Assembly: GCA_020850225.1 (NCBI GenBank)
Contig: JADZFD010000015.1
Coordinates: 1 to 64,000 of the forward strand
Direction of reading: 5' to 3'
Length of the DNA stretch: 64,000 nt
DNA from: Saprospiraceae bacterium
GTDB lineage: Bacteria; Bacteroidota; Bacteroidia; Chitinophagales; Saprospiraceae
The stretch's first letter is position 1. The number at the start of each line of letters is the position of its first letter. The notes under the pieces were generated by a model that was given only the letters and a program-made list of their open reading frames with translations, was not told where the DNA came from and ran no database searches. This document shows, piece by piece, positions 1 through 64,000 of the stretch. A program made the position numbers and the translations under genes.

Positions 1-2035
1 CGTTCTTGTAATAAGCATTTTTCAAAAGCTCAATCCACAAACGCAAACGGCAAATTTTTACCGAATTGGAATTGATGTCCACACCAAAAAGGCAGTTTTC
101 AATAATGGTTTGCTTTTCGTGGAAAAGCGTTTCCTGAATTCGCTGGCTTTCTTTGTTGCCTGGGTTGTATTCAAACAGTTCGCCATCTTCGTCTGTTACA
201 ATGAGTTCATCATTTACCACTTCCACCTCATACCTATGCAATGATTTTCCTTCTTTGTCTTCAAGGATTTTCAGATCGTTTTTTACGGCAATCAATTCGT
301 TTAGGGCAGAAACTAGAAAATGCCCAGAACCAACAGCCGGGTCGCAAATCTTAATGCTGTTCACTAATTCATTTGCCTTCCTTCTGGAAATTTTCTGCGG
401 AATTAGTGTATAGATGTCTTCCATCCCATTAATCTTAAAATCATGTAAATCATGATTCAGACAGTATTCGTCAAATTTCTGCACCACTGCTTTACGAATG
501 GTTTCCCGACACATATACATGGTGATGAAACCCGGAGTGAAAAACGAACCATCTTTGTAACCGTTTATTTTCTCGAAAATCAATCCGAGAACCGAAGCGT
601 TAATCAGCGTTTTGTTGTCTTCCTGAATGTCTTCACCGCCTTCCGCTCCAAAATCGTAAGCATCTAAAAACTCAAACAAATAGTGCAGAGTAGAAATTTT
701 GCCTGTACGTTTTTTGCCTTGCTGGTCTTTCAGCACGGTTTGCGAAAATATCGGGATGGTTTTATCGTCTTTCAGATTGCTGATAAACAAAGTAACTTGT
801 TCAATGTTGGTTGGCTCAAAAAGTGAAGAATTGAGATAAGGTGTTTTTTCAAATGCCTTTTTTACATCTTCGTTTCGCTCGTCATACTTACGTGCCAACA
901 CCTGAAAAAACAAGCTGTTCAGGTCGTCATAACTCTTGATTTTGTCAAGATTGAGAAACGAATACGACCCGCCTGCGGAACGGGCAGGTTTATCGCCTTT
1001 ATGATAAGTAATCAATTGAGCTTCCAACAACTTCAAAAACAAAATACGGTTTATCCAAGTGATGGCAAGTTCCAAAGCAACATTAAAAAGTTTTTCATCT
1101 TTGGTATTTCCAAACTGGCTGGGCTTTTCTAAACGATTCAGTTTATCCAAACTATCCAATTGGATAATGGCATCTTCAAGAATAGTTCCCGTATGTCGTT
1201 CGCCTGCTTTGTTTCGGTCAATCAATTTTTTGCTTCCCTCTTTGGTCTCCGTCAAGCCGATAATGTGCAATAGCTCACTATAAAAGCGTTTATCAAGACT
1301 ATTGCTGTCGTTGGCGAATGGAAGTTTTAAAAGGTGTTCTGGCGATAAAAGTTTGAACAAAGCAATCAGCGAATTATCGTCTGCCTTGTCGGTATTGCGT
1401 AATGGTTTTTGAAAGTCCTGAATATTGAAGTAAGTAAATTCAATTTCGGAAGTGATGCTGTTAATAAACGGTTCTGCAATTTGTTTGTAGAAAAAATCTG
1501 TTTTCGTGTCTGCCAGTCGTCCACCTTCAAAGTCATTGAATTGTTTTACAAGATTTTTGTTTTGAGCAAAAAGTCTGTCGAATAAGGTAGCATCAAAAAT
1601 GAACCATTCGTTGATATTAGTAGCCACCAAATGTTTTACTTCAAGATTTTTGTGTGTAATTCTTTCTCGCAAATAGTAAAGCACCAATTCCTGAAACGCT
1701 TTTGCGTTCAGTTTTTTAGTGGAAATCATTTCGGCTTTGTTGGTCGGCTTTTTAGCTTCAATGATTACTCCAACTGTCGAGTTTGCATTTTGTCCGTTGT
1801 GAATAACAAGGTCGTTTCTACCTTTGGTGTTTATAAAATGATTTTGCTTGTAATAAGTGTCTTTGAGAAAGTCGGAAACCAAATTTTTATGAAACTCTTC
1901 GCTTTCTGTGTCGTTAGTTCGGTCGAGTAAAGTTATGAGGTTGGTCTTGAAACCTTCAATTTCAGTTCTGTTCGGTTTTACTTTTAAAAAGGCTTTGTTC
2001 AGTGCCTTTCTTGGTTTCAATTCTTTAATTTCCAT
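1..2035 (-). CDS. Type IIG restriction-modification enzyme (Eco57I-like), 3' part outside window
   Basis: Single-chain restriction endonuclease and adenine-N6 DNA methyltransferase, acting on cytoplasmic DNA. The reading frame is open from the ATG at 2035 (MEIKELKPRK) to the left edge, about 678 codons; the C-terminal third is off the window. An N-terminal PD-(D/E)XK nuclease core is visible: Asp75 (GRNDLVIHNG) and Glu93-Ala-Lys95 (VIIEAKKP). SAM-binding methylase motif I is DPAVGSGHF, Asp565 onward, followed by GVDINSNSVKICRLRLW. The NPPY catalytic motif should lie beyond position 1. This order (nuclease, helical linker, methylase, then target recognition) is the family layout. A GC-rich in-frame element encodes the stretch PARSAGGS. 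No partner methylase or specificity gene is visible to the right, as expected for type IIG. Family call is firm; specificity cannot be read. Confidence 0.85.
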   Translation of the reverse strand, partial: MEIKELKPRKALNKAFLKVKPNRTEIEGFKTNLITLLDRTNDTESEEFHKNLVSDFLKDTYYKQNHFINTKGRNDLVIHNGQNANSTVGVIIEAKKPTNKAEMISTKKLNAKAFQELVLYYLRERITHKNLEVKHLVATNINEWFIFDATLFDRLFAQNKNLVKQFNDFEGGRLADTKTDFFYKQIAEPFINSITSEIEFTYFNIQDFQKPLRNTDKADDNSLIALFKLLSPEHLLKLPFANDSNSLDKRFYSELLHIIGLTETKEGSKKLIDRNKAGERHTGTILEDAIIQLDSLDKLNRLEKPSQFGNTKDEKLFNVALELAITWINRILFLKLLEAQLITYHKGDKPARSAGGSYSFLNLDKIKSYDDLNSLFFQVLARKYDERNEDVKKAFEKTPYLNSSLFEPTNIEQVTLFISNLKDDKTIPIFSQTVLKDQQGKKRTGKISTLHYLFEFLDAYDFGAEGGEDIQEDNKTLINASVLGLIFEKINGYKDGSFFTPGFITMYMCRETIRKAVVQKFDEYCLNHDLHDFKINGMEDIYTLIPQKISRRKANELVNSIKICDPAVGSGHFLVSALNELIAVKNDLKILEDKEGKSLHRYEVEVVNDELIVTDEDGELFEYNPGNKESQRIQETLFHEKQTIIENCLFGVDINSNSVKICRLRLWIELLKNAYYKN
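968..988. repeat. GC-rich REP-like element inside the restriction gene
   Basis: The 21 bases CCCGCCTGC-GGAA-CGGGCAGG stand out as a GC-rich island in an AT-rich gene and contain overlapping short inverted arms (CCTGC/GCAGG and CCCG/CGGG). They are read in frame as Pro-Ala-Arg-Ser-Ala-Gly-Gly. Similar GC-rich palindromes are dispersed in many Bacteroidota genomes (recollection, not searched here). Confidence 0.45.
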
Positions 2036-2161
2036 TTGCTATTTTCAATGCTTTTATTTCAATCGGTTAAGTTAAGTTTTTTTAGTCGAAACGCAGTCAG
2101 AGCGTTGGCAAAAAAATGGCTCTTTTGGTTTTTTGAGCGTTGTCTCTTAGGGTTGTATACT

Positions 2162-2761
2162 CTAGGGTTTAGTTGCCAGATTACGCATGTATTTCAGGAT
2201 GTATTTCCCGAGTACATCAAATTCTATATTTACGGTATCACCGGGTCTGAGCCTTGAAAAACTGGTGTGTTCGAATGTGTAGGGGATTAATCCTACCGAG
2301 AAACCATCCCAATTGGCGTCAATCAGCGTCAGACTGGTGCCGTTGATACAGATGGAACCTTTTTCTACCATCAGACTGTCGTATGACTGGTCAGTTTTAA
2401 AGCGGAAGATCCAGCTGCCATCCAAAGTAATGATTTCAGTACATACAGCTGTAGTGTCGACATGACCCTGTACAAAATGCCCGTCCAGTCGTTGACCGGC
2501 GGTCATGGCTCTTTCCAGATTGACGATGTCTCCTGGCTTCAATCGACCTAAATCAGATTTGTTCAGTGTCTCATTAATAGCAGTAACAGTATGTGTGTCT
2601 TCATTTTTGGCCACTACAGTCAGGCATACACCATTGTGTGCGATACTCTGATCTATATAGGTATCCCGGCTTAAGGATGATTGTATTGTAAAATGTCGGT
2701 TACTTCCTTCGTCTTTTATCGCAATAATAGTGCCCAATGTTTCTATGATTCCACTAAACAT
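2162..2761 (-). CDS. ribE: Riboflavin synthase alpha chain
   Basis: Catalyses dismutation of two 6,7-dimethyl-8-ribityllumazine molecules to riboflavin, the last step of riboflavin synthesis; cytosolic trimer. The start chosen is the ATG at 2761, giving the canonical family N-terminus MFSGIIE and 199 residues, the usual length. A longer frame would overlap the upstream gene. Two tandem lumazine-binding domains are visible: the first with NGVCLTVV, the second beginning near GHFVQGHVD and containing GSICINGTSLTL. The start lies 8 bp after the stop of the upstream CHU_C-type gene on the same strand, so co-transcription is likely, although no functional link is obvious. Confidence 0.95.
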   Translation of the reverse strand: MFSGIIETLGTIIAIKDEGSNRHFTIQSSLSRDTYIDQSIAHNGVCLTVVAKNEDTHTVTAINETLNKSDLGRLKPGDIVNLERAMTAGQRLDGHFVQGHVDTTAVCTEIITLDGSWIFRFKTDQSYDSLMVEKGSICINGTSLTLIDANWDGFSVGLIPYTFEHTSFSRLRPGDTVNIEFDVLGKYILKYMRNLATKP

Positions 2762-2769
2762 GATTTGTT

Positions 2770-5484
2770 TTAATTTCTTAATATATGAATAAAACCACTG
2801 AGTGGTTTTTCTGTTGCTATAACGCCCTGCACTCTGTTTTCGTATATAATACACGAATAATAATAGGTACCATCGGCAAGTATTTTATTGCCGGATGTTT
2901 TACCATCCCAGTTTATCTCCGGATCGGTTGTTTCAAACACGAGATTTCCCCACTGATTATACACTTTAAATTCGACACCCGCTATAAAAAGATTCTTTAC
3001 AGGTCTGAACAGGTCATTGTGCCCATCACCATTGGGTGTGAATGTATTGGGAAATTCATACAGCGGACAGCTGTCTACGCATATAATAGGACTGAGAGCA
3101 CTTTCATTGCCTGACTTATCGAAGGAAGAAACGGCATAACAACCCGATATACCCAGTTCCGGATAGTGTGTATATGTTAGTGTATGTTCATTCTCAATTA
3201 CTTGTATTTTTTTAGGAGCGTTACCATTGCTGGCTGTATAATACAGTATGTAGCCTGCTACATCATCTGCTGCTTCAGGACATTCATCTGAAGGATGATT
3301 CCAGGATATGGTATTGTATAAATTATCCGGATTGATATCGCTTTCCGGTCTGTCACATATATTTACTACGTGAATAGATACAGGACAGGGTGGTACATCG
3401 TCGACGGGTCTTTTACAAACTTCCTGTGAAAAATTCAATAACGGATCCTCTATGCCGTTTATTGAATACGACCCTGAACTTTGTACCTTGTAGCAATATT
3501 CCGAAGCATTGGACAAGTTTTTGTCACTATATTGGTTATTTCTGACAGTGGTCAGGTATCTAAAGTCAATTTCACCTGCTGCTTTTCTGAAGATGTCGTA
3601 ACTATAGTTGGACCAGGGAACATGCGCATTCCACTTCAGATTGTTTTGCCTGTCTGAAGGCTGTACTTGTAAATAAACAGATGAAGCAGGCTGAGACTCA
3701 AATATACTTTTGTCACCGGTTGTCAGCCTGACTTTATAGAAATACTGTAAGCCTTCAGTATTTAGTGTGTTGTCAGTAAATACTGTGTCAGGCAGTGACC
3801 CGAAATAGGGTAGACTCTGTTCCGTAATTTGTGAAAAAGTGGCATTGTCTTCGGATCTCAGTATTGAATAGTTATAGGTGCCGTGATGCAATATGGTATC
3901 CAGTTGGTCAGGAAGCGGTCTGGTCCATTTGACCAGCATTTGTCCGTCACGTTCATCTGTGTGTTCCACTGAAACACGGATTATTAGTGGTGCATCTCTT
4001 CTGAGTATCATACAGGATTCATTGGAAGGAAGGCTTTCAATCTTATTGAATGGATTCCCGGTAGCCGATAGTTTTGCAAATTCAGCCAGCACCCGGTAAC
4101 AATAGGTCTTTCCCTTTTCTACATTTGTATCCAGGTAGAAAAAATGCCCGTTTTCACTTGCATTTGTTTTGAATACAATCTTTTGATAAGGACCACCGGA
4201 AAGTCCGGGATTGCAGGTATCGGGTTGTATCGTTGATGATGTCTCTTTACGCCATACAGAGAAACCCTGAAAGAAATTGTTTTCAGTAATTTCACACGAG
4301 TAGGGCATTTGCCACTCTAGCCGGATACCCTGAGGTGTTGCAGCCGTAGTTAATTGTTCAGGAGTAGGACCAATTACCTTTATTCGGATTGTTTTGAGTG
4401 TTGCCAGACCTGTAGAGTCGGCATAAAAATTATCAACAGCACGGAGGACTATCTGATAGTATTGATTGGAAATGTGGTTGCAGGTCGTTTTCCAGATAAG
4501 CTTTGCATCGTAAGGAACATTGGTAAAAAATGCGGGAGCAGACAAAACAGCCGGATCATTAACAGAGAAAGGACCTCCTGTAGCTGACAATCTGACCTTT
4601 TGATTGCGGTTGGGGTCGTTTACTCTGACAGGGATTTCAATACTTGTACCGGCTACAACACACACTTCATCGATACTTTCTATGGAAGGAGGATCATTAT
4701 CACACGCTTTGATAAAAATCTGCATGTCTCTCAATATAACATTTATCAGTCTGCCATTGCGGTATTCCTTGATTTTGATGGCGATATTGTATTCTCCCTG
4801 TAGTTTGGGGCTGTCCCAGCGGATTTCTCCGGTTACAGGGTCTATTGACAGGTCGTTTCCACTTACTGTACCTACTTCATTTGGAAAACGGTAGCCCGGA
4901 ACGGGTGAATTCAGATCCTGTAGCGGAGTGGTCAGTTCATACGCCAGACTGTCTCCATCCGGATCGTATGCGTTGGGATTGTGGATGAATATCTTATGCA
5001 CACACCCGATATCGATAGGTGGCTGCAGCAGTACAGCCGAATTGTTGTATCCCTGAAATTGCTGGTCCAGCAGCGTAAATGTAGTGGACAGAAAAAAAGG
5101 AATATCAATGGAATTTGGATAATTTACATTTAGTATTCCACTTATCCGGTTAGGATCCAGAAAGGATATCATATAGGTTGCTACTCCCGGGTAGGTATGT
5201 TGGGCAACGTAGAAATTGATTTTGATGTCATTGGGTTCAAACCGGGTTCTTGAATTATCACGATGAATCATTTCCGTGGTACCATCACCCCAGTTGACAT
5301 TCAGGCTATCTCTATCGGCTGCTGTACTGCTTGCCTTGGTATAGGTAGTTATGGTCACTTCGATGGTTTGCGGTCCAATTTGCCTGTAGGTGATTTCACC
5401 TGCACGGTTATGGGTAGCATGGATGGTTACTGGTATCAAAAAGCACCACATCGCTATCAAGCTATATCTTAAAAGTTGTATCAC
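2770..5484 (-). CDS. Secreted FN3-rich protein with gliding-associated C-terminal domain (CHU_C)
   Basis: A 904-residue exported protein. It starts with a GTG codon followed by a hydrophobic signal segment ending near HATHNRAGEITY, a start-of-mature-chain motif common in Bacteroidota surface proteins. The central part contains cadherin/PKD-like sections (GDSLAYELTTPL; DPVTGEIRWDSP) and several fibronectin-III-like modules with repeated YCYRV/YCYKV strands. The last 90 residues are the TIGR04131/CHU_C domain: FPNTFTPNGDGHNDLFRP, VYNQWGNLVFET, WDGKTSGN, LADGTYYY. That domain is known from T9SS (type B) cargo and gliding adhesins, so surface location is expected; the ligand is unknown. A promoter-like TATTTTTG overlaps the region just before the GTG, so the exact start is uncertain (next ATG is codon 12). 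Confidence 0.85.
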   Translation of the reverse strand: MIQLLRYSLIAMWCFLIPVTIHATHNRAGEITYRQIGPQTIEVTITTYTKASSTAADRDSLNVNWGDGTTEMIHRDNSRTRFEPNDIKINFYVAQHTYPGVATYMISFLDPNRISGILNVNYPNSIDIPFFLSTTFTLLDQQFQGYNNSAVLLQPPIDIGCVHKIFIHNPNAYDPDGDSLAYELTTPLQDLNSPVPGYRFPNEVGTVSGNDLSIDPVTGEIRWDSPKLQGEYNIAIKIKEYRNGRLINVILRDMQIFIKACDNDPPSIESIDEVCVVAGTSIEIPVRVNDPNRNQKVRLSATGGPFSVNDPAVLSAPAFFTNVPYDAKLIWKTTCNHISNQYYQIVLRAVDNFYADSTGLATLKTIRIKVIGPTPEQLTTAATPQGIRLEWQMPYSCEITENNFFQGFSVWRKETSSTIQPDTCNPGLSGGPYQKIVFKTNASENGHFFYLDTNVEKGKTYCYRVLAEFAKLSATGNPFNKIESLPSNESCMILRRDAPLIIRVSVEHTDERDGQMLVKWTRPLPDQLDTILHHGTYNYSILRSEDNATFSQITEQSLPYFGSLPDTVFTDNTLNTEGLQYFYKVRLTTGDKSIFESQPASSVYLQVQPSDRQNNLKWNAHVPWSNYSYDIFRKAAGEIDFRYLTTVRNNQYSDKNLSNASEYCYKVQSSGSYSINGIEDPLLNFSQEVCKRPVDDVPPCPVSIHVVNICDRPESDINPDNLYNTISWNHPSDECPEAADDVAGYILYYTASNGNAPKKIQVIENEHTLTYTHYPELGISGCYAVSSFDKSGNESALSPIICVDSCPLYEFPNTFTPNGDGHNDLFRPVKNLFIAGVEFKVYNQWGNLVFETTDPEINWDGKTSGNKILADGTYYYSCIIYENRVQGVIATEKPLSGFIHILRN

Positions 5485-5488
5485 AATA

Positions 5489-5496
5489 CAAAAATA
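5489..5496 (-). promoter_or_regulatory. -7 element TATTTTTG of the CHU_C protein gene
   Basis: Minus-strand TATTTTTG matches the Bacteroidota TAnnTTTG element. Its predicted transcription start is nearly at the GTG codon, so the message would be almost leaderless, or translation starts at a later codon. Confidence 0.35.
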
Positions 5497-5678
5497 ACGA
5501 ATTTTACCGATAATCCAACTATTAACTCAAATATAACCGGGTTGTTTTATTGTATCGTAAAATAGCATGTTAACATTTTTTTTAAAAATCACGGCAGAGA
5601 TGTTATGTTTGCTAAAATATTGATACAGAAGATTTAAAATTATATCTGCTTAAATTTTTCATAATATGTATCTGATTG

Positions 5679-5686
5679 TACCTTTG
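5679..5686 (+). promoter_or_regulatory. -7 element TACCTTTG of tex
   Basis: TACCTTTG matches the Bacteroidota -7 consensus TAnnTTTG. The expected transcript start (about 5693) lies downstream of the GTG at 5686, which decides the tex start in favour of the ATG at 5716. Confidence 0.65.
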
Positions 5687-5715
5687 TGCGTTTTTTAGGT
5701 ATAAATAAAGATTCA

Positions 5716-7842
5716 ATGGATAATCAGCAGCATATTACACTCATAGCGAAAGAACTCAATCTTCCCGAAAAAGGTGTAAAAAATACATTTCAACTATTTC
5801 AGGATGGAGCGACCATTCCGTTTATAGCACGCTACCGCAAAGAGCTGACAGGAAGTTTGGACGAGGTTCAGATAGCGGCTATACAAAGGCAAATGAAGAA
5901 GTTGGAGGAAATAGAAGATAGAAAACTTACCATACTGAATGCTATAGAGGAACAACAAAAATTAACGCCTGAGCTCAGAAGCAAAATAATGCTTACATGG
6001 GATGCCAATGAGCTGGAAGATATTTATTTGCCATATAAACGTAGGAAAAAAACAAGGGCAGATATTGCACGTGAGTATGGGTTGGAGCCACTGGCCAAAA
6101 TAATAATGAGTCAGAAAGGTAGCAATATAGATGAACAGGCGAGACGTTTTCTTAACAAGGAAATTACTTCTATTGAAGAAGCCATACAAGGTGCCAGTGA
6201 TATCATCGCAGAATGGGTAAGTGAAGATCAGCATATCCGTGAAATACTCAGAAATAACTTCAGAAAGTATGCTAAAATAGTATCCCGTGTTGTACCTAAA
6301 ATGAAAGAAAATGCGGGTAATTATCAGGATTATTTTGAATTTGAAGAATCATTGTCCCGTTGCCCTTCACACAGATATTTGGCTATGATGCGTGGCAAAA
6401 AAGAGGGAATACTGAAAATCACTCTCGTCATAGATGATGAAAAAGCCAGAACAATGATGGAGAGGAAGTTTATCAGGTCGCATGGACATGAAGCACGGCT
6501 TATTGCTGAAGCCATCGCTGACAGTTACGACCGTTTGATATTTCCTTCCGTAGAAACACAGATATTCAATGACTTCAGAGAGAAGGCCGATGATGCAGCT
6601 ATTGATGTTTTTTCTAAAAATCTCAGACAGCTGCTTTTGTCACCTCCTTTGGGACAAAAAGCAGTTGTGGCAGTTGACCCCGGCTTCAGGACAGGATGCA
6701 AAGTAGTATGCTTATCTGTCAATGGTGATTTTCTTGAATACAAAACTATCTTTCCCAATGAGCCTCAACGGTTAATACAGGAAGCTGAGCATATTCTTAT
6801 AGAAATGGTACACAAATACAGTATTGAAGCTATAGCTATCGGAAACGGAACCGCATCACGTGAAACAAGGGCTTTTATCGAAAAAATACATTTCCCCATA
6901 AAACCAGAAATTTATATAGTCAATGAAAGCGGAGCGTCCATATATTCTGCTTCAGAGGTAGCCAGGGATGAATTTCCCAATTTGGATTTGACGGTGAGAG
7001 GAGCTATTTCTATTGGGAGGAGACTAATGGATCCGTTGGCGGAACTTGTCAAAATAGACGCCAAATCCATAGGTGTCGGTCAGTATCAGCACGATGTTCA
7101 CCAGGGCAAACTGAAAGAAAGTCTGGATATGACTGTAATGAGTTGCGTAAACAAGGTTGGTGTAAATCTCAATACAGCATCACAGCATATCCTGACGTAT
7201 ATAGCAGGTATTGGACCCACTCTGGCAAAGAATATCGTAGCATACAGGCGTGATAACGGTGAATTTAAACAGATTTCCCAGTTAAAATCTGTTCCGCGTT
7301 TAGGTGAGAAGGCTTTTGAACAAGCATCCGGATTTTTGCGTATTCGGGATGCTGAAAATCCCTTGGACAATACAGGGGTTCACCCTGAATCCTACAGCCT
7401 GGTCAGTAAAATGGCAAAGACAATTCGGCTTGACTTGTCGGAATTTATACGCAATAAGGACAAAAGATCGACAATCCGACCGGAAGACTTCGTAACCGAT
7501 AGTGTAGGGCTGCCTACGTTACAGGATATCATGCTGGAACTGGATAAACCCGGGCTGGATCCGAGGGGCGAAGTACGCCCATTCAGATTTGATGAGCGTA
7601 TCCGTAGTATCGATGACGTATATACGGAAATGGTTGTCCCGGGCATCGTAACTAATCTTACAAATTTCGGAGCATTTGTTGATATTGGAGCCAAGCAGGA
7701 TGCATTGTTGCACATTTCTCAGATAACAGATACATTTATCCAAAGTCCTGCTGATGTATTGAAACTTGGACAGGAACTTATGGCAAAAGTACTAAGTGTG
7801 GATATCAGTCGTAAACGCATCAATCTGACACTTTTGTTTTAA
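5716..7842 (+). CDS. tex: Tex-family S1 RNA-binding transcription accessory protein
   Basis: A 708-residue nucleic-acid-binding protein of the Tex/Spt6-like family, cytosolic, associated with transcription. Domain order is typical: N-terminal helical Tex region with the signature FIARYRKELTG; a YqgF/RNase H-like core (AVDPGFRTGCK, then IGNGTASRETRAFIE); tandem helix-hairpin-helix (ILTYIAGIGPTLAKNIV and LKSVPRLGEKAFEQ); and a C-terminal S1 domain (VTNLTNFGAFVDIGAKQDALLHIS). The longer reading frame starting with GTG at 5686 overlaps the -7 promoter box, so the ATG at 5716 (MDNQQHITLIAKEL) is preferred. It stands alone between a leftward secreted-protein gene and a convergent symporter. Confidence 0.95.
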   Translation: MDNQQHITLIAKELNLPEKGVKNTFQLFQDGATIPFIARYRKELTGSLDEVQIAAIQRQMKKLEEIEDRKLTILNAIEEQQKLTPELRSKIMLTWDANELEDIYLPYKRRKKTRADIAREYGLEPLAKIIMSQKGSNIDEQARRFLNKEITSIEEAIQGASDIIAEWVSEDQHIREILRNNFRKYAKIVSRVVPKMKENAGNYQDYFEFEESLSRCPSHRYLAMMRGKKEGILKITLVIDDEKARTMMERKFIRSHGHEARLIAEAIADSYDRLIFPSVETQIFNDFREKADDAAIDVFSKNLRQLLLSPPLGQKAVVAVDPGFRTGCKVVCLSVNGDFLEYKTIFPNEPQRLIQEAEHILIEMVHKYSIEAIAIGNGTASRETRAFIEKIHFPIKPEIYIVNESGASIYSASEVARDEFPNLDLTVRGAISIGRRLMDPLAELVKIDAKSIGVGQYQHDVHQGKLKESLDMTVMSCVNKVGVNLNTASQHILTYIAGIGPTLAKNIVAYRRDNGEFKQISQLKSVPRLGEKAFEQASGFLRIRDAENPLDNTGVHPESYSLVSKMAKTIRLDLSEFIRNKDKRSTIRPEDFVTDSVGLPTLQDIMLELDKPGLDPRGEVRPFRFDERIRSIDDVYTEMVVPGIVTNLTNFGAFVDIGAKQDALLHISQITDTFIQSPADVLKLGQELMAKVLSVDISRKRINLTLLF

Positions 7843-7978
7843 TCTGATTACGATGTAGTTACAGAAAAACAGTATCATTGGAAATCAACGGTTATTCGTA
7901 ATTTTAAAGTTGATTCAGGGCTCGATATTTAGTATGGTTTCCATAGACTTTCAGTATTGTTATTTCTGAAAAACGGAA

Positions 7979-9415
7979 TCAGTCATTATCTACGTAATTC
8001 AATGCTTTTTCCTGATCAAATTCATCTTCCCACTTGGCCACCACAACTGAAGCAAGGCAATTGCCGATAACATTAACAGAAGTTCGTGCCATATCCATCA
8101 GTTCGTCTATACCCAGGATGGCTGCTATGACAAAAAGCGGCAATCCAAACTGATCTGCAGTTGCTATCAGGATGATAAGTGAAGCTCTCGGAACAGCGGC
8201 AACGCCTTTGCTGGTAATCATCAGCGTCAGGCATATCAGGAGCTGCTGTCCTATTGACAAGTCCATTCCGGCCGCCTGTGCCACAAATATGGATGCTAAG
8301 GACAGATACAGGGTTGTTCCGTCAAGATTAAAACTGTAACCTGTAGGTACAACAAAAGATACAACTTTTCTGGGTACTCCGAATTTTTCCATGTGAGACA
8401 TAACGAGTGGCAGTGCAGCATCCGAACTGGTAGTTGCAAAAGCTATGGAAACAGGTTCTTTAATCGCCGATATAAACTGCCGGATGGGTACTTTCATATA
8501 CAAGGCTACAGGTAGCAGTACGCCGAGCAAAAAAATGATTAATGCACCGTATAAAGTTAGTAATAACATAATCAAATTGGAAAGAATATCCAGTCCCATA
8601 TGTCCTATCGTATATGCCATCGCTGCACCAACACCAAAAGGCGCAAAATACATCACTATTTTGGTATATTTAAACATGGTTTCAGCAAGACTCTCCATTA
8701 AATCAACCAATGGTTTACGTTTTTTCTCTTCTATCAATGCCAGGCCAATTCCAAAGAGAACAGCAAAAACGACTATTTGAAGTACCTTGTTTTCATGTAT
8801 GGATTTGATGATATTTTCAGGGAAAGCATCCCGAAAAAATGCAAGCGTTTTAAACAACCAGTGCACATCCGTGGATAGCCCTTCCAATTCGATAGCATCC
8901 GAAGCAGAAATAGCTGATGCCTTGTCAGGAAGCTCTATATTCGGTACATGTGACATATCAATTCCCTTGCCCGCCTGAGTGACATTAATGGCAAATAATC
9001 CGATAAATAATGCGAGTGTCGTAGCTACATAAAAGTATAACATGGATTTCCAGGCCATCCTTCCTACCTGTTTCAGATCGGAATGTCCTGCAATACCATA
9101 CACTAAGGTCGAAAACAAAATAGGCCCGACAATCGTCTTAACCAACTTGATAAATCCCTGACTTAACGGATGCAGGGACTTGGCAAAATCCGGGAAATCA
9201 TAGCCTGTTACAGCCCCTAATACAATACTGAAGATAATCCATGTGGTCAATGACCTGCGTTTCCAGCAATAAAACACCAAACTCAGTATGGATAACCATC
9301 GGGCAGTAAAGAGGATTTCTTTGGCAATACCACCGAACAGGTATTCTATGCCAACAAGAATGGCGGTTAGCGTAATGGCAATAAACGGTATGGTTACATG
9401 GATTTTATACTTCAT
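7979..9415 (-). CDS. Dicarboxylate/amino acid:cation symporter (DAACS, GltP/DctA type)
   Basis: Sodium- or proton-coupled uptake of glutamate, aspartate or C4-dicarboxylates across the inner membrane. The 478-residue chain has the family fold: several N-terminal membrane helices (residues 5-150), the helical hairpin HP1 signature in the form FATTSSDAALPLVM (usual TTSSEATLP or SSSAATLP), the TM7 motif SFNLDGTTLY (family N-M-D-G-T), HP2 region MITSKGVAAVPRASLI, and the TM8 motif IDELMDMARTSVNVIGN. The ATG at 9415 was chosen because the longer frame (from 9457) overlaps the -7 promoter box. It converges on tex. Substrate cannot be assigned from sequence alone. Confidence 0.92.
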   Translation of the reverse strand: MKYKIHVTIPFIAITLTAILVGIEYLFGGIAKEILFTARWLSILSLVFYCWKRRSLTTWIIFSIVLGAVTGYDFPDFAKSLHPLSQGFIKLVKTIVGPILFSTLVYGIAGHSDLKQVGRMAWKSMLYFYVATTLALFIGLFAINVTQAGKGIDMSHVPNIELPDKASAISASDAIELEGLSTDVHWLFKTLAFFRDAFPENIIKSIHENKVLQIVVFAVLFGIGLALIEEKKRKPLVDLMESLAETMFKYTKIVMYFAPFGVGAAMAYTIGHMGLDILSNLIMLLLTLYGALIIFLLGVLLPVALYMKVPIRQFISAIKEPVSIAFATTSSDAALPLVMSHMEKFGVPRKVVSFVVPTGYSFNLDGTTLYLSLASIFVAQAAGMDLSIGQQLLICLTLMITSKGVAAVPRASLIILIATADQFGLPLFVIAAILGIDELMDMARTSVNVIGNCLASVVVAKWEDEFDQEKALNYVDND

Positions 9416-9455
9416 GAAGCAGACAGAACGGGTTAAGTTGATCAAATGTTTGCAC

Positions 9456-9463
9456 AAATATAA
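9456..9463 (-). promoter_or_regulatory. -7 element TATATTTG of the symporter gene
   Basis: Minus-strand TATATTTG fits TAnnTTTG, about 40 bp ahead of the ATG at 9415. It places the transcript start after the upstream alternative ATG at 9457. Confidence 0.6.
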
Positions 9464-9652
9464 TTATTTCAATGAATCAGCCTATTTGATGTTGATAAAT
9501 AAAATAAGGTTTTACAGTTATGTTTAATATTTTAAAGGTAATGGCCCGAGCTTCCGCAATTGTTGAAAACAATATTTTGATTTAATTTATTCTCCGTAGC
9601 TTATGATGTATACGATTCTGTCAATATTTTGAAATTTTAAATATATGAATTA

Positions 9653-9815
9653 ATTGTTATATATAAATTGTGTATTTTGTAATAACATATACATTGTAAA
9701 TATTTTACTATGTATAAAATGGATTATTTATAACATTAGCGTTTGTACCTTTTGCAACACCATCAGGTTTAAAATTTAGGTAATATATAAATAACAACTA
9801 TTGTTATATATAAAT
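9653..9815. repeat. 16-bp direct repeat pair ATTGTTATATATAAAT
   Basis: Two identical copies at 9653-9668 and 9800-9815, 147 bp apart (14 helical turns at 10.5 bp), upstream of the giant secreted-protein gene. The AT richness raises the chance of coincidence. Confidence 0.4.
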
Positions 9816-9852
9816 ATTACATTAATACATATATATATTATTAAATTATATT

Positions 9853-9860
9853 TATATTTG
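9853..9860 (+). promoter_or_regulatory. -7 element TATATTTG of the 2000-residue secreted protein gene
   Basis: TATATTTG matches TAnnTTTG, giving a leader of about 55 nt before the ATG at 9921. No clear -33 TTTG is seen, so activation by a regulator is possible. Confidence 0.55.
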
Positions 9861-9920
9861 CAGTATCATATCATATTATGTTTATAATTTTATTATAATC
9901 TGTTTATTAAATCGTATTTT

Positions 9921-12900
9921 ATGAAACGCACACCAAGATATTTCAGACTCTTTTTTTTCATATTGACTTTTTGTACATACTTGAGTTCGCATGATATTTA
10001 TGCCCAGTCGGTATGTCCCATAGGTGTTGGAACAGATCCGCAGCCTGAACGGATAGCCCTCAATTCAGGAAAAGTCAGCGAGGCGTTTTTTGTCTATAAT
10101 CAGCCTTGGTACAATCTGGATAGTGTAAATAGTTCAGATAATATGCGGGCGAGTGTTACACTGAAAGACATTGCAAGGTCAAGGATAATAACAGGTAATA
10201 ATTTTGGATTCAGGATACCCGCAGGTGCTATCATTAAGGGAATTACACTTATGATAGAAGGTCGTTCCAATAATTATAAACTCATCGATGAGATGGAAGT
10301 GTTCCTGATGGATTCTAATGGAAAATCCAAAGGACAGAATAAAAAAAATACTGCAAAAGGTCAAAAGGCATGGAACAAAAGTGTGAATGGAGAAGATACT
10401 GCATGGATGTACGGTAATGCAAATGACAATTGGGGTGTTTCCTGGACTGCTGAAGATATCAATAATTCAAATTTTGGTTTCCGCCTGCAAATACGTAGTA
10501 TAACTGAAGAAACTTTAGTGGCAGAAATTGATAATGTCAGCATCAGTATAGATTATATACCTCCGTATAGTTTTTGCAATGACGAAAATTTGACATTTTA
10601 TATAGATAAGTACGAAAATTATGGATATTATACATGGGATTTTCCACTAGGATTTGAACTTGCATCTTCTTCGGTATTTAATCAGACTGTTGATCTGAGG
10701 ATAACAACTGCATCCTACGGACTACATCAGATATGTGTTGATGTTTATAACTATGACCGGAGTTATGCAGGTACGTGTTGCAGGGATATTTTATATCTGA
10801 ATTGTACTGCAGGTGCTGTCAGTGGTGTAGTTTGGGCGGATTACAATGATAATTTATTGAAAGAACAGAATGATGGTCTCCTTAAGGATATAATGTTAAT
10901 CGCATATTCGGAAAAAGGACAACCACTCGATACTGTATTAACTGGTCCGGGAGGCATATTCAGATTTGAATCACTACCTGCCGGAAGCTGCTACATTCAG
11001 GCACCTGCAATCCCTGACAGTAAAATAATAATCCAGACAGCCAATAGTCCGGATAGCAGGATAACCAATGCCTACGGAGTAGGTACAACACATCTCATTC
11101 CAGTAACTTATGGAACAACAGTTGAAAATGTTAATATTGGTTATACACCCCTGGTTTCCATCGGAGACTTTGTATGGGAAGATATGAATTTTAATGGTAT
11201 CCAGGATAATTCGGAGCCTGGAATTGCTGACGTGAAGGTTAGTTTATACAGGAAAAATGGAAGTTTGTATTCTTCCCAAATTACGGACAATCAGGGAAAA
11301 TATATGTTCATTGATATTCCTGCCAACAGCTATTATTTATCTTTTCAAGCACTTCAGGATTATCAGGTTACATTTTCTAATCCGGCATTCAATGCTTTAA
11401 ATTCCAAGGCTGATGCAAGTGGAAAGACGGCAACATTTAGTATTACAAATGGCAAAAATTCAGATTTGGATGCAGGATTATATAGATCAGGAAGTATATC
11501 CGGATTAGTTTGGGAAGATATGGATGGTGATGGTTCGAACGAAGCGGGTAATGATGGAATTTTGCAGGGTATTTTGGTAGAAATATCAGGTGAGGACGGA
11601 CAAGGTATCAGTTTTATGGCACAAACCGTAACAGATGCAAACGGTGTGTATCATTTTGATGGATTACGTCCGGGAAAATATAAGATCCGAATCGATAATA
11701 TTTCCGGATATCTGTTTACACAGAATCATGTCGGCAATCCTGATACTGATAGTGATGTCATTTCAGGGATAATAGATGGAATTACACTCTATTCAGGCGA
11801 TAATCTCTTACATCTCGACGCAGGCATGTACAAGACAGGGAGTATTAGCGGAAGAGTGTGGCATGACAGTAACACCAATGGTATCCGTACTGCTGATGAA
11901 ACTTTGATGGCAGGTGTCGGAGTTGATTTGTACACCTGGGTAAACAATAACCGTATATTACTGAATAATACAGAAACGGACAGCTCAGGAGCTTATATTT
12001 TCAGTGACCTAATACCGGGTAAGTATGAAATTGAGTTTTTGGAAGCAGATACTTTGTTCTATACGCTCGTTCACCATGGACATCCTGAAACAGACAATGA
12101 CGCAACGGATGGCTTAATTAAGGATATAATTAGTAAAAGCAACCAACATCAGGAATATTTAGATGCAGGTTTATACAGAAATGGATTTTTTACAGATTTT
12201 ATTTGGGAAGACCTGAATACAGACAATATATTTTCAGCAGATGAACCCTATCTGGAAGGAGTCAGAATCGAGTGGAAAGGTGTCACTTTTGCAGGTGACT
12301 CTGTACAACAGGTAACCTATACAGACCATACAGGACGTTACTACCTGAATCATATTCAACCAGGAAATTATAGTATACGAATCGTTTATCCGACGGGATA
12401 CGTACTTTTGAATCAAATGAAAGACACGTGGGGGATGCAAAGCGGGCAGTATATATCCGGACAAGGAATTCCGGTTTTCCGATATGGCTCAATCAGTGGT
12501 TTCGTTTGGTCGGACATCAATGAAAACGGTATCAGGGATGCCGGAGAGCCTGCTTTAATTGGTACGAGCGTAATACTAACGGGAAGTGTGAATGCTGGTG
12601 TGGTATCTATCGTGATGCAGACGGATTCTTCGGGGATTTATGCATTCAATAATTTATTTCCAGGCTATTACTCATTGGAATTTAATGCTCCTGCTCAGTA
12701 TAAACCAACTAAAAAGAATGCAAGTGGCGGCACGGATGATAGTGATATAGATGCTGATGGTAAAATATCCGGTATAGCTTTATCAAGTAATGAGAGCACA
12801 ATTGGTCTGGGAGCCGGATATGTTTTGAAAAATGGCAACTCAGTTACCAGTTATATCTGGGAAGATTTGAATGCAGATGGCGTCAGAAATACAGATGAAC

Positions 12901-15900
12901 CCATGCTGAACGGTGTTAATATGGAAATAGAAGGTATTAGTCAGACAGGTGTTGCTATTAGAAATACCGGCAGATCAAATGCAGCGGGTATTGTTGTCTT
13001 CAGTGGTTTACCTGCAGGTGATTATCAGATTAAAGTGATCAGGGATAGTAGTTATTATTTTTCACCACAACACCTTGGTAGTTCAGATACGGATTCTGAT
13101 GCAGACACAAACACCGGTATAATAGCAGGGATTCATTTGGATGACGATACACATATCTCTGATTTAGGAGTAGGATTGTATCGTAAAGCATTCTTAAGCG
13201 GAAGTATATGGGAAGATGAGAACAAGGATGGCATCCGAAATGCCTTTGAACCGGGTATTGCTGACATTGTAGTCAGACTTGCAGATATAAACAATAATAT
13301 ACTAGCAACATCAACTTCGGATGTAGACGGGAACTATCAGTTTGAAGTTAATCCCGGAAGTTATATCATTACTTCAGATAGGTTGGACAACTATATACTT
13401 ACTATATCCAATCAGGGAAATCCGGAACACAATTCTGATTTTTTTGATGACAATATGAGATACATTACTACACAACTGAATGTTAGTTCAGGTGATACCT
13501 TACGGCATATTGATTTAGGATTGATTGCTAATAACAATTTTATTTCCGGGATTGTGTGGCAGGATACCAATAACAGTAAGCATAAGGAACCGCATGAACC
13601 TATGTTGTCAGGTGTGCCATTATCCCTTTTTACGACGGATAGTGTTTTTGTACAGCGTATTGTAACAGACAGCCTGGGGCAATATAAATTTGAAGGTTTA
13701 ACTACAGGAACTTATTTCATTTCAGCACCTGTTTATACGGATAAAGTTTTTGTAGTTTCCACGGATACCATTGGTGGTATCAGTAATTATATTGACCATA
13801 CATATGGATGGGGAACGACCGGATTATTGTTTTTGGATGGCAGTCACAATTTGTCTCAAATAGATATCGGTTATGCCCGAAAGGTCAGTATAGGTGATTT
13901 TGTCTGGCTGGATGCCAACAATAACGGATTGCAGGATACCGGTGAAAAAGGTATAGAAGGCGTAGAAATTCACCTTATCAGTGATAGTAATGTCAGAGAA
14001 TCATCCACTATTACGGATGCTAATGGTAAGTATCATTTGCACGATATTCCGGAAGGAAGATATTCTATAGAATTTGTAAAGAAAGCCGGCTATATTTTTA
14101 CCCAACTCAATTTGACTGACGACCACCGTAACAGTAAGGTGAACCCGACAGATGGAAGGACACCAATTATGGATTTTAGATCCGGGGATATATTTGATAA
14201 TGTGGATGCAGGCATGATTCAATCCGTACAGATAGAAGGAATGGTATGGTTGGATCTGAATGCTGATGGTATCCGTCAGTCGGGTGAATCAGGACAAAGT
14301 GGTGTAAAAGTTGAGTTGTATTCCGTTGCTGGAACTAAAGTCGATGAGGTTTTTACTGCAGGAATGGGCAGTTCTTCTGTAAAAGGAAGTTACGTATTTG
14401 CCAATTTGATTCCGGGCGATTATTACATAAAATTTGATATCGGAAGCCAGTACCGGATTTCACCTGCACATAAAGGTAGTACTGATAAGGACAGTGATAT
14501 AACAGATTTGTATGGTAAATTTACGACAGACATCATCAACTTCAATAATGGAGCCATCATCAAAAATATCGATGCTGGAATCTTTATGCCCAGTAGTATA
14601 GGCGATTATGTATGGCACGATGTTAATAAAAATGGTTTGCAGGATGCAGGAGAACCCGGGATTGCAGGTGTTAATGTACAATTATATACGCAAAACGGAA
14701 GTTTGATAGCAGCAACAACAACAGATAGTACGGGTAAATACCTGTTCAGTGAATTGAAGCAAGGGCTGTATTATCTCCAATTTGGCCTTTTGAACGGATA
14801 TGAATTTACAAATCAGTATGCAGGGAATAACAGAAAAACGGATAGTGATGCAGACAAGGCAGGTACAACACCTTTGATTTCTCTGGCACATGGAATTGAC
14901 TTTTTCGAAGTAGATGCCGGAATGATAACAACAGCTGATTTTATAATTTTGGGTAGAGTCTGGAACGATATTAACAAAGACGGGATACGTACACCCAATG
15001 AAAGTCAGAAAAGTGAAACAGTAGTATATTTGTTGGATAATAAACAAGTTAAGATAGATTCATTTGAGACCAACCATGCAGGTATGTATGTATTGAAATC
15101 CCAAAAATCAGGAACATATTATATACAGGTATTACGAGCAGAAGGACTGTTATTTTCACCTCAAACTGTTGGAAATGATAGGGATATTGATTCTGATGTG
15201 GATGAGAATGGTGTTTCAGAAGCTTTGGTACTGAGTGCCGGATATTCAATAATATACGTGGATGCAGGTATGTTTATTGAACCGACAGGGACGATTTCGG
15301 GTGTTGTCTTTTTAGATAAGAATAAGAATGGGTACAGAGATGCCAATGATACTTTTTTGGAAGACGTGGTTGTATTTCTCTTTAATGAAAAGAAAAAATT
15401 TGTTAAGTCTATCAAGACCAACGCTTTGGGTCAGTACACGCTGAAATATATTGATCCGGGATATTATTATTGTATGTTGCCTCAGTTTGCGGACAAGGGA
15501 TTTGTGTTGTTTACCGGTAGTAACATGGATATGGACAGCGAATTCACAAATGAGTTTGGTCAGGGAACTTCAAGACTTTTCAAAATTGAAGCAGGTGTGA
15601 GTATCAAGCATTTTGACTTTGGTTATATGGAAATAGCAGGATTGGATAATCCGGTTATAGAGGATGAAATCAGACCGGGTACAGTGGAAATTTCCATTTT
15701 TCCTAATCCAAGTCTATACTACAGCCATGTTCAAATCAGCGAATCATTAATACCAGCTCACTTAATTCTCAGGAGTGTGAGTGGAGAAATTATCAGGAAG
15801 GAATGGATACATAATAACAGGTATATTCTGGATACTTCAGACCTGAAGGATGGGTGTTACACAGTCACTATTCAAAGTGGTAAAAAGCGATGGAGCAGAT

Positions 15901-15923
15901 CACTGGTTAAGACTGCAAATTGA
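9921..15923 (+). CDS. Giant secreted SdrD-B-repeat protein with T9SS type A sorting domain
   Basis: A 2000-residue exported protein. A signal peptide ends near YLSSHDIYAQS. An N-terminal beta-sandwich-like region (about 30-290) contains FGFRIPAGAIIKGI. From about residue 298 to 1905 come 14 tandem modules of 110-120 residues, each opening with a motif such as SIGDFVWEDMNFNGIQDNSE and closing with GKYxFxxLxPGxYxI and a DTDSD-type acidic loop. These are SdrD_B/Cna-B-like beta-sandwiches, whose D-x-N-x-D/N-G loops bind calcium in known members. The final 75 residues are a type A T9SS sorting domain (ISIFPNPS, then a GEIIRKEWI-type strand and DLKDGCYTVTI). Expected role: a long rod-like surface or matrix adhesin exported by T9SS; ligand unknown. 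No neighbouring gene suggests a specific function. Confidence 0.9.
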   Translation: MKRTPRYFRLFFFILTFCTYLSSHDIYAQSVCPIGVGTDPQPERIALNSGKVSEAFFVYNQPWYNLDSVNSSDNMRASVTLKDIARSRIITGNNFGFRIPAGAIIKGITLMIEGRSNNYKLIDEMEVFLMDSNGKSKGQNKKNTAKGQKAWNKSVNGEDTAWMYGNANDNWGVSWTAEDINNSNFGFRLQIRSITEETLVAEIDNVSISIDYIPPYSFCNDENLTFYIDKYENYGYYTWDFPLGFELASSSVFNQTVDLRITTASYGLHQICVDVYNYDRSYAGTCCRDILYLNCTAGAVSGVVWADYNDNLLKEQNDGLLKDIMLIAYSEKGQPLDTVLTGPGGIFRFESLPAGSCYIQAPAIPDSKIIIQTANSPDSRITNAYGVGTTHLIPVTYGTTVENVNIGYTPLVSIGDFVWEDMNFNGIQDNSEPGIADVKVSLYRKNGSLYSSQITDNQGKYMFIDIPANSYYLSFQALQDYQVTFSNPAFNALNSKADASGKTATFSITNGKNSDLDAGLYRSGSISGLVWEDMDGDGSNEAGNDGILQGILVEISGEDGQGISFMAQTVTDANGVYHFDGLRPGKYKIRIDNISGYLFTQNHVGNPDTDSDVISGIIDGITLYSGDNLLHLDAGMYKTGSISGRVWHDSNTNGIRTADETLMAGVGVDLYTWVNNNRILLNNTETDSSGAYIFSDLIPGKYEIEFLEADTLFYTLVHHGHPETDNDATDGLIKDIISKSNQHQEYLDAGLYRNGFFTDFIWEDLNTDNIFSADEPYLEGVRIEWKGVTFAGDSVQQVTYTDHTGRYYLNHIQPGNYSIRIVYPTGYVLLNQMKDTWGMQSGQYISGQGIPVFRYGSISGFVWSDINENGIRDAGEPALIGTSVILTGSVNAGVVSIVMQTDSSGIYAFNNLFPGYYSLEFNAPAQYKPTKKNASGGTDDSDIDADGKISGIALSSNESTIGLGAGYVLKNGNSVTSYIWEDLNADGVRNTDEPMLNGVNMEIEGISQTGVAIRNTGRSNAAGIVVFSGLPAGDYQIKVIRDSSYYFSPQHLGSSDTDSDADTNTGIIAGIHLDDDTHISDLGVGLYRKAFLSGSIWEDENKDGIRNAFEPGIADIVVRLADINNNILATSTSDVDGNYQFEVNPGSYIITSDRLDNYILTISNQGNPEHNSDFFDDNMRYITTQLNVSSGDTLRHIDLGLIANNNFISGIVWQDTNNSKHKEPHEPMLSGVPLSLFTTDSVFVQRIVTDSLGQYKFEGLTTGTYFISAPVYTDKVFVVSTDTIGGISNYIDHTYGWGTTGLLFLDGSHNLSQIDIGYARKVSIGDFVWLDANNNGLQDTGEKGIEGVEIHLISDSNVRESSTITDANGKYHLHDIPEGRYSIEFVKKAGYIFTQLNLTDDHRNSKVNPTDGRTPIMDFRSGDIFDNVDAGMIQSVQIEGMVWLDLNADGIRQSGESGQSGVKVELYSVAGTKVDEVFTAGMGSSSVKGSYVFANLIPGDYYIKFDIGSQYRISPAHKGSTDKDSDITDLYGKFTTDIINFNNGAIIKNIDAGIFMPSSIGDYVWHDVNKNGLQDAGEPGIAGVNVQLYTQNGSLIAATTTDSTGKYLFSELKQGLYYLQFGLLNGYEFTNQYAGNNRKTDSDADKAGTTPLISLAHGIDFFEVDAGMITTADFIILGRVWNDINKDGIRTPNESQKSETVVYLLDNKQVKIDSFETNHAGMYVLKSQKSGTYYIQVLRAEGLLFSPQTVGNDRDIDSDVDENGVSEALVLSAGYSIIYVDAGMFIEPTGTISGVVFLDKNKNGYRDANDTFLEDVVVFLFNEKKKFVKSIKTNALGQYTLKYIDPGYYYCMLPQFADKGFVLFTGSNMDMDSEFTNEFGQGTSRLFKIEAGVSIKHFDFGYMEIAGLDNPVIEDEIRPGTVEISIFPNPSLYYSHVQISESLIPAHLILRSVSGEIIRKEWIHNNRYILDTSDLKDGCYTVTIQSGKKRWSRSLVKTAN

Positions 15924-16076
15924 CATTATGGATATCAGGTTACAGATTCAGCCAGCAAATTTTCAAAAATAGCCCAAAATCAGGTAGTTTACATAAATAT
16001 TCAATAAATAATTTATTTAGACTTGAACTAAATAGATGGTTTAATGTTACTGAAGTAATTATTGATTATAATATAT

Positions 16077-16418
16077 ATGGCAACTATAAAATTCAGATTT
16101 GAAGATAAATCTTTACCCGATGTAATAGCTGAGAACGTGGAGTCAGATATTTCGATTTTGGAGGCAACAGAACTGTATGGAGTACATCTGAGTCACAATT
16201 GTGGTGGAGTATGCGCCTGTTCGACATGTCATGTTTATGTGATGGAAGGAGAAGATTTCCTGGAAGAAATTTCTGACAAGGAAGAAGATTTCATAGATAG
16301 AGCTATAAATCCACGTATAGAGTCAAGGTTGGGATGTCAGTGTGTCATTTTGGACGATGATGCATTAATCGAAGTTATAATACCCGATCAGAGCCTGATA
16401 ATCGGACACGAGGATTAA
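16077..16418 (+). CDS. 2Fe-2S ferredoxin, adrenodoxin/ISC type
   Basis: Small soluble electron carrier of 113 residues. The cluster ligands are visible as Cys-x5-Cys-x2-Cys (NCGGVCACSTC, first, seventh and tenth positions) plus a distal Cys in SRLGCQC, the adrenodoxin/Isc-Fdx pattern rather than the plant type. The acidic helix EEISDKEEDFIDRA is where partners dock in this family. The ATG at 16077 (MATIKFRFED) is preferred to one five codons upstream because it gives the normal N-terminal beta strand. Neighbours do not include an isc or suf operon, so the partner redox enzyme is not identifiable here. An extra Cys inside the motif (GGVCAC) is common in this family. Confidence 0.92.
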   Translation: MATIKFRFEDKSLPDVIAENVESDISILEATELYGVHLSHNCGGVCACSTCHVYVMEGEDFLEEISDKEEDFIDRAINPRIESRLGCQCVILDDDALIEVIIPDQSLIIGHED

Positions 16419-16565
16419 AACAGAGATTAGTCTGAAATGTAGATGAAATGTTAGTTTTCGGTCGATTGAAGTAAGATAATTGCATAACTGAATGGATTAA
16501 TCATTGGACAATCATTTGTTTTTTTGATTAAAAATTTATTTATATAGTTCATTTTTACAATATAC

Positions 16566-17201
16566 ATGAGTCCATTTTTTTCAATCGTAATTGCAACTTA
16601 TAACAGGTCACCGTTTCTGCGCAGGGCACTGGATTCTTTGTTGGGACAAACAGAAACGGATTGGGAAGCATGGATAATTGATGACGGAAGTACCGATGAT
16701 ACCGAAGATATAATTGAGAAATACCTGCAGGCACATACCCATATTTTCTATAAAAAAATTAAGAAATCAGGGGAGGCAGCTGCCAAAAATACCGGAATCG
16801 CATTCAGCAACGGCCAGTATATTACTTTTTTAGACTCAGATGATGCATACAAACCTGACCATCTGGAAATCCGAAAATCAATCTTGGAAAATAACCCTCA
16901 AATAGATTTTTTACACGGTGGTATTCAGGTGGTAGGTGATGCCTTTGTACCTGACATCCATAATCCTGGTAAGTTGATTCACATTTCTGAATGCGTCGCC
17001 GGAGCAACATTTGTACTACATAAACGGATTCTTGCTGATATACAAGGTTTTGAAGATATGCCTATAGGTAATGATGCTGATCTCTTTGCAAGGGTAGTGG
17101 ATTCCAACCTTAATATATATAAAACTGACCATCCATCCTATATATATTACCGCGATCATGCGGGTACGATTACTTCTGATATTGCCGGAAAAAGGAAATA
17201 A
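16566..17201 (+). CDS. Glycosyltransferase family 2, short form
   Basis: Predicted cytosolic or membrane-associated sugar transferase of 211 residues, GT-A fold. Visible motifs: FSIVIATYNRSPFLRRALDS at the N-terminus, nucleotide-binding IIDDGSTDDT, AAAKNTGIAFSNGQYITFLDSDD containing the metal-binding DxD, and a late acidic motif GNDADLFARV that could hold the catalytic base. The chain is short for GT2 enzymes (usually 240-350 residues) and has no membrane helix. It is monocistronic in appearance, between the ferredoxin gene and a convergent CHU_C-type protein. A glycosylation role for the surface proteins here is possible because T9SS cargo is often linked to lipid-anchored polysaccharide, but this is speculation. 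Confidence 0.85.
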   Translation: MSPFFSIVIATYNRSPFLRRALDSLLGQTETDWEAWIIDDGSTDDTEDIIEKYLQAHTHIFYKKIKKSGEAAAKNTGIAFSNGQYITFLDSDDAYKPDHLEIRKSILENNPQIDFLHGGIQVVGDAFVPDIHNPGKLIHISECVAGATFVLHKRILADIQGFEDMPIGNDADLFARVVDSNLNIYKTDHPSYIYYRDHAGTITSDIAGKRK

Positions 17202-17251
17202 TTATATTTTCTTACTGAAATTATATACCCATTTATGACTTTGGTAATATA

Positions 17252-19633
17252 CTATTTGATAATCGTAATATCACCCTTGTACTGTTTTAATGTTCCATTT
17301 TTGTTTTCTACTTCAGCTACCCATATGTAGACACCCGGAGTGGCATACCTGCCATTGTAGGAACCATTCCATCCATCTTCCGGCTGATTGCTCGGAAAGT
17401 TTTCATTTTTAAAGATGAGATTTCCCCAACGGTCGAAAACAGATAAATGTCTGATAGTAAGTGCTCCCTTGTTGGAATATCCCGTAAAATAGCTGTTGAC
17501 ACCATCCTTTGTTATGATATTGGGAAAGAAGAACTGGGTATTGTCCTCTACTGTCAGATTGAGCGTATACAGGGAATCACAATCATATTTATTCAGATAG
17601 GATGCTGTATATATTCCCGATTTGGTGTACGTTTCCTGATTAATTGGCCAGGTATATTCATCTATAGCTCTGATGGTGTCATTGTGTATGAATGAGGGAT
17701 TGATCTGCAGAGATAAGGTCAGAAGTGAATCACATCCTGATGCTGTCCTGTACGGATAGTTATAAATACCACTGTTATAAAAAGTTTGATTATTTACCGG
17801 CCAGGTGTAACTGTCACAAAATACTACGTCACTTGTATCTTTATAATCCTTATGGACGGACAGTTGTAATATCCGAATGGAATCACATCCTTTCATGGTT
17901 TTAAATACCTCTTCGTAAGTGCCACTTGAGTCATAAACTTTTCCATTCCAGGTATAAGGACTACAGGTAGAAACTTTTTCTGTATGAGTAGCTGACTTGT
18001 TGATTTTCAGGATTAGCCTACTTATGGAATCACATCCGAATGAAGTCTGCAGATTCTGTGTATATGTACCATTTTCTGTATAGGTTTGATTATTGGCTGA
18101 CCAGGTAAAACTGTCACAGACCGTTATGAATGATGTTGACAGGTAGTGTGGATGTAAGATCAGATTCAGAATTTCTACAGAGTCACAACCATTAATATTC
18201 TGATATACCTTCTGATACTTTCCGCTCTCAGTGTATAATACATTTTTCCAGATATAGGAATCACATGATGATGTGGTTGTTTCTACAGTATCCTGTTTGA
18301 AAATGGTCAGATTCAGTATGTCCACGCTGTCACATCCATTGATATTGGTAAACAGTGATGTGTACCTTCCGCTTTTCTTGTAGACATTGCCATTCCATGT
18401 ATAGGAAGAACACGATTGAACGGTATCTTCAGACACAGATGACTGTCTTATGGCAAGCCTGATTTTTCCGGTTACAAAACATGTGATATCCTCATTACCT
18501 GAAGGAATGGTCTCTATTCGTACATAGATGGTAGTGTCCTTACTTAGCAACTTATTTGGATCAGAAATGGCAGTAGCGGTACTGTCATATACATCTTCTT
18601 CCTGATAATAATACAGGAACTTATATTTTTCAGGACCGGATAAGAAAATCTTTTCTGATTGAGTCAGATCGAATATAGCTTTGCCATCTCCATCATTGTC
18701 ACATACATAAGGAAGCTCATAATAATCTGTTTTCAAGACAGGTAAAGGTCTTATGTCCAGAAATAACCTTATAACGGATATAAATCCTCCGGATTTAGTT
18801 TCTATACGAACATAGATTTCAGTTGGCTTCCCACCCTGATTACGTACAGATAAAGGAAAGGAAATCAATTTACTGGAGTTTTTTTCAGCTTCTATCTGTT
18901 CGTAATAAAATTTAAAATTAGCATCCGGATATTCCTTATTCAGATCAGGTGTAAAATCTTCAGTAGTATAAGTCACATCTCCACCGTTTTCCAAAGCACA
19001 TTTTCTGTATGTATTACCAACTATGGTACAATCCAGTACAGCATCACCTCCGCCGTCAAAGCTCATGGTATATCCTTTGTTGGTACGGGACCATCTGTCG
19101 ATAACGATGAGAATTTCGTCTCCTGGTTTTACGCTAAAGTATTTGACAAAACCAGGTTCCGGATAGCCTGTGGAACCTCCAGGCTCACAGACATCCGTAG
19201 CAGTTAGAGACAGTCCGATACCATATTGTCCTGTAGAAATGGGATTGTTTTGAGAGCCTCTTTTGTCAATGTCAGGAGTATTGTTGATGTTGTTCCAATT
19301 GGGATTCAGATATGCCATAAAGTCATAATCGTCATTGCCGGCCGGTTGTACTGCAAAAGTAAAGGTAGTGCCCTGAAGGATTTTGATATAGTAAAAATCA
19401 AGGAAGGTAGACAAATTCTGAGAAAATGTACCACATGGTACCCGGATAGTATTTATTTGAGAATTTCCCGGAGCACCTGTATTGATATGCTGGTTGTTAC
19501 AAACTGGTTTTATAAATTTTTCAGGTATTTGCTGACCGGATACCGTTTGAATATTGAGTAAAAGTATCCCCAAAATCCAATAAATCAATTTTTGATGAAT
19601 AATCGTATAGTATTCGATATTTATATATTTCAT
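17252..19633 (-). CDS. Secreted protein with six Cys-Asp-Ser repeats and gliding-associated C-terminal domain
   Basis: A 793-residue exported protein with signal peptide (hydrophobic run ending LNIQTVSGQQIP). The N-terminal half has a beta-sandwich-like domain (about 35-200; CGTFSQNLSTFLDFYYI and DEILIVIDRWSRT) and two copies of a region resembling PKD-like inserts (VRIETKSGGF, VRIETIPSGN). Residues about 400-690 hold six tandem modules of roughly 48-50 residues with the pattern CDSYTWxxxxYxxSGxYxxxxxNxxGCDSxxxLxL; paired Cys in each could form a disulfide. The chain ends with a CHU_C/TIGR04131 domain (FFFPNIITKDGVNSYFTGYS, VFDRWGNLIFKN, DGWNGSYNG, TPGVYIWVAEV), a T9SS type B cargo signal. 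Related repeats occur in SprB-like gliding adhesins. Function inferred as surface adhesin. Confidence 0.85.
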   Translation of the reverse strand: MKYINIEYYTIIHQKLIYWILGILLLNIQTVSGQQIPEKFIKPVCNNQHINTGAPGNSQINTIRVPCGTFSQNLSTFLDFYYIKILQGTTFTFAVQPAGNDDYDFMAYLNPNWNNINNTPDIDKRGSQNNPISTGQYGIGLSLTATDVCEPGGSTGYPEPGFVKYFSVKPGDEILIVIDRWSRTNKGYTMSFDGGGDAVLDCTIVGNTYRKCALENGGDVTYTTEDFTPDLNKEYPDANFKFYYEQIEAEKNSSKLISFPLSVRNQGGKPTEIYVRIETKSGGFISVIRLFLDIRPLPVLKTDYYELPYVCDNDGDGKAIFDLTQSEKIFLSGPEKYKFLYYYQEEDVYDSTATAISDPNKLLSKDTTIYVRIETIPSGNEDITCFVTGKIRLAIRQSSVSEDTVQSCSSYTWNGNVYKKSGRYTSLFTNINGCDSVDILNLTIFKQDTVETTTSSCDSYIWKNVLYTESGKYQKVYQNINGCDSVEILNLILHPHYLSTSFITVCDSFTWSANNQTYTENGTYTQNLQTSFGCDSISRLILKINKSATHTEKVSTCSPYTWNGKVYDSSGTYEEVFKTMKGCDSIRILQLSVHKDYKDTSDVVFCDSYTWPVNNQTFYNSGIYNYPYRTASGCDSLLTLSLQINPSFIHNDTIRAIDEYTWPINQETYTKSGIYTASYLNKYDCDSLYTLNLTVEDNTQFFFPNIITKDGVNSYFTGYSNKGALTIRHLSVFDRWGNLIFKNENFPSNQPEDGWNGSYNGRYATPGVYIWVAEVENKNGTLKQYKGDITIIK

Positions 19634-19881
19634 TTTTGATGTCTCAATTGGATGAACTTTCTATAGACGTATTAAATGACGATAGGTAACAATATGATAC
19701 GTTTGGTAACGATGAGAAACCTGGTTTAATAATACATGTTTGTGTTAAGAACCTGTAATTCATAACCGCCTACCAATACACGAAGATAGATATATTATAT
19801 AAATAATGAGTAGAAAATTATTGATTTTTTTCTTGAAATTCTATTCCAGGACATTAATACGAATAATCTTCAAAGAAAATC
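19634..19881. other. Intergenic region, nothing recognised
   Basis: AT-rich DNA between the CHU_C-type gene and the T9SS-tail remnant. No reading frame, clear promoter element or hairpin was recognised. Confidence 0.5.
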
Positions 19882-20076
19882 TTAGATTTTGATAATAGGC
19901 TGTTTGACTACCTGAGTATAACCATCACTATGTTCATAATATATGTAATATAGTCCAGCCGGAAAGCTTTCTAACGAAAAATGATAGAATTTTGCTTCTT
20001 TTAATGTATTAGACTTTTTTAATGTTCTTCCATTCAAGTAATAAATATAATTAAAATTGAATTTATTTATTTTATT
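19882..20076 (-). pseudogene. Orphan T9SS type A sorting-domain remnant
   Basis: A minus-strand frame of 64 codons with no ATG, ending at the TAA at 19882-19884. It encodes the tail of a Por_Secre_tail (TIGR04183) domain: YYLNGRTLKKSNTLKEAKF, then HFSLESFPAGLYYIYYEHSD and GYTQVVKQPIIKI. These are the classic last strands (xLNGR, LPAGxYxI, Kx(I/V)) of T9SS cargo. The upstream end is an in-frame TGA at 20077-20079, inside the end of the kinase/phospho-lyase gene. There is no signal peptide or catalytic domain, so this is the residue of a truncated secreted-protein gene, probably removed when the neighbouring gene arrived. Confidence 0.75.
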
Positions 20077-22366
20077 TCAATATTGATTCAATAGTTTCAA
20101 CTATTTTCATACAATTATCTTCTGTAATCACCATAGGCGGTTTAATTTTCAACACATTGTGATATGGTCCGTCTGTACTCAGCAAAATGCCTTGGTTTTT
20201 CATGGATTCGACGATGTAGTCTGCAAGTATTGCATCCGGTTCTTTCGTAATTCTGTCTTTCACGAATTCCACACCAATAAAAAGACCCTTTCCCCGCACA
20301 TCTCCTATACATTCGTAGCTGTCCTGAAGTTTTTTAAAACCCTCCAGCAATATGGCTCCTGTTGTGACAGCATTCTCCTGTAGCGCTTCATCCCGAATGA
20401 CGTTGAGTACAGTCAGACCCGTCACCATAGATACGGGATTGCCTCCATAGGTATTGAAGTATTCCAGTCCATTATTGAATGCATCCGCTATAGCTTCTGT
20501 GACGACTACGGCTGCTAACGGATGCCCATTTCCGATAGGTTTCCCTAATACAACGATATCAGGTTCGGCTTCCTGCAACTGGAAACCCCAGAAAGTGTGA
20601 CCTGTACGTCCGAATCCTACCTGCACTTCATCTGCAATGCAAACACCACCATATTGGCGTACATACCGGTAGACATACTGCAGGTAATCATCAGGTAGTG
20701 GCATCTGACCACCTACACCGAGGAGGGTTTCACAAATGAAAGCTGCCGGCGCTTTTCCGGCTTCCTGAAGATTTTCCAAGATTCTGAGAACCTCCTGTGC
20801 ATATTGTTTTCCAGCGTCTTTTCCCTGATAAATACCTCGGTAATCGTCAGGGACAGGTGCTTTATGAATGAATGGTTTTTGTCCTGAACCGCCGGTATTA
20901 TCAAACTTGTACGGGCTCATATCGATATCTAAGGAAGAAGTGCCATGATAAGCGTGTTCAAGTACAATGATATCATTTCTACCGGTATAATGCCTTGACA
21001 TTCTCACAGCCAGATCATTGGCTTCACTGCCTGAATTGACAAAATAACAAACTTTCAGGTTGGAAGGTAGCGTAGCTAAGAGTTCTGTGGCATAGGATGT
21101 CAATGCTTCATGGAGGTAACGGGTGTTGGTATTCAATGTTGCAAGCTGTTTTTGCATTGCCCGTACTACTACTGGGTGACAGTGTCCGACATGACTTACA
21201 TTATTGACACAGTCGAGATAGGTGTTTCCAAGATCATCATACAGATATTGTAGCGCTCCTTTGATGATGGTAAGTGGTTTATGATAACTCAGGCTCAGAT
21301 TACGTCCTATAATATCCCTCCTTGTCAACTTTAATTGGCTTTGTTTATCAATTGGCTGAATTGCAGGTTCCGGATCACATGCCAACCTGTAAGTGTGTGC
21401 GGCTTTGAGTGGATTGATAGTTAGCCAGTATTCCAGTAACTTCCACGCTGATTGCTCAGATTGATAATGATGAACATTGAAGAGACCGTTATCAGCTTTT
21501 GCTGCAGACTGGGTTACGCTGATACAGAGACGTGCAGCGATAAGATAATACAGAATATCAGTTTCTTCCTGCATCAGACTGTATTCTTTGTGATAACTGT
21601 TTACGATTATGGCTGATGCTTCCACAGGCTCATCTGAATACATTATTACATAAGTGCAGGCAATGGCCAGATTATGTATAAGGGGTGCCCATACCATATC
21701 GCCAAAATCTATCAAACCGGTGACTTTTCCTTCTTTAACCAATATGTTGGAATCATTGGCATCATTATGAATACAGGCGTGCCTGAGTGAGGCGATTTTA
21801 GGTTTTACTTCGGTTTCAAATTGCAACAGGAAGTAGTCGGCAAGGCGTCTTTTTGCGGGGTCCTTGATGTGATGCAGGTTTTTGATTGCTTCCTCAGCCC
21901 GACTGATATCCCATACATACGCTCTGTTAGCGGCATCCAGATATATGTCTTTGGAGATAGCATCCAGCTTGCCAAGAAACGAGCCCAAATCTATGTATAG
22001 TTCGTCAGGCCAGACATTCAGGTCTTTCCATAATGTGCCTTCAAGGTAGGTAAGCAAACGGATACAGTACGTATGTTGGCTGTTTTTGTCAGTATAAATA
22101 GTGATATACTGATCATGTTTGTTGGCGATGTGGTGCTGAAAAAATGAGCTTATTTCAGATTTCGAAAGATGTTGGGATATACTAACCTGAGCTTCCAGAA
22201 AAGAAGGGCGTATACCGGAGGATACTTTAAGAATATATTTTTTTCCTGAATGTGATGTTAATAAAAAATTGTCTTCATCATAACCTGTCAATGGCGTCAC
22301 AAGAACATCAATATTGTAAAATTCCTTTGCGAAGGACTGGATTTCATCTGTATTAAAAACCATCAT
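20072..22366 (-). CDS. Fusion of APH/hydroxylysine-kinase-like domain and class III aminotransferase-fold phospho-lyase
   Basis: A 764-residue cytosolic protein. Residues 1-330 form an APH/choline-kinase-like domain: catalytic loop HNDANDSN (His200, Asp202, Asn207) and metal-binding IDFGD (Asp220). Residues about 340-764 form a class III PLP aminotransferase fold: [33 protein letters not shown], and the PLP lysine in [12 protein letters not shown] (Lys609). Domains of this kind are separate in animals as hydroxylysine kinase (AGPHD1) and phospho-lyases (AGXT2L1 for phosphoethanolamine, AGXT2L2 for phosphohydroxylysine). A fusion suggests phosphorylation of an amino alcohol followed by elimination of phosphate and ammonia. 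The exact substrate is inferred, not shown. It appears monocistronic with its own promoter; its 3' end overlaps the T9SS-tail remnant. Confidence 0.85.
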
Positions 22367-22436
22367 TTTCTTAATGTATCAACATAAATAACGAATTTTC
22401 CATAATTTTAAACTATGGAATGCAGACAAAGATACA

Positions 22437-22444
22437 CTATTCAG
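22437..22444 (-). promoter_or_regulatory. -7 element TATCTTTG of the kinase/phospho-lyase gene
   Basis: Minus-strand TATCTTTG, about 70 bp ahead of the start codon at 22366, matches TAnnTTTG. Confidence 0.6.
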
Positions 22445-22713
22445 TTTGGAAAGAGGAGAAAATGTTTTTCTAGTGTATAAAACAAATTGTGCAAAATTTT
22501 GATATAATATTACTAATAATACATATAACAAAAAGCGAAGTAAGTCATTTTTTACTAAAATTGTTAAAAGCTATTGATTTAGTTTGTATAACTAATTGCA
22601 CAAAGCGGAAGTTATTCGGGCGAATGCTGTCCCACCTATTCAATATTTTAAAATTTCAAATAGTCTCTTATTTTTGAATAAGTTTGTAGACGTATTTTAT
22701 TTTACGGACTGCA
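22445..22713. other. AT-rich spacer left of the toxin-antitoxin cassette
   Basis: No gene is supported. A 62-codon frame with ATG lies at 22489-22677, but it shows no conserved start context and only a weak resemblance (NCTKRK) to known proteins. Confidence 0.4.
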
Positions 22714-22728
22714 GTTAGCAGAAATCCT
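22714..22728 (+). repeat. Left inverted repeat of the higBA cassette
   Basis: GTTAGCAGAAATCCT; its reverse complement recurs with one mismatch at 23458-23472, just after higA. The pair brackets the toxin-antitoxin genes exactly. Confidence 0.65.
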
Positions 22729-22750
22729 TTAAAAATATTTTATTAGAAAT

Positions 22751-22765
22751 TTCCCATAACGGGAA
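22751..22765. promoter_or_regulatory. Probable HigA operator TTCCC-N5-GGGAA
   Basis: Perfect dyad TTCCC-ATAAC-GGGAA ending 8 bp before the -7 box of higBA, thus over the -33 region. HigA-type antitoxins commonly repress their own promoter by binding such short palindromes. Confidence 0.6.
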
Positions 22766-22773
22766 TTAATCGA

Positions 22774-22781
22774 TATCTTTG
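22774..22781 (+). promoter_or_regulatory. -7 element TATCTTTG of higBA
   Basis: TATCTTTG matches TAnnTTTG; the transcript would start near 22788, only about 9 nt before the higB start codon, so the leader is very short. Confidence 0.65.
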
Positions 22782-22796
22782 TCAAAAGAAAAATAA

Positions 22797-23090
22797 TTGA
22801 GAGTTATATCAAGGAAATTATTACGTGAGTTTTGGATTAAACATTCAGAATGCGAACAGCAATTGAAATCGTGGTTTCAAGAAGTTAATAAAGGAACTTG
22901 GAAAAACTTAAATGAATTGAAAAGAGAATATCCGAGTGCAAGTATTTTGGAAGATAATAGAGTTTGTTTTAACATAAAAGGAAATAATTATCGACTCATA
23001 GTAAAAATAAATTTACATTATCAAATCATGTGGATTCGATTCATTGGAACACACGCTGAATATGATAAAATAGATGCAAATAAAATTTAA
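22797..23090 (+). CDS. higB: HigB-type toxin (mRNA interferase)
   Basis: Toxin of a type II toxin-antitoxin pair; family members cleave mRNA on the ribosome. The 97-residue chain has the HigB_toxin (PF09907) pattern: MRVISRKLLREFW at the start, WFQEVNKGTWKNLNELK, NRVCFNIKGNNYRLIVKI, and the C-terminal MWIRFIGTHAEYDKI. It uses a TTG start; this is chosen because the family N-terminus (M-R-x-I-S-R-K-x-L-R-E-F-W) begins exactly there and no in-frame ATG is near. It is followed within 4 bp by the antitoxin gene. The gene is distinctly AT-rich with A-ending codons compared with the metabolic genes around, a sign of transfer. Confidence 0.92.
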   Translation: MRVISRKLLREFWIKHSECEQQLKSWFQEVNKGTWKNLNELKREYPSASILEDNRVCFNIKGNNYRLIVKINLHYQIMWIRFIGTHAEYDKIDANKI

Positions 23091-23094
23091 AAAG

Positions 23095-23451
23095 ATGAAA
23101 TTAAAACCAATAAAAACAACAAAAGATTACAATGAAGCTTTGGAAAGACTTGAAATTATTTTCAATTCAATTCCTGGAACTAAAGAAGGTGATGAATTGG
23201 AAATTTTAGGGATTTTATTACAAAAATATGAAACCGAAAATTTTATAATTGAACTTCCAGATCCAATTGAAGCAATTAAGTTTAGAATGGAACAACTTAA
23301 TTATTCACAAAATGATTTGGCTGAAGTAATTGGATTAAAAAGCAGAGCAAGTGAAATTTTAAATCGAAAAAGAAAATTATCACTTGAAATGATTCGAAAA
23401 CTTAGTGAAAAATTACATATTCCGCCAGAAGTTTTAATTCAAGCATATTAA
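23095..23451 (+). CDS. higA: HigA-type antitoxin with XRE helix-turn-helix
   Basis: Antitoxin and autorepressor, 118 residues. The N-terminal part (MKLKPIKTTKDYNEALERLE) is the toxin-binding region of this Bacteroidota-type HigA. The C-terminal part is an XRE helix-turn-helix: FRMEQLNYSQNDLAEVIGLKSRASEILNRKRK without a break, where SQNDLAEVIG is helix 2 and SRASEILN the recognition helix. The ATG at 23095 is preferred over one at 23074, which would overlap higB by 17 bp and add seven residues; family members usually begin with M-x-(I/L)-K-P-I-K-T. The likely operator is the TTCCC-N5-GGGAA dyad at 22751-22765. AT-rich like higB. Confidence 0.92.
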   Translation: MKLKPIKTTKDYNEALERLEIIFNSIPGTKEGDELEILGILLQKYETENFIIELPDPIEAIKFRMEQLNYSQNDLAEVIGLKSRASEILNRKRKLSLEMIRKLSEKLHIPPEVLIQAY

Positions 23452-23457
23452 TAAATT

Positions 23458-23472
23458 AGGACTTCTGCTAAC
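23458..23472 (-). repeat. Right inverted repeat of the higBA cassette
   Basis: AGGACTTCTGCTAAC, the reverse complement (14 of 15) of 22714-22728. It begins 6 bp after the higA stop. Confidence 0.65.
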
Positions 23473-23520
23473 AACTAAGGTTTCGACGTGTCCGCAGGGT
23501 AAGCGATGAAACCTTAGTTG
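23472..23520. repeat. Perfect 13-bp stem with 23-nt loop at the cassette end
   Basis: CAACTAAGGTTTC (23472-23484) pairs perfectly with GAAACCTTAGTTG (23508-23520). The loop is GC-richer than its surroundings (GACGTGTCCGCAGGG). It directly abuts the right inverted repeat and is followed by AACGGAACCG. It may be a recombination site (attC-like) or a terminator; no T tract follows, which argues against a simple terminator. Confidence 0.6.
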
Positions 23521-23982
23521 AACGGAACCGGAATATTATGGGGATGTCGTAATGAAGAGACAGAGGATACTGAGCAGTTTTCGAACTACTTTTTGTTTTT
23601 TGAGGGAGACAGCGGTTAAAAATTAACTTTTTCGGTCAATATCAGGCGTTTTTCTTCACATACAGACTGACATATTGTGAACGAGGTTCTCATGTCTATA
23701 CCCACATTTTTCTAAATATTGCTCAGGAAAAAAATTCTATTATTATGCGGTTACTTAGTAGGATGATTGTTGGCTAGATATATCTCAATTGTATAAATAA
23801 TGTAATTTTTGTTATAAAAATCAATTATATTCATGGTATTTTTTAAAACGAACCATATTATTTCTTAATTTTGCGGGATTTTTAACTGAAAATAAAACAA
23901 GAAATGTTCATTGTTAACATCCATTTTTTTATTTAACTGAACAATAATTATCATTAAACCTTTATATAAAATAAATAAAATT
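23521..23982. other. Intergenic region right of the cassette
   Basis: About 460 bp with no supported gene. The only recognised signal is the promoter element at 23866-23873 for the downstream lipoprotein. Confidence 0.5.
23866..23873 (+). promoter_or_regulatory. -7 element TAATTTTG of the lipoprotein gene
   Basis: TAATTTTG fits TAnnTTTG; the leader would be about 100 nt, longer than average here. Confidence 0.5.
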
Positions 23983-24450
23983 ATGCATCGTATATTGTTG
24001 ATTATTCTACTTTTTATTTCCGGAATGATTAGCTGGAATTGCAAAAATGAAAAGATGACAGGAAGTAGTGAACCTGTATCTCAAACCGTTAGAGAGGTAC
24101 AGAATCAGAATGGTCTCATTGGTCAGATTGAGTTGGATAATGGTAAAAAATGGACAGTTAATGATGAAATGAAACCATTTATAGCCGAAGGTGAAAAATT
24201 GGTAGATAATTATATCCAATCCGGTGATGATGATTATATAAAGCTGGCTGAAGCATTGAAAATACAGAACGATAATCTGATCAAAAGCTGTACGATGACT
24301 GGTAAAAGCCATGATGAACTCCATAAATGGTTGGAGCCACATCAAAAATTGATAGAAATGATTAAAAATCTTCCTGAAAAAGAGATGGCAGGTAAGGTGA
24401 TTACCCGTTTGAAATCATCATATGAAATTTACCATAGTAATTTTCAGTAG
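23983..24450 (+). CDS. Small lipoprotein of unknown function
   Basis: A 155-residue protein with a lipoprotein signal: MHRILLIILLFISGMISWNC, where Cys20 is the probable lipidated residue, followed by KNEKMTGSSEP. The rest is mainly helical and charged (EGEKLVDNYIQSGDDDYIKLAEALKIQ without a break; then DNLIKSCTMTGKSHDELHKW). The middle section HDELHKWLEPH resembles metal- or heme-site-rich helical periplasmic proteins, but I do not recognise a family. It likely sits in the periplasm attached to a membrane. It has its own promoter and precedes the tyrosine phenol-lyase gene by 160 bp, with no evidence for a functional link. Confidence 0.7.
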   Translation: MHRILLIILLFISGMISWNCKNEKMTGSSEPVSQTVREVQNQNGLIGQIELDNGKKWTVNDEMKPFIAEGEKLVDNYIQSGDDDYIKLAEALKIQNDNLIKSCTMTGKSHDELHKWLEPHQKLIEMIKNLPEKEMAGKVITRLKSSYEIYHSNFQ

Positions 24451-24477
24451 TTACATTTTCATGAATCCGATTTTATA

Positions 24478-24491
24478 ATGATTTAAATCAT
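24478..24491. repeat. 14-bp palindrome ATGATTTAAATCAT
   Basis: Perfect self-complementary 14-mer, 120 bp upstream of the tyrosine phenol-lyase start. Could be an operator; AT richness limits confidence. Confidence 0.35.
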
Positions 24492-24562
24492 ATATCAAAT
24501 TGTAAGTTTGTAAAAACCTAAATATGCTTTGTGTGTTAATGAGATAAAAATGTCTTAAATAG

Positions 24563-25990
<1,428 letters not shown>

Positions 25991-26031
25991 GTGCTATTAG
26001 TAAAAGTAATTAAATAAGGTTTTTAATCCAA

Positions 26032-26080
26032 ATGGTTGCCGGTGTCAACATGAGAAAGAGACCGGTAACCATGTTTTATT
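26032..26080. terminator. Bidirectional hairpin terminator between tpl and crotonase gene
   Basis: ATGGTTGCCGGT (26032-26043) pairs with ACCGGTAACCAT (26061-26072), 12 bp with one G-U pair, followed by a T-rich run. It lies between convergent genes and can serve both. Confidence 0.7.
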
Positions 26081-26111
26081 ACTAAATAACTCCTATCTGA
26101 ATTAATCGGTA

Positions 26112-26891
26112 TTACCTGGCTTTGAATTCCGCTTTTCTTTTTTCAATAAAGGCTGCTGCACCTTCTTTGGAGTCTTCACTGCCTATTGTCAGACCAAAAT
26201 CTTCATATTCCTTTTTGAATCCATCTACTGTCTTGTCAAAATATGCATTGATCAGTTGAATGGTCTGTTGAACTGCCAAAGGACCTTTGGTAGCGATTTT
26301 TTGTAATATTTCTGTTGCCTTGGCTACTTCCTGACCTGATTCAACCACATGTGTGACCAGTCCCAGTCGCAGCGCTTCATCTGCTAGAATCATATCAGCT
26401 GTAAGTAACATCTCCGTTGCTTTCCCCTTGCCTATCAGCTGGATTAACCTTTGAGATCCTCCATATCCGGGGACCAATCCGAGATTGACTTCGGGTTGCC
26501 CGAATCTGGCGTGTGTACCCGCTACGCGGATATGACAGGACATCGCCAGTTCACATCCACCGCCTAATGCGAATCCATTGACAGCGGCAATAACCGGTGC
26601 GTGAAATCTTTCAATCATGAAAAATACATCCTGGCCGCGTTTGGATAGAGCCGATCCGCCGGCGGTATCCAGCGCAGAGAATTCCTTAATGTCGGCACCT
26701 GCTACGAAAGATTTTGTTCCGGCTCCCGTTATGATGACACCTTTTACATCGTAGTTACCTGAATGTTCTCTGAAAAAGGCTTCCAAAGCATCAAACACAC
26801 CCTTGTTCAGAGCATTCAGAGCCTCGGGTCTGTTGATTGTCAATATATATATACCGTTTTCCTGTTCTATTAATAACAAAGGATTATCCAT
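26112..26891 (-). CDS. Enoyl-CoA hydratase/crotonase family protein
   Basis: Hydrates trans-2-enoyl-CoA in fatty-acid or branched-chain amino-acid breakdown; cytosolic hexamer. The 259-residue chain shows the crotonase core: VAGADIKEF (CoA and oxyanion-hole segment), VNGFALGGGCELAMSCH with Glu114, and FGQPEVNLGLVPGYGGSQRL with Glu134. The two acidic residues, 20 apart, correspond to the catalytic pair of true enoyl-CoA hydratases. The C-terminus FIEKRKAEFKAR is also typical. It starts 19 bp after ctlX on the same strand and is very likely co-transcribed with it. Substrate chain length cannot be read from sequence. Confidence 0.93.
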   Translation of the reverse strand: MDNPLLLIEQENGIYILTINRPEALNALNKGVFDALEAFFREHSGNYDVKGVIITGAGTKSFVAGADIKEFSALDTAGGSALSKRGQDVFFMIERFHAPVIAAVNGFALGGGCELAMSCHIRVAGTHARFGQPEVNLGLVPGYGGSQRLIQLIGKGKATEMLLTADMILADEALRLGLVTHVVESGQEVAKATEILQKIATKGPLAVQQTIQLINAYFDKTVDGFKKEYEDFGLTIGSEDSKEGAAAFIEKRKAEFKAR

Positions 26892-26910
26892 AATCTGATT
26901 TAATTTTTTT

Positions 26911-27840
26911 TTATTTTTTTACTGGCAGAAATATTTCAGCCATCATACAACGTACACTGCCACCACCAAATTTTTCGATCTGTGGAATCGGAATCGGCAA
27001 TAATTGTGTCTTACTTCCCAATCTGTATTTCTGATCATCATTCAGGCTGTTATAGGCACTTTGTGACATACACAGATATCTTGTATTATTGGTACCATAA
27101 ACCTCAAGCATATTTCCTGCAAATGCTTCCATTTGATCGTAATTGATTTCAATTATTTCTTTTCCTGTACGTTCGAAACTCTGTTTCAAATCCTTTCTCT
27201 GCTCTTCAGCAACACTATCCATACAAATGACAACAAAATCTTCACCCAGAGCCATCATCACATTGGTATGGTAGATTTCATGACCATTTCTGTCTGTGGC
27301 TTTGAAGATACATCTTTCCATACCCATGAGTACGTTAAATTTGTCCAATAGGACAGGAGATGTCCGTTGACTCAGGCATGCATAAACGATTTTGTTGGGT
27401 CTGTCCAGAATCATACTTCCGGTACCTTCCAGAAAAAGGGGTTCCTGCTCATCTTCATAGAAATCAAAGGTATATCTGTTTTTGACTTCAAACTGCTGGC
27501 TGACCTGCCTGATGATATCTTCCCTTCGTTCAATACGTCTGTTTTGTGCAAACATAGGGTAGGTAATCAACGCTCCATTTTCATGAAAGCTGATCCAGTT
27601 ATTTGGAAAAACAGCGTCGGGTTTAACAGGACTTTCAGTATCCTGAACAACCATCACGTCGATACCTTTGGATCTCAGCAGAGTTACCATGTTGTCAAAT
27701 TCATGGATAGCAGCCTGTCTGAGTGCTTCAGTATCCCTGATGACTTCATCCGACTGGAAAGCATTATTGACTGCTGTTTCGGCATTATACCCAAAATTGG
27801 CCGGACGTACCATTAATATATGTTTCGTCAGTTGATTCAT
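26911..27840 (-). CDS. ctlX: Citrulline utilization hydrolase CtlX-type (guanidino-modifying superfamily)
   Basis: Predicted cytosolic hydrolase of 309 residues in the arginine deiminase/amidinotransferase fold, annotated in Bacteroidota as citrulline hydrolase releasing ornithine, CO2 and ammonia. The catalytic set is visible: Asp75 (KPDAVFPNNW), Glu138 (LEGTGSM), His191 (YHTNVMMALG) and the nucleophile Cys298 (GGGSVRCMMAEIF). The length matches the family. It is the first gene of a two-gene operon with the crotonase and lies 68 bp downstream of the Nudix-like regulator, with a promoter element in between. Reaction is known for the family; substrate for this protein is inferred. Confidence 0.88.
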   Translation of the reverse strand: MNQLTKHILMVRPANFGYNAETAVNNAFQSDEVIRDTEALRQAAIHEFDNMVTLLRSKGIDVMVVQDTESPVKPDAVFPNNWISFHENGALITYPMFAQNRRIERREDIIRQVSQQFEVKNRYTFDFYEDEQEPLFLEGTGSMILDRPNKIVYACLSQRTSPVLLDKFNVLMGMERCIFKATDRNGHEIYHTNVMMALGEDFVVICMDSVAEEQRKDLKQSFERTGKEIIEINYDQMEAFAGNMLEVYGTNNTRYLCMSQSAYNSLNDDQKYRLGSKTQLLPIPIPQIEKFGGGSVRCMMAEIFLPVKK

Positions 27841-27868
27841 TTCTTTTCTTCAGTTAAATAACAGGATG

Positions 27869-27876
27869 CAAAATTA
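27869..27876 (-). promoter_or_regulatory. -7 element TAATTTTG of ctlX
   Basis: Minus-strand TAATTTTG, about 30 bp before the ctlX start, matches TAnnTTTG. It lies just after the regulator gene's stop, so ctlX can be transcribed separately. Confidence 0.55.
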
Positions 27877-27908
27877 ACGCTAAATTCCGATTAATCATAG
27901 TAATCGTG

Positions 27909-28640
27909 TCACAGATCAAAATTAAATCCGTGTACTATTTTTTCGTCATATGCATCTTTATCAAAGGAATACAACCGGGCAGGACGATGTGAAACGGACG
28001 ATTCCATTTCGTCCAGTTGTGTGAGAATGCCCAGGTGTGTGAGTTTACGTCTGAAATTTCGCTTATCCAGCGGTATGCCAAGTACCACTTCATACAGGTT
28101 TTGCAACTGCAACAAGGTGAATTTTTCGGGTAACAGATTAAATCCGATAGGTTGAACCCTGATCTGACGACGCATTTTTCTGAGGCACATATGCATAATC
28201 TCATAGTGATCAAATGCCATTGACTTTAATTCGCTGACAGCCATCCATTGTAATTTGGTGTCTTTAACAACATGTGCCAGGTGCGCATCATCGATTTTTA
28301 TAAGGGCGTAGTAGGCTATGGTAATAACCCTGCCTAAAGGATGCCTGTCTATAGCACCGAATACCTGTACCTGCTCCAAAAATACATCTGAAAACCCAGT
28401 TTTGGATTCCAATACCCTAAAAGCTGCTTCCTCAAGTGTTTCGTCAGGATGAACCAGGTCTCCCAACAACGAATTTTTCTGTTCGAATGGAGGCATATCA
28501 CAGGCAGATACCAATACTTTCAGTGTATTCTCATCGTATCCAAATATCACACAATCAACAGAGACGGCAGTCTTGAAATCATTGTGAATTTCAGTAATCC
28601 ATCTGTTGATATTATGGTTGCTTACCTGTTTTATTTGCAT
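27909..28640 (-). CDS. NrtR/AraR-like transcriptional regulator with degenerate Nudix domain
   Basis: A 243-residue protein with an N-terminal Nudix fold (about 25-160) and a C-terminal winged-helix domain (about 170-243; NFRRKLTHLGILTQL, RPARLYSFD). This is the NrtR-type architecture, where the Nudix fold serves as effector sensor. The Nudix box is damaged: the canonical R-E-x-x-E-E-x-G reads R75-V-L-E-S-K-T-G, with the metal-binding glutamates replaced by Val76, Ser79 and Lys80, and the first glycine replaced by Asp61. Hydrolysis is therefore unlikely, and regulation is the probable function, as for AraR of Bacteroides. Its neighbour ctlX is a natural target candidate, but the effector is unknown. 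Confidence 0.82.
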   Translation of the reverse strand: MQIKQVSNHNINRWITEIHNDFKTAVSVDCVIFGYDENTLKVLVSACDMPPFEQKNSLLGDLVHPDETLEEAAFRVLESKTGFSDVFLEQVQVFGAIDRHPLGRVITIAYYALIKIDDAHLAHVVKDTKLQWMAVSELKSMAFDHYEIMHMCLRKMRRQIRVQPIGFNLLPEKFTLLQLQNLYEVVLGIPLDKRNFRRKLTHLGILTQLDEMESSVSHRPARLYSFDKDAYDEKIVHGFNFDL

Positions 28641-28902
28641 TTAATATATTTTTCAGAGGGTGAAGATAAACAAAAAGTCTGTTTTTGAATGAACTTAATA
28701 CCCGATTATATGATTTTATTCAGTATAATTGTGGTAAGTATTATTAAAAATTGAATATATGACTGTATAAAAGATGTACCGTTACTGAATTAATTAAAGG
28801 TCGAAAACTATATTGAACTATGTTTGGCTTTTTTTCAATTTATTATAAGATGCAATTCAGAATTTTGGAGTATTTTATTATTTTTTAACAACAGACTTTT
28901 CT

Positions 28903-29370
28903 ATGAGAATATCCATCTGGGCAATAGGTAAGACAGACGAAAAATATCTCGATGAAGGTATACAAAAATACCTTAACAGACTGGTTCATTATACAAAAGT
29001 AGATTTAGTCACCTTTAAAGATGTAAAACCAGCTCCAACAACTGAAGAAACGCTCAAAAGAGAGGCAGAGATGATTTTATCAAAAATCAAGACTGAAGAT
29101 AATCTCATTCTTCTGGATGAGTTCGGCCAGATGTTCAGGTCTGTACAGTTTTCTGCCTATATCGAAAAACTACAGTTGCAGGGTATCAGACACACGATTT
29201 TTTTGATAGGAGGTGCTTTTGGTCATCATGAATCGATCAGGGCAAGAGCTCAGGGTAGCATTTCACTGTCCAAAATGACCTTTTCACATCAGATGGTCCG
29301 GCTTTTTTTTACAGAGCAGTTGTACCGGGCATTTACAATAATGCGCAATGAAAAGTATCACAATGACTGA
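28903..29370 (+). CDS. rlmH: 23S rRNA (pseudouridine-1915-N3)-methyltransferase
   Basis: SPOUT-class methyltransferase that methylates pseudouridine 1915 in helix 69 of 23S rRNA on assembled ribosomes. The 155-residue length is standard. Signature elements: MRISIWAIGKTDEKYL at the N-terminus, LILLDEFGQMFRS, the SAM-binding trefoil knot LIGGAFGHHESIRARA, and the C-terminal SLSKMTFSHQMVRLFFTEQL followed by YRAFTIMRNEKYHND. The final 13 bp overlap the end of the convergent EI24-type gene. No promoter of the standard form was recognised upstream. Confidence 0.96.
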   Translation: MRISIWAIGKTDEKYLDEGIQKYLNRLVHYTKVDLVTFKDVKPAPTTEETLKREAEMILSKIKTEDNLILLDEFGQMFRSVQFSAYIEKLQLQGIRHTIFLIGGAFGHHESIRARAQGSISLSKMTFSHQMVRLFFTEQLYRAFTIMRNEKYHND

Positions 29371-30107
29371 ATATCCGGTCCCGGAGAAGCCTTCTTATCT
29401 CTGTCTATGAAATAGTGTGTAGCAGCTACAGTACACAGGTATGGTGCTACAAGAACGCCCACAATGGGTATCAGAAACAGTAATGTAAATATTGCTCCCA
29501 GAGCGATAGCAGCCCATTTCTGCTTATATACCAGAGCAACAGATTCCCGGTAAGTATAATGCCGTTCCAGGTAGAAGTCCATGATTCCAAATCCGGCAAA
29601 GTAGGACTGAACCAGAAAGAGTAGAATCAATACTATAATATTGAGCCCCGGAATCAGGCCTCCAATAAATAAAACTCCGGTAAGACTCAGTTCTTTAAGC
29701 ATGTTGCGCATATTGATCCGTACTGTCCTTGCTGCGGAAGCAGTAAAACTGAATCCGCTCATACCATTATATGTGCCCATCTGCTTTTCCAGCTTTTCTG
29801 ATACAAGACTCAACATTGGCCCAGCCAGTATAAGCAGTACGTATTTCATTCCTATCCAAAAAAACCAGGCTATACCCGTAGCAGTCAGAATAGTAAAGAA
29901 AATAGTGTGTTTTGCCCATTCCCAGGGAATAAGGTTCGTTAGTTGACCGCCAAACCATGGTGCAAAATTCCATGTGCCCCATATCATCAGAGATACCAGT
30001 ATCAGGGCGATAAGACCGGTATACAATATATATTTCATTGCCTGTCCTTTTGTATTGCCCAATGCTGTAAAGAAATACCTGAACATCAGGAAAATTTGTG
30101 TTATCAT
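29358..30107 (-). CDS. EI24/CysZ-like membrane protein
   Basis: A 249-residue inner-membrane protein of the EI24 (PF07264) superfamily, which includes the sulfate permease CysZ. Hydrophobic segments are visible at about residues 28-48, 70-95, 140-170 and 200-230, with the conserved-looking PMLSLVSEKLEKQM cytosolic segment and FIGGLIPGLNIIVLILLFLV. Short conserved stretch YFAGFGIMDFYLERH is characteristic of the family. Sulfate transport is known for CysZ but the neighbours (rlmH, trxA) do not support a sulfur-assimilation operon, so the substrate is left open. Confidence 0.8.
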   Translation of the reverse strand: MITQIFLMFRYFFTALGNTKGQAMKYILYTGLIALILVSLMIWGTWNFAPWFGGQLTNLIPWEWAKHTIFFTILTATGIAWFFWIGMKYVLLILAGPMLSLVSEKLEKQMGTYNGMSGFSFTASAARTVRINMRNMLKELSLTGVLFIGGLIPGLNIIVLILLFLVQSYFAGFGIMDFYLERHYTYRESVALVYKQKWAAIALGAIFTLLFLIPIVGVLVAPYLCTVAATHYFIDRDKKASPGPDIQSL

Positions 30108-30315
30108 GGAGTTAGTGGAGGTTTTAATTTTTTTTATTTGAACAATTAACAGAATTATATGTAAATTAATTTTATCAGTATTAAAGATTTTTTTAAAGAA
30201 TTTTGGAGGATAAATTCAGTGCAGTGTATGCAGGTTGAGTGGATTCATAATCCGGAATGCGGGTGTTTATAGATGGCATTAATATTTCATTATAGATTGG
30301 ATAAGAATTTTTAAC

Positions 30316-30323
30316 TATCTTTG
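30316..30323 (+). promoter_or_regulatory. Promoter of trxA (TTGG and TATCTTTG)
   Basis: TATCTTTG at 30316-30323 with TTGG at 30297-30300, spaced as in the Bacteroidota -33/-7 pair. The leader to the ATG at 30403 is about 70 nt. Confidence 0.65.
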
Positions 30324-30402
30324 CATCAACTTTTAAAGCTTATTTATGTTATTACTGCTTTAGAATGAATATTATAACTTAATTAAAAATCAATTGTAAG
30401 AA

Positions 30403-30720
30403 ATGGCATTAGAATTTACTGACAGTAATTTTGAAGAAACTGCCCTCGCTGGCGGAGTTGCTGTTGTTGACTTTTGGGCTGAATGGTGTGGCCCGTGCAG
30501 ACTGCTTGGTCCGATTATTGATGATCTGGCAGCTACCTATGACGGAAAGGTTCAGATTGGGAAACTGAACGTAGATGAAAACCCGGAAGTTTCATTAAAA
30601 TATAGCATCAGAAGTATACCTACCATATTGATTATTAAAGACGGTGAAGTCGTGGATAAGCAGGTTGGAGTTACTTCAAAAGCAGCATTGGATGCAAAAA
30701 TATCTACGCACCTGTCTTAA
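30403..30720 (+). CDS. trxA: Thioredoxin
   Basis: Cytosolic dithiol-disulfide oxidoreductase of 105 residues, the standard length. The active site is WAEWCGPCR; the cis-proline segment reads IRSIPTILI, and the strand VGKLNVDEN has the form usual in TrxA (seen as IGKLNVDENPEV). There is no signal peptide, so it is the general cytosolic reductant rather than an exported cytochrome-maturation protein. It is monocistronic: its own promoter at 30316 and a strong hairpin terminator at 30754. Confidence 0.96.
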   Translation: MALEFTDSNFEETALAGGVAVVDFWAEWCGPCRLLGPIIDDLAATYDGKVQIGKLNVDENPEVSLKYSIRSIPTILIIKDGEVVDKQVGVTSKAALDAKISTHLS

Positions 30721-30753
30721 TATCAGAAATCAGGCGATTTGTAAATAAAAATT

Positions 30754-30794
30754 AAAAGACTACTGTTGAATCCTTATAAACAGTAGTCTTTTTT
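30754..30794 (+). terminator. Rho-independent terminator after trxA
   Basis: Perfect 14-bp stem AAAAGACTACTGTT/AACAGTAGTCTTTT with an 11-nt loop, followed by T residues (run of six overlapping the stem end). Confidence 0.9.
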
Positions 30795-30811
30795 ATAAAT
30801 TGTAAATGTAA

Positions 30812-31732
30812 ATGAGTTTCTTCGATCATTTTGATGTACGGCAGATGGAAAACCTTGAACTTTTGGCTAAACAGGTAGTCGAAGGTTTTATTATTGGTAT
30901 GCATAAAAGTCCGTTTCATGGGTTCTCAGTTGAATTTGCTGAACACAGACTATATAACCCAGGCGAATCCACAAAGGACATTGACTGGAAAGTATATGCT
31001 CGAAGTGAAAAAATGTTTACAAAAAAATTTGAAGAAGAGACGAATCTGAGGTGTCAGATTATTATTGATACTTCTTCTTCCATGTATTTTCCGGAACAAA
31101 GAAAATCCAATCAACTCAATAAATTACAATTCTCAGCATTAGCTGCAGCATGTGTGATGAACTTGTTGAAGAAGCAACGTGATGCATTTGGCCTGAGTAT
31201 TTTTGATAGTGATGTACGCATTCATACCAAATGCAGGTCAGCAACCTCTCATTACAGATTATTGCTGACGTACCTGGATGAACTGATCAGGGATAACAAA
31301 CATCAGAAGACAACCTCCACATCCAAAGCCTTGCATCAGTTGGCAGATAATATCAATAGACGGTCTCTGGTCATTATTTTCAGTGATATGTTTGATAATA
31401 CAGACAACAATGATGATATGTTTGCTGCATTACAGCATCTGAAGTACGCCAAACATGAGGTCATATTGTTCCATGTTACAGATAAAAAACATGAACTTGA
31501 TTTTGAATTTGAAAATAGACCCTATCTTTTTGTAGATATGGAAACAGGAGAAGAAATCAAATTACAGCATAACCAGGTTAAAGAATTGTATACGAATAAA
31601 ATACAGACTTTTCAAGATCAATTGAAGTTGAAATGCCTGCAATATAAAATTGATTTTGTAGAAGCTGATATCAATCAGGGTTTTGATATCATCCTGCAGA
31701 ATTATCTGGTCAAAAGAATAAAATTGAAATAG
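30812..31732 (+). CDS. DUF58 domain protein
   Basis: A 306-residue cytosolic protein of the DUF58 family, which carries a von Willebrand A-like fold. The hallmark N-terminal part reads GMHKSPFHGFSVEFAEHR and YNPGESTKDIDWKVYARSEK, and a MIDAS-like motif DTSSSMYF follows. A second acidic loop is IIFSDMFDN. Members usually sit beside MoxR AAA+ ATPases and Bat proteins; none is present here. The next genes on the strand are ppk2 (28 bp later) and an S4 protein, suggesting a three-gene transcript. Role unknown; a chaperone-like or adaptor role is inferred from MoxR systems. Confidence 0.88.
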   Translation: MSFFDHFDVRQMENLELLAKQVVEGFIIGMHKSPFHGFSVEFAEHRLYNPGESTKDIDWKVYARSEKMFTKKFEEETNLRCQIIIDTSSSMYFPEQRKSNQLNKLQFSALAAACVMNLLKKQRDAFGLSIFDSDVRIHTKCRSATSHYRLLLTYLDELIRDNKHQKTTSTSKALHQLADNINRRSLVIIFSDMFDNTDNNDDMFAALQHLKYAKHEVILFHVTDKKHELDFEFENRPYLFVDMETGEEIKLQHNQVKELYTNKIQTFQDQLKLKCLQYKIDFVEADINQGFDIILQNYLVKRIKLK

Positions 31733-31760
31733 AATTAATTATTTATAAATCAAAAAACCT

Positions 31761-32513
31761 ATGTCTAAAATCAAACTATCTGAAATAAGTACCGGAGTAC
31801 CTGACAATCTGAAAAAGAAGAAGGCTGAACTGAAAACTATCGAAATGGCTATCAAAATTGGCCAGCTCCAGCACAAGCTTTATGCTGAACGCAAGCAAAG
31901 TCTGTTGGTAGTACTACAAGGTATGGATGCCAGTGGGAAAGACGGAACCATAAAAACCACTTTTGCAGATTGCAATCCAACGGGTATTGATACTTTTGGA
32001 TTTAAAAAACCTACTTCAGAAGAAATGGCACATGATTTCCTGTGGAGAATTCATAAAAGGACACCGGAGCATGGCAATATCATGGTTTTTAACCGATCTC
32101 ATTATGAAGATATTCTAATTCAGAGAGTTCATAAATGGATAGATTTTGACAGAGTTGAAAAACGTATGAAGGCAATCAATGCTTTCGAAAAGCTCCTCGA
32201 ATTTGACAATGATACAAAAGTATTGAAGTTCTATATGCACATCTCTCCCGAAAGACAGTTGGAAAAATTGCAGGAAAGAATCGATGATCCTGAAAAAAAC
32301 TGGAAGCACAAGGCTGAGGATTGGGAGGAACGTAAATTGTGGAGCGAATATATGGAAGCCTATGAATATGCTATCAACCAGAGTGATATACCCTGGCATA
32401 TCGTACCGTGCGACAAGAGATGGTACAGGAATTATCATATTTCAAAAATCGTACTCAAGGCACTTGAAGATATGCATCCTGAAATGCCTGTTTTAAAGGA
32501 GCATGATGAGTAA
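31761..32513 (+). CDS. ppk2: Polyphosphate kinase 2 family protein
   Basis: Transfers phosphate from polyphosphate to nucleotides (AMP, ADP or GDP depending on class). The 250-residue single-domain chain has Walker A GMDASGKDGT (about 54-63), lid-like helix region IHKRTPEHGNI, and Walker B-like MVFNRSHYEDIL with the conserved Arg-Ser-His. The C-terminal PWHIVPCDKRWYRN segment is standard. Single-domain members with this pattern are often class I or III; the class cannot be fixed here. It overlaps the S4 gene by 11 bp (translational coupling). The nearby phosphate-type regulatory genes (38.7 kb) make a phosphorus link attractive but unproven. Confidence 0.93.
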   Translation: MSKIKLSEISTGVPDNLKKKKAELKTIEMAIKIGQLQHKLYAERKQSLLVVLQGMDASGKDGTIKTTFADCNPTGIDTFGFKKPTSEEMAHDFLWRIHKRTPEHGNIMVFNRSHYEDILIQRVHKWIDFDRVEKRMKAINAFEKLLEFDNDTKVLKFYMHISPERQLEKLQERIDDPEKNWKHKAEDWEERKLWSEYMEAYEYAINQSDIPWHIVPCDKRWYRNYHISKIVLKALEDMHPEMPVLKEHDE

Positions 32514-32931
32514 TCTGACTAAGGTTAGATTGGATAAATGGCTTTGGGCTGTGCGCATCTTCAAGTCCAGAACCATGTCGACGGATGCATGCAAAGGCAA
32601 TAAAGTTAAGGTCAACGGCATTGCTGCCAAACCATCCTTTCAACTTTCCATTGATGATCAGATTGAAGTTAAAAAAAATGGCTTTAACTTTACTTTTAAA
32701 GCCAAATCCCTGATTGATAAACGCGTATCTGCTGTATTGGCAGTACCCTGTTATGATGATCTTACACCATCAGAAGAATTGAATAAGTACAAGGATTGGT
32801 ACGTGGGTAAAGTAGGCGTCGAGGTACGGGATAAAGGTGATGGAAGACCTACCAAACGTGACAGACGGGATATTGATGACTTTAAGGACAGTTATTTTAT
32901 GGATGATGATCTGATTGAAGTTATAGAGTAG
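32503..32931 (+). CDS. S4 RNA-binding domain protein (Hsp15/HslR-like)
   Basis: A 142-residue RNA-binding protein with an N-terminal S4 domain: KVRLDKWLWAVRIFKSR, KGNKVKVNGIAAKPS, and a basic/acidic C-terminal tail (GRPTKRDRRDIDDF) as in Hsp15. In E. coli, Hsp15 rescues 50S subunits carrying stalled peptidyl-tRNA. It begins with tandem ATG codons within the end of ppk2 (11-bp overlap), so it is translationally coupled. The family call is good; the ribosome-rescue role is by homology. Confidence 0.88.
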   Translation: MMSNLTKVRLDKWLWAVRIFKSRTMSTDACKGNKVKVNGIAAKPSFQLSIDDQIEVKKNGFNFTFKAKSLIDKRVSAVLAVPCYDDLTPSEELNKYKDWYVGKVGVEVRDKGDGRPTKRDRRDIDDFKDSYFMDDDLIEVIE

Positions 32932-33062
32932 GTAAGATACTTTTTGTTTTGTTGAGAAATCCTTTAATATTGTACATTAAGTTTAAATAGTGGTTCATAT
33001 TACCGATATTTTATTTTCTCAATGGCTTGTTGCATTTGCCAAACAATGCTGATATACAATAC

Positions 33063-33755
33063 TTATTTCATTTTTATTTCTTTCATCAGATCTTCCAGAT
33101 AATCTATCTGTACTTCCTGAATTTCCAGTAATTTGTTATTCTGATGTACAAGCAAGTGATCGATTTTTTCGTTCAGTAATTTGATTTCAAGTTCAGCTTT
33201 GAGATTTATTTTATAATCATGTTCACTTCTTTGTCTGTCTTTTTGTTCCTGTCTGTTCTGACTCATCATTATAATCGGAGCCTGTATCGCAGCAAGACAG
33301 GAAAGAATCAGATTGAGCAAAATAAAAGGGTACGGGTCGAATGGTTTGGAGGCTAATAACCACACATTAACAGCCATCCATATAAGAATAAACAAGAAAA
33401 AAGTGATAATGAAAGTCCAGCTTCCTCCGAATGCAGCAACTTTATCCGCAATTTTTTGTCCCATGGTAATTTTAGATTCCAACTCATCCTGAATATTCTC
33501 GGAAAGTATGGAATTTTCTCTGATAGCCTTTATCACATCCCGATCGATAGATGCCAATTCTCCCTTTTCCTGTTCGATAAGCCGGACAAGGTATAAACGC
33601 CTGAATTTGTTCAATTCATCAATGGAAATCGTACTTTCATGACTGAATTCGGAAAATTCGGACTTGATGAGATCAAAAATTCCGGATCTTATCTCCTTCC
33701 CTGATACTGTTTCACCAATATGAATTTTCTTACCGGATATATAACTTACTGGCAT
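33063..33755 (-). CDS. DUF1003 membrane protein
   Basis: A 230-residue inner-membrane protein. The DUF1003 core spans about residues 95-205: KIADKVAAFGGSWTFI, a first membrane helix FIITFFLFILIWMAVNVW, the conserved FDPYPFILLNLILSCLAA, and IQAPIIMMSQNRQEQKDR. A C-terminal coiled-coil-like segment (LEIKLLNEKIDHLLVHQNNK) follows. The N-terminal 90 residues are soluble and charged and contain SGKEIRSGIFDLIK. Function of the family is unknown. It is divergently oriented from the TonB receptor gene and has its own promoter element. Confidence 0.87.
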   Translation of the reverse strand: MPVSYISGKKIHIGETVSGKEIRSGIFDLIKSEFSEFSHESTISIDELNKFRRLYLVRLIEQEKGELASIDRDVIKAIRENSILSENIQDELESKITMGQKIADKVAAFGGSWTFIITFFLFILIWMAVNVWLLASKPFDPYPFILLNLILSCLAAIQAPIIMMSQNRQEQKDRQRSEHDYKINLKAELEIKLLNEKIDHLLVHQNNKLLEIQEVQIDYLEDLMKEIKMK

Positions 33756-33824
33756 AGGATGACTTGTTTAAAGTTGTCTTGTCGAAATATTAATGAAAAT
33801 AAATGATACATGAGATGATTCATG

Positions 33825-33832
33825 CAAAACTA
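33825..33832 (-). promoter_or_regulatory. -7 element TAGTTTTG of the DUF1003 gene
   Basis: Minus-strand TAGTTTTG fits TAnnTTTG; leader of about 63 nt. Confidence 0.5.
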
Positions 33833-33905
33833 AATGATGAACATTTTTTGTGATATAGAAGTTTTTTAAATTTCTGAATTTATTAGTAGTTCTTAACATT
33901 ATTAA

Positions 33906-33925
33906 AGGGCAAAAAAAATTGCCCT
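33906..33925. repeat. Hairpin AGGGCAA-N6-TTGCCCT
   Basis: Perfect 7-bp arms around an A6 loop, midway in the divergent control region. It lies about 50 bp from the 11-bp repeat array; function unclear. Confidence 0.5.
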
Positions 33926-33976
33926 GGATACACATTCTGATTTCAAGACATCAAATTTATATACTACTTTTTAAGG

Positions 33977-34015
33977 CTTAACCCTCACGTAACTCTGTCT
34001 TAACATCTCCTTAAT
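33977..34015 (+). promoter_or_regulatory. Four tandem hexamers at 11-bp period (Pho-box-like operator)
   Basis: CTTAAC (33977), CGTAAC (33988), CTTAAC (33999) and CTTAAT (34010) are spaced exactly 11 bp apart and end 10 bp before the -7 box, thus replacing the -33 region. PhoB/OmpR-family activators bind direct repeats with an 11-bp period in this position. A PhoB-like regulator is encoded at 38779. Confidence 0.75.
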
Positions 34016-34025
34016 ATTACCAATC

Positions 34026-34033
34026 TACCTTTG
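34026..34033 (+). promoter_or_regulatory. -7 element TACCTTTG of the TonB-receptor operon
   Basis: TACCTTTG matches the consensus; leader of about 31 nt. No TTTG -33 element is present; the 11-bp repeats occupy its place, as for activator-dependent promoters. Confidence 0.7.
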
Positions 34034-34071
34034 CAACATAATTATTATACTAATCCTAATTTTATAAAAAA

Positions 34072-36831
34072 ATGAACGTCAGGTCCCTGCTATCTTTTAT
34101 ACTTCTTTGTTTTATTCCTTTATTAAATATGGCTCAGACCGGGGTCATAAATGGCCATATCAAAGACGCCAAAACAAACGAACCTATAATTGGTGCCTCA
34201 ATTGTTGTTTTAGGTTCTTCATATGGATCTATTACCGACTTTGATGGAAATTTTGAAATCCAATCTGTAATTTCTGGAGAATATAAGATAATAATTTCTC
34301 TTGTAGGTTATTCAGAATTATCCGTAGAAAATATTAGTGTAGAATCAGGTAAAACTACTGAATTAAACACTTCGATGGAAGAATTGTCACTTCAACTAAG
34401 TGCAGTGGAAGTCAAAGCACAGAGAAAGACAGATTCTGAGATTGCAGTAGTATCAGAAATTAGTAAGCTAGCAAATATCGCTGTTGGTGTATCATCTCAA
34501 CAAATTGCAAAAATGCAGGATCGGGACGCATCTCAAGTAGTACGGAGAGTACCGGGTGTTTCAGTATTTGATGACCGATTTATAATTATTAGAGGGCTAA
34601 ATGAGCGTTACAATACAGTTTTACTCAATGATATCATTACTCCGTCAACTGAAGTTGATATAAAATCATTTTCGTTTGATCTGATACCAAGTTCAGCAAT
34701 CGACAGGATGATGGTATATAAATCACCCTCTGCAGATTTGCCTGGAGACATTGCCGGTGGAGCTATAAAAATTTACACCAAAACGATTCCTGACTCTGAT
34801 AACCTTTCCTTAGCTTTTAACTTAGGGTACAGATCTGGTACAACAGGAACTCGAGTGTCAGATTATTCCGGCAGTAATGCAGATTTGTTCGGATTTGGTA
34901 GTAGATTTAGGAATTTACCTTCATCATTTCCATCTACCAAAAATGTTATCAATAGTGCTGGAACCGAAGCAATGATTAAAAATTTTCGCAATCTAAATCT
35001 TTATTATGATGTAAATCAGAAATCAGTTGTCCCGGAAATAGGAGCAAATATGAGTTACAGTAAAAGAATATTTGTTGGTAGTAAAGAAATAAATACTATC
35101 TCATACATCAACTACTCCAATACCCATGTTTTTCAAGAAATGGTACAAAATAGGTACCTTTATGATGCATCTTTGCAGAGTACCTTCCAGGATGATAATT
35201 ATACCAATAATGTACGTTTAGGTGCTATGAGTAATTGGACGCTGATTATCAACCAACGTAATAAAATAGAATTCAGAAACATCTTTAATCAACTGGCTAC
35301 AAAAGAAACAGTTTTAAGGTCCGGCCATTTGTTCGATAACGATCTTGAAATCTCAAATCAATCATTCAGATATGAACAAAAGAGTATCCTATCGAGCCAA
35401 TTAAGTGGTACGCATGATTTATCTGATAAGTCCAAAATAAAGTGGATAGGCAGCTTTGGTTATACATCACGATCAGAGCCTGACTATAGACGATTTACAT
35501 CTTCAAGAGAGATAGGATCAGACCAGCCATATAAAATAGACTTACAGCAGTTTGAATCTCCTACGCTACAACAAGCAGCAAGATTTTGGTCCAATATGGA
35601 TGAATTTGTTATCACAGGAACTGCATCAATTGAGAAAGCACTAGGAACAAAAAAAAGTGACTCAGACAAGAACAAAATTTTAAAATTCGGTATATATTCG
35701 GAATATAAGGACAGGTACTTCAAAGCAAGATGGTTTGGTATAGTAAATCCAAATAGATTATCATCTGACTTCACCACAAAGGATCCAATAGACTTTTTCA
35801 ATACAGATAATCTAAGTGCATCCAGAGTATACTATTCGGAAGGTACCAATTTTGATGACAAATATACAGCTCAAAATATATTGAACGCGGCCTATGTGAG
35901 CTACTACTTACCATTCTCAGAAAAATTAAATGCAACTTTCGGATTAAGGGGCGAATTTAATCGGCAGCTCCTTCAAAGCTTTGAAAGAGGAGGAGGTCAA
36001 AAGGTAGATGTGAATAATGCTGTTTTAAGTCCGATGCCATCATTAAATGCCATTTACAAACTGAATGAAATATCACTTTTAAGATTTGCTTATGGGACTA
36101 CCGTCAATAGACCTGAGTTCAGGGAGTTGGCGCCGTTTACATACTATGATTTCATATTTGATGGATCTAAAAGAGGAAATAAAGACATTAAAGTAGCTAC
36201 TATACATAATTTTGATTTACGATATGATTTTTATCCGTCAAAAGGAGAGGTCATTACATTCGGAGCATTTTATAAAAAATTCTACAATCCGATAGAAGCT
36301 GCTATTTTTTATAATGGAAGTGCGCTTGCATTTACAGTGTCAAATTCAGAGTCAGCCGTATCAGCCGGGGTCGAGCTTGAGATTCGTAAGAGTCTGACAA
36401 AAAACTTTATGTTGCTTTTTAATGCATCTCTCATTAATAGTGATGTAGTAGTGAGTGGATTGAGTGATTATAGTAGATATTTACAGGGACAATCTCCTTA
36501 TATTGTCAATTCAGGACTATTTTATTCTCTACCTGAAAAGGGTATACAGGCTAATATATTATATAATGTAGTAGGGGAAAGTCTTTATGTTATTGGTGAC
36601 AATGTATTGAGTTCAAATGTGTACCAAATGCCAAGAAATGTCCTGGATTTAAATATTTCTAAATCTTTTGGAAATATAAAAGTAAATGCAAGGTTACAAG
36701 ATATACTTAATCAACCTTTTAAACTCGTACAGGACACTAATCGTGACAATAAAATCAGTGATAATGATGGTGTGTTTCAGGAGTACAGGAGAGGTTCAGC
36801 AATCTACCTCGGAGCCAATTACATGTTTTAG
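34072..36831 (+). CDS. TonB-dependent outer-membrane receptor
   Basis: A 919-residue outer-membrane transporter energised by TonB. Order: signal peptide ending near LLNMAQT; a CarboxypepD_reg-like domain (about 22-105; GHIKDAKTNEPIIGASIVVL, DFDGNFEI); a plug (about 125-235) with VVRRVPGVSVFDDRFIIIRG, LNERYNTVLLND and GGAIKIYTKTIP; then a 22-strand-type barrel ending in the aromatic C-terminus YLGANYMF. It is followed after 80 bp by a surface-type lipoprotein gene, presumably its partner, although that lipoprotein is not SusD-like. The upstream 11-bp repeats imply control by the PhoB-like regulator downstream, suggesting a phosphorus-containing substrate (inference). Confidence 0.93.
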   Translation: MNVRSLLSFILLCFIPLLNMAQTGVINGHIKDAKTNEPIIGASIVVLGSSYGSITDFDGNFEIQSVISGEYKIIISLVGYSELSVENISVESGKTTELNTSMEELSLQLSAVEVKAQRKTDSEIAVVSEISKLANIAVGVSSQQIAKMQDRDASQVVRRVPGVSVFDDRFIIIRGLNERYNTVLLNDIITPSTEVDIKSFSFDLIPSSAIDRMMVYKSPSADLPGDIAGGAIKIYTKTIPDSDNLSLAFNLGYRSGTTGTRVSDYSGSNADLFGFGSRFRNLPSSFPSTKNVINSAGTEAMIKNFRNLNLYYDVNQKSVVPEIGANMSYSKRIFVGSKEINTISYINYSNTHVFQEMVQNRYLYDASLQSTFQDDNYTNNVRLGAMSNWTLIINQRNKIEFRNIFNQLATKETVLRSGHLFDNDLEISNQSFRYEQKSILSSQLSGTHDLSDKSKIKWIGSFGYTSRSEPDYRRFTSSREIGSDQPYKIDLQQFESPTLQQAARFWSNMDEFVITGTASIEKALGTKKSDSDKNKILKFGIYSEYKDRYFKARWFGIVNPNRLSSDFTTKDPIDFFNTDNLSASRVYYSEGTNFDDKYTAQNILNAAYVSYYLPFSEKLNATFGLRGEFNRQLLQSFERGGGQKVDVNNAVLSPMPSLNAIYKLNEISLLRFAYGTTVNRPEFRELAPFTYYDFIFDGSKRGNKDIKVATIHNFDLRYDFYPSKGEVITFGAFYKKFYNPIEAAIFYNGSALAFTVSNSESAVSAGVELEIRKSLTKNFMLLFNASLINSDVVVSGLSDYSRYLQGQSPYIVNSGLFYSLPEKGIQANILYNVVGESLYVIGDNVLSSNVYQMPRNVLDLNISKSFGNIKVNARLQDILNQPFKLVQDTNRDNKISDNDGVFQEYRRGSAIYLGANYMF

Positions 36832-36911
36832 TTTCTGTTGTTATAGCGTTCGTATTACAAAGATGAGTATTTTATTTTATTTATTTATAAACCTTTTAAA
36901 AAAAATCCATT

Positions 36912-38231
36912 ATGAAAATTAGTTTAAAATTAATTACATTTTTGTTACTCGCAGTAGGCCTGTCATTAGGTTCATGTACTCGTGATGAAGATGAAGACGA
37001 TGTAGTTATACCAGGTGAAAATATTACTGTCAAAGGTACAATAACATCAAATACAACTTGGGATGCAAAAAATAAATATCTTATTGAGGGTTTTGTTTAT
37101 GTTGAATCTGGTACTACACTTACCATCGAACCAGGCACAATTATCAAAGGAGACAAAGCTACAAAGGCTTCACTGATTGTAAAACCTGGAGCAAGGATTA
37201 TTGCTGAAGGCACGAATCAAAAGCCTATTATATTTACCTCCAACCAACCAAAAGGTTCAAGGAACTACGGTGACTGGGGAGGCATTATACTATTAGGTAA
37301 AGCTAAGGTAAATAAGTCACCTGCCACCATAGAAGGAGAAAATATATCTACCTTTGGTGGTAGTGATGACAATGATAACTCAGGTATTTTAAAATATGTG
37401 CGTATTGAATTTGCAGGTGTTGCATTTGAAACAGACAAAGAGATAAACGGACTTACTCTGGGAGGGGTGGGGAAAGGTACTACCATCGATTATGTTCAAA
37501 TATCATATAGTGGTGATGATGGTTTTGAGTGGTTTGGCGGCAATGTAAATGCCAAACATCTCATATCGTACAAAAATCTCGATGATGATTTTGATACAGA
37601 TTGGGGTTATTCGGGTTTGGTGCAGTATGGCTATATTTATAGAGACCCTCTAGTTGCTGATCAGTGTACATGTTCAGATTCCAATGGTTTCGAATCTGAT
37701 AATGATGCTGCAGGATCAGAAGCTACGCCACAAACCAATTGTAAATTTGCCAATGTATCAATATTTATGGCAGAAGGAACTCCTGATGCTAAGTTTAGAT
37801 CTGCTTTTAGATTAAGACGTAATTCTGCATTATCTATTTTTAATTCTGTTGCAGTGGGTGCATTTCCCAAAGGTGGTCTTGAATTGGGTGACGCATCTAC
37901 ACAAGCTAATTTTATAAGTGACAAGTCTGATTTTCGTGGTCTTGTTTTGGCAGGAATGTCTAAACCTTTAGTGCTTGGAGATGAAGGAAAGTTAACTGTT
38001 ACTTCCAGAAAGAACAAGTTTGGAATAGACTTATCTGCGTTGGGATTACCTGCAAATTACAATAAATCAAACGGGAAACCTGGTTTATTGCCACTTTCTG
38101 GTTCAGTCTTACTAAATAGTGGTATAGACTTACCTTCCGGATTTGAACCAAATACTAACATTGGTGCTTTTAGTACTAATGACTGGACAGAAGGTTGGGC
38201 CAATTGGGATCCACAAAATACAGATTATTAA
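36912..38231 (+). CDS. Beta-helix-like surface lipoprotein paired with the TonB receptor
   Basis: A 439-residue lipoprotein. Signal and lipobox: LLAVGLSLGSC, with acidic residues right after the lipidated Cys (TRDEDEDD), which resembles the Bacteroidota signal for export to the cell surface. The mature chain has parallel-beta-helix-like strands: GTTLTIEPGTIIKGD, LIVKPGARIIAEG, GDWGGIILLGKAKV, and VQISYSGDDGFEWFGGNV. A Cys-rich loop DQCTCSDSNG could bind metal or form a disulfide. It is probably exposed on the cell surface as substrate-binding partner of the upstream receptor. Related proteins occur beside receptors in other Bacteroidota. Enzyme activity is not evident. A strong terminator follows at 38314. 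Confidence 0.8.
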   Translation: MKISLKLITFLLLAVGLSLGSCTRDEDEDDVVIPGENITVKGTITSNTTWDAKNKYLIEGFVYVESGTTLTIEPGTIIKGDKATKASLIVKPGARIIAEGTNQKPIIFTSNQPKGSRNYGDWGGIILLGKAKVNKSPATIEGENISTFGGSDDNDNSGILKYVRIEFAGVAFETDKEINGLTLGGVGKGTTIDYVQISYSGDDGFEWFGGNVNAKHLISYKNLDDDFDTDWGYSGLVQYGYIYRDPLVADQCTCSDSNGFESDNDAAGSEATPQTNCKFANVSIFMAEGTPDAKFRSAFRLRRNSALSIFNSVAVGAFPKGGLELGDASTQANFISDKSDFRGLVLAGMSKPLVLGDEGKLTVTSRKNKFGIDLSALGLPANYNKSNGKPGLLPLSGSVLLNSGIDLPSGFEPNTNIGAFSTNDWTEGWANWDPQNTDY

Positions 38232-38313
38232 TTAGTGGTATACTTAATGGTGATTTTCTAATAGAAATACAAAGATAAATATACTTATCATTTTTTTTGT
38301 ATTAATTAGACAT

Positions 38314-38346
38314 GGGAATTAGCATTTTGCTGATTCCCTTCTTTTT
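38314..38346 (+). terminator. Terminator of the receptor/lipoprotein operon
   Basis: GGGAATTAGCA (38314-38324) pairs with TGCTGATTCCC (38328-38338), 11 bp with one G-U pair, followed by TTCTTTTT. Confidence 0.85.
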
Positions 38347-38746
38347 ATAATTATATTTATAGTTTATCTATTTCAAGCTATGTTTCTTAAATATTTAACT
38401 TAATCAACTCAAGTACAGGTTTAAAAAAGTAAGTGTATATTCCGACTTAAGTCAAACTAATATAAAACGTAAAGGGTACTTAATCTTTTAGTATCAATAA
38501 TTTAATATACTAAGATCACCTTAGCAAATTTAAATTAGATGATAATTACTTGCCAAATAAGAATTGTTCACGTATCGTAGAAATTATTTCTACGATACCA
38601 TGTTAGGTTATAGATATATTAATAAAATGGTTGGTATACCTGTATTTACTCCTATTTTGAACAATCTTATCTAAGTAATTGTATTTTCGATGATATAAAA
38701 GAACTTAATTATTGGAAAAATCAACAGATAGCAAAAAATAATTATG
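38347..38746. other. Intergenic region upstream of the PhoB/PhoR-like operon
   Basis: About 400 bp without a supported gene. It contains GACTTAAGTC (38448-38457), a perfect 10-bp palindrome, and the 27-bp palindrome at 38572-38598. No reading frame with family features was seen. Confidence 0.5.
38572..38598. repeat. Perfect 27-bp palindrome, 13-bp arms around one base
   Basis: GTATCGTAGAAAT (38572-38584), central T, ATTTCTACGATAC (38586-38598). It lies about 150 bp upstream of the phoB-like -7 box and could be an operator for a dimeric regulator, or a hairpin. No T tract follows, so termination is unlikely. Confidence 0.65.
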
Positions 38747-38754
38747 TATTTTTG
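38747..38754 (+). promoter_or_regulatory. -7 element TATTTTTG of the phoB/phoR-like operon
   Basis: TATTTTTG fits TAnnTTTG; leader of about 18 nt before ATG 38779. Confidence 0.55.
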
Positions 38755-38778
38755 TGATTAAAGTATAATAAGAGATTA

Positions 38779-39459
38779 ATGGCTGATAGTATATTAATAG
38801 TGGATGATGATCCAAGTATTTGTGAGATTTTAGAATATAATCTCAAAAGCGAAGGTTATGAAGTGTTAGTGGCAAATTCTGCAGATGAGGCTCTAAAGAT
38901 TTTATCAGAAAAAACACAATTAATTCTTTTGGATGTTATGATGGGAGGAATGTCGGGGTTTAAATTATTGGAAAAATTACGTGCAGATGGATGTATGATT
39001 CCAGTTATCTTCCTTACTGCAAAAGATACAGAAAACGATATGTTAACGGGTTTTTCAGTAGGAGCAGATGACTTTATAACGAAACCTTTTTCAATCAAGG
39101 AAGTTGTAGCGCGTATTAAGGCAATGCTAAAAAGAAGACGCCATGATGTAGGAGTTAACAGAATTGTTGTTTATGACAAATTGAAAATTGATAGGACGAA
39201 TAAGGAAGTGTACATTGAAGATAAATTGATAAGTCTTACTAGAACTGAGTATGAAATTTTGATAAAACTGTCCGATTATCCTAACAAAACATTTTCAAGG
39301 CAGCAAATAATTGAAAGTGTTTGGGATGATGAGGTTTACGTATCAGAACGCACTGTAGATGTACATATCGCTAGATTAAGAAAAAAAATGAATGTATATG
39401 GTTCATTGATTTCAAATCGATTAGGATTTGGATATAAGTTTGATATTCATAAGTTATGA
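38779..39459 (+). CDS. PhoB/OmpR-family response regulator
   Basis: A 226-residue cytosolic transcription factor. Receiver domain (1-120): acidic pocket VDDDPS, phospho-acceptor Asp in LILLDVMMGG, Thr in IFLTAKD and Lys in DFITKPFS. C-terminal winged-helix domain (about 130-226): LISLTRTEYEILIKL, FSRQQIIESVW, SERTVDVHIARLRKKM, RLGFGYKF. Its stop overlaps the kinase start by 4 bp (ATGA), so the two are translationally coupled. The PhoR-like kinase and the 11-bp repeats upstream of the neighbouring receptor support a PhoB-type function; this is inferred, since the same domain pattern occurs in many OmpR-type regulators. Confidence 0.9.
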   Translation: MADSILIVDDDPSICEILEYNLKSEGYEVLVANSADEALKILSEKTQLILLDVMMGGMSGFKLLEKLRADGCMIPVIFLTAKDTENDMLTGFSVGADDFITKPFSIKEVVARIKAMLKRRRHDVGVNRIVVYDKLKIDRTNKEVYIEDKLISLTRTEYEILIKLSDYPNKTFSRQQIIESVWDDEVYVSERTVDVHIARLRKKMNVYGSLISNRLGFGYKFDIHKL

Positions 39460-41165
39460 AATTCAATTTAAAAAAACGTCTATATTTTTACCTAGCAATT
39501 GTTTTTTCAATCTTTACGCTCATTATTTTTTTAGTTGAACATACCAGGGAGCGTAGGTTAAAAACGGAAGCTATCGAACAAAAGTTGGATACATACACCG
39601 AAATAATTCAAAAAAGTATTTTAAACATACCTATAGATCAGTATCCTATTGTTTTACAACAAATTGAATTGCTTTTTCCTAATAATCTAAGAATATCTCT
39701 AATTGATCAACATGGAAAGGTTACGTTTGACAATTCTATAAACAATTGGTTGAGTCTGGAAAATCATTTACAGAGACCAGAAATTCAGAGGGCCAAGATG
39801 AATAAGACCGGTAGTGACATTAGGATTTCAGAGTCCAATAATACGAAATATCTGTATTTTGCAAAATACCAGAGTAATGTTTTTATTCGAGTGGCCTTAC
39901 CCTATGATATTCAAATTCAACGCTTTTTCAAATCAGACAATGTATTTCTTTATATAACTCTATTTCTTTTTGTTATTGTTTTGACGATGCTAAACCGTAT
40001 TGTTAATATCTTCGGGAGATCGATAATAGAATTACGTGATTTTGCCTACAATCCGGGTATTATGTCAGGCGTTCGTTTCCCTGGAAATGAAATTGGAGAA
40101 ATTGCAAGTGAAATAGCAGAAAATTATAAACAACTTAGAGCAAGTAATAGCAAGATAAAATTGGAAAAAGAAAAGCTTCTTCAGCATATTCACAATTCCA
40201 AAGAGGGTATTTGTTTTTTTTCAATCGAAAAAAAAGCTAAATTCTATAATGCCCTATTTCTACAATATCTTTATAATATTACTGATAAACAGGATATTCT
40301 ACCAGAAAAAATCTTTAGTGACAATCTGTTTGATAAACTTATTCAATTCATTGAGGATTATACTTTAAATTTCAAAGAATTTGTAATACAAAAACAAGGT
40401 AAGTTGTTTTTAATCAGGGTAGTTAGATTTGAAGACAAGAGTTTTGAAGTTATAATCAATGATATCACAAAACAAGAAGAAATAAAACAGTTAAAACAGC
40501 AGATGGTAAGTAATATTGCCCATGAACTTCGAACTCCAGTGGCAGGGATTAGTGGGTACCTCGAAACTATACTAGATAAAGATCTAGATACAGATATGCA
40601 ACATCATTTTTTAACTCGTGCATACAATCAAACCCGTGTACTGACTGAACTCATCAAGGACATGAGTTTGATTAATAAAATTGATGAAGCTGGCAATACT
40701 TTTGTTAAAGAACCATTAGATATTTATGTGTTGCTCAATACATTAAAAGAGGATTATTTCCACATTTTTTTAGATAATTCGATATCTTTCTTATTGGATG
40801 TTCCTCAAAAAACTGTTATGAACGGAAATCGAAATCTGATTCAATCTATCTTTAAAAATCTAATAGATAATGCTATACGTTATGGTGGGCAGCATTGTAC
40901 AATAGCCATTAAGATGTATAAAGAAGATTCTGCGTTTTATTACTTTTCTTTTTATGACACAGGTAAGGTTATTTTAGACGAAATACATTTACCTAAGCTC
41001 TTTGAAAGATTTTACAGGGTAGAGGAAGGTAGAACCAGGGTTGGTGGAGGGTCTGGTTTGGGGCTTTCTATTGTAAAAAATGCCATAAGTATTCATGGAG
41101 GAAACATAATAGCCAAAAATAGACAGGAAGGTGGACTGGAGTTCATGTTTACTATCCATAAATAG
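39456..41165 (+). CDS. PhoR-like sensor histidine kinase
   Basis: A 569-residue membrane kinase. Membrane helix 1 at about 10-26, an extracytoplasmic sensor of about 130 residues (30-165), membrane helix 2 at about 167-187 (FLYITLFLFVIVLTML), a HAMP/coiled-coil linker (EIAENYKQLRASNSKI), a degenerate PAS-like region (HNSKEGICFFSIEKKAKFYN), then HisKA with phospho-acceptor His356 in SNIAHELRTPVAGISGYLET, and HATPase_c with N box NLIDNAIRYGG and G2 box GGGSGLGLSIVK. The SN(I/V)xHELRTP..I.GYLET form is shared with PhoR kinases. No stalk to a Pst transporter gene is seen nearby. Cotranscribed with the regulator via a 4-bp overlap. Confidence 0.9.
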   Translation: MKFNLKKRLYFYLAIVFSIFTLIIFLVEHTRERRLKTEAIEQKLDTYTEIIQKSILNIPIDQYPIVLQQIELLFPNNLRISLIDQHGKVTFDNSINNWLSLENHLQRPEIQRAKMNKTGSDIRISESNNTKYLYFAKYQSNVFIRVALPYDIQIQRFFKSDNVFLYITLFLFVIVLTMLNRIVNIFGRSIIELRDFAYNPGIMSGVRFPGNEIGEIASEIAENYKQLRASNSKIKLEKEKLLQHIHNSKEGICFFSIEKKAKFYNALFLQYLYNITDKQDILPEKIFSDNLFDKLIQFIEDYTLNFKEFVIQKQGKLFLIRVVRFEDKSFEVIINDITKQEEIKQLKQQMVSNIAHELRTPVAGISGYLETILDKDLDTDMQHHFLTRAYNQTRVLTELIKDMSLINKIDEAGNTFVKEPLDIYVLLNTLKEDYFHIFLDNSISFLLDVPQKTVMNGNRNLIQSIFKNLIDNAIRYGGQHCTIAIKMYKEDSAFYYFSFYDTGKVILDEIHLPKLFERFYRVEEGRTRVGGGSGLGLSIVKNAISIHGGNIIAKNRQEGGLEFMFTIHK

Positions 41166-41202
41166 AATTAGCATCGTTCTATCCTGTTCAACATGACAAC
41201 GA

Positions 41203-41595
41203 CTAAACCAAAAACCTGAAGCTTGGACGGTATTTTACAGATTTCCCTTTTTGGATGTTGTACGTATTTGTTAATATGAAGATAAAATTGATAACATACA
41301 AGCCAACTGTATATGTAAGAATATATGTAATCCAGGAATCAATCCTGCTTATGCTGATCGTATCTAAAAAGTTGATCATATATGGTATGGAAATCAGAAC
41401 AGGTCCAGCTATCCATGCCAACACCCAAGTAATCTGAAAATTTAAAAGCTCTTTAGCCGTATCGTCTGTTTCAGGACTTGTACTATTTCTGCTTTTCCAG
41501 ATTATCAACGGAATAATGATACCCAAAAAAGGAAATGCTATAAAACTCAAAGCTGATGTATTAATAATATTCTGTATGCTCTTGCTGTCTGACAT
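41203..41595 (-). CDS. DUF4870 (Tic20-like) small membrane protein
   Basis: A 130-residue inner-membrane protein with about three to four hydrophobic helices: LSFIAFPFLGIIIPLIIW, LNFQITWVLAWIAGPVLISI and ILTYTVGLYVINFIFIL. The pattern F-P-x-x-G-x-I-x-P-L-x-I-W followed by an acidic stretch and AKELLNFQITW is the DUF4870 signature. Function unknown; family members resemble the chloroplast Tic20 core. Converges with the PhoR-like kinase gene. Confidence 0.8.
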   Translation of the reverse strand: MSDSKSIQNIINTSALSFIAFPFLGIIIPLIIWKSRNSTSPETDDTAKELLNFQITWVLAWIAGPVLISIPYMINFLDTISISRIDSWITYILTYTVGLYVINFIFILTNTYNIQKGKSVKYRPSFRFLV

Positions 41596-41963
41596 ATCAG
41601 GTGGGTTGATTTTTTTATTCTAAACTTATTTTGTGAAGTCAATCCATTTTACTTATTTCAAAATTGAAATCCAATTACTGGGTTCATTTTCAGGTGTTTG
41701 TTTTTTGTAACAAAAGAAACCTGAATCAGTGTATCCATTTTTTAACAAAATTTTATATAGTTCCAAAATTAACAATTATAGTTTATACTTGTTTTAATTT
41801 ATATGTATATTCATTTTTATTATAAGAAGTAAATTATCCACTTTTGTGCAATCCGCTATATTATTTGGCTGTAATCCAAGTCAGATTATAACGTAAGTAT
41901 TGCAAGTTTACATATGTTAATTGAATTGACAAATATCTTTTTAAAATATCAAATTATTGAAAC
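41596..41963. other. Divergent intergenic region DUF4870/rpiB
   Basis: No gene recognised. A minus-strand TAATTTTG (41764-41771) could drive the DUF4870 gene with a long leader, and TATCTTTT (41934-41941), one base off consensus, could drive the sugar-phosphate operon. Confidence 0.45.
41934..41941 (+). promoter_or_regulatory. Probable -7 element TATCTTTT of the rpiB-pgi operon
   Basis: One mismatch from TAnnTTTG, 23 bp before the rpiB start; TTG occurs about 20 bp upstream (ATTGAATTGAC). Confidence 0.4.
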
Positions 41964-42431
41964 ATGTCTGAAGCACACTTATATAAGATAGGGATTTGTG
42001 CCGATCATGGCGGATTTGAACTCAAGGAAGGATTGAAAGCCTATCTGAAGGAGCAGGGCAGGGAAGTAGTAGATTTCGGGGCAGATGAATTGAATACGGA
42101 TGATGATTATCCGGATTTTGTCATTCCGCTTGCCAGGGCTGTGGCTGATGGCAAAGTTTTACGTGGTATTGCTATATGTGGCAGTGGTGTAGGTGCCTGT
42201 ATCGCTGCCAATAAAGTGGAAGGAGTAAGAGCTGCTTTGATTGTGGATTATTTTTCAGCACATCAGGGTGTTGAAGACGATGATATGAATGTAATCTGTC
42301 TCGGAGGTCGGGTAACTGGAAATCTGGTAGCAAAAGAACTGGTTGCTGCTTTTTTAGGAGCAAAATTTATTGGAGCAGAAAGACATGTAAGAAGATTGAA
42401 TAAAATCAGCGCATTATCAGGTAAGGTTTAA
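41964..42431 (+). CDS. rpiB: Ribose-5-phosphate isomerase B
   Basis: Interconverts ribose 5-phosphate and ribulose 5-phosphate in the non-oxidative pentose-phosphate pathway; cytosolic. The 155-residue chain shows the RpiB/LacAB fold: IGICADHGGFELKEGLKAYL with the substrate-binding Asp-His, DDYPDFVIPLARAV, the catalytic Cys in ICGSGVGACIAANK, and the C-terminal CLGGRVTG with the phosphate-binding Arg. First gene of a seven-gene same-strand run (rpiB, tal, HAD, gnd, zwf, pgl, pgi). Confidence 0.95.
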   Translation: MSEAHLYKIGICADHGGFELKEGLKAYLKEQGREVVDFGADELNTDDDYPDFVIPLARAVADGKVLRGIAICGSGVGACIAANKVEGVRAALIVDYFSAHQGVEDDDMNVICLGGRVTGNLVAKELVAAFLGAKFIGAERHVRRLNKISALSGKV

Positions 42432-42483
42432 ATATAAAATCACTTTCATCAAATTTTAAAAGTTAACAATAAAACCATATTAA

Positions 42484-43578
42484 ATGAATCCGTTAAATAA
42501 ATTAAGTAGTTTTGGTCAAAGCATTTGGCTGGATCTGCTCAACCGTGATATCATGGATTCCGGAAAATTAAAACAATTGATAGATATGGATGATCTTAGA
42601 GGCATGACTTCCAATCCATCCATATTTGAAAAAGCAATTACTGGCAGTACGGATTATGACGATGATATAGTAATGCATTCAGATGCAACAACCGATAATA
42701 CAGAGATTTTCTTTGATCTTGCTGTCTCGGACATTCAGCGTGCAGCTGATATATTCAGGCCTGTATTTGATAAGACACACGGAAGCGATGGCTTTGTCAG
42801 TCTCGAAGTAGCTCCGGGACTCGCCAAAGATACACAGGGAACAATCCATCAGGCAAGAGCACTCTGGAAACGTGTCAACAGAAAAAATGTGATGATTAAA
42901 ATTCCGGGTACACGCGAAGGAATACCGGCAATAAGGCAATGTCTGAGTGAGGGTATTAATATCAATGTAACCTTGCTTTTTGGATTGCCACGGTACCGCG
43001 AAATTACGGAGGCATTTATGGGTGGTCTTGAAGACAGGTTGAAAGCCGGTCATCCCATTGACCATGTATCATCCGTAGCCAGTTTTTTCCTGAGCAGGAT
43101 TGATGTAATGACAGATCCATTACTGAAAGAGAAAAATGCAGATAATCTTGTTGGTAAAATCGCCATCGCATCAGCCAGAGAAGCATATCAGATTTATCTC
43201 CATATGATAAACAGTGATAGATTCAGAAAACTACAAAGTCAGGGAGCGCAGAAGCAGCGTGTTCTTTGGGCAAGTACAAGTACCAAAGATCCTGCTTTCA
43301 GTGATGTATTGTATGTCGAATCTTTGATAGGGAAGGATACCATCAATACCTTGCCTATGGAAACCATTGATGCATTCAGGGATCATGGAAAAGTGAAAGA
43401 AACCCTGACAATAAATTTGAATGAATCCGGAAACTATCTGAAAGGTCTTAAAGATTCGGGTATAGATATTGATATTATAACTCAGAAGCTGGAAGATGAA
43501 GGAATAGAAAAATTCAATCATGCTTTTGCTGCATTGTTGAAAAGTATAGATGATAAGAAAAATAAAGTCATTGAGTAG
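42484..43578 (+). CDS. tal: Transaldolase
   Basis: Transfers dihydroxyacetone units between sugar phosphates, linking the pentose-phosphate pathway to glycolysis. A 364-residue TIM-barrel of the longer, Actinobacteria/cyanobacteria-like type: DDLRGMTSNPSIFEKAI, SLEVAPGLAKDTQGTI, the Schiff-base Lys139 in NVMIKIPGT, INVTLLFGLPRY, and SSVASFFLSRIDV. The N-terminal part of the type that is elsewhere fused to glucose-6-phosphate isomerase; here the isomerase is a separate gene further down the same operon. Confidence 0.95.
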   Translation: MNPLNKLSSFGQSIWLDLLNRDIMDSGKLKQLIDMDDLRGMTSNPSIFEKAITGSTDYDDDIVMHSDATTDNTEIFFDLAVSDIQRAADIFRPVFDKTHGSDGFVSLEVAPGLAKDTQGTIHQARALWKRVNRKNVMIKIPGTREGIPAIRQCLSEGININVTLLFGLPRYREITEAFMGGLEDRLKAGHPIDHVSSVASFFLSRIDVMTDPLLKEKNADNLVGKIAIASAREAYQIYLHMINSDRFRKLQSQGAQKQRVLWASTSTKDPAFSDVLYVESLIGKDTINTLPMETIDAFRDHGKVKETLTINLNESGNYLKGLKDSGIDIDIITQKLEDEGIEKFNHAFAALLKSIDDKKNKVIE

Positions 43579-43595
43579 TTGTAAAAGTTGAGGAA

Positions 43596-44207
43596 ATGGA
43601 TATAAATAATATTAAAGCAATTTTTTTGGATATAGGTGGCGTAATACTTACCAATGGCTGGGACCACGAATCCAGACAAAAAGCAGCAGAAGTATTTGGT
43701 TTGGATTATGAAGAAATGAACCGGCAGCACACCTTTGTTTACAATATATTTGAGTTGGGGCATATGACTATGGATGATTATCTGGATACAGTTATCTTTA
43801 ATGAACCACGAAGTTTTTCACGAACTGCATTCAAGGATTTTATGTATGCGGAGTCGTCAGCATTGCCAGCGTTATTGCCGTGGCTGAAAGAGTGGAAGCA
43901 GCAAGTCAAATTACCTGTTTTTGCACTGAGTAATGAAAATGCCGAACTCAATGAATATCGTATATCTACTTTTGGCTTGCATCAGGTTTTTGACGGTTTT
44001 TTCTCTTCCTGCTATCTGGGCGTCCGAAAACCGGATCCGTTGATATACAAACGTGCCATCGAAATTTGTCATGCCAAACCACAGGAATGTCTGTATTTTG
44101 ACGATAGATTGATGCTGGTAAATGCAGCTCTTAAATTTGGCATACAAGCTATTCAACATAAAAATTTTGAAACAACGAGGGATATTCTCCATAAATTCAT
44201 ACAATAA
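43596..44207 (+). CDS. HAD-superfamily hydrolase
   Basis: A 203-residue cytosolic haloacid-dehalogenase-like phosphatase. Motif I is FLDIGGVIL (nucleophile Asp; the second acid position is Gly, as in some HAD subfamilies), motif II FALSNEN, motif III lysine in GVRKPDPLIYKRA, and motif IV LYFDDRLMLV. A helical cap follows motif I. It lies inside the pentose-phosphate operon, 18 bp after tal and 4 bp before gnd, so a sugar-phosphate phosphatase or damage-repair role (for example removing a side product such as 4-phosphoerythronate) is plausible but not shown. The loss of the general-acid Asp at motif I +2 (Gly) makes classic phosphatase activity less certain. Confidence 0.88.
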   Translation: MDINNIKAIFLDIGGVILTNGWDHESRQKAAEVFGLDYEEMNRQHTFVYNIFELGHMTMDDYLDTVIFNEPRSFSRTAFKDFMYAESSALPALLPWLKEWKQQVKLPVFALSNENAELNEYRISTFGLHQVFDGFFSSCYLGVRKPDPLIYKRAIEICHAKPQECLYFDDRLMLVNAALKFGIQAIQHKNFETTRDILHKFIQ

Positions 44208-44211
44208 TACA

Positions 44212-45630
44212 ATGTCACAGGAAAATAACAGCCAAAATGTTTTTGGCATGATAGGTTTGGGAACCATGGGCTCCAATCTTTTACAAAATATTGCCGATCA
44301 GGGATACCATTGTGCCGGGTACGATATAAGTACGGAGCAGGTAAGCAGGCTAAACAGTCTTGGACGGGATAATATTCGCGGTTTTTCGGACATGAAAGCA
44401 TTTGTTGACAGCCTTGTAAGTCCGAAAACAGTAATGATGCTTGTACCGGCCGGGAATATCGTCGATAAGGTCATAGAACAACTCTTACAATACCTGCAAC
44501 CCGGAGATATAATCATTGATGGCGGCAATTCGCATTTTACAGATACGGAAAGAAGGTCTGTGGATTTGGAGAAAAAAGGATTTCATTTCTTCGGTATGGG
44601 TGTGTCAGGTGGAGAAGAGGGCGCAAGAAGAGGCCCGAGCATGATGCCCGGTGGTGACAGGGAAGCTTACAAAACAGTACAGCCGGTACTGGAGAAAATA
44701 GCGGCGCATGTAAATGGCGAACCAACCGTAGCTTATATGGGAAAACGATCAGCCGGACATTTTGTGAAGATGGTACATAACGGTATCGAATATGCTATCA
44801 TGCAGCTGATATCTGAAACCTATGCCATTATGAAAAACGGATTGCAGATGAAGGATGAAGCAATTCATGATGTTTTCAGACAATGGAATGAAGGTAGGCT
44901 GCAATCCTACCTATTGGAGATTACGCGTGATATATTTGCTTATAAGGAGAAGGGTTCCGACCATTTATTATTAAATGATATCAAAGATCAGGCAAAAGCT
45001 AAGGGAACAGGGAAATGGACATCGCAGGTCGCAATGGATCTGGGCGTGGCGATTCCTGTCATAGATGTGGCTGTAGCAATGCGGAATTTGTCTTCATTCA
45101 AGGATCTGAGGGTTCAGGCATCAAAGTTATATCCGAATGAAAGAACAATGAATTATACAGAAACTAACGATTATTTGTATTCATTGGAACAGGCATTGTT
45201 TTTTTCCACAATTTCGGCATACGCGCAGGGCATGCATCTTTTGTATATGTCAGATAAAGAGTACCAATACGGGTTGAATCTCAGCTTGACAGCCAAAATA
45301 TGGAGAGGAGGTTGCATCATCCGATCTGCATTTTTAGAGGTTATGTACACTGCATACCGTAATAATCCGGATTTGGAACATTTGTTTCTGGACATTCAGA
45401 TATGCGATTTGCTTGCAGATACTCTTCCGGGTATTCGTACAGTTGTTTCGGATGCTGCCATTCATGGTATTGCTGTTCCTGCATTAGCAACGTCACTGGG
45501 ATATTTTGACAATTTCAGAAATGCTATGATGCCATCCAATCTGATACAGGCACAGCGGGATTTTTTTGGTGCCCATACCTATGAATTGATAGGTAAGGAT
45601 GGTGTATTTCACACGGATTGGGAAGGATAA
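44212..45630 (+). CDS. gnd: 6-phosphogluconate dehydrogenase, decarboxylating
   Basis: Oxidises and decarboxylates 6-phosphogluconate to ribulose 5-phosphate with reduction of NADP. The 472-residue length is standard. Start ATG at 44212 gives MSQENNSQNVFGMIGLGTMG with the Rossmann glycine motif immediately after; the longer frame overlaps the HAD gene. Motifs: IDGGNSHFTDTERR, GMGVSGGEEGARRGPS, the catalytic Lys in GHFVKMVHNGIEYA, and the C-terminal QRDFFGAHTYE. The last features match the tetrameric long-form enzyme. Located between the HAD gene (4 bp) and zwf (31 bp). Confidence 0.97.
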   Translation: MSQENNSQNVFGMIGLGTMGSNLLQNIADQGYHCAGYDISTEQVSRLNSLGRDNIRGFSDMKAFVDSLVSPKTVMMLVPAGNIVDKVIEQLLQYLQPGDIIIDGGNSHFTDTERRSVDLEKKGFHFFGMGVSGGEEGARRGPSMMPGGDREAYKTVQPVLEKIAAHVNGEPTVAYMGKRSAGHFVKMVHNGIEYAIMQLISETYAIMKNGLQMKDEAIHDVFRQWNEGRLQSYLLEITRDIFAYKEKGSDHLLLNDIKDQAKAKGTGKWTSQVAMDLGVAIPVIDVAVAMRNLSSFKDLRVQASKLYPNERTMNYTETNDYLYSLEQALFFSTISAYAQGMHLLYMSDKEYQYGLNLSLTAKIWRGGCIIRSAFLEVMYTAYRNNPDLEHLFLDIQICDLLADTLPGIRTVVSDAAIHGIAVPALATSLGYFDNFRNAMMPSNLIQAQRDFFGAHTYELIGKDGVFHTDWEG

Positions 45631-45661
45631 AAATCAAAATCATTTCATTAATTACAACATA

Positions 45662-47173
45662 ATGGCAATTTCAGGAAAAAATAAAGCAAATCCAGTGATA
45701 TTTATAATTTTCGGAGGAACAGGAGATTTAACCAACCGAAAAATTATGCCTGCATTATACAATCTTTTTCTCGACAACTGGCTACCGGAAAAATTTGCAA
45801 TTATAGGTTCTTCCTATACCAAATTGAGCGAAGAAGCATACAGGAATGGTCTGCTTTCGGCAGTCAGTCAATTCTCCAGAAAGGGTAAAGTCGTACATGA
45901 GCAATGGGATGCATTTGCAGCACATATACAATATCAGTATGCCGATATTGCGGATGCAGAGACTTTCAGGCCTTTGGGAAAATTGATGGATGATTATAAA
46001 AATAGTTGGAATCAGACACCATCCATTATCTATTATTGTGCTGTAGCACCGCATTTCTTTAGCGTTATAGCAGGAAATATTTCCAAAGCCGGATTGGAAA
46101 ATGATCCTGAAACTACGAGAATTATTGTAGAGAAGCCATTCGGAACCGATTTGGAATCTGCTGTAGAACTCAACAGGAAACTCCTGTGTATCTTTCAGGA
46201 ATCACAGATATACAGAATTGACCATTATCTGGGAAAAGAAGTGGTCCAGAACATTATGGCGTTCAGGTTTTCCAATTCTATCATTGAACCACTTTGGAAC
46301 AGAAACTTCATCGAGCACGTGCAAATATCCGTTACCGAGCAGATAGGAATCGGGACGAGAGGCAAATATTTCGATAATGCTGGTGTACTCAGGGATATGA
46401 TTCAAAACCATCTCCTTCAATTATTCTGCATCATGGCGATGGAGCCACCTGTTGACTTTATAGCTGACGAAGTGCGCAACAGAAAGGTGGATGTGCTGAA
46501 AGCAATGCGTAAAATAGAACCGGGTAAGATAGAAATGATGTCAGCAAGAGGTCAGTACAGTTCGGGTTGGGTAGAAGGCAAAGAAGTAGCCGGATACAGA
46601 GAAGAACAGGATGTAGATCCTAAATCCAATACTGAAACCTATGCCGCATTGAAACTGTATGTAGACAACTGGCGCTGGCAGGGGATTCCTTTCTATCTAA
46701 GAACTGGCAAACGGCTATTCAGAACTGCTTCAGTCATTACGATACAATTCAGGGAAGTGCCGCACAATATCTTTAATAATGAAGAAATGGGAGCGCCAAA
46801 AAAGAACAGACTTGTTATCAGTATTCAACCGGATATGTCTATCCGCTTTGAACTGCAGAGCAAAATTCCCGGATTGGAGATGAATCTGAATACGGTAGAT
46901 ATAGTTTTTGATTATTCCGACCATGAAAAAGACACACCTGAAGCATATGAAACTTTGCTGGTCGATGCCATCGATGGCGATCAGACGTTGTTTATGCGTG
47001 CGGATCAGGTGGAGGAAGCCTGGAAAGTGGTAATGCCCATTCTCAATTACTGGCAGAAAAATAAGGCACAGGAATTTCCCAATTATTCAGCAGATTCTTC
47101 AGGACCCGAAAATGCCGAAGCCTTGATTGCCAGGGATGGTTTTCATTGGTTTAATCTACCGGACAAAAAATAA
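45662..47173 (+). CDS. zwf: Glucose-6-phosphate 1-dehydrogenase
   Basis: First enzyme of the oxidative pentose-phosphate pathway; oxidises glucose 6-phosphate to 6-phosphogluconolactone. The 503-residue chain has FGGTGDLTNRKIMPALY (coenzyme-binding), VEKPFGTDLESA, the active-site signature RIDHYLGKEVVQN, and IPFYLRTGKRL. Start ATG at 45662 is chosen over an upstream one within gnd because MAISGKNKANPVIFIIFGG places the nucleotide motif at the usual distance from the N-terminus. The FGGTGDLTNRK form instead of GASGDLAKR is seen in Bacteroidota Zwf. Confidence 0.97.
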   Translation: MAISGKNKANPVIFIIFGGTGDLTNRKIMPALYNLFLDNWLPEKFAIIGSSYTKLSEEAYRNGLLSAVSQFSRKGKVVHEQWDAFAAHIQYQYADIADAETFRPLGKLMDDYKNSWNQTPSIIYYCAVAPHFFSVIAGNISKAGLENDPETTRIIVEKPFGTDLESAVELNRKLLCIFQESQIYRIDHYLGKEVVQNIMAFRFSNSIIEPLWNRNFIEHVQISVTEQIGIGTRGKYFDNAGVLRDMIQNHLLQLFCIMAMEPPVDFIADEVRNRKVDVLKAMRKIEPGKIEMMSARGQYSSGWVEGKEVAGYREEQDVDPKSNTETYAALKLYVDNWRWQGIPFYLRTGKRLFRTASVITIQFREVPHNIFNNEEMGAPKKNRLVISIQPDMSIRFELQSKIPGLEMNLNTVDIVFDYSDHEKDTPEAYETLLVDAIDGDQTLFMRADQVEEAWKVVMPILNYWQKNKAQEFPNYSADSSGPENAEALIARDGFHWFNLPDKK

Positions 47174-47183
47174 ATGGATTGAA

Positions 47184-47915
47184 ATGCAGTTGAATGTATA
47201 TACGAAAGTAGATGAATTAATACGTTGTCTTGCTGATAACATATGTAAAATCGCTGAGAAAGCCATACAAAAACGCGGTGAATTCAATTTGGTACTTTCA
47301 GGTGGTAATTCACCCAAAAGGTTATATGAAATGCTGGCAACACAAGATTACAGGGATAGGGTTGATTGGGGGAAAACTTATTTTTTCTTTGGTGACGAAC
47401 GGTATGTACCCGAGCATGATAGCCAACGAAATTCACTGATGGCACAGAAAGCACTGTTCGAACCGCTGCAAATCCCCGAATCACATATATTTAAAATAAA
47501 TACAACGGTATCTCCTGAAGATGCAGCAATAAAATATTATGACACCATTATTACCCATTTCAGCAATAAAAAACCTAAATTTGACCTGATTCTATTAGGA
47601 TTGGGTGACAATGCACATACAGCATCATTATTTCCGCATTCTTCAGTACTGGATGTTGAAACAGAAGATATTCAGTCCGTTTATGTATCTGAATTGGATA
47701 GTTACCGGATAACCATGACAGCTCCTTTGATCAATCAGGCACGAAATATTGCTTTTCTTGTTTACGGAGCAGAAAAATCTGATGCTGTACGGCAGGTAAT
47801 CCGGAATGAAGGCAGTACACAGGAATATCCGGCACGGCTGATTGTACAGCATACAAAACGAGTACAATGGTATCTGGATACACAGGCAGTTGCTCAAATA
47901 CAATCCATATTCTAA
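47184..47915 (+). CDS. pgl: 6-phosphogluconolactonase
   Basis: Hydrolyses 6-phosphogluconolactone. 243 residues of the NagB/RpiA/CoA transferase-like SOL/DevB family: FNLVLSGGNSPKRLYEML, FFFGDERYVPEHDSQRNS, LILLGLGDNAHTASLFP and a C-terminal VQWYLD. Start ATG at 47184 lies 10 bp after the zwf stop; the longer frame (47127) overlaps zwf. Fourth metabolic gene in order gnd-zwf-pgl, i.e. the enzymes of the oxidative branch are adjacent. Confidence 0.95.
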   Translation: MQLNVYTKVDELIRCLADNICKIAEKAIQKRGEFNLVLSGGNSPKRLYEMLATQDYRDRVDWGKTYFFFGDERYVPEHDSQRNSLMAQKALFEPLQIPESHIFKINTTVSPEDAAIKYYDTIITHFSNKKPKFDLILLGLGDNAHTASLFPHSSVLDVETEDIQSVYVSELDSYRITMTAPLINQARNIAFLVYGAEKSDAVRQVIRNEGSTQEYPARLIVQHTKRVQWYLDTQAVAQIQSIF

Positions 47916-47948
47916 TCATTAATTTAAAAATTGTAAATCCAAACATAT

Positions 47949-49598
47949 ATGTTTCCAAAAACGAATCCGATAACTACTGCTGCATGGCAAGATTTGATTG
48001 CACACCAGGAGGTAATGCAGGACATTCAGATGAAAGATCTTTTTGTAAATGATCCGGCACGTTTTAATAAAATGTCCTTACTTTTCGAAGATATTCTGTT
48101 TGATTATTCCAAAAATATCATAACAGATGCAACGCTGGACATGCTTTTAAAACTGGCGGATGAATGCCGGCTCAAAGATGCGATAGCTGCTATGTTTGAC
48201 GGTGAAAAGATAAACAGAACAGAAAACAGGGCAGTTTTACATGTTGCATTAAGGAATTATAGTGATCAGTCCTTTTTAATCGATGGTGAAGATGTAATGC
48301 CTGAAGTTAGGTCAACACGTCAAAAAATGCAGGCATTTTGTCAGAAAATTCACAGTGGTGAATGGAAAGGTTATACTGGAAAGAAAATCAAAAATATAGT
48401 AAATGTAGGAATCGGAGGTAGTGATTTGGGGCCTGTGATGGTGACAGAAGCGCTGAAACCTTACTGGATTGAAGGTATGCAGGCATATTTTGTTTCCAAT
48501 GTGGATGGTACACAAATGGTAGAAACCCTTAAAAAACTCAATCCTGAAGAAACGCTTTTCACCATAGCATCCAAAACTTTCACTACTCAGGAGACAATGA
48601 CCAATGCACATACTGCAAGAGCCTGGTTTTTGAAATCTGCTGTAGATGAGAAGTATGTAGCACAACATTTTGTAGCTCTTTCTACCAATGAAACAGGTGT
48701 CCGCAAATTTGGTATTGCTGTAGAAAATATGTTTCCCTTCTGGGATTGGGTAGGAGGCAGGTACAGCTTGTGGAGCAGTATAGGCCTGTCTATTGCGCTG
48801 ACTATCGGCTATGACAATTTTGAAAAATTGCTGAAAGGTGCTGAAGCAACGGACAAGCATTTCAGAGATACGGATTTCAGTGAGAATATTCCTGTTATTA
48901 TGGGACTAATCGGTCTGTGGTATACAAATTTTTGGAATGCTAAAACGGAAGCCATCCTCCCTTATGATCAATATATGCACCGGTTTCCAGCTTACTTCCA
49001 GCAAGGCAATATGGAAAGTAACGGCAAACATACTGACAGAGACGGTAATGTGGTTTCGTATAGTACCGGACCCATCGTCTGGGGCGAACCTGGAACAAAT
49101 GGGCAACATGCATTCTATCAGTTAATTCACCAGGGAACACATCTGATACCATGTGACTTTATCGTTCCCGCCATCAGCCACAATCCCGTTGGAGAGCATC
49201 ACATGATTCTGGTGTCCAATTTTCTGGCGCAAACAGAAGCACTCATGAATGGTAAAACAGCAGGACAGGTTGTAGAAGAATTAAAATCTACCGGTATGGA
49301 TGATGAACAAATCCATAAACTAACTCCTTTCAAGGTGTTTACCGGCAATAAACCTACGAATTCATTTCTATTGAAAGAAGTTACTCCTTTTTCTCTGGGT
49401 GTGCTAATTGCATTTTATGAACATAAAATCTTCACTCAGGGGGTAATCTGGAATATCTTTAGTTTTGACCAATGGGGCGTAGAACTCGGTAAGCAATTAG
49501 CCAATAATGTACTACCCGAATTAAAAAACGAAGCAACTATTATATCACACGATGCATCTACCAACGGGCTAATCAATTTGTATAAAAAATGGAGGTGA
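47949..49598 (+). CDS. pgi: Glucose-6-phosphate isomerase
   Basis: Interconverts glucose 6-phosphate and fructose 6-phosphate. 549 residues, the long (E. coli-like) form. Signatures: [17 protein letters not shown], the loop [33 protein letters not shown] with the PGI signature, [19 protein letters not shown], and [13 protein letters not shown] near the end. Last gene of the operon, 33 bp after pgl; it converges with glk, leaving 29 bp between the two stops. Confidence 0.97.
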
Positions 49599-49627
49599 TT
49601 GTGAATGATTGCGCTCCTAAATGATAT

Positions 49628-50704
49628 CTAAACAGGCATTTCCATGGCTGCGTAATAAGCAGCGCCCATCATGGCTGTTTTTCCATTCATTACTATGTTG
49701 ATAGGTATATCCTTCAACATATCCTGCATACGTCCGTTGCTGATAAAATTATTATGGAATACTTCTTTGTCGATCAATGGAATAATTTGTGGTATGATAC
49801 CACCACCGATATAAATTCCGCTAACTGCTTTAGTTTTTAAGGCGAGTTGTGCAGCTTCCATGCTCAGGTACTTCAGAAACAACCGCAATGTTTCAGCACA
49901 GACCGGATCCTTCCCTTCCAAAGCAGCTTTTGAAATTATGATTTGTGGTACAGTCGTTTTAAATTGATCAGTCAGCCATTCAGGTTCTTCGGTATGGCTG
50001 GTTTGCCTGAGAAACTGGTAGATATTATGGATACCTTGACCGGAAACCAATCTTTCCCAGCTGAGATGTCCGAATTTGCCCAGATAATAACTCAAAATAG
50101 ATATATCCGTATCATCTGTCGGACCAAAATTGCAATGTCCTCCTTCAGTTGCAAAAGGATGGTATGTTAGGCCATCCCAGTATAGTCCTGCTTCACCCAA
50201 GCCTGTACCGGGAGAAAGGATAGCAGCATTACCATGCTCTGCCTTTCCTTCACTAACCGTTTCGAAATCCGCAGCGTCTAAAGCAGGAAGCCCATATGCA
50301 TTAGCCTGCAAATCGTTGATCAGCAGAACTTTTGAGATGGATATTTCTTTTGCAATGATTTTTGCATCTATTTCCCAGGCAAAATTGATTCCATGAACCT
50401 TGTCACCATCTACAGGACCGGCTACACCCAAACAGGCACAATCAATATCGACACTTTCCGTAGATACAAAGTCGCTGATGGCACCAATGAAAGAATCGTG
50501 ATCTGTGGTAGGATAATGATCGTTTTTTATGATACAGATTCTACCATCCTCAATGCTGCATAAAGCCAATTCTGTTTTAGTTCCGCCAATATCGGCAGCC
50601 AGGATTGTTCCCTTTTGAGGTATTTTGTTCCTTCCTGATGGAAAAGCCATAGGTATCTTCGGATTAGGGAGTTCCGGAAGGTAAAAACCTTTTAAAACGT
50701 TCAT
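49628..50704 (-). CDS. glk: Glucokinase
   Basis: Phosphorylates glucose using ATP, feeding pgi and zwf of the convergent operon. 358 residues of the bacterial Glk (PF02685) family: ATP-binding ILAADIGGTKTELALCS, LLINDLQANAYGL with the catalytic Asp, and SPGTGLGEAGLYWDG. Mature-type core GGHCNFGPTDD and ALEGKDPVCAETLRLFLKYL follow the E. coli enzyme. The chain has about 30 extra residues at the N-terminus; an internal ATG (codon 19, MAFPSGRNK) is an alternative start. Confidence 0.94.
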   Translation of the reverse strand: MNVLKGFYLPELPNPKIPMAFPSGRNKIPQKGTILAADIGGTKTELALCSIEDGRICIIKNDHYPTTDHDSFIGAISDFVSTESVDIDCACLGVAGPVDGDKVHGINFAWEIDAKIIAKEISISKVLLINDLQANAYGLPALDAADFETVSEGKAEHGNAAILSPGTGLGEAGLYWDGLTYHPFATEGGHCNFGPTDDTDISILSYYLGKFGHLSWERLVSGQGIHNIYQFLRQTSHTEEPEWLTDQFKTTVPQIIISKAALEGKDPVCAETLRLFLKYLSMEAAQLALKTKAVSGIYIGGGIIPQIIPLIDKEVFHNNFISNGRMQDMLKDIPINIVMNGKTAMMGAAYYAAMEMPV

Positions 50705-50953
50705 ATTGTTTAATCAAAAATTTTAAATAAAAACAAAATGAAAATGAGTTAGTTTCCGGTATTTATGTAAAGTTTGGTTAAATATTAATCGTGTCAAAAC
50801 AATGATTATGTCAGTTCCAGGACTGAAAACTATGATAAAAATGTAATCGTTTCAGGTAATTTTTTATTTCATTCCATAAATAATGAAATTCAGTTTTTTG
50901 TACCTAACTTTGTAATAATATCAAATGTTTGCATAGATTTTTTAAAATATATT

Positions 50954-52285
50954 TTATTTTTTTCGTTTCTGACCTCTTGTTTTAGGTTTTCCGTATTTTG
51001 CATGCATTTTGTCTTTGTAGCGTACTTTGATATTTACTTTTTGGTTTTTAGCCTTTTTCTCGTGAAATGCACCTGTATCGCTCATCTTCGGGAGTGGAGC
51101 CAATACATTTTTCATCCGGATTTCAGGCATTTCTGCTTCTGTGAGGACATCTGATATTTCGAGATTTTCAGGTTTATCCTGTAACGGGACCGTGTATTCC
51201 ATCAATGCTTCGATGGACGATAGCATATCTGTTTCAAAGTCACTGATCAGGGATATTGCTTCACCTTTTCTGTCAGCTCTACCTGTTCTTCCGATGCGGT
51301 GTATGTAGCTCTCAGGCTGCTCAGGAAGGTCAAAGTTGATAACATGTGACACATCTTCTATATCCAGACCTCTGGCGATAATATCAGTAGCTATCAATAC
51401 GGTATATGTTCCGTCTTTAAATGAATTGACAGCATTGAAACGGAAGTTCTGGTCTTTATTGGAGTGAATCACGCCTATCTTGCCTTCATATCTTGCTGAC
51501 AAGTCGGTATGTAAGGTGTCGGCAAGTGCCTTGGTCGATACAAAAAGCAGGACTTTATTCATATCGGGATTTTGATCGAGTATGATATGCAGCAGGTTGA
51601 TCTTAGTGTTGAAATTGGGGACTCTGTATGCTATTTGTTTGATATTGTCCAATGGCGTACCCGATGGTGCTGCTTCAATATTTTCGGGATTATTGAATTC
51701 TTCCTCGATAAGCCGGATGACATCATCTGTCATAGTTGCTGAAAACATCAGGTTCTGTCGTTTCTCAGGCAGCAAATCAAAGATATGTTGCAGTTGACTT
51801 CTAAAGCCAAGTGACAACATCTCGTCTACTTCATCTATCACTAATTTACGAATATTTTTAAGATTCAGGGATCCGTGATAACCCAGGTCCAACAGCCTGC
51901 CTGGTGTGCCTATCAGGATGTCACAACCTTCTGCAAGTTCATAAGCCTGCGTTTTTAAATTGGTTCCTCCATATACACCACGTATTACGACATTCATATA
52001 TTTAGACAGCATAGTAGCGCTATCTACCACCTGAACGACCAGTTCACGCGTAGGAACTATAATCAGTACGGATGTATGCCGGGACTTATTGAAAGCCCAC
52101 ATTTTGAGCAATGGAAGGAGATAGGCAAGTGTTTTGCCTGTGCCGGTCTGTGCTATGCCCGTAACATCCCTGCCGGACATGATTACCGGAAATGTTTTTT
52201 TCTGAATACTTGTTGGAATTTTTATAGATACATCATCGAGTGCATTCCAAAGTGGATTGTTCAGATTAAAATCTTTGAATGTCAT
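50954..52285 (-). CDS. DEAD-box RNA helicase with DEVD motif II
   Basis: ATP-dependent RNA helicase, 443 residues, RhlE/CsdA-like. Motifs in order: Q motif IPTSIQKKTFP, Walker A AQTGTGKT (45-52), Ia PTRELVVQ, TPGRLLD, motif II DEVD (151-154, where most members have DEAD), III SATM, and VI HRIGRTGRADRKGEA. The tail is basic (RGQKRKK at the extreme C-terminus), typical of RNA-binding extensions. The Ala-to-Val change in motif II is conservative and probably active. It appears monocistronic with its own promoter; ribosome assembly or mRNA decay roles are by family. Confidence 0.93.
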   Translation of the reverse strand: MTFKDFNLNNPLWNALDDVSIKIPTSIQKKTFPVIMSGRDVTGIAQTGTGKTLAYLLPLLKMWAFNKSRHTSVLIIVPTRELVVQVVDSATMLSKYMNVVIRGVYGGTNLKTQAYELAEGCDILIGTPGRLLDLGYHGSLNLKNIRKLVIDEVDEMLSLGFRSQLQHIFDLLPEKRQNLMFSATMTDDVIRLIEEEFNNPENIEAAPSGTPLDNIKQIAYRVPNFNTKINLLHIILDQNPDMNKVLLFVSTKALADTLHTDLSARYEGKIGVIHSNKDQNFRFNAVNSFKDGTYTVLIATDIIARGLDIEDVSHVINFDLPEQPESYIHRIGRTGRADRKGEAISLISDFETDMLSSIEALMEYTVPLQDKPENLEISDVLTEAEMPEIRMKNVLAPLPKMSDTGAFHEKKAKNQKVNIKVRYKDKMHAKYGKPKTRGQKRKK

Positions 52286-52312
52286 GGGCTGTATTTAAGT
52301 GGTTTGAGCCTG

Positions 52313-52320
52313 CAAAGATA
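52313..52320 (-). promoter_or_regulatory. -7 element TATCTTTG of the helicase gene
   Basis: Minus-strand TATCTTTG, about 28 bp before the start codon, matches TAnnTTTG. Confidence 0.6.
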
Positions 52321-52517
52321 TCGATTTTTTCAAGTAAAATGTAATAATGGTACCATGCACATCTAAAAGATAATCAAGAGAATATTTTTTTAAAATTTAT
52401 TTATTTTGTGTTATCTGTCTGATAAAATCTATTTTTATTAATTATGTAGTATGCAATTCATTATTGTTTTCGTCGTACTAAACACATATTATTTGCAATA
52501 AAGTAGAATTTTTGTGT

Positions 52518-52525
52518 TACCTTTG
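52518..52525 (+). promoter_or_regulatory. -7 element TACCTTTG of the tricorn-like protease gene
   Basis: TACCTTTG, with TTTG-like sequence about 20 bp upstream; leader about 53 nt to ATG 52585. Confidence 0.65.
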
Positions 52526-52584
52526 ACATACTTCCAACTCAACAGGGAAGGTTGTATTGTTTTTAGTTCATTTTTTAATTCAGA

Positions 52585-55500
52585 ATGTTTATGATCAGAT
52601 GTATTATTTTGTTGATTTTAGGAGTGATGCTTAGTGATGTACAGGCTCAGGAAGCCCGGTTGTTGAGGTTTCCGACTACGAACGGTAAAGATATTGTTTT
52701 TTCGTATGCCGGAGATTTGTACAGGGTATCTATAAATGGTGGAGCAGCACAACGCATTACTTCTCATATCGGGTATGAAATATTTCCCAAATACGCTCCG
52801 GACGGTAAGACTGTTGCCTTTACAGGACAGTATGACGGCAACTCTGAGGTATATACTGTACCAGACCAGGGTGGAGAACCATTGAGACTTACGTATACCT
52901 CCACCAATAACAGAGATGATATCGGTGACAGAATGGGTCCCAATAATATTGTAATGGCATGGACACCAGATGGTAAGAACATTGTCTACCGCAACAGGAT
53001 AACGAGTAGCTTCACGGGCAGACTTTATAAAGTGGATAGAGAAGGAGGACTTTCCGAAGGATTGCCATTGCCTGAAGGTGGTTTTTGTTCCTATTCCCCT
53101 GACGGCAAAAAACTGGCTTACAACCGGGTAATGCGGGAATTCAGAACGTGGAAGTATTATGAAGGTGGTATGGCGGATGATATCTGGATTTATGATCCGT
53201 CAGCTAAATCTATTCAAAATATCTCTAATCACAAGGCCCAGGATATATTTCCTATGTGGATAGGGGATAAGATTTATTATGCCTCTGACAGGGATAGGAC
53301 AATGAATCTGTTTGTCTATGACAATAAAACCAAACAGACAGCCAAAGTAACCGATTTTAAAGAATACGATGTTAAGTTTCCAAGTCATCACGGTAATGTC
53401 ATCGTTTTCGAAAATGGTGGCTATATCTACAAATTGGATGTGACAAATGGAAAGCCTGAAAAAGTGAATATCACGCTGACATCAGATAATATCTATGCCA
53501 GAAGTGAAATCAAGGATGGCAAGGATTATATAACCTATGCCAGTCTTTCGCCGGATGGTGAGCGTTTAGCCATAACATCAAGAGGTGAAGTATTTGACCT
53601 GCCTTCAGATAAAGGCGTTACCAGAAATATTACGAGAACACCGGGAGCTCACGAGCGCGGAGCTCAATGGTCACCGGATGGTAAAAATATAGCTTTCATT
53701 TCAGATAAAACCGGAGAAACGGAACTGTACCTCTACGATGTAAAGACCGGAAATCATACGCAGCTTACCAAAAATAATGACACATATATCCGTGGATTTG
53801 ACTGGAGTCCGGATTCCAGATCCATTGTCTATACAGACAGGGAAAACAGAATAGTACTTGTAAATATTGATTCAAAAAATAAAACAACCTTGCTGAAAGT
53901 ACCTGAAGACGAACCCAGGAGTGTTTCTTTTTCACCGGACAGCAAATGGATTACCTATACCCGGCGTGCATCCAACAACTTTAATGTTGTATTCGTAATG
54001 AACCTGGCTAACAAAATGGAATCACCCATTACTGACAAATGGTACGAATCGTATAGCCCTGTATTCAGTGCAGATGGTAAGTATATCGTATTTTCTTCTG
54101 CACGCGATTTTAATCCGGTATATGGTTCGAAGGAATGGAATCATGTCTACTCATTCAATAATTCAAGCGGAATTTATCTGAGTTTATTACGTAAAGATAT
54201 GGTGTCACCATTCATAGGCAAGGATCCTGTAGTGAATGAAAAGAAAATGCCTGAAAAGAAAGATTCTACTATACAGGTTACTATTGATTTTGATGGACTG
54301 CAGGAGCGAATCGTTAAGCTTCCGCTGGATGCAGGATCATACTGGAATTTCTATATGGACGGTGATAAGGTATATTACTCAAGTAAAGGTAATACGATGG
54401 CCTTTGATCTGAAATCGGGCAAGGAAGAAACGATTACGGAAGGGGCCTCCATGCAGGTTGGCTACGGAAGCAAAAAAGCTTTATTTTCGAAAAGAGGACA
54501 GTATTTTGCCGTAAATATTCCTAAATCCAAAACGGAACTAAAAGATGCAGTTAATCTGTCCAATATGAAGATAACGACAGATTATACGCAGGAATGGGCA
54601 CAAATATATGATGAAGCCTGGAGAGTGTACAGAGATGGATTTTATGTCAGCAATATGCATGGTGTAGATTGGAAAGCTATGAAGAAGAAGTATGAAGTAA
54701 TGCTTCCTTTTGTAAAAAACAGGTTGGATTTGAATTACCTTATCGGGGAGATGATTGGCGAACTAAAAAGCGGTCATGCCTATGTTAATCCTGGAGAGGC
54801 CAAGCGCGCCGATAGGATTAAGCTTGGTTTACTCGGTGCGGAGATATCCAGAGATAAAAGCGGTTACTTCCGCATAGAAAAAATTCTGGAGGGTGCAACC
54901 TGGGATCCGGCATTGCGTTCGCCCTTTAATGAACCCGGTATTCAGGTTAAAAAAGGAGATTTCATCGTAGGTGTTGATGGAGTGGCAACGAATACAGTGA
55001 AGGATTTATACGCCTTACTGGTTGGTAAAGCCAATGTTTCGACGGAATTAATGATAAACAGTCTGCCTAAATCAGAAGGTGCAACTAAAATTGTAATTAC
55101 GCCGATTGATGATGAAAGTGCACTGTATCAATATGAATGGGTTCAGAACAATATCAAAAAAGTAGATCAGGCATCCAATGGGAAGATTGGATACATATAT
55201 ATACCGGATATGGGTGTTGAAGGATTGAATGAATTTGCCCGTTATTATTATCCGCAATTGGACAAGGAAGGTCTGATAATAGATGACAGGGCCAATGGAG
55301 GAGGCAATGTATCTCCTATGATTTTGGAGAGATTGTCCAGAGAACCATACAGATTAACTATGGGACGTGGCACGAGCAGGATTGGTACAATACCCAATGC
55401 TACACAGGTGGGGCCGAAAGTATGTCTTATCAATAAATATTCTGCTTCTGATGGAGACCTTTTTCCCTGGGGCTTTAAGGCTCTTGGTCTGGGAAAGCTT

Positions 55501-55788
55501 ATCGGAACACGTACCTGGGGAGGCATTATAGGGATTTCAGGTTCACTTCCATTTATTGATGGTACAGATATCAGAGTGCCATTTTTTACCAGTTACGATG
55601 CCAAAACAGGGGAGTGGATTATCGAAAACCATGGTGTTGATCCGGATATAGTAATCGATAATGACCCAATTAAGGAATGGGGTGGAGAAGATCAGCAATT
55701 GAACAAAGCAATAGAAGAAGTAATGAAGGAACTGAAAGACAGAAAACCACTCAAACCCGTTCCTGCTCCGAGAATATGGAATAAATAA
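52585..55788 (+). CDS. Tricorn-like S41 protease, exported
   Basis: A 1067-residue peptidase with a signal peptide (MFMIRCIILLILGVMLSDVQ then AQ). Residues about 25-620 hold two WD40/TolB-type propellers with repeated YSPDGKxIxY/SPDSKWI blades; about 690-780 a tricorn core C1 domain (YDEAWRVYRDGFYV, LNYLIGEMIGELKSGHAYV); about 830-870 a PDZ (IQVKKGDFIVGVDG); about 900-1040 the S41 core with the nucleophile Ser955 in YSASDGD and GTRTWGG. Archaeal tricorn acts on proteasome peptides in the cytosol; the Bacteroidota version has a signal peptide and so acts in the periplasm, probably trimming peptides. Terminator follows at 55806. Confidence 0.92.
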   Translation: MFMIRCIILLILGVMLSDVQAQEARLLRFPTTNGKDIVFSYAGDLYRVSINGGAAQRITSHIGYEIFPKYAPDGKTVAFTGQYDGNSEVYTVPDQGGEPLRLTYTSTNNRDDIGDRMGPNNIVMAWTPDGKNIVYRNRITSSFTGRLYKVDREGGLSEGLPLPEGGFCSYSPDGKKLAYNRVMREFRTWKYYEGGMADDIWIYDPSAKSIQNISNHKAQDIFPMWIGDKIYYASDRDRTMNLFVYDNKTKQTAKVTDFKEYDVKFPSHHGNVIVFENGGYIYKLDVTNGKPEKVNITLTSDNIYARSEIKDGKDYITYASLSPDGERLAITSRGEVFDLPSDKGVTRNITRTPGAHERGAQWSPDGKNIAFISDKTGETELYLYDVKTGNHTQLTKNNDTYIRGFDWSPDSRSIVYTDRENRIVLVNIDSKNKTTLLKVPEDEPRSVSFSPDSKWITYTRRASNNFNVVFVMNLANKMESPITDKWYESYSPVFSADGKYIVFSSARDFNPVYGSKEWNHVYSFNNSSGIYLSLLRKDMVSPFIGKDPVVNEKKMPEKKDSTIQVTIDFDGLQERIVKLPLDAGSYWNFYMDGDKVYYSSKGNTMAFDLKSGKEETITEGASMQVGYGSKKALFSKRGQYFAVNIPKSKTELKDAVNLSNMKITTDYTQEWAQIYDEAWRVYRDGFYVSNMHGVDWKAMKKKYEVMLPFVKNRLDLNYLIGEMIGELKSGHAYVNPGEAKRADRIKLGLLGAEISRDKSGYFRIEKILEGATWDPALRSPFNEPGIQVKKGDFIVGVDGVATNTVKDLYALLVGKANVSTELMINSLPKSEGATKIVITPIDDESALYQYEWVQNNIKKVDQASNGKIGYIYIPDMGVEGLNEFARYYYPQLDKEGLIIDDRANGGGNVSPMILERLSREPYRLTMGRGTSRIGTIPNATQVGPKVCLINKYSASDGDLFPWGFKALGLGKLIGTRTWGGIIGISGSLPFIDGTDIRVPFFTSYDAKTGEWIIENHGVDPDIVIDNDPIKEWGGEDQQLNKAIEEVMKELKDRKPLKPVPAPRIWNK

Positions 55789-55805
55789 GAGATATATTGT
55801 ATAAT

Positions 55806-55850
55806 GAAGCACCCGTATAGTTTTTCAGCAGCGATCCGGGTGCTTCTTTT
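55806..55850 (+). terminator. Rho-independent terminator after the protease gene
   Basis: GAAGCACCCG (55806-55815) pairs perfectly with CGGGTGCTTC (55837-55846), followed by TTTT. Confidence 0.85.
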
Positions 55851-55988
55851 CTGAATGGGTTAAACAGATTTATATCAATTTTATTCAATCAGATTCTACA
55901 AAATATAAGAAGCAAAAATGGCTTTTGTATCGATATATTAAAATACTAATATTTTAGATTTATGCTATTGTATATCCCAAAATAGAGA

Positions 55989-55996
55989 TAACTTTG
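55989..55996 (+). promoter_or_regulatory. -7 element TAACTTTG of pyrD
   Basis: TAACTTTG fits TAnnTTTG; leader about 17 nt to ATG 56020. Confidence 0.6.
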
Positions 55997-56019
55997 GGGC
56001 ATAAGTCAGCCTGAACTCT

Positions 56020-57051
56020 ATGTACAAACGATTAATTAAACCATTCTTTTTTCTGTTACAACCAGAATCAGCTCATCATCTGACGATGACCCTGCTGAAA
56101 ATCATATTGTTTATTCCTGGAATGAAATGGGCTTTTCGCAAATGGTTTGTCGTCGAAGACAAGGGGCTGGAAGTCCAAATCGCGGGGTTAACATTTCCCA
56201 ACAGGGTAGGGCTGGCTGCCGGTTTTGATAAGGATGGAAAATACTATAAAGAATTGGAATATCTTGGATTTGGATATGTAGAAATAGGAACAGTAACACC
56301 TTTGCCTCAAACGGGAAATGATAAACCCAGATTATTCAGGTTGCCGGCTGACTATGCACTGATCAATAGAATGGGTTTTAATAATGACGGCGTACAAGCA
56401 ATGGCTAACCGGTTAAAAAAGAAAAACAAGGGAAATCTTATTATAGGTGGCAATATTAGCAAAAACAAGGTGACACCCAATGAAGTAGCAGTTGATGACT
56501 ATGTCCGTTGTTTTGAAACATTGTATCCGTATGTGGATTATTTTGTTGTCAATGTCAGTTCACCTAATACGCCCGGATTGAGAGAATTGCAGGAAAAGGA
56601 ACCTTTGCAACAGCTATTGTCAAAGCTGATGCAACTGAACAGACAAAAACCAAATGTTAAACCTTTGTTTTTGAAAATCGCCCCGGATCTTACAAATGAA
56701 CAATTGGACGATATTGTCGAAATTGTACAAACGACAGGGATACATGGTGTTATCGCAACCAACACGACGCTCGACAGAACCCGATTGACCACACCTGCGG
56801 AGTCAATCGGCGCAGGTGGTTTAAGTGGTGAGCCGTTGAAGGACAGATCGACTGAAGTTATACGGTATTTATATAAAAAATCCAATCAATCCCTTGTTAT
56901 AATCGGTGTTGGTGGAATTGCATCCGGTAAGGATGCTATCGAAAAACTGAATGCAGGTGCTCAACTTATCCAGATTTATACAGGTATGATATATGAAGGG
57001 CCAGGCCTGATGAAAAAGATTAACAAAGCCCTGCTCAGTAAGAAGTTTTGA
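56020..57051 (+). CDS. pyrD: Dihydroorotate dehydrogenase (quinone), class 2
   Basis: Oxidises dihydroorotate to orotate with quinone as acceptor in pyrimidine synthesis; membrane-associated. 343 residues. Class 2 features: an N-terminal amphipathic helix ([19 protein letters not shown]), [58 protein letters not shown] with the catalytic Ser-class segment, LKIAPDL, ATNTT and [11 protein letters not shown]. Followed after 80 bp by the sixA-like gene on the same strand. Confidence 0.96.
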
Positions 57052-57131
57052 CAAGGATTGCGGAGTTTTATCAGTAATCTTTTGTAAACAATCTTTTATT
57101 TTTTAAGTTATATTCTAAAAATGAACGTAAG

Positions 57132-57626
57132 TTGGTGGATAAACACGTATTTATAATCAGGCATGCAAAATCTTCCTGGTCAGACCCTTTGACTACCGAT
57201 CACGATAGACCATTGGATGACAGAGGCTTGCACGATGCTCCCAAAATGGCAGATTTACTGAAGCGAACAGGATATACCATAGACAAGATCGTTTCATCCT
57301 CAGCCAACAGAGCCAGGACGACAGCTGGTTTTTTCGCAGAAGTAAATGGACAGGAAGTTACATTGGAGAGGTCTCTGTACCACGGTGATCCGGAAGATTA
57401 TCTGGAGATGTTATCACTGCAGGATGATTCGATACACAATCCGGCTTTCTTCGGTCATAACCCGGGAATAACACATATAGCCAACATCGTTTCAAATGAT
57501 TTTATTGATAATATACCTACCTGTGGCATTCTTGTTTGTTCTGTAAAAGATGGTGTAAAATGGTCCGATATCCAATGGGGAGATTTAATTTTGAAACATA
57601 TATTTACACCCAAACAGAACAAATGA
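57132..57626 (+). CDS. sixA: SixA-type histidine phosphatase
   Basis: A 164-residue histidine-phosphatase-superfamily protein. The catalytic motif IIRHAKSSWSDP (Arg-His-Ala) is the SixA form, with DRPLDDRGLHDAPKMADLL next, SSSANRARTTAGFF (second Arg), and the second catalytic His in FFGHNPGI. SixA members dephosphorylate phosphohistidine proteins. The start is TTG (57132) or GTG three bases later; no in-frame ATG gives the complete first strand VFIIRHA, and no good alternative exists. Its stop overlaps the following lipoprotein's ATG by 4 bp (ATGA). Confidence 0.88.
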   Translation: MVDKHVFIIRHAKSSWSDPLTTDHDRPLDDRGLHDAPKMADLLKRTGYTIDKIVSSSANRARTTAGFFAEVNGQEVTLERSLYHGDPEDYLEMLSLQDDSIHNPAFFGHNPGITHIANIVSNDFIDNIPTCGILVCSVKDGVKWSDIQWGDLILKHIFTPKQNK

Positions 57627-57988
57627 AAAAGATTATATGGATGTTTTCATATTGTCTGATTGCTTTCGCAATGAGTTGCAGCAATTCCAATGGGAAATAC
57701 TCCAAATTGGAAATGACCAACGAGGAAATTGTTAACGTTTTCGTACAGATTTATTCCGTTAATGCTGCCAACCAACTAAACGATCCTGCTGTAAGAGACA
57801 GCATGGCCAATGTGTATATGGAACAGGTAAGCAGAATAACCGGAAAATCGGTGATGACCATTAAGTCTGATCTGGATAAACTGAAGCAAATGCCGGATTC
57901 ATTATATGTTTTACAGAGTGCAGCATTAGATACATTGCGGGCTATCTACGAAAAAAACTATTATAAAACAAAAGAAGGAGCCAACTGA
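57623..57988 (+). CDS. Small lipoprotein (DUF4296-like)
   Basis: A 121-residue lipoprotein, starting ATG at 57623 which overlaps the sixA stop (ATGA), so it is translationally coupled. Signal MKKIIWMFSYCLIAFAMSCS, with the probable lipidated Cys19 in AMSC. The mature part is helical: EIVNVFVQIYSVNAANQLND, VYMEQVSRITGKSVMTIKSD, and LDTLRAIYEKNYYK. This resembles Bacteroidota DUF4296 lipoproteins of unknown function, but the match is from memory. A perfect 12-bp hairpin lies downstream (58056-58086). Confidence 0.7.
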   Translation: MKKIIWMFSYCLIAFAMSCSNSNGKYSKLEMTNEEIVNVFVQIYSVNAANQLNDPAVRDSMANVYMEQVSRITGKSVMTIKSDLDKLKQMPDSLYVLQSAALDTLRAIYEKNYYKTKEGAN

Positions 57989-58055
57989 GTAAGAGAAAAT
58001 TGAATGAAAACATTATGTACTACTGTATCTGAAGATAATCAGACCTTATCGTTTT

Positions 58056-58086
58056 CAATAATAAAACATTATCGGTTTTATTATTG
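58056..58086. repeat. Perfect 12-bp inverted repeat upstream of the second two-component operon
   Basis: CAATAATAAAAC (58056-58067) and GTTTTATTATTG (58075-58086) with a 7-nt loop. It ends 20 bp before the -7 box and covers the -33 region, so it could be an operator; it could also end the upstream transcript (T-rich right arm). Confidence 0.55.
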
Positions 58087-58106
58087 ATTATACGAGATTT
58101 TTTAAC

Positions 58107-58114
58107 TATCTTTG
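58107..58114 (+). promoter_or_regulatory. -7 element TATCTTTG of the second two-component operon
   Basis: TATCTTTG with TTG at 58084-58086 upstream; leader about 14-20 nt to ATG 58135. Confidence 0.65.
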
Positions 58115-58134
58115 TTAAGATTTAAACCTCGACT

Positions 58135-58827
58135 ATGCATATACTTATTATTGAGGATCAGGCCGGTTTGCAGGAAATGGTCAAAATGGGTTTGGAAGAA
58201 CACGGATATCAGGTAAGTACGGCTGATAATGGGATAGACGGTTTGGATATGTTACTAGCCAATGAATACAGTGTTGCCATAGTAGATTTGTTGCTGCCAG
58301 GTATGAATGGGTTGGATATTTGCAGGAAGGTACGTGCTTCAGGTTCTCTTGTGCCAATTATTATTGTTAGTGCACTGGATTCAGTGGAAGACAGAATAGC
58401 AGGTCTGGAAGTAGGAGCAGATGATTATTTGCCTAAACCTTTTAATTTCAGTGAATTGAAAGCGCGTTTGGTCGCCCTTGAAAGACGCAATCTTGCCATG
58501 TACAATGCCTCTGTAAGGGAAGTAAATGATTTGGTGGTCAATTTCAATATGATGTCTGCTTCACGTGCCAATAAAAATCTGGATCTGACTAAGAAAGAAT
58601 TTAAGTTACTGGAGTTTTTTTTACAAAACGAAAACAGAGTGGTCACCAAGTCGGAAATAGCTGAGAAAGTGTGGGATATTGATTTTGATACAGGCACGAA
58701 TATTGTTGAGGTATATGTCAATTATTTGCGGAACAAAATTGACAAGGGATTTGATAAAAAACTGATTCACACCAAATTTGGAGTCGGTTACATTTTTAAT
58801 CCGAAGCAGTATGCAGATAAAGACTAA
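58135..58827 (+). CDS. OmpR-family response regulator
   Basis: A 230-residue regulator. Receiver: IIEDQAGLQEMVKMGLEEHG (acidic pair Glu-Asp), phospho-acceptor Asp51 in VAIVDLLLPGMNG, Ser-Ala in IIVSALDS, Lys in YLPKPFNF. Winged helix: LDLTKKEFKLLEFFLQNEN, VVTKSEIAEKVW, NIVEVYVNYLRNKID, KFGVGYIF. The pattern matches CusR/QseB-like (metal or envelope stress) regulators of Bacteroidota, but the signal is unknown. The kinase start lies inside its 3' end (17-bp overlap). Confidence 0.9.
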   Translation: MHILIIEDQAGLQEMVKMGLEEHGYQVSTADNGIDGLDMLLANEYSVAIVDLLLPGMNGLDICRKVRASGSLVPIIIVSALDSVEDRIAGLEVGADDYLPKPFNFSELKARLVALERRNLAMYNASVREVNDLVVNFNMMSASRANKNLDLTKKEFKLLEFFLQNENRVVTKSEIAEKVWDIDFDTGTNIVEVYVNYLRNKIDKGFDKKLIHTKFGVGYIFNPKQYADKD

Positions 58828-60187
58828 ACTGACGCTTACCTATTTTCTGGTGACAGCAGGCTTATTGTTACTGGTTCTTGTTTTGATTTATGTCAGCTTC
58901 AAAGACCAGATGGAAAAGCAGTTTTATCTGTCACTACGCACCAATGCGCTGATGACTTTCAGTATGCTTGAGAAAAGTGATTATGGTTTTGACAATGTCA
59001 GCCTTTACGAAGCTGATGAGAAACCATTGCTCAATATAAAGGATAATATCCTGATTTACAATGATCAAAGGCAGCTTATTTTTGCATTCATGCCCGAGCC
59101 CACAGTCGATAACGCAATCATCGACATGATTAGAAAAGATGGTGAATACAAGTTTCCTATTGGTGATTTCAAGGCAATTGGTATCCGGTATAAAACACCT
59201 GTTAATAAAGAATTCGTCCTTATAGCCAAAGGCAAATTTATTTCTGAAGAATTAATAAGTTTGCAAAGGATTCTTATCTGGATTTTTTTTATTGTGTTGT
59301 TTATTTCAGCTGTTGCCGGATATTTTAATGCCCGAAGTGCATTGATGCCCATCCATGCAATCATGAAAGATATCAGTACAATTCGACCGGATGATTTGTC
59401 AGCCCGGCTGAAAGTAGGTTCGAATCAGGACGAAATTACACATTTGGCTGAAGCCTTCAATGCATTGTTATTCAGGATAGAAGATGCATTCAATTTGCAA
59501 AAAGGATTTTTATCATACATATCTCATGAAGTTAGAAATCCTGTTGCTTCAATCATTTCAAGAATTGAAGTACATACTATGAAGGAAAGGACACTGGAAG
59601 AATATAAAAGTTGCCTGGAACCCATTTTGAGCGATGCCAGAGAAATAGAACAGACAGCAATGCAATTAATGCAACTAACCCGGATTACTGCCGGAGCTGA
59701 ACCCATTGTATTTGCACCTGTAAGGTTGGATCAGATCGTCTGGGATATTTACGGCAAAATAAAGCAAATCAATCCAAAATATACAGTTCAGATAGATGCA
59801 GAAAATTTTCCGGATGATCCTGATGTTCTGGTGATAAATGCAAACGAGATACTCATTAAAACAGCCATGTCCAATCTTATTGAAAATGCCTGTAAGTATT
59901 CAAAGAACCATACTGCATCCGTTCGAATTTATACCGATGAAAACAGGAAGCCGGTTATAGATATAGCTGACAATGCAACTCTGATATCTGATGAAGAAAA
60001 GTCACTGATATTTAAACCTTTCTACAGAAGGAGTACGGATAAGAATATCAAAGGGTCAGGTATAGGTCTTTCATTGGTAGCCCTGATAATGAAAGTACAT
60101 AACTACAGGCTCAATATTTTGGGTCATGGTGGTTCGGGCAACATATTCACATTAACTTTTTCTTCAGACCAACCAATAAATTTGTGA
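58811..60187 (+). CDS. Sensor histidine kinase
   Basis: A 458-residue membrane kinase. Two helices (about 8-28 and 150-172) enclose a ~120-residue extracytoplasmic sensor; then HAMP (ARSALMPIHAIMKDISTIRP), HisKA with His239 in YISHEVRNPVASIISRIEVH, and HATPase_c with N box NLIENACKYSK, DIADN and G2 region KGSGIGLSLVAL. Start ATG at 58811 gives MQIKTKLTLTYFLVTAG; the longer frame overlaps the regulator further. It ends 2 bp before the next ATG, so the three genes form one transcript. Confidence 0.9.
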   Translation: MQIKTKLTLTYFLVTAGLLLLVLVLIYVSFKDQMEKQFYLSLRTNALMTFSMLEKSDYGFDNVSLYEADEKPLLNIKDNILIYNDQRQLIFAFMPEPTVDNAIIDMIRKDGEYKFPIGDFKAIGIRYKTPVNKEFVLIAKGKFISEELISLQRILIWIFFIVLFISAVAGYFNARSALMPIHAIMKDISTIRPDDLSARLKVGSNQDEITHLAEAFNALLFRIEDAFNLQKGFLSYISHEVRNPVASIISRIEVHTMKERTLEEYKSCLEPILSDAREIEQTAMQLMQLTRITAGAEPIVFAPVRLDQIVWDIYGKIKQINPKYTVQIDAENFPDDPDVLVINANEILIKTAMSNLIENACKYSKNHTASVRIYTDENRKPVIDIADNATLISDEEKSLIFKPFYRRSTDKNIKGSGIGLSLVALIMKVHNYRLNILGHGGSGNIFTLTFSSDQPINL

Positions 60188-60189
60188 AT

Positions 60190-61461
60190 ATGACTGAAGG
60201 AGTAAAGCATGTCAGATCAATCATACAATGTAGCATAATACCTGTGTTGGTCATATTGATGTCTTTGTTTTTGACAACATGTATCTCTGATAATAAAAAG
60301 CAGGAGCAGGGTTTTGATGACATTGCCAATAAGATAATCCTGGACTGGTACAATCTGTATCTGCAGACCGAACGGGTAGACAAAAATGCTGTTCCTCCTT
60401 TTGCAGCACGCAATCTGGTGCAGATAAGTCTGGGTGTTTATACAGTAGTTGAAGAGCATAAACATCTTTTTGAAACTAAAGACCCTCAGGCACTCAGGTT
60501 GTTGAATCACGCATTTTATCTATCCATGAGTGCTATCTATGATAAGAAGACGATAGGATCTGCTGCTTCATGGCTGAATGCACTGTATCAGTCCACCAAC
60601 AGAAACTTACACACAAAAGCATTCTATAGTGACTTGTACATCAGACATATACTGGAAGAAAATGAAAGGCGGTTCAGAGAGGATACACTGGATACGGATA
60701 GCATATCATATTTACCGGCTTATACCCCTGATCCAAGATTTATATACTCAAACCATATTGGAATGTTGCCCGATTGGGGCAATAACAAAACGATTTTGGT
60801 CAGGAAATCAGATATTCATCTGGATTCGCCATACAAACGTTCTCTTGATTTTGAAAAAGCACTCTATGATGATGCACTGTCAGTATATATGCAGTCCAAA
60901 CAGTTGACTTATGAGGATAAATGGATAGGAGATTTCTGGAGTGACGAAATACGCGGATTAACATTTTCACCAATAGGCAGATGGGTATCCATTACCAATC
61001 AGACGTTGGCTGTGGAGTTTTTACCTGCACTTACGGTTATTAGGATGTACAGAGATCTGGGGATAGCACTCTATGATGCTTCTGTAATAAGTTGGAATAT
61101 TAAATATCATTACAATCTGATACGGCCAGAACAGTATATCAGAACCTTCATTGATTCAACGTGGCATGCCAAACATCATCCGGATTATCCGTCTTATCCT
61201 TCAGCCCATTCTGTTTTTTCCGGAGCATCGGGAACAATCCTGGAGCACTATTTTAAAAACAAAAACAGACTTACAGATGACAGCCACAAACAAAGGATTG
61301 AGTTTTACAGTGAGAAAAGAACGTATAAGAATTTCAGATCCATGTACAAGGAATGTGCATATTCCAGGTTTCTTGTGGGTGTCCACTATCTGTCTGACTG
61401 TGAAGCCGGACTGAATGTCGGGATTTCAGTAGCAAAAAACGTATTGCAGAATGTAGAATAG
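60190..61461 (+). CDS. PAP2/vanadium-dependent haloperoxidase-type lipoprotein
   Basis: A 423-residue exported lipoprotein (lipobox LFLTTC, lipidated Cys about position 34) with a PAP2/vanadium-haloperoxidase core at the C-terminus. The three phosphate/vanadate-binding motifs are seen: K...NLIRPEQY (about 310-320), YPSYPSAHSVFSG (about 335; PSGH-equivalent with Ala for Gly) and YSRFLVGVHYLSDCEAG. Family members are acid phosphatases or haloperoxidases of the cell envelope. A possible start at GTG 60184 exists; the ATG at 60190 is preferred. It follows the kinase by 2 bp and is likely controlled by this two-component system. Confidence 0.88.
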   Translation: MTEGVKHVRSIIQCSIIPVLVILMSLFLTTCISDNKKQEQGFDDIANKIILDWYNLYLQTERVDKNAVPPFAARNLVQISLGVYTVVEEHKHLFETKDPQALRLLNHAFYLSMSAIYDKKTIGSAASWLNALYQSTNRNLHTKAFYSDLYIRHILEENERRFREDTLDTDSISYLPAYTPDPRFIYSNHIGMLPDWGNNKTILVRKSDIHLDSPYKRSLDFEKALYDDALSVYMQSKQLTYEDKWIGDFWSDEIRGLTFSPIGRWVSITNQTLAVEFLPALTVIRMYRDLGIALYDASVISWNIKYHYNLIRPEQYIRTFIDSTWHAKHHPDYPSYPSAHSVFSGASGTILEHYFKNKNRLTDDSHKQRIEFYSEKRTYKNFRSMYKECAYSRFLVGVHYLSDCEAGLNVGISVAKNVLQNVE

Positions 61462-61490
61462 TATATTGTGTAATAAAATTATACAATATA

Positions 61491-63458
61491 TCATTTCTGA
61501 TGGCGTACCAACGGAATGGATTTAACCGGTTGGTATATTAATGGAGCGTATTCGACAACTACATCATTCTTGTCAAGACCGAAAGCGTCTATATCCTTTT
61601 GTCCGAAGTTCTTTATAAAAAAGTATGTTTTTAGAATCAATCCTTCTTTGAGTGAAAATTCATTTTCTACGGATAAAAATTTATCCAGGATGATAAATTT
61701 GTAATCTATATCCGGATTGTATTTGGTTGTTCCCCGGTTTTTAAGATGTACCTTCAACTCTTTATTGGCAATCATATCGTCTATGATTTTTTCAAAGTAC
61801 AGTTCAGTTTTAGGCTTTATCCTGAAACCAATATTGAGAACGATTTTTATAATTGTGTCATCTACCAGTTCCCTTACCTCATAATCGAGCGTGTACGGAT
61901 TATTGGTGCGGTTGATATGAAAAAACCAGTATACATCAGCACGTTTGGGTTTTCTGTCAAAGATGGATTTGATGATTTTGGCTTCTACCTGATCATATCT
62001 GTCAGCTTTGGTGAGATAAATAATATGCGTAGCGAATTTTGGAATATCCGTATCTTTACTAAGTTCCGTGATTTTTTGTGCATATTTTCCCAAATCCACA
62101 AAATGTGTATATCGGTTATTATATTTCCTGCCGTAATAATTGATATACATAAAGCAGAAAAAGATACCACCGGCACCAATTGTTATATAACCACCATCAT
62201 GAATTTTAATACCGTTGGCTATTAAAAACGACACTTCAATTATCAGGAGTACGAGAATAAAACTATGCACCTGCCATTTGGGCCATCTTAATTTGAAGAT
62301 CAGGAAGAAAAACAACAGGTATGTGGTCATGAGCATGGTAATCGTTATTGCAAGACCGTAGGCAGCCTCCATACTGGATGAATCCTGAAAATAAAGTATC
62401 ATCAGAATACAACCTATCCATAGTAAAGTATTGACGCTGGGAATATATATCTGACCTTTGGTTTCTGTAGGTTGTTTTACGGCTGATCTCACCCAGAAAT
62501 TCAGGTTTATAGCTTCGTTGATTAAAGTAAATGAACCGCTGATAAGAGCCTGGGAAGCAACAATGGCAGCGAATGTCGCTAAAATAATACCAGGCAGTAA
62601 AAACCATGAAGGCATAATTTCAAAGATCGGATTTTTATTATCCAGAGTTCGTCCATTTTGACTCATTAACCATGCAGCTTGTCCCAGATAATTGATAACT
62701 AGACTGATTTTGACAAACATCCAGGTTATGCGTATATTGGATTTGCCGCAATGCCCCAAATCTGAGTACAATGCTTCAGCTCCTGTTGTACAGAGGAAGA
62801 CAGCTCCCAAAACCCAGAATCCGTGTGGTGTATTGATCAATAAATTTAAAGCATAGTAAGGGTTCAGTGCTTTGATTACTTCCGGATACTGAATAATCTG
62901 ATTGATTCCCAAAACCATCAATACAGAAAACCAGATGACCATTATCGGACCAAATGCTTTACCAACCCGTTGTGTGCCAAACCGTTGCATAAAAAAGATA
63001 GCCGAAATTACGGTGATGACTATAGGTACAACCCTGATGTTCTGAAATCCGTTTATTTTATCTAAGCCTTCTATGGCAGACGTTATGGTAATAGCTGGTG
63101 TAATCATGCCATCGGCCAGTAGTGCCGAAGCACCAATCATGGTAGGTACTGCTATTTTCAATCCGTACCTTCTGATGAGAGAATATAAGGAAAAAATCCC
63201 ACCTTCACCCTGGTTGTCGGCTTGTAAAGCTATCCAGACATACTTGACACTGGTGACCATAACCAAGGTCCAGAACACACACGAAACACCACCATATACC
63301 AGCATTTCGTTGACATGACTACTTCCTATGATTGCTTTGAAAGTATAGAGTGGACTTGTACCAATATCACCATAGATAATACCGAGTGCTATGATTAATG
63401 TTGATAGTGTAACCTTATCTGTATGCCCGTGTGTTTTAAGTCCTGTTTGTAATGCCAT
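61491..63458 (-). CDS. kup: Kup-family potassium uptake protein
   Basis: Proton-coupled potassium importer of the inner membrane, 655 residues. KUP features: GIIYGDIGTSPLYTFKAI in helix 1, QADNQGEGGIFSLYSLIRR, ADGMITPAITITSAIEGL, and about 12 membrane helices up to residue 450, followed by a cytosolic C-terminal domain (RYDQVEAKIIKSIFDRKPKR). The ATG at 63458 (MALQTGLKTHGHTDKV) is chosen because a -7 box at 63479-63486 starts transcription downstream of the longer ATG at 63491. It lies 90 bp after the KdpE-like regulator gene on the same strand. Confidence 0.95.
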   Translation of the reverse strand: MALQTGLKTHGHTDKVTLSTLIIALGIIYGDIGTSPLYTFKAIIGSSHVNEMLVYGGVSCVFWTLVMVTSVKYVWIALQADNQGEGGIFSLYSLIRRYGLKIAVPTMIGASALLADGMITPAITITSAIEGLDKINGFQNIRVVPIVITVISAIFFMQRFGTQRVGKAFGPIMVIWFSVLMVLGINQIIQYPEVIKALNPYYALNLLINTPHGFWVLGAVFLCTTGAEALYSDLGHCGKSNIRITWMFVKISLVINYLGQAAWLMSQNGRTLDNKNPIFEIMPSWFLLPGIILATFAAIVASQALISGSFTLINEAINLNFWVRSAVKQPTETKGQIYIPSVNTLLWIGCILMILYFQDSSSMEAAYGLAITITMLMTTYLLFFFLIFKLRWPKWQVHSFILVLLIIEVSFLIANGIKIHDGGYITIGAGGIFFCFMYINYYGRKYNNRYTHFVDLGKYAQKITELSKDTDIPKFATHIIYLTKADRYDQVEAKIIKSIFDRKPKRADVYWFFHINRTNNPYTLDYEVRELVDDTIIKIVLNIGFRIKPKTELYFEKIIDDMIANKELKVHLKNRGTTKYNPDIDYKFIILDKFLSVENEFSLKEGLILKTYFFIKNFGQKDIDAFGLDKNDVVVEYAPLIYQPVKSIPLVRHQK

Positions 63459-63478
63459 ATTTACCTTGCAATTTGACA

Positions 63479-63486
63479 CAAAGGTA
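63479..63486 (-). promoter_or_regulatory. -7 element TACCTTTG of kup
   Basis: Minus-strand TACCTTTG matches TAnnTTTG; transcript start near 63472, 14 nt before ATG 63458. It gives kup its own promoter apart from the kdpE-like gene. Confidence 0.65.
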
Positions 63487-63548
63487 TACATTGTAGTATT
63501 ATGAAAATATAAAACCTATCAGGTAAAATATAAAGAAAATATAAAAAA

Positions 63549-64000
63549 TTACTGCAATCTGTATCCGATACCACTTACTGTGATGAGATGCTTGGGTTGA
63601 TTGGGATTGTCTTCAATTTTTTTTCTAAGATTTCCTACAAACACCCTAAGATATTGAGTCTCAGTTTGATACGGTATTCCCCATATTTCTTTAAGTATAA
63701 ATTGATGTGTCAGTGTACGTCCCTCATATTTTACAAAAAGAGTTAGTAGATTATATTCTGTGGAAGTTAACTTAAGTAATTCGTTGTTCTTTTTAAGTGT
63801 CATAGCTGCCAAATCTATTTCCAGGTCGCCAATAGTGATAATTTGATTGTTGGATGAGGTATTGTTGCTTTTTATAGCAAGGCGTATCCTGGCCAGTAAC
63901 TCAGCAGATCTGAATGGTTTGTTGATGTAGTCTGTTGCACCATTATCAAGAGCGTGTACAATGTCATTTTCATTGTTTATTACAGAAAGTATGATTATGG
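63549..64000 (-). CDS. kdpE: KdpE-like response regulator, N-terminus outside window
   Basis: The frame is open to the right edge, so about 150 C-terminal residues are present. The end of the receiver domain shows NGATDYINKPFRSAELLARI with the conserved Lys-Pro; then the winged helix: LLKLTSTEYNLLTLF, TLTHQFILKEIWG, TETQYLRVFVGNLRKKIED, HLITVSGIGYRLQ. The QYLRVFVGNLRKKIE stretch is the KdpE form. In known systems KdpDE governs potassium transport (kdpFABC); here kup lies immediately downstream, which supports a potassium role. The Asp phosphorylation site is beyond position 64000. Confidence 0.88.
   Translation of the reverse strand, partial: IIILSVINNENDIVHALDNGATDYINKPFRSAELLARIRLAIKSNNTSSNNQIITIGDLEIDLAAMTLKKNNELLKLTSTEYNLLTLFVKYEGRTLTHQFILKEIWGIPYQTETQYLRVFVGNLRKKIEDNPNQPKHLITVSGIGYRLQ

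Follow-up and report, generated by a model that had tools for sequence, protein, structure and literature searches.

A candidate Pho box of four hexamers with 11-bp period upstream of a TonB-dependent receptor and lipoprotein operon in a Saprospiraceae bacterium

Phosphate sensing in Escherichia coli runs through Pst–PhoU. In the PhoB box of this organism, 8-bp direct repeats are separated by 3-bp linkers and the spacing to the −10 element downstream is constant, and the Pho box of the cyanobacterial regulator SphR consists of tandem CTTAACCT repeats in at least three copies (PMC1906773). Within Bacteroidota, PhoP of Riemerella anatipestifer has a DAP-seq motif, TTTAACA, and binds upstream of a TonB receptor in EMSA (PMC9603813). 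On the side of the controlled genes, the cluster Fjoh_0541–0549 of Flavobacterium johnsoniae—named PUSIV or "PhoBR operon" and carrying the lipoprotein FII—responds to phosphate depletion with transcript fold changes of 8.0 and 9.9 (log2) for Fjoh_0545 and Fjoh_0546 (PMC8115612). Possible glycan binding or hydrolysis has been proposed for lipoproteins of the FII type, and FI, FII, and FIII are 31–36% identical to a low-phosphate lipoprotein of Caulobacter (PMC8115612), which is taken here to be ElpS. ElpS (cc0170) of Caulobacter crescentus is an outer-membrane lipoprotein made on phosphate starvation; its gene adjoins that of the TonB receptor cc0171, and its overexpression leads to more phosphatase activity in the supernatant (PMC2996285).

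The window analyzed here, a stretch of 64,000 nucleotides from a Saprospiraceae bacterium, bears four hexamers with an 11-bp period on its forward strand (33977–34015): CTTAAC at 33977, CGTAAC at 33988, CTTAAC at 33999, and CTTAAT at 34010. A −7 element of the Bacteroidota TAnnTTTG type, TACCTTTG, follows at 34026–34033 on the same strand, and its TTTG stands at an equal register in relatives. All of these start positions were given by the original prediction and are exact in the sequence. The prediction also had the array replace the −33 box, and this holds as well: the usual −33 position bears no TTTG, and the third hexamer (33999–34004) covers it. Summed over the four hexamers, the array scores 22 of 24 against CTTAAC. 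None of 20,000 dinucleotide shuffles over the 300-bp region upstream reaches this score—the best shuffle scores 19—and the array is the sole place on both strands of the 64-kb window to score at least 19. The fourth hexamer begins 20 bases ahead of the −7 TTTG, and the 3.25-Mb genome has no further exact match to TTAAY-N6-TTAAY-N14-TTTGC. It combines features expected of a Pho box, i.e., at least two direct repeats with an 11-bp period, a constant spacing to the promoter element downstream, and replacement of the upstream element, and is annotated here, conserved and in register as it is, as a Pho box and candidate PhoB site.

The first gene behind this promoter (34072–36831, forward strand) encodes a TonB-dependent receptor of 919 residues with CarbopepD_reg_2 and Plug domains, and the second (36912–38231, forward strand) a lipoprotein of 439 residues with a lipobox-like SC at C22 and a predicted β-helix, which is a homologue of Flavobacterium FII, the product of Fjoh_0546 in F. 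johnsoniae. The pair shows the adjacent TonB receptor and β-helix lipoprotein of the PUSIV/ElpS type. It does not fall among the SusCD/PusCD systems, the receptor reaching 40 bits against the SusC model, whose cut-off is 368, and the lipoprotein finding no match in Pfam; the best NCBIfam match of the receptor, TonB-Xanth-Caul, lies below its cut-off. Searching the lipoprotein profile against the PDB by sequence gave no match either. Within the lipoprotein family, D202, D203, and E206 as well as D224, D225, and D228 are invariant acidic residues, which suggests a putative metal or ligand site on the β-helix. A PPK2-family polyphosphate kinase is a neighbour of the receptor operon, encoded 1.6 kb upstream in the same direction (31761–32513).

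An intrinsic terminator (38314–38338, forward strand) with an 11-bp stem and a T-rich tail closes the operon (−16.5 kcal/mol, z −5.3). Behind it lie phoB (38779–39459, forward strand), a response regulator of 226 residues with 299 bits against NF053854, the Bacteroidota PhoB model (cut-off 270), and phoR (39456–41165, forward strand), a sensor histidine kinase of 569 residues with 535 bits against NF053855, the Bacteroidota PhoR model (cut-off 500). The supposed PhoB/PhoR-like pair near the receptor is thereby firmly placed, as both proteins exceed the curated equivalog cut-offs of NCBIfam. Its distance of 2 kb downstream of the operon applies only if measured from the receptor; from the lipoprotein stop it is 548 bp (38231 to 38779). 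The four genes of the proposed compact system make up at least two transcription units—because of the strong intrinsic terminator between them, the receptor operon and phoBR are most likely separate transcripts. The phoB leader contains a perfect 12-bp inverted repeat, GTATCGTAGAAA-TTA-TTTCTACGATAC (38572–38598, unstranded), whose folding z-score of −5.1 is well past that of shuffles, and scanning the phoB promoter for an autoregulatory box gave no clear box.

PhoR shows two apparent membrane helices around about 130 periplasmic residues, as read by eye from the sequence. The window's own genome gave no match to PhoU, and none to PstB among eight ABC ATPases of plausible size out of 43 ABC matches; by these searches the Pst–PhoU module, which is an E. 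coli-type criterion and not required of all PhoR systems, is not found here. The periplasmic part of PhoR, together with the lack of a PhoU match, sets the window apart from the E. coli arrangement. Absence of PstSABC is reported for plant-associated Bacteroidetes (PMC8115612).

We consider it very probable that the array is a four-copy Pho box and that the receptor/lipoprotein operon is under phosphate control. When phosphate is scarce, PhoR would phosphorylate PhoB, and the PhoB of this locus would, as we infer, line up head to tail along the tandem CTTAAC repeats, always on the same face of the helix. Bound PhoB would then recruit RNA polymerase to a promoter whose −7 box is good and whose −33 box is missing, and this action would switch on the operon of TonB-dependent receptor and β-helix lipoprotein. 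By analogy to its counterparts, the operon is expected to be induced by phosphate starvation in this organism. It would be the local version of Flavobacterium PUSIV, probably capturing and importing a phosphorus compound.

For this last step, a different cargo has to be weighed: the Pho box might be real and the receptor might nevertheless take up a non-phosphorus compound, e.g., a metal or a glycan needed in phosphate stress. Such an alternative touches the uptake role only and is compatible with the regulatory part of the Pho-box explanation. The AlphaFold2 model of the lipoprotein (mean pLDDT 74; block means mostly above 90 for residues 41–240; tail unreliable) displays numerous short strands, and its best Foldseek neighbours are β-helix proteins—alginate epimerases, polygalacturonases, and tailspikes—found with high probability, low TM-scores, and E-values that are all at least 0.001. 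Polysaccharide-acting enzymes and tailspikes as fold neighbours, weak as their TM-scores are, would suit a glycan, as would the possible glycan binding or hydrolysis suggested in PMC8115612. However, lipoproteins of this kind are phosphate-induced in two phyla (PMC8115612, PMC2996285), and supernatant phosphatase activity goes up with ElpS overexpression. We hence regard a non-phosphorus cargo as rather unlikely, and the import of a phosphorus compound by the receptor as likely.

The regulatory part of the Pho-box explanation can be followed across relatives. Of 150 genomes from the same family, 127 have receptor homologues (E ≤ 1e-30), and the more distant of these homologues may be paralogues. 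Forty family loci were fetched with their flanks, one per genome and mostly from different genera, but not fully independent of each other. The expected synteny of receptor and lipoprotein is borne out, a lipoprotein homologue being nearby in nearly all of the 40 loci: in the nearer clade the receptor gene comes first, in the farther clade mostly the lipoprotein gene. The box precedes whichever gene leads the operon, including the lipoprotein where this comes first. At a score of at least 14, 30 of the 40 lead genes have it, as against 27 of the 337 remaining promoters in these loci (Fisher p 2e-20), and 10 of the 40 lead promoters are without a box at this threshold. Receptor promoters pass in 56% of cases at period 11 versus 2–5% at periods 8–10 and 12–14. 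The register was taken for lead promoters with a box and a TTTG no more than 70 bases away, counting from where hexamer three of the best triple begins: TTTG lies at 20 + 11k bases (k includes one 9) in 24 of 28 family and in 15 of 16 wider-phylum lead promoters, where a fraction of about 0.10 is expected. Among 69 loci from named Flavobacteriaceae, which are close relatives, the register is kept in 65 of 67. The compiled registers read CTTAAC at −53, −42, and −31, a weaker [CG]TTAA[CT] at −20, and then TAnnTTTGC; because this table was built only from in-register promoters, it describes the motif and is no test. The proposal that the 11-bp repeats are a PhoB-type activator site gains from these data, as the signal is confined to period 11, sits in a fixed helical register, and is conserved before orthologous operons.

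The neighbourhood of the pair is more variable. Only in the window and in one other locus (L084) of the 40 does phoBR adjoin it. The receptor/lipoprotein pair also occurs with a degenerate or weak box in two records from gut Bacteroidales and one from Hymenobacter. Phocaeicola massiliensis (L335, 2930–7302) bears the pair together with a TTTGC promoter and a degenerate box. In Flavobacterium loci, the box lies between divergent PhoR–PhoB and receptor–lipoprotein genes. For Flavobacterium aquidurense DSM 18293 (L265), the order is glycosyltransferase-like protein, presumed OprP, PhoR, PhoB, receptor, and lipoprotein—the first two assigned by sequence and position—and equals that of F. johnsoniae Fjoh_0541–0546 as tabulated in PMC8115612; the link to F. 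johnsoniae rests on congeners of matching gene order.

That the motif would be shared with other phosphate genes turned out to apply in relatives. In the 150 genomes of the family, the pattern of three hexamers in register, with one mismatch allowed, has 62 sites versus 14 for the reversed control, about 24 of the 62 being at receptor/lipoprotein loci by our own count. Box and register also precede phosphate-selective porins (Porin_O_P; L127, L130, and L144), a Na/Pi cotransporter (L158), PhoX in the same genus (L155), and a metallophosphoesterase (L139) that is read as PlcP-like. Several of the remaining sites have downstream genes without a known phosphate link, which is to be expected because of the control count. 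Two sites (L138:1565–2248 and L163:1470–2072) place the box before a small membrane protein near the receptor/lipoprotein cluster, with a cation-efflux match in the latter. Because no second convincing site was found before other phosphate genes of the window's own genome, where the expected markers PhoU and PhoX have no match, the motif is not tied to further phosphate genes there. Looser pattern searches of this genome were rejected as a regulon since they showed no excess above the reversed control. L009, L010, and L002 were rejected as targets, as they bear hexamer pairs only and no recognisable phosphate gene downstream in the right orientation. A further TonB receptor of the own genome is preceded by two hexamers that keep the register to TTTGC (C15:89760–89794, minus strand; L346), which makes this place a weak candidate for a second target.

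The array might instead be the site of another OmpR/PhoB-family regulator, next to which phoBR lies by coincidence. Direct repeats spaced by roughly one helical turn are bound by OmpR/PhoB-family regulators in general, the own genome encodes several further regulators of the OmpR type, and most relatives are without phoBR beside the receptor. Against this stand the phosphate porins, Na/Pi cotransporter, PhoX, and PlcP-like enzyme of relatives, which share box and register, the position of the Flavobacterium box directly between phoBR and the pair, and the phosphate induction of the F. johnsoniae counterparts (PMC8115612). Three OmpR-type paralogues of the own genome that were scanned show no match to the PhoB model at 1e-60, and we judge a different regulator to be quite improbable. 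The possibility that the repeats arose by chance or composition in AT-rich intergenic DNA and regulate nothing is practically negligible: TTAA-rich words are common in an AT-rich genome and the looser own-genome searches are no richer than controls, but the shuffles never reach the score, and conservation, period specificity, and register, which hold across genera, already contradict it.

A four-copy Pho box hence remains the preferred reading. The original prediction called the substrate of the system undescribed. The gene set itself is known from Flavobacterium PUSIV, and a resemblance of its lipoprotein family to Caulobacter ElpS has been reported. The new part is rather the Bacteroidota Pho-box consensus with its fixed register to the −7 element, which seems undescribed; the open-licence literature searched holds no such consensus, though PhoB and its regulon have been studied in this phylum. 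Box and spacing recur across much of the phylum and are therefore useful for finding phosphate-controlled genes—the box-plus-register rule allows for their prediction from sequence. In addition, an uncharacterised receptor/lipoprotein pair is marked as a conserved part of the phosphate response, and PhoR signalling without a recognisable Pst–PhoU module is raised as a question. A wider proposition would be that much of Bacteroidota uses the CTTAAC box at 20 + 11k from TAnnTTTG as its general low-phosphate promoter and, at the same time, that the receptor/ElpS-like pair is a core phosphorus capture system of lineages without Pst–PhoU; we see the chances of both being true as evenly balanced. 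If so, the PhoR of such lineages would need a way of sensing phosphate that differs from the E. coli one.

Compared with known systems, the array has the 11-bp period and the fixed promoter distance in common with the E. coli PhoB box, whereas the repeat sequence is another one and the promoter there bears a sigma-70 −10 element. R. anatipestifer PhoP is likewise a Bacteroidota OmpR-type regulator with a TTAAC core and a TonB receptor target, but its motif is not known to be linked with phosphate genes or with a register in 11-bp steps. The SphR box has the identical core hexamer, CTTAAC, in at least three tandem copies; it belongs to another phylum and another promoter type, whereas here the box is locked to TAnnTTTG at 20 + 11k. 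In Caulobacter, the ElpS lipoprotein and a TonB receptor are adjacent as well—a resemblance known from published reports—but the locus is tied to a type II secretion cluster. PUSIV differs in that the Flavobacterium phoBR is divergent with the box in between, whereas in the window phoBR follows the pair on the same strand, behind a terminator. The PhoR of F. aquidurense, at 359 residues against 569 in the window, has no match to the Bacteroidota PhoR model at 1e-60, and the window PhoR, used as a query, has no hit in Flavobacterium at E ≤ 1e-60; judged by its sequence, the F. aquidurense protein is a shorter, different form. On the other side, PUSIV likewise has a receptor followed by a pectin-lyase-fold lipoprotein beside phoBR, the F. 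johnsoniae pair is induced by phosphate depletion, and the congeners bear, as here, a box with an 11-bp period 20 bp before TTTG.
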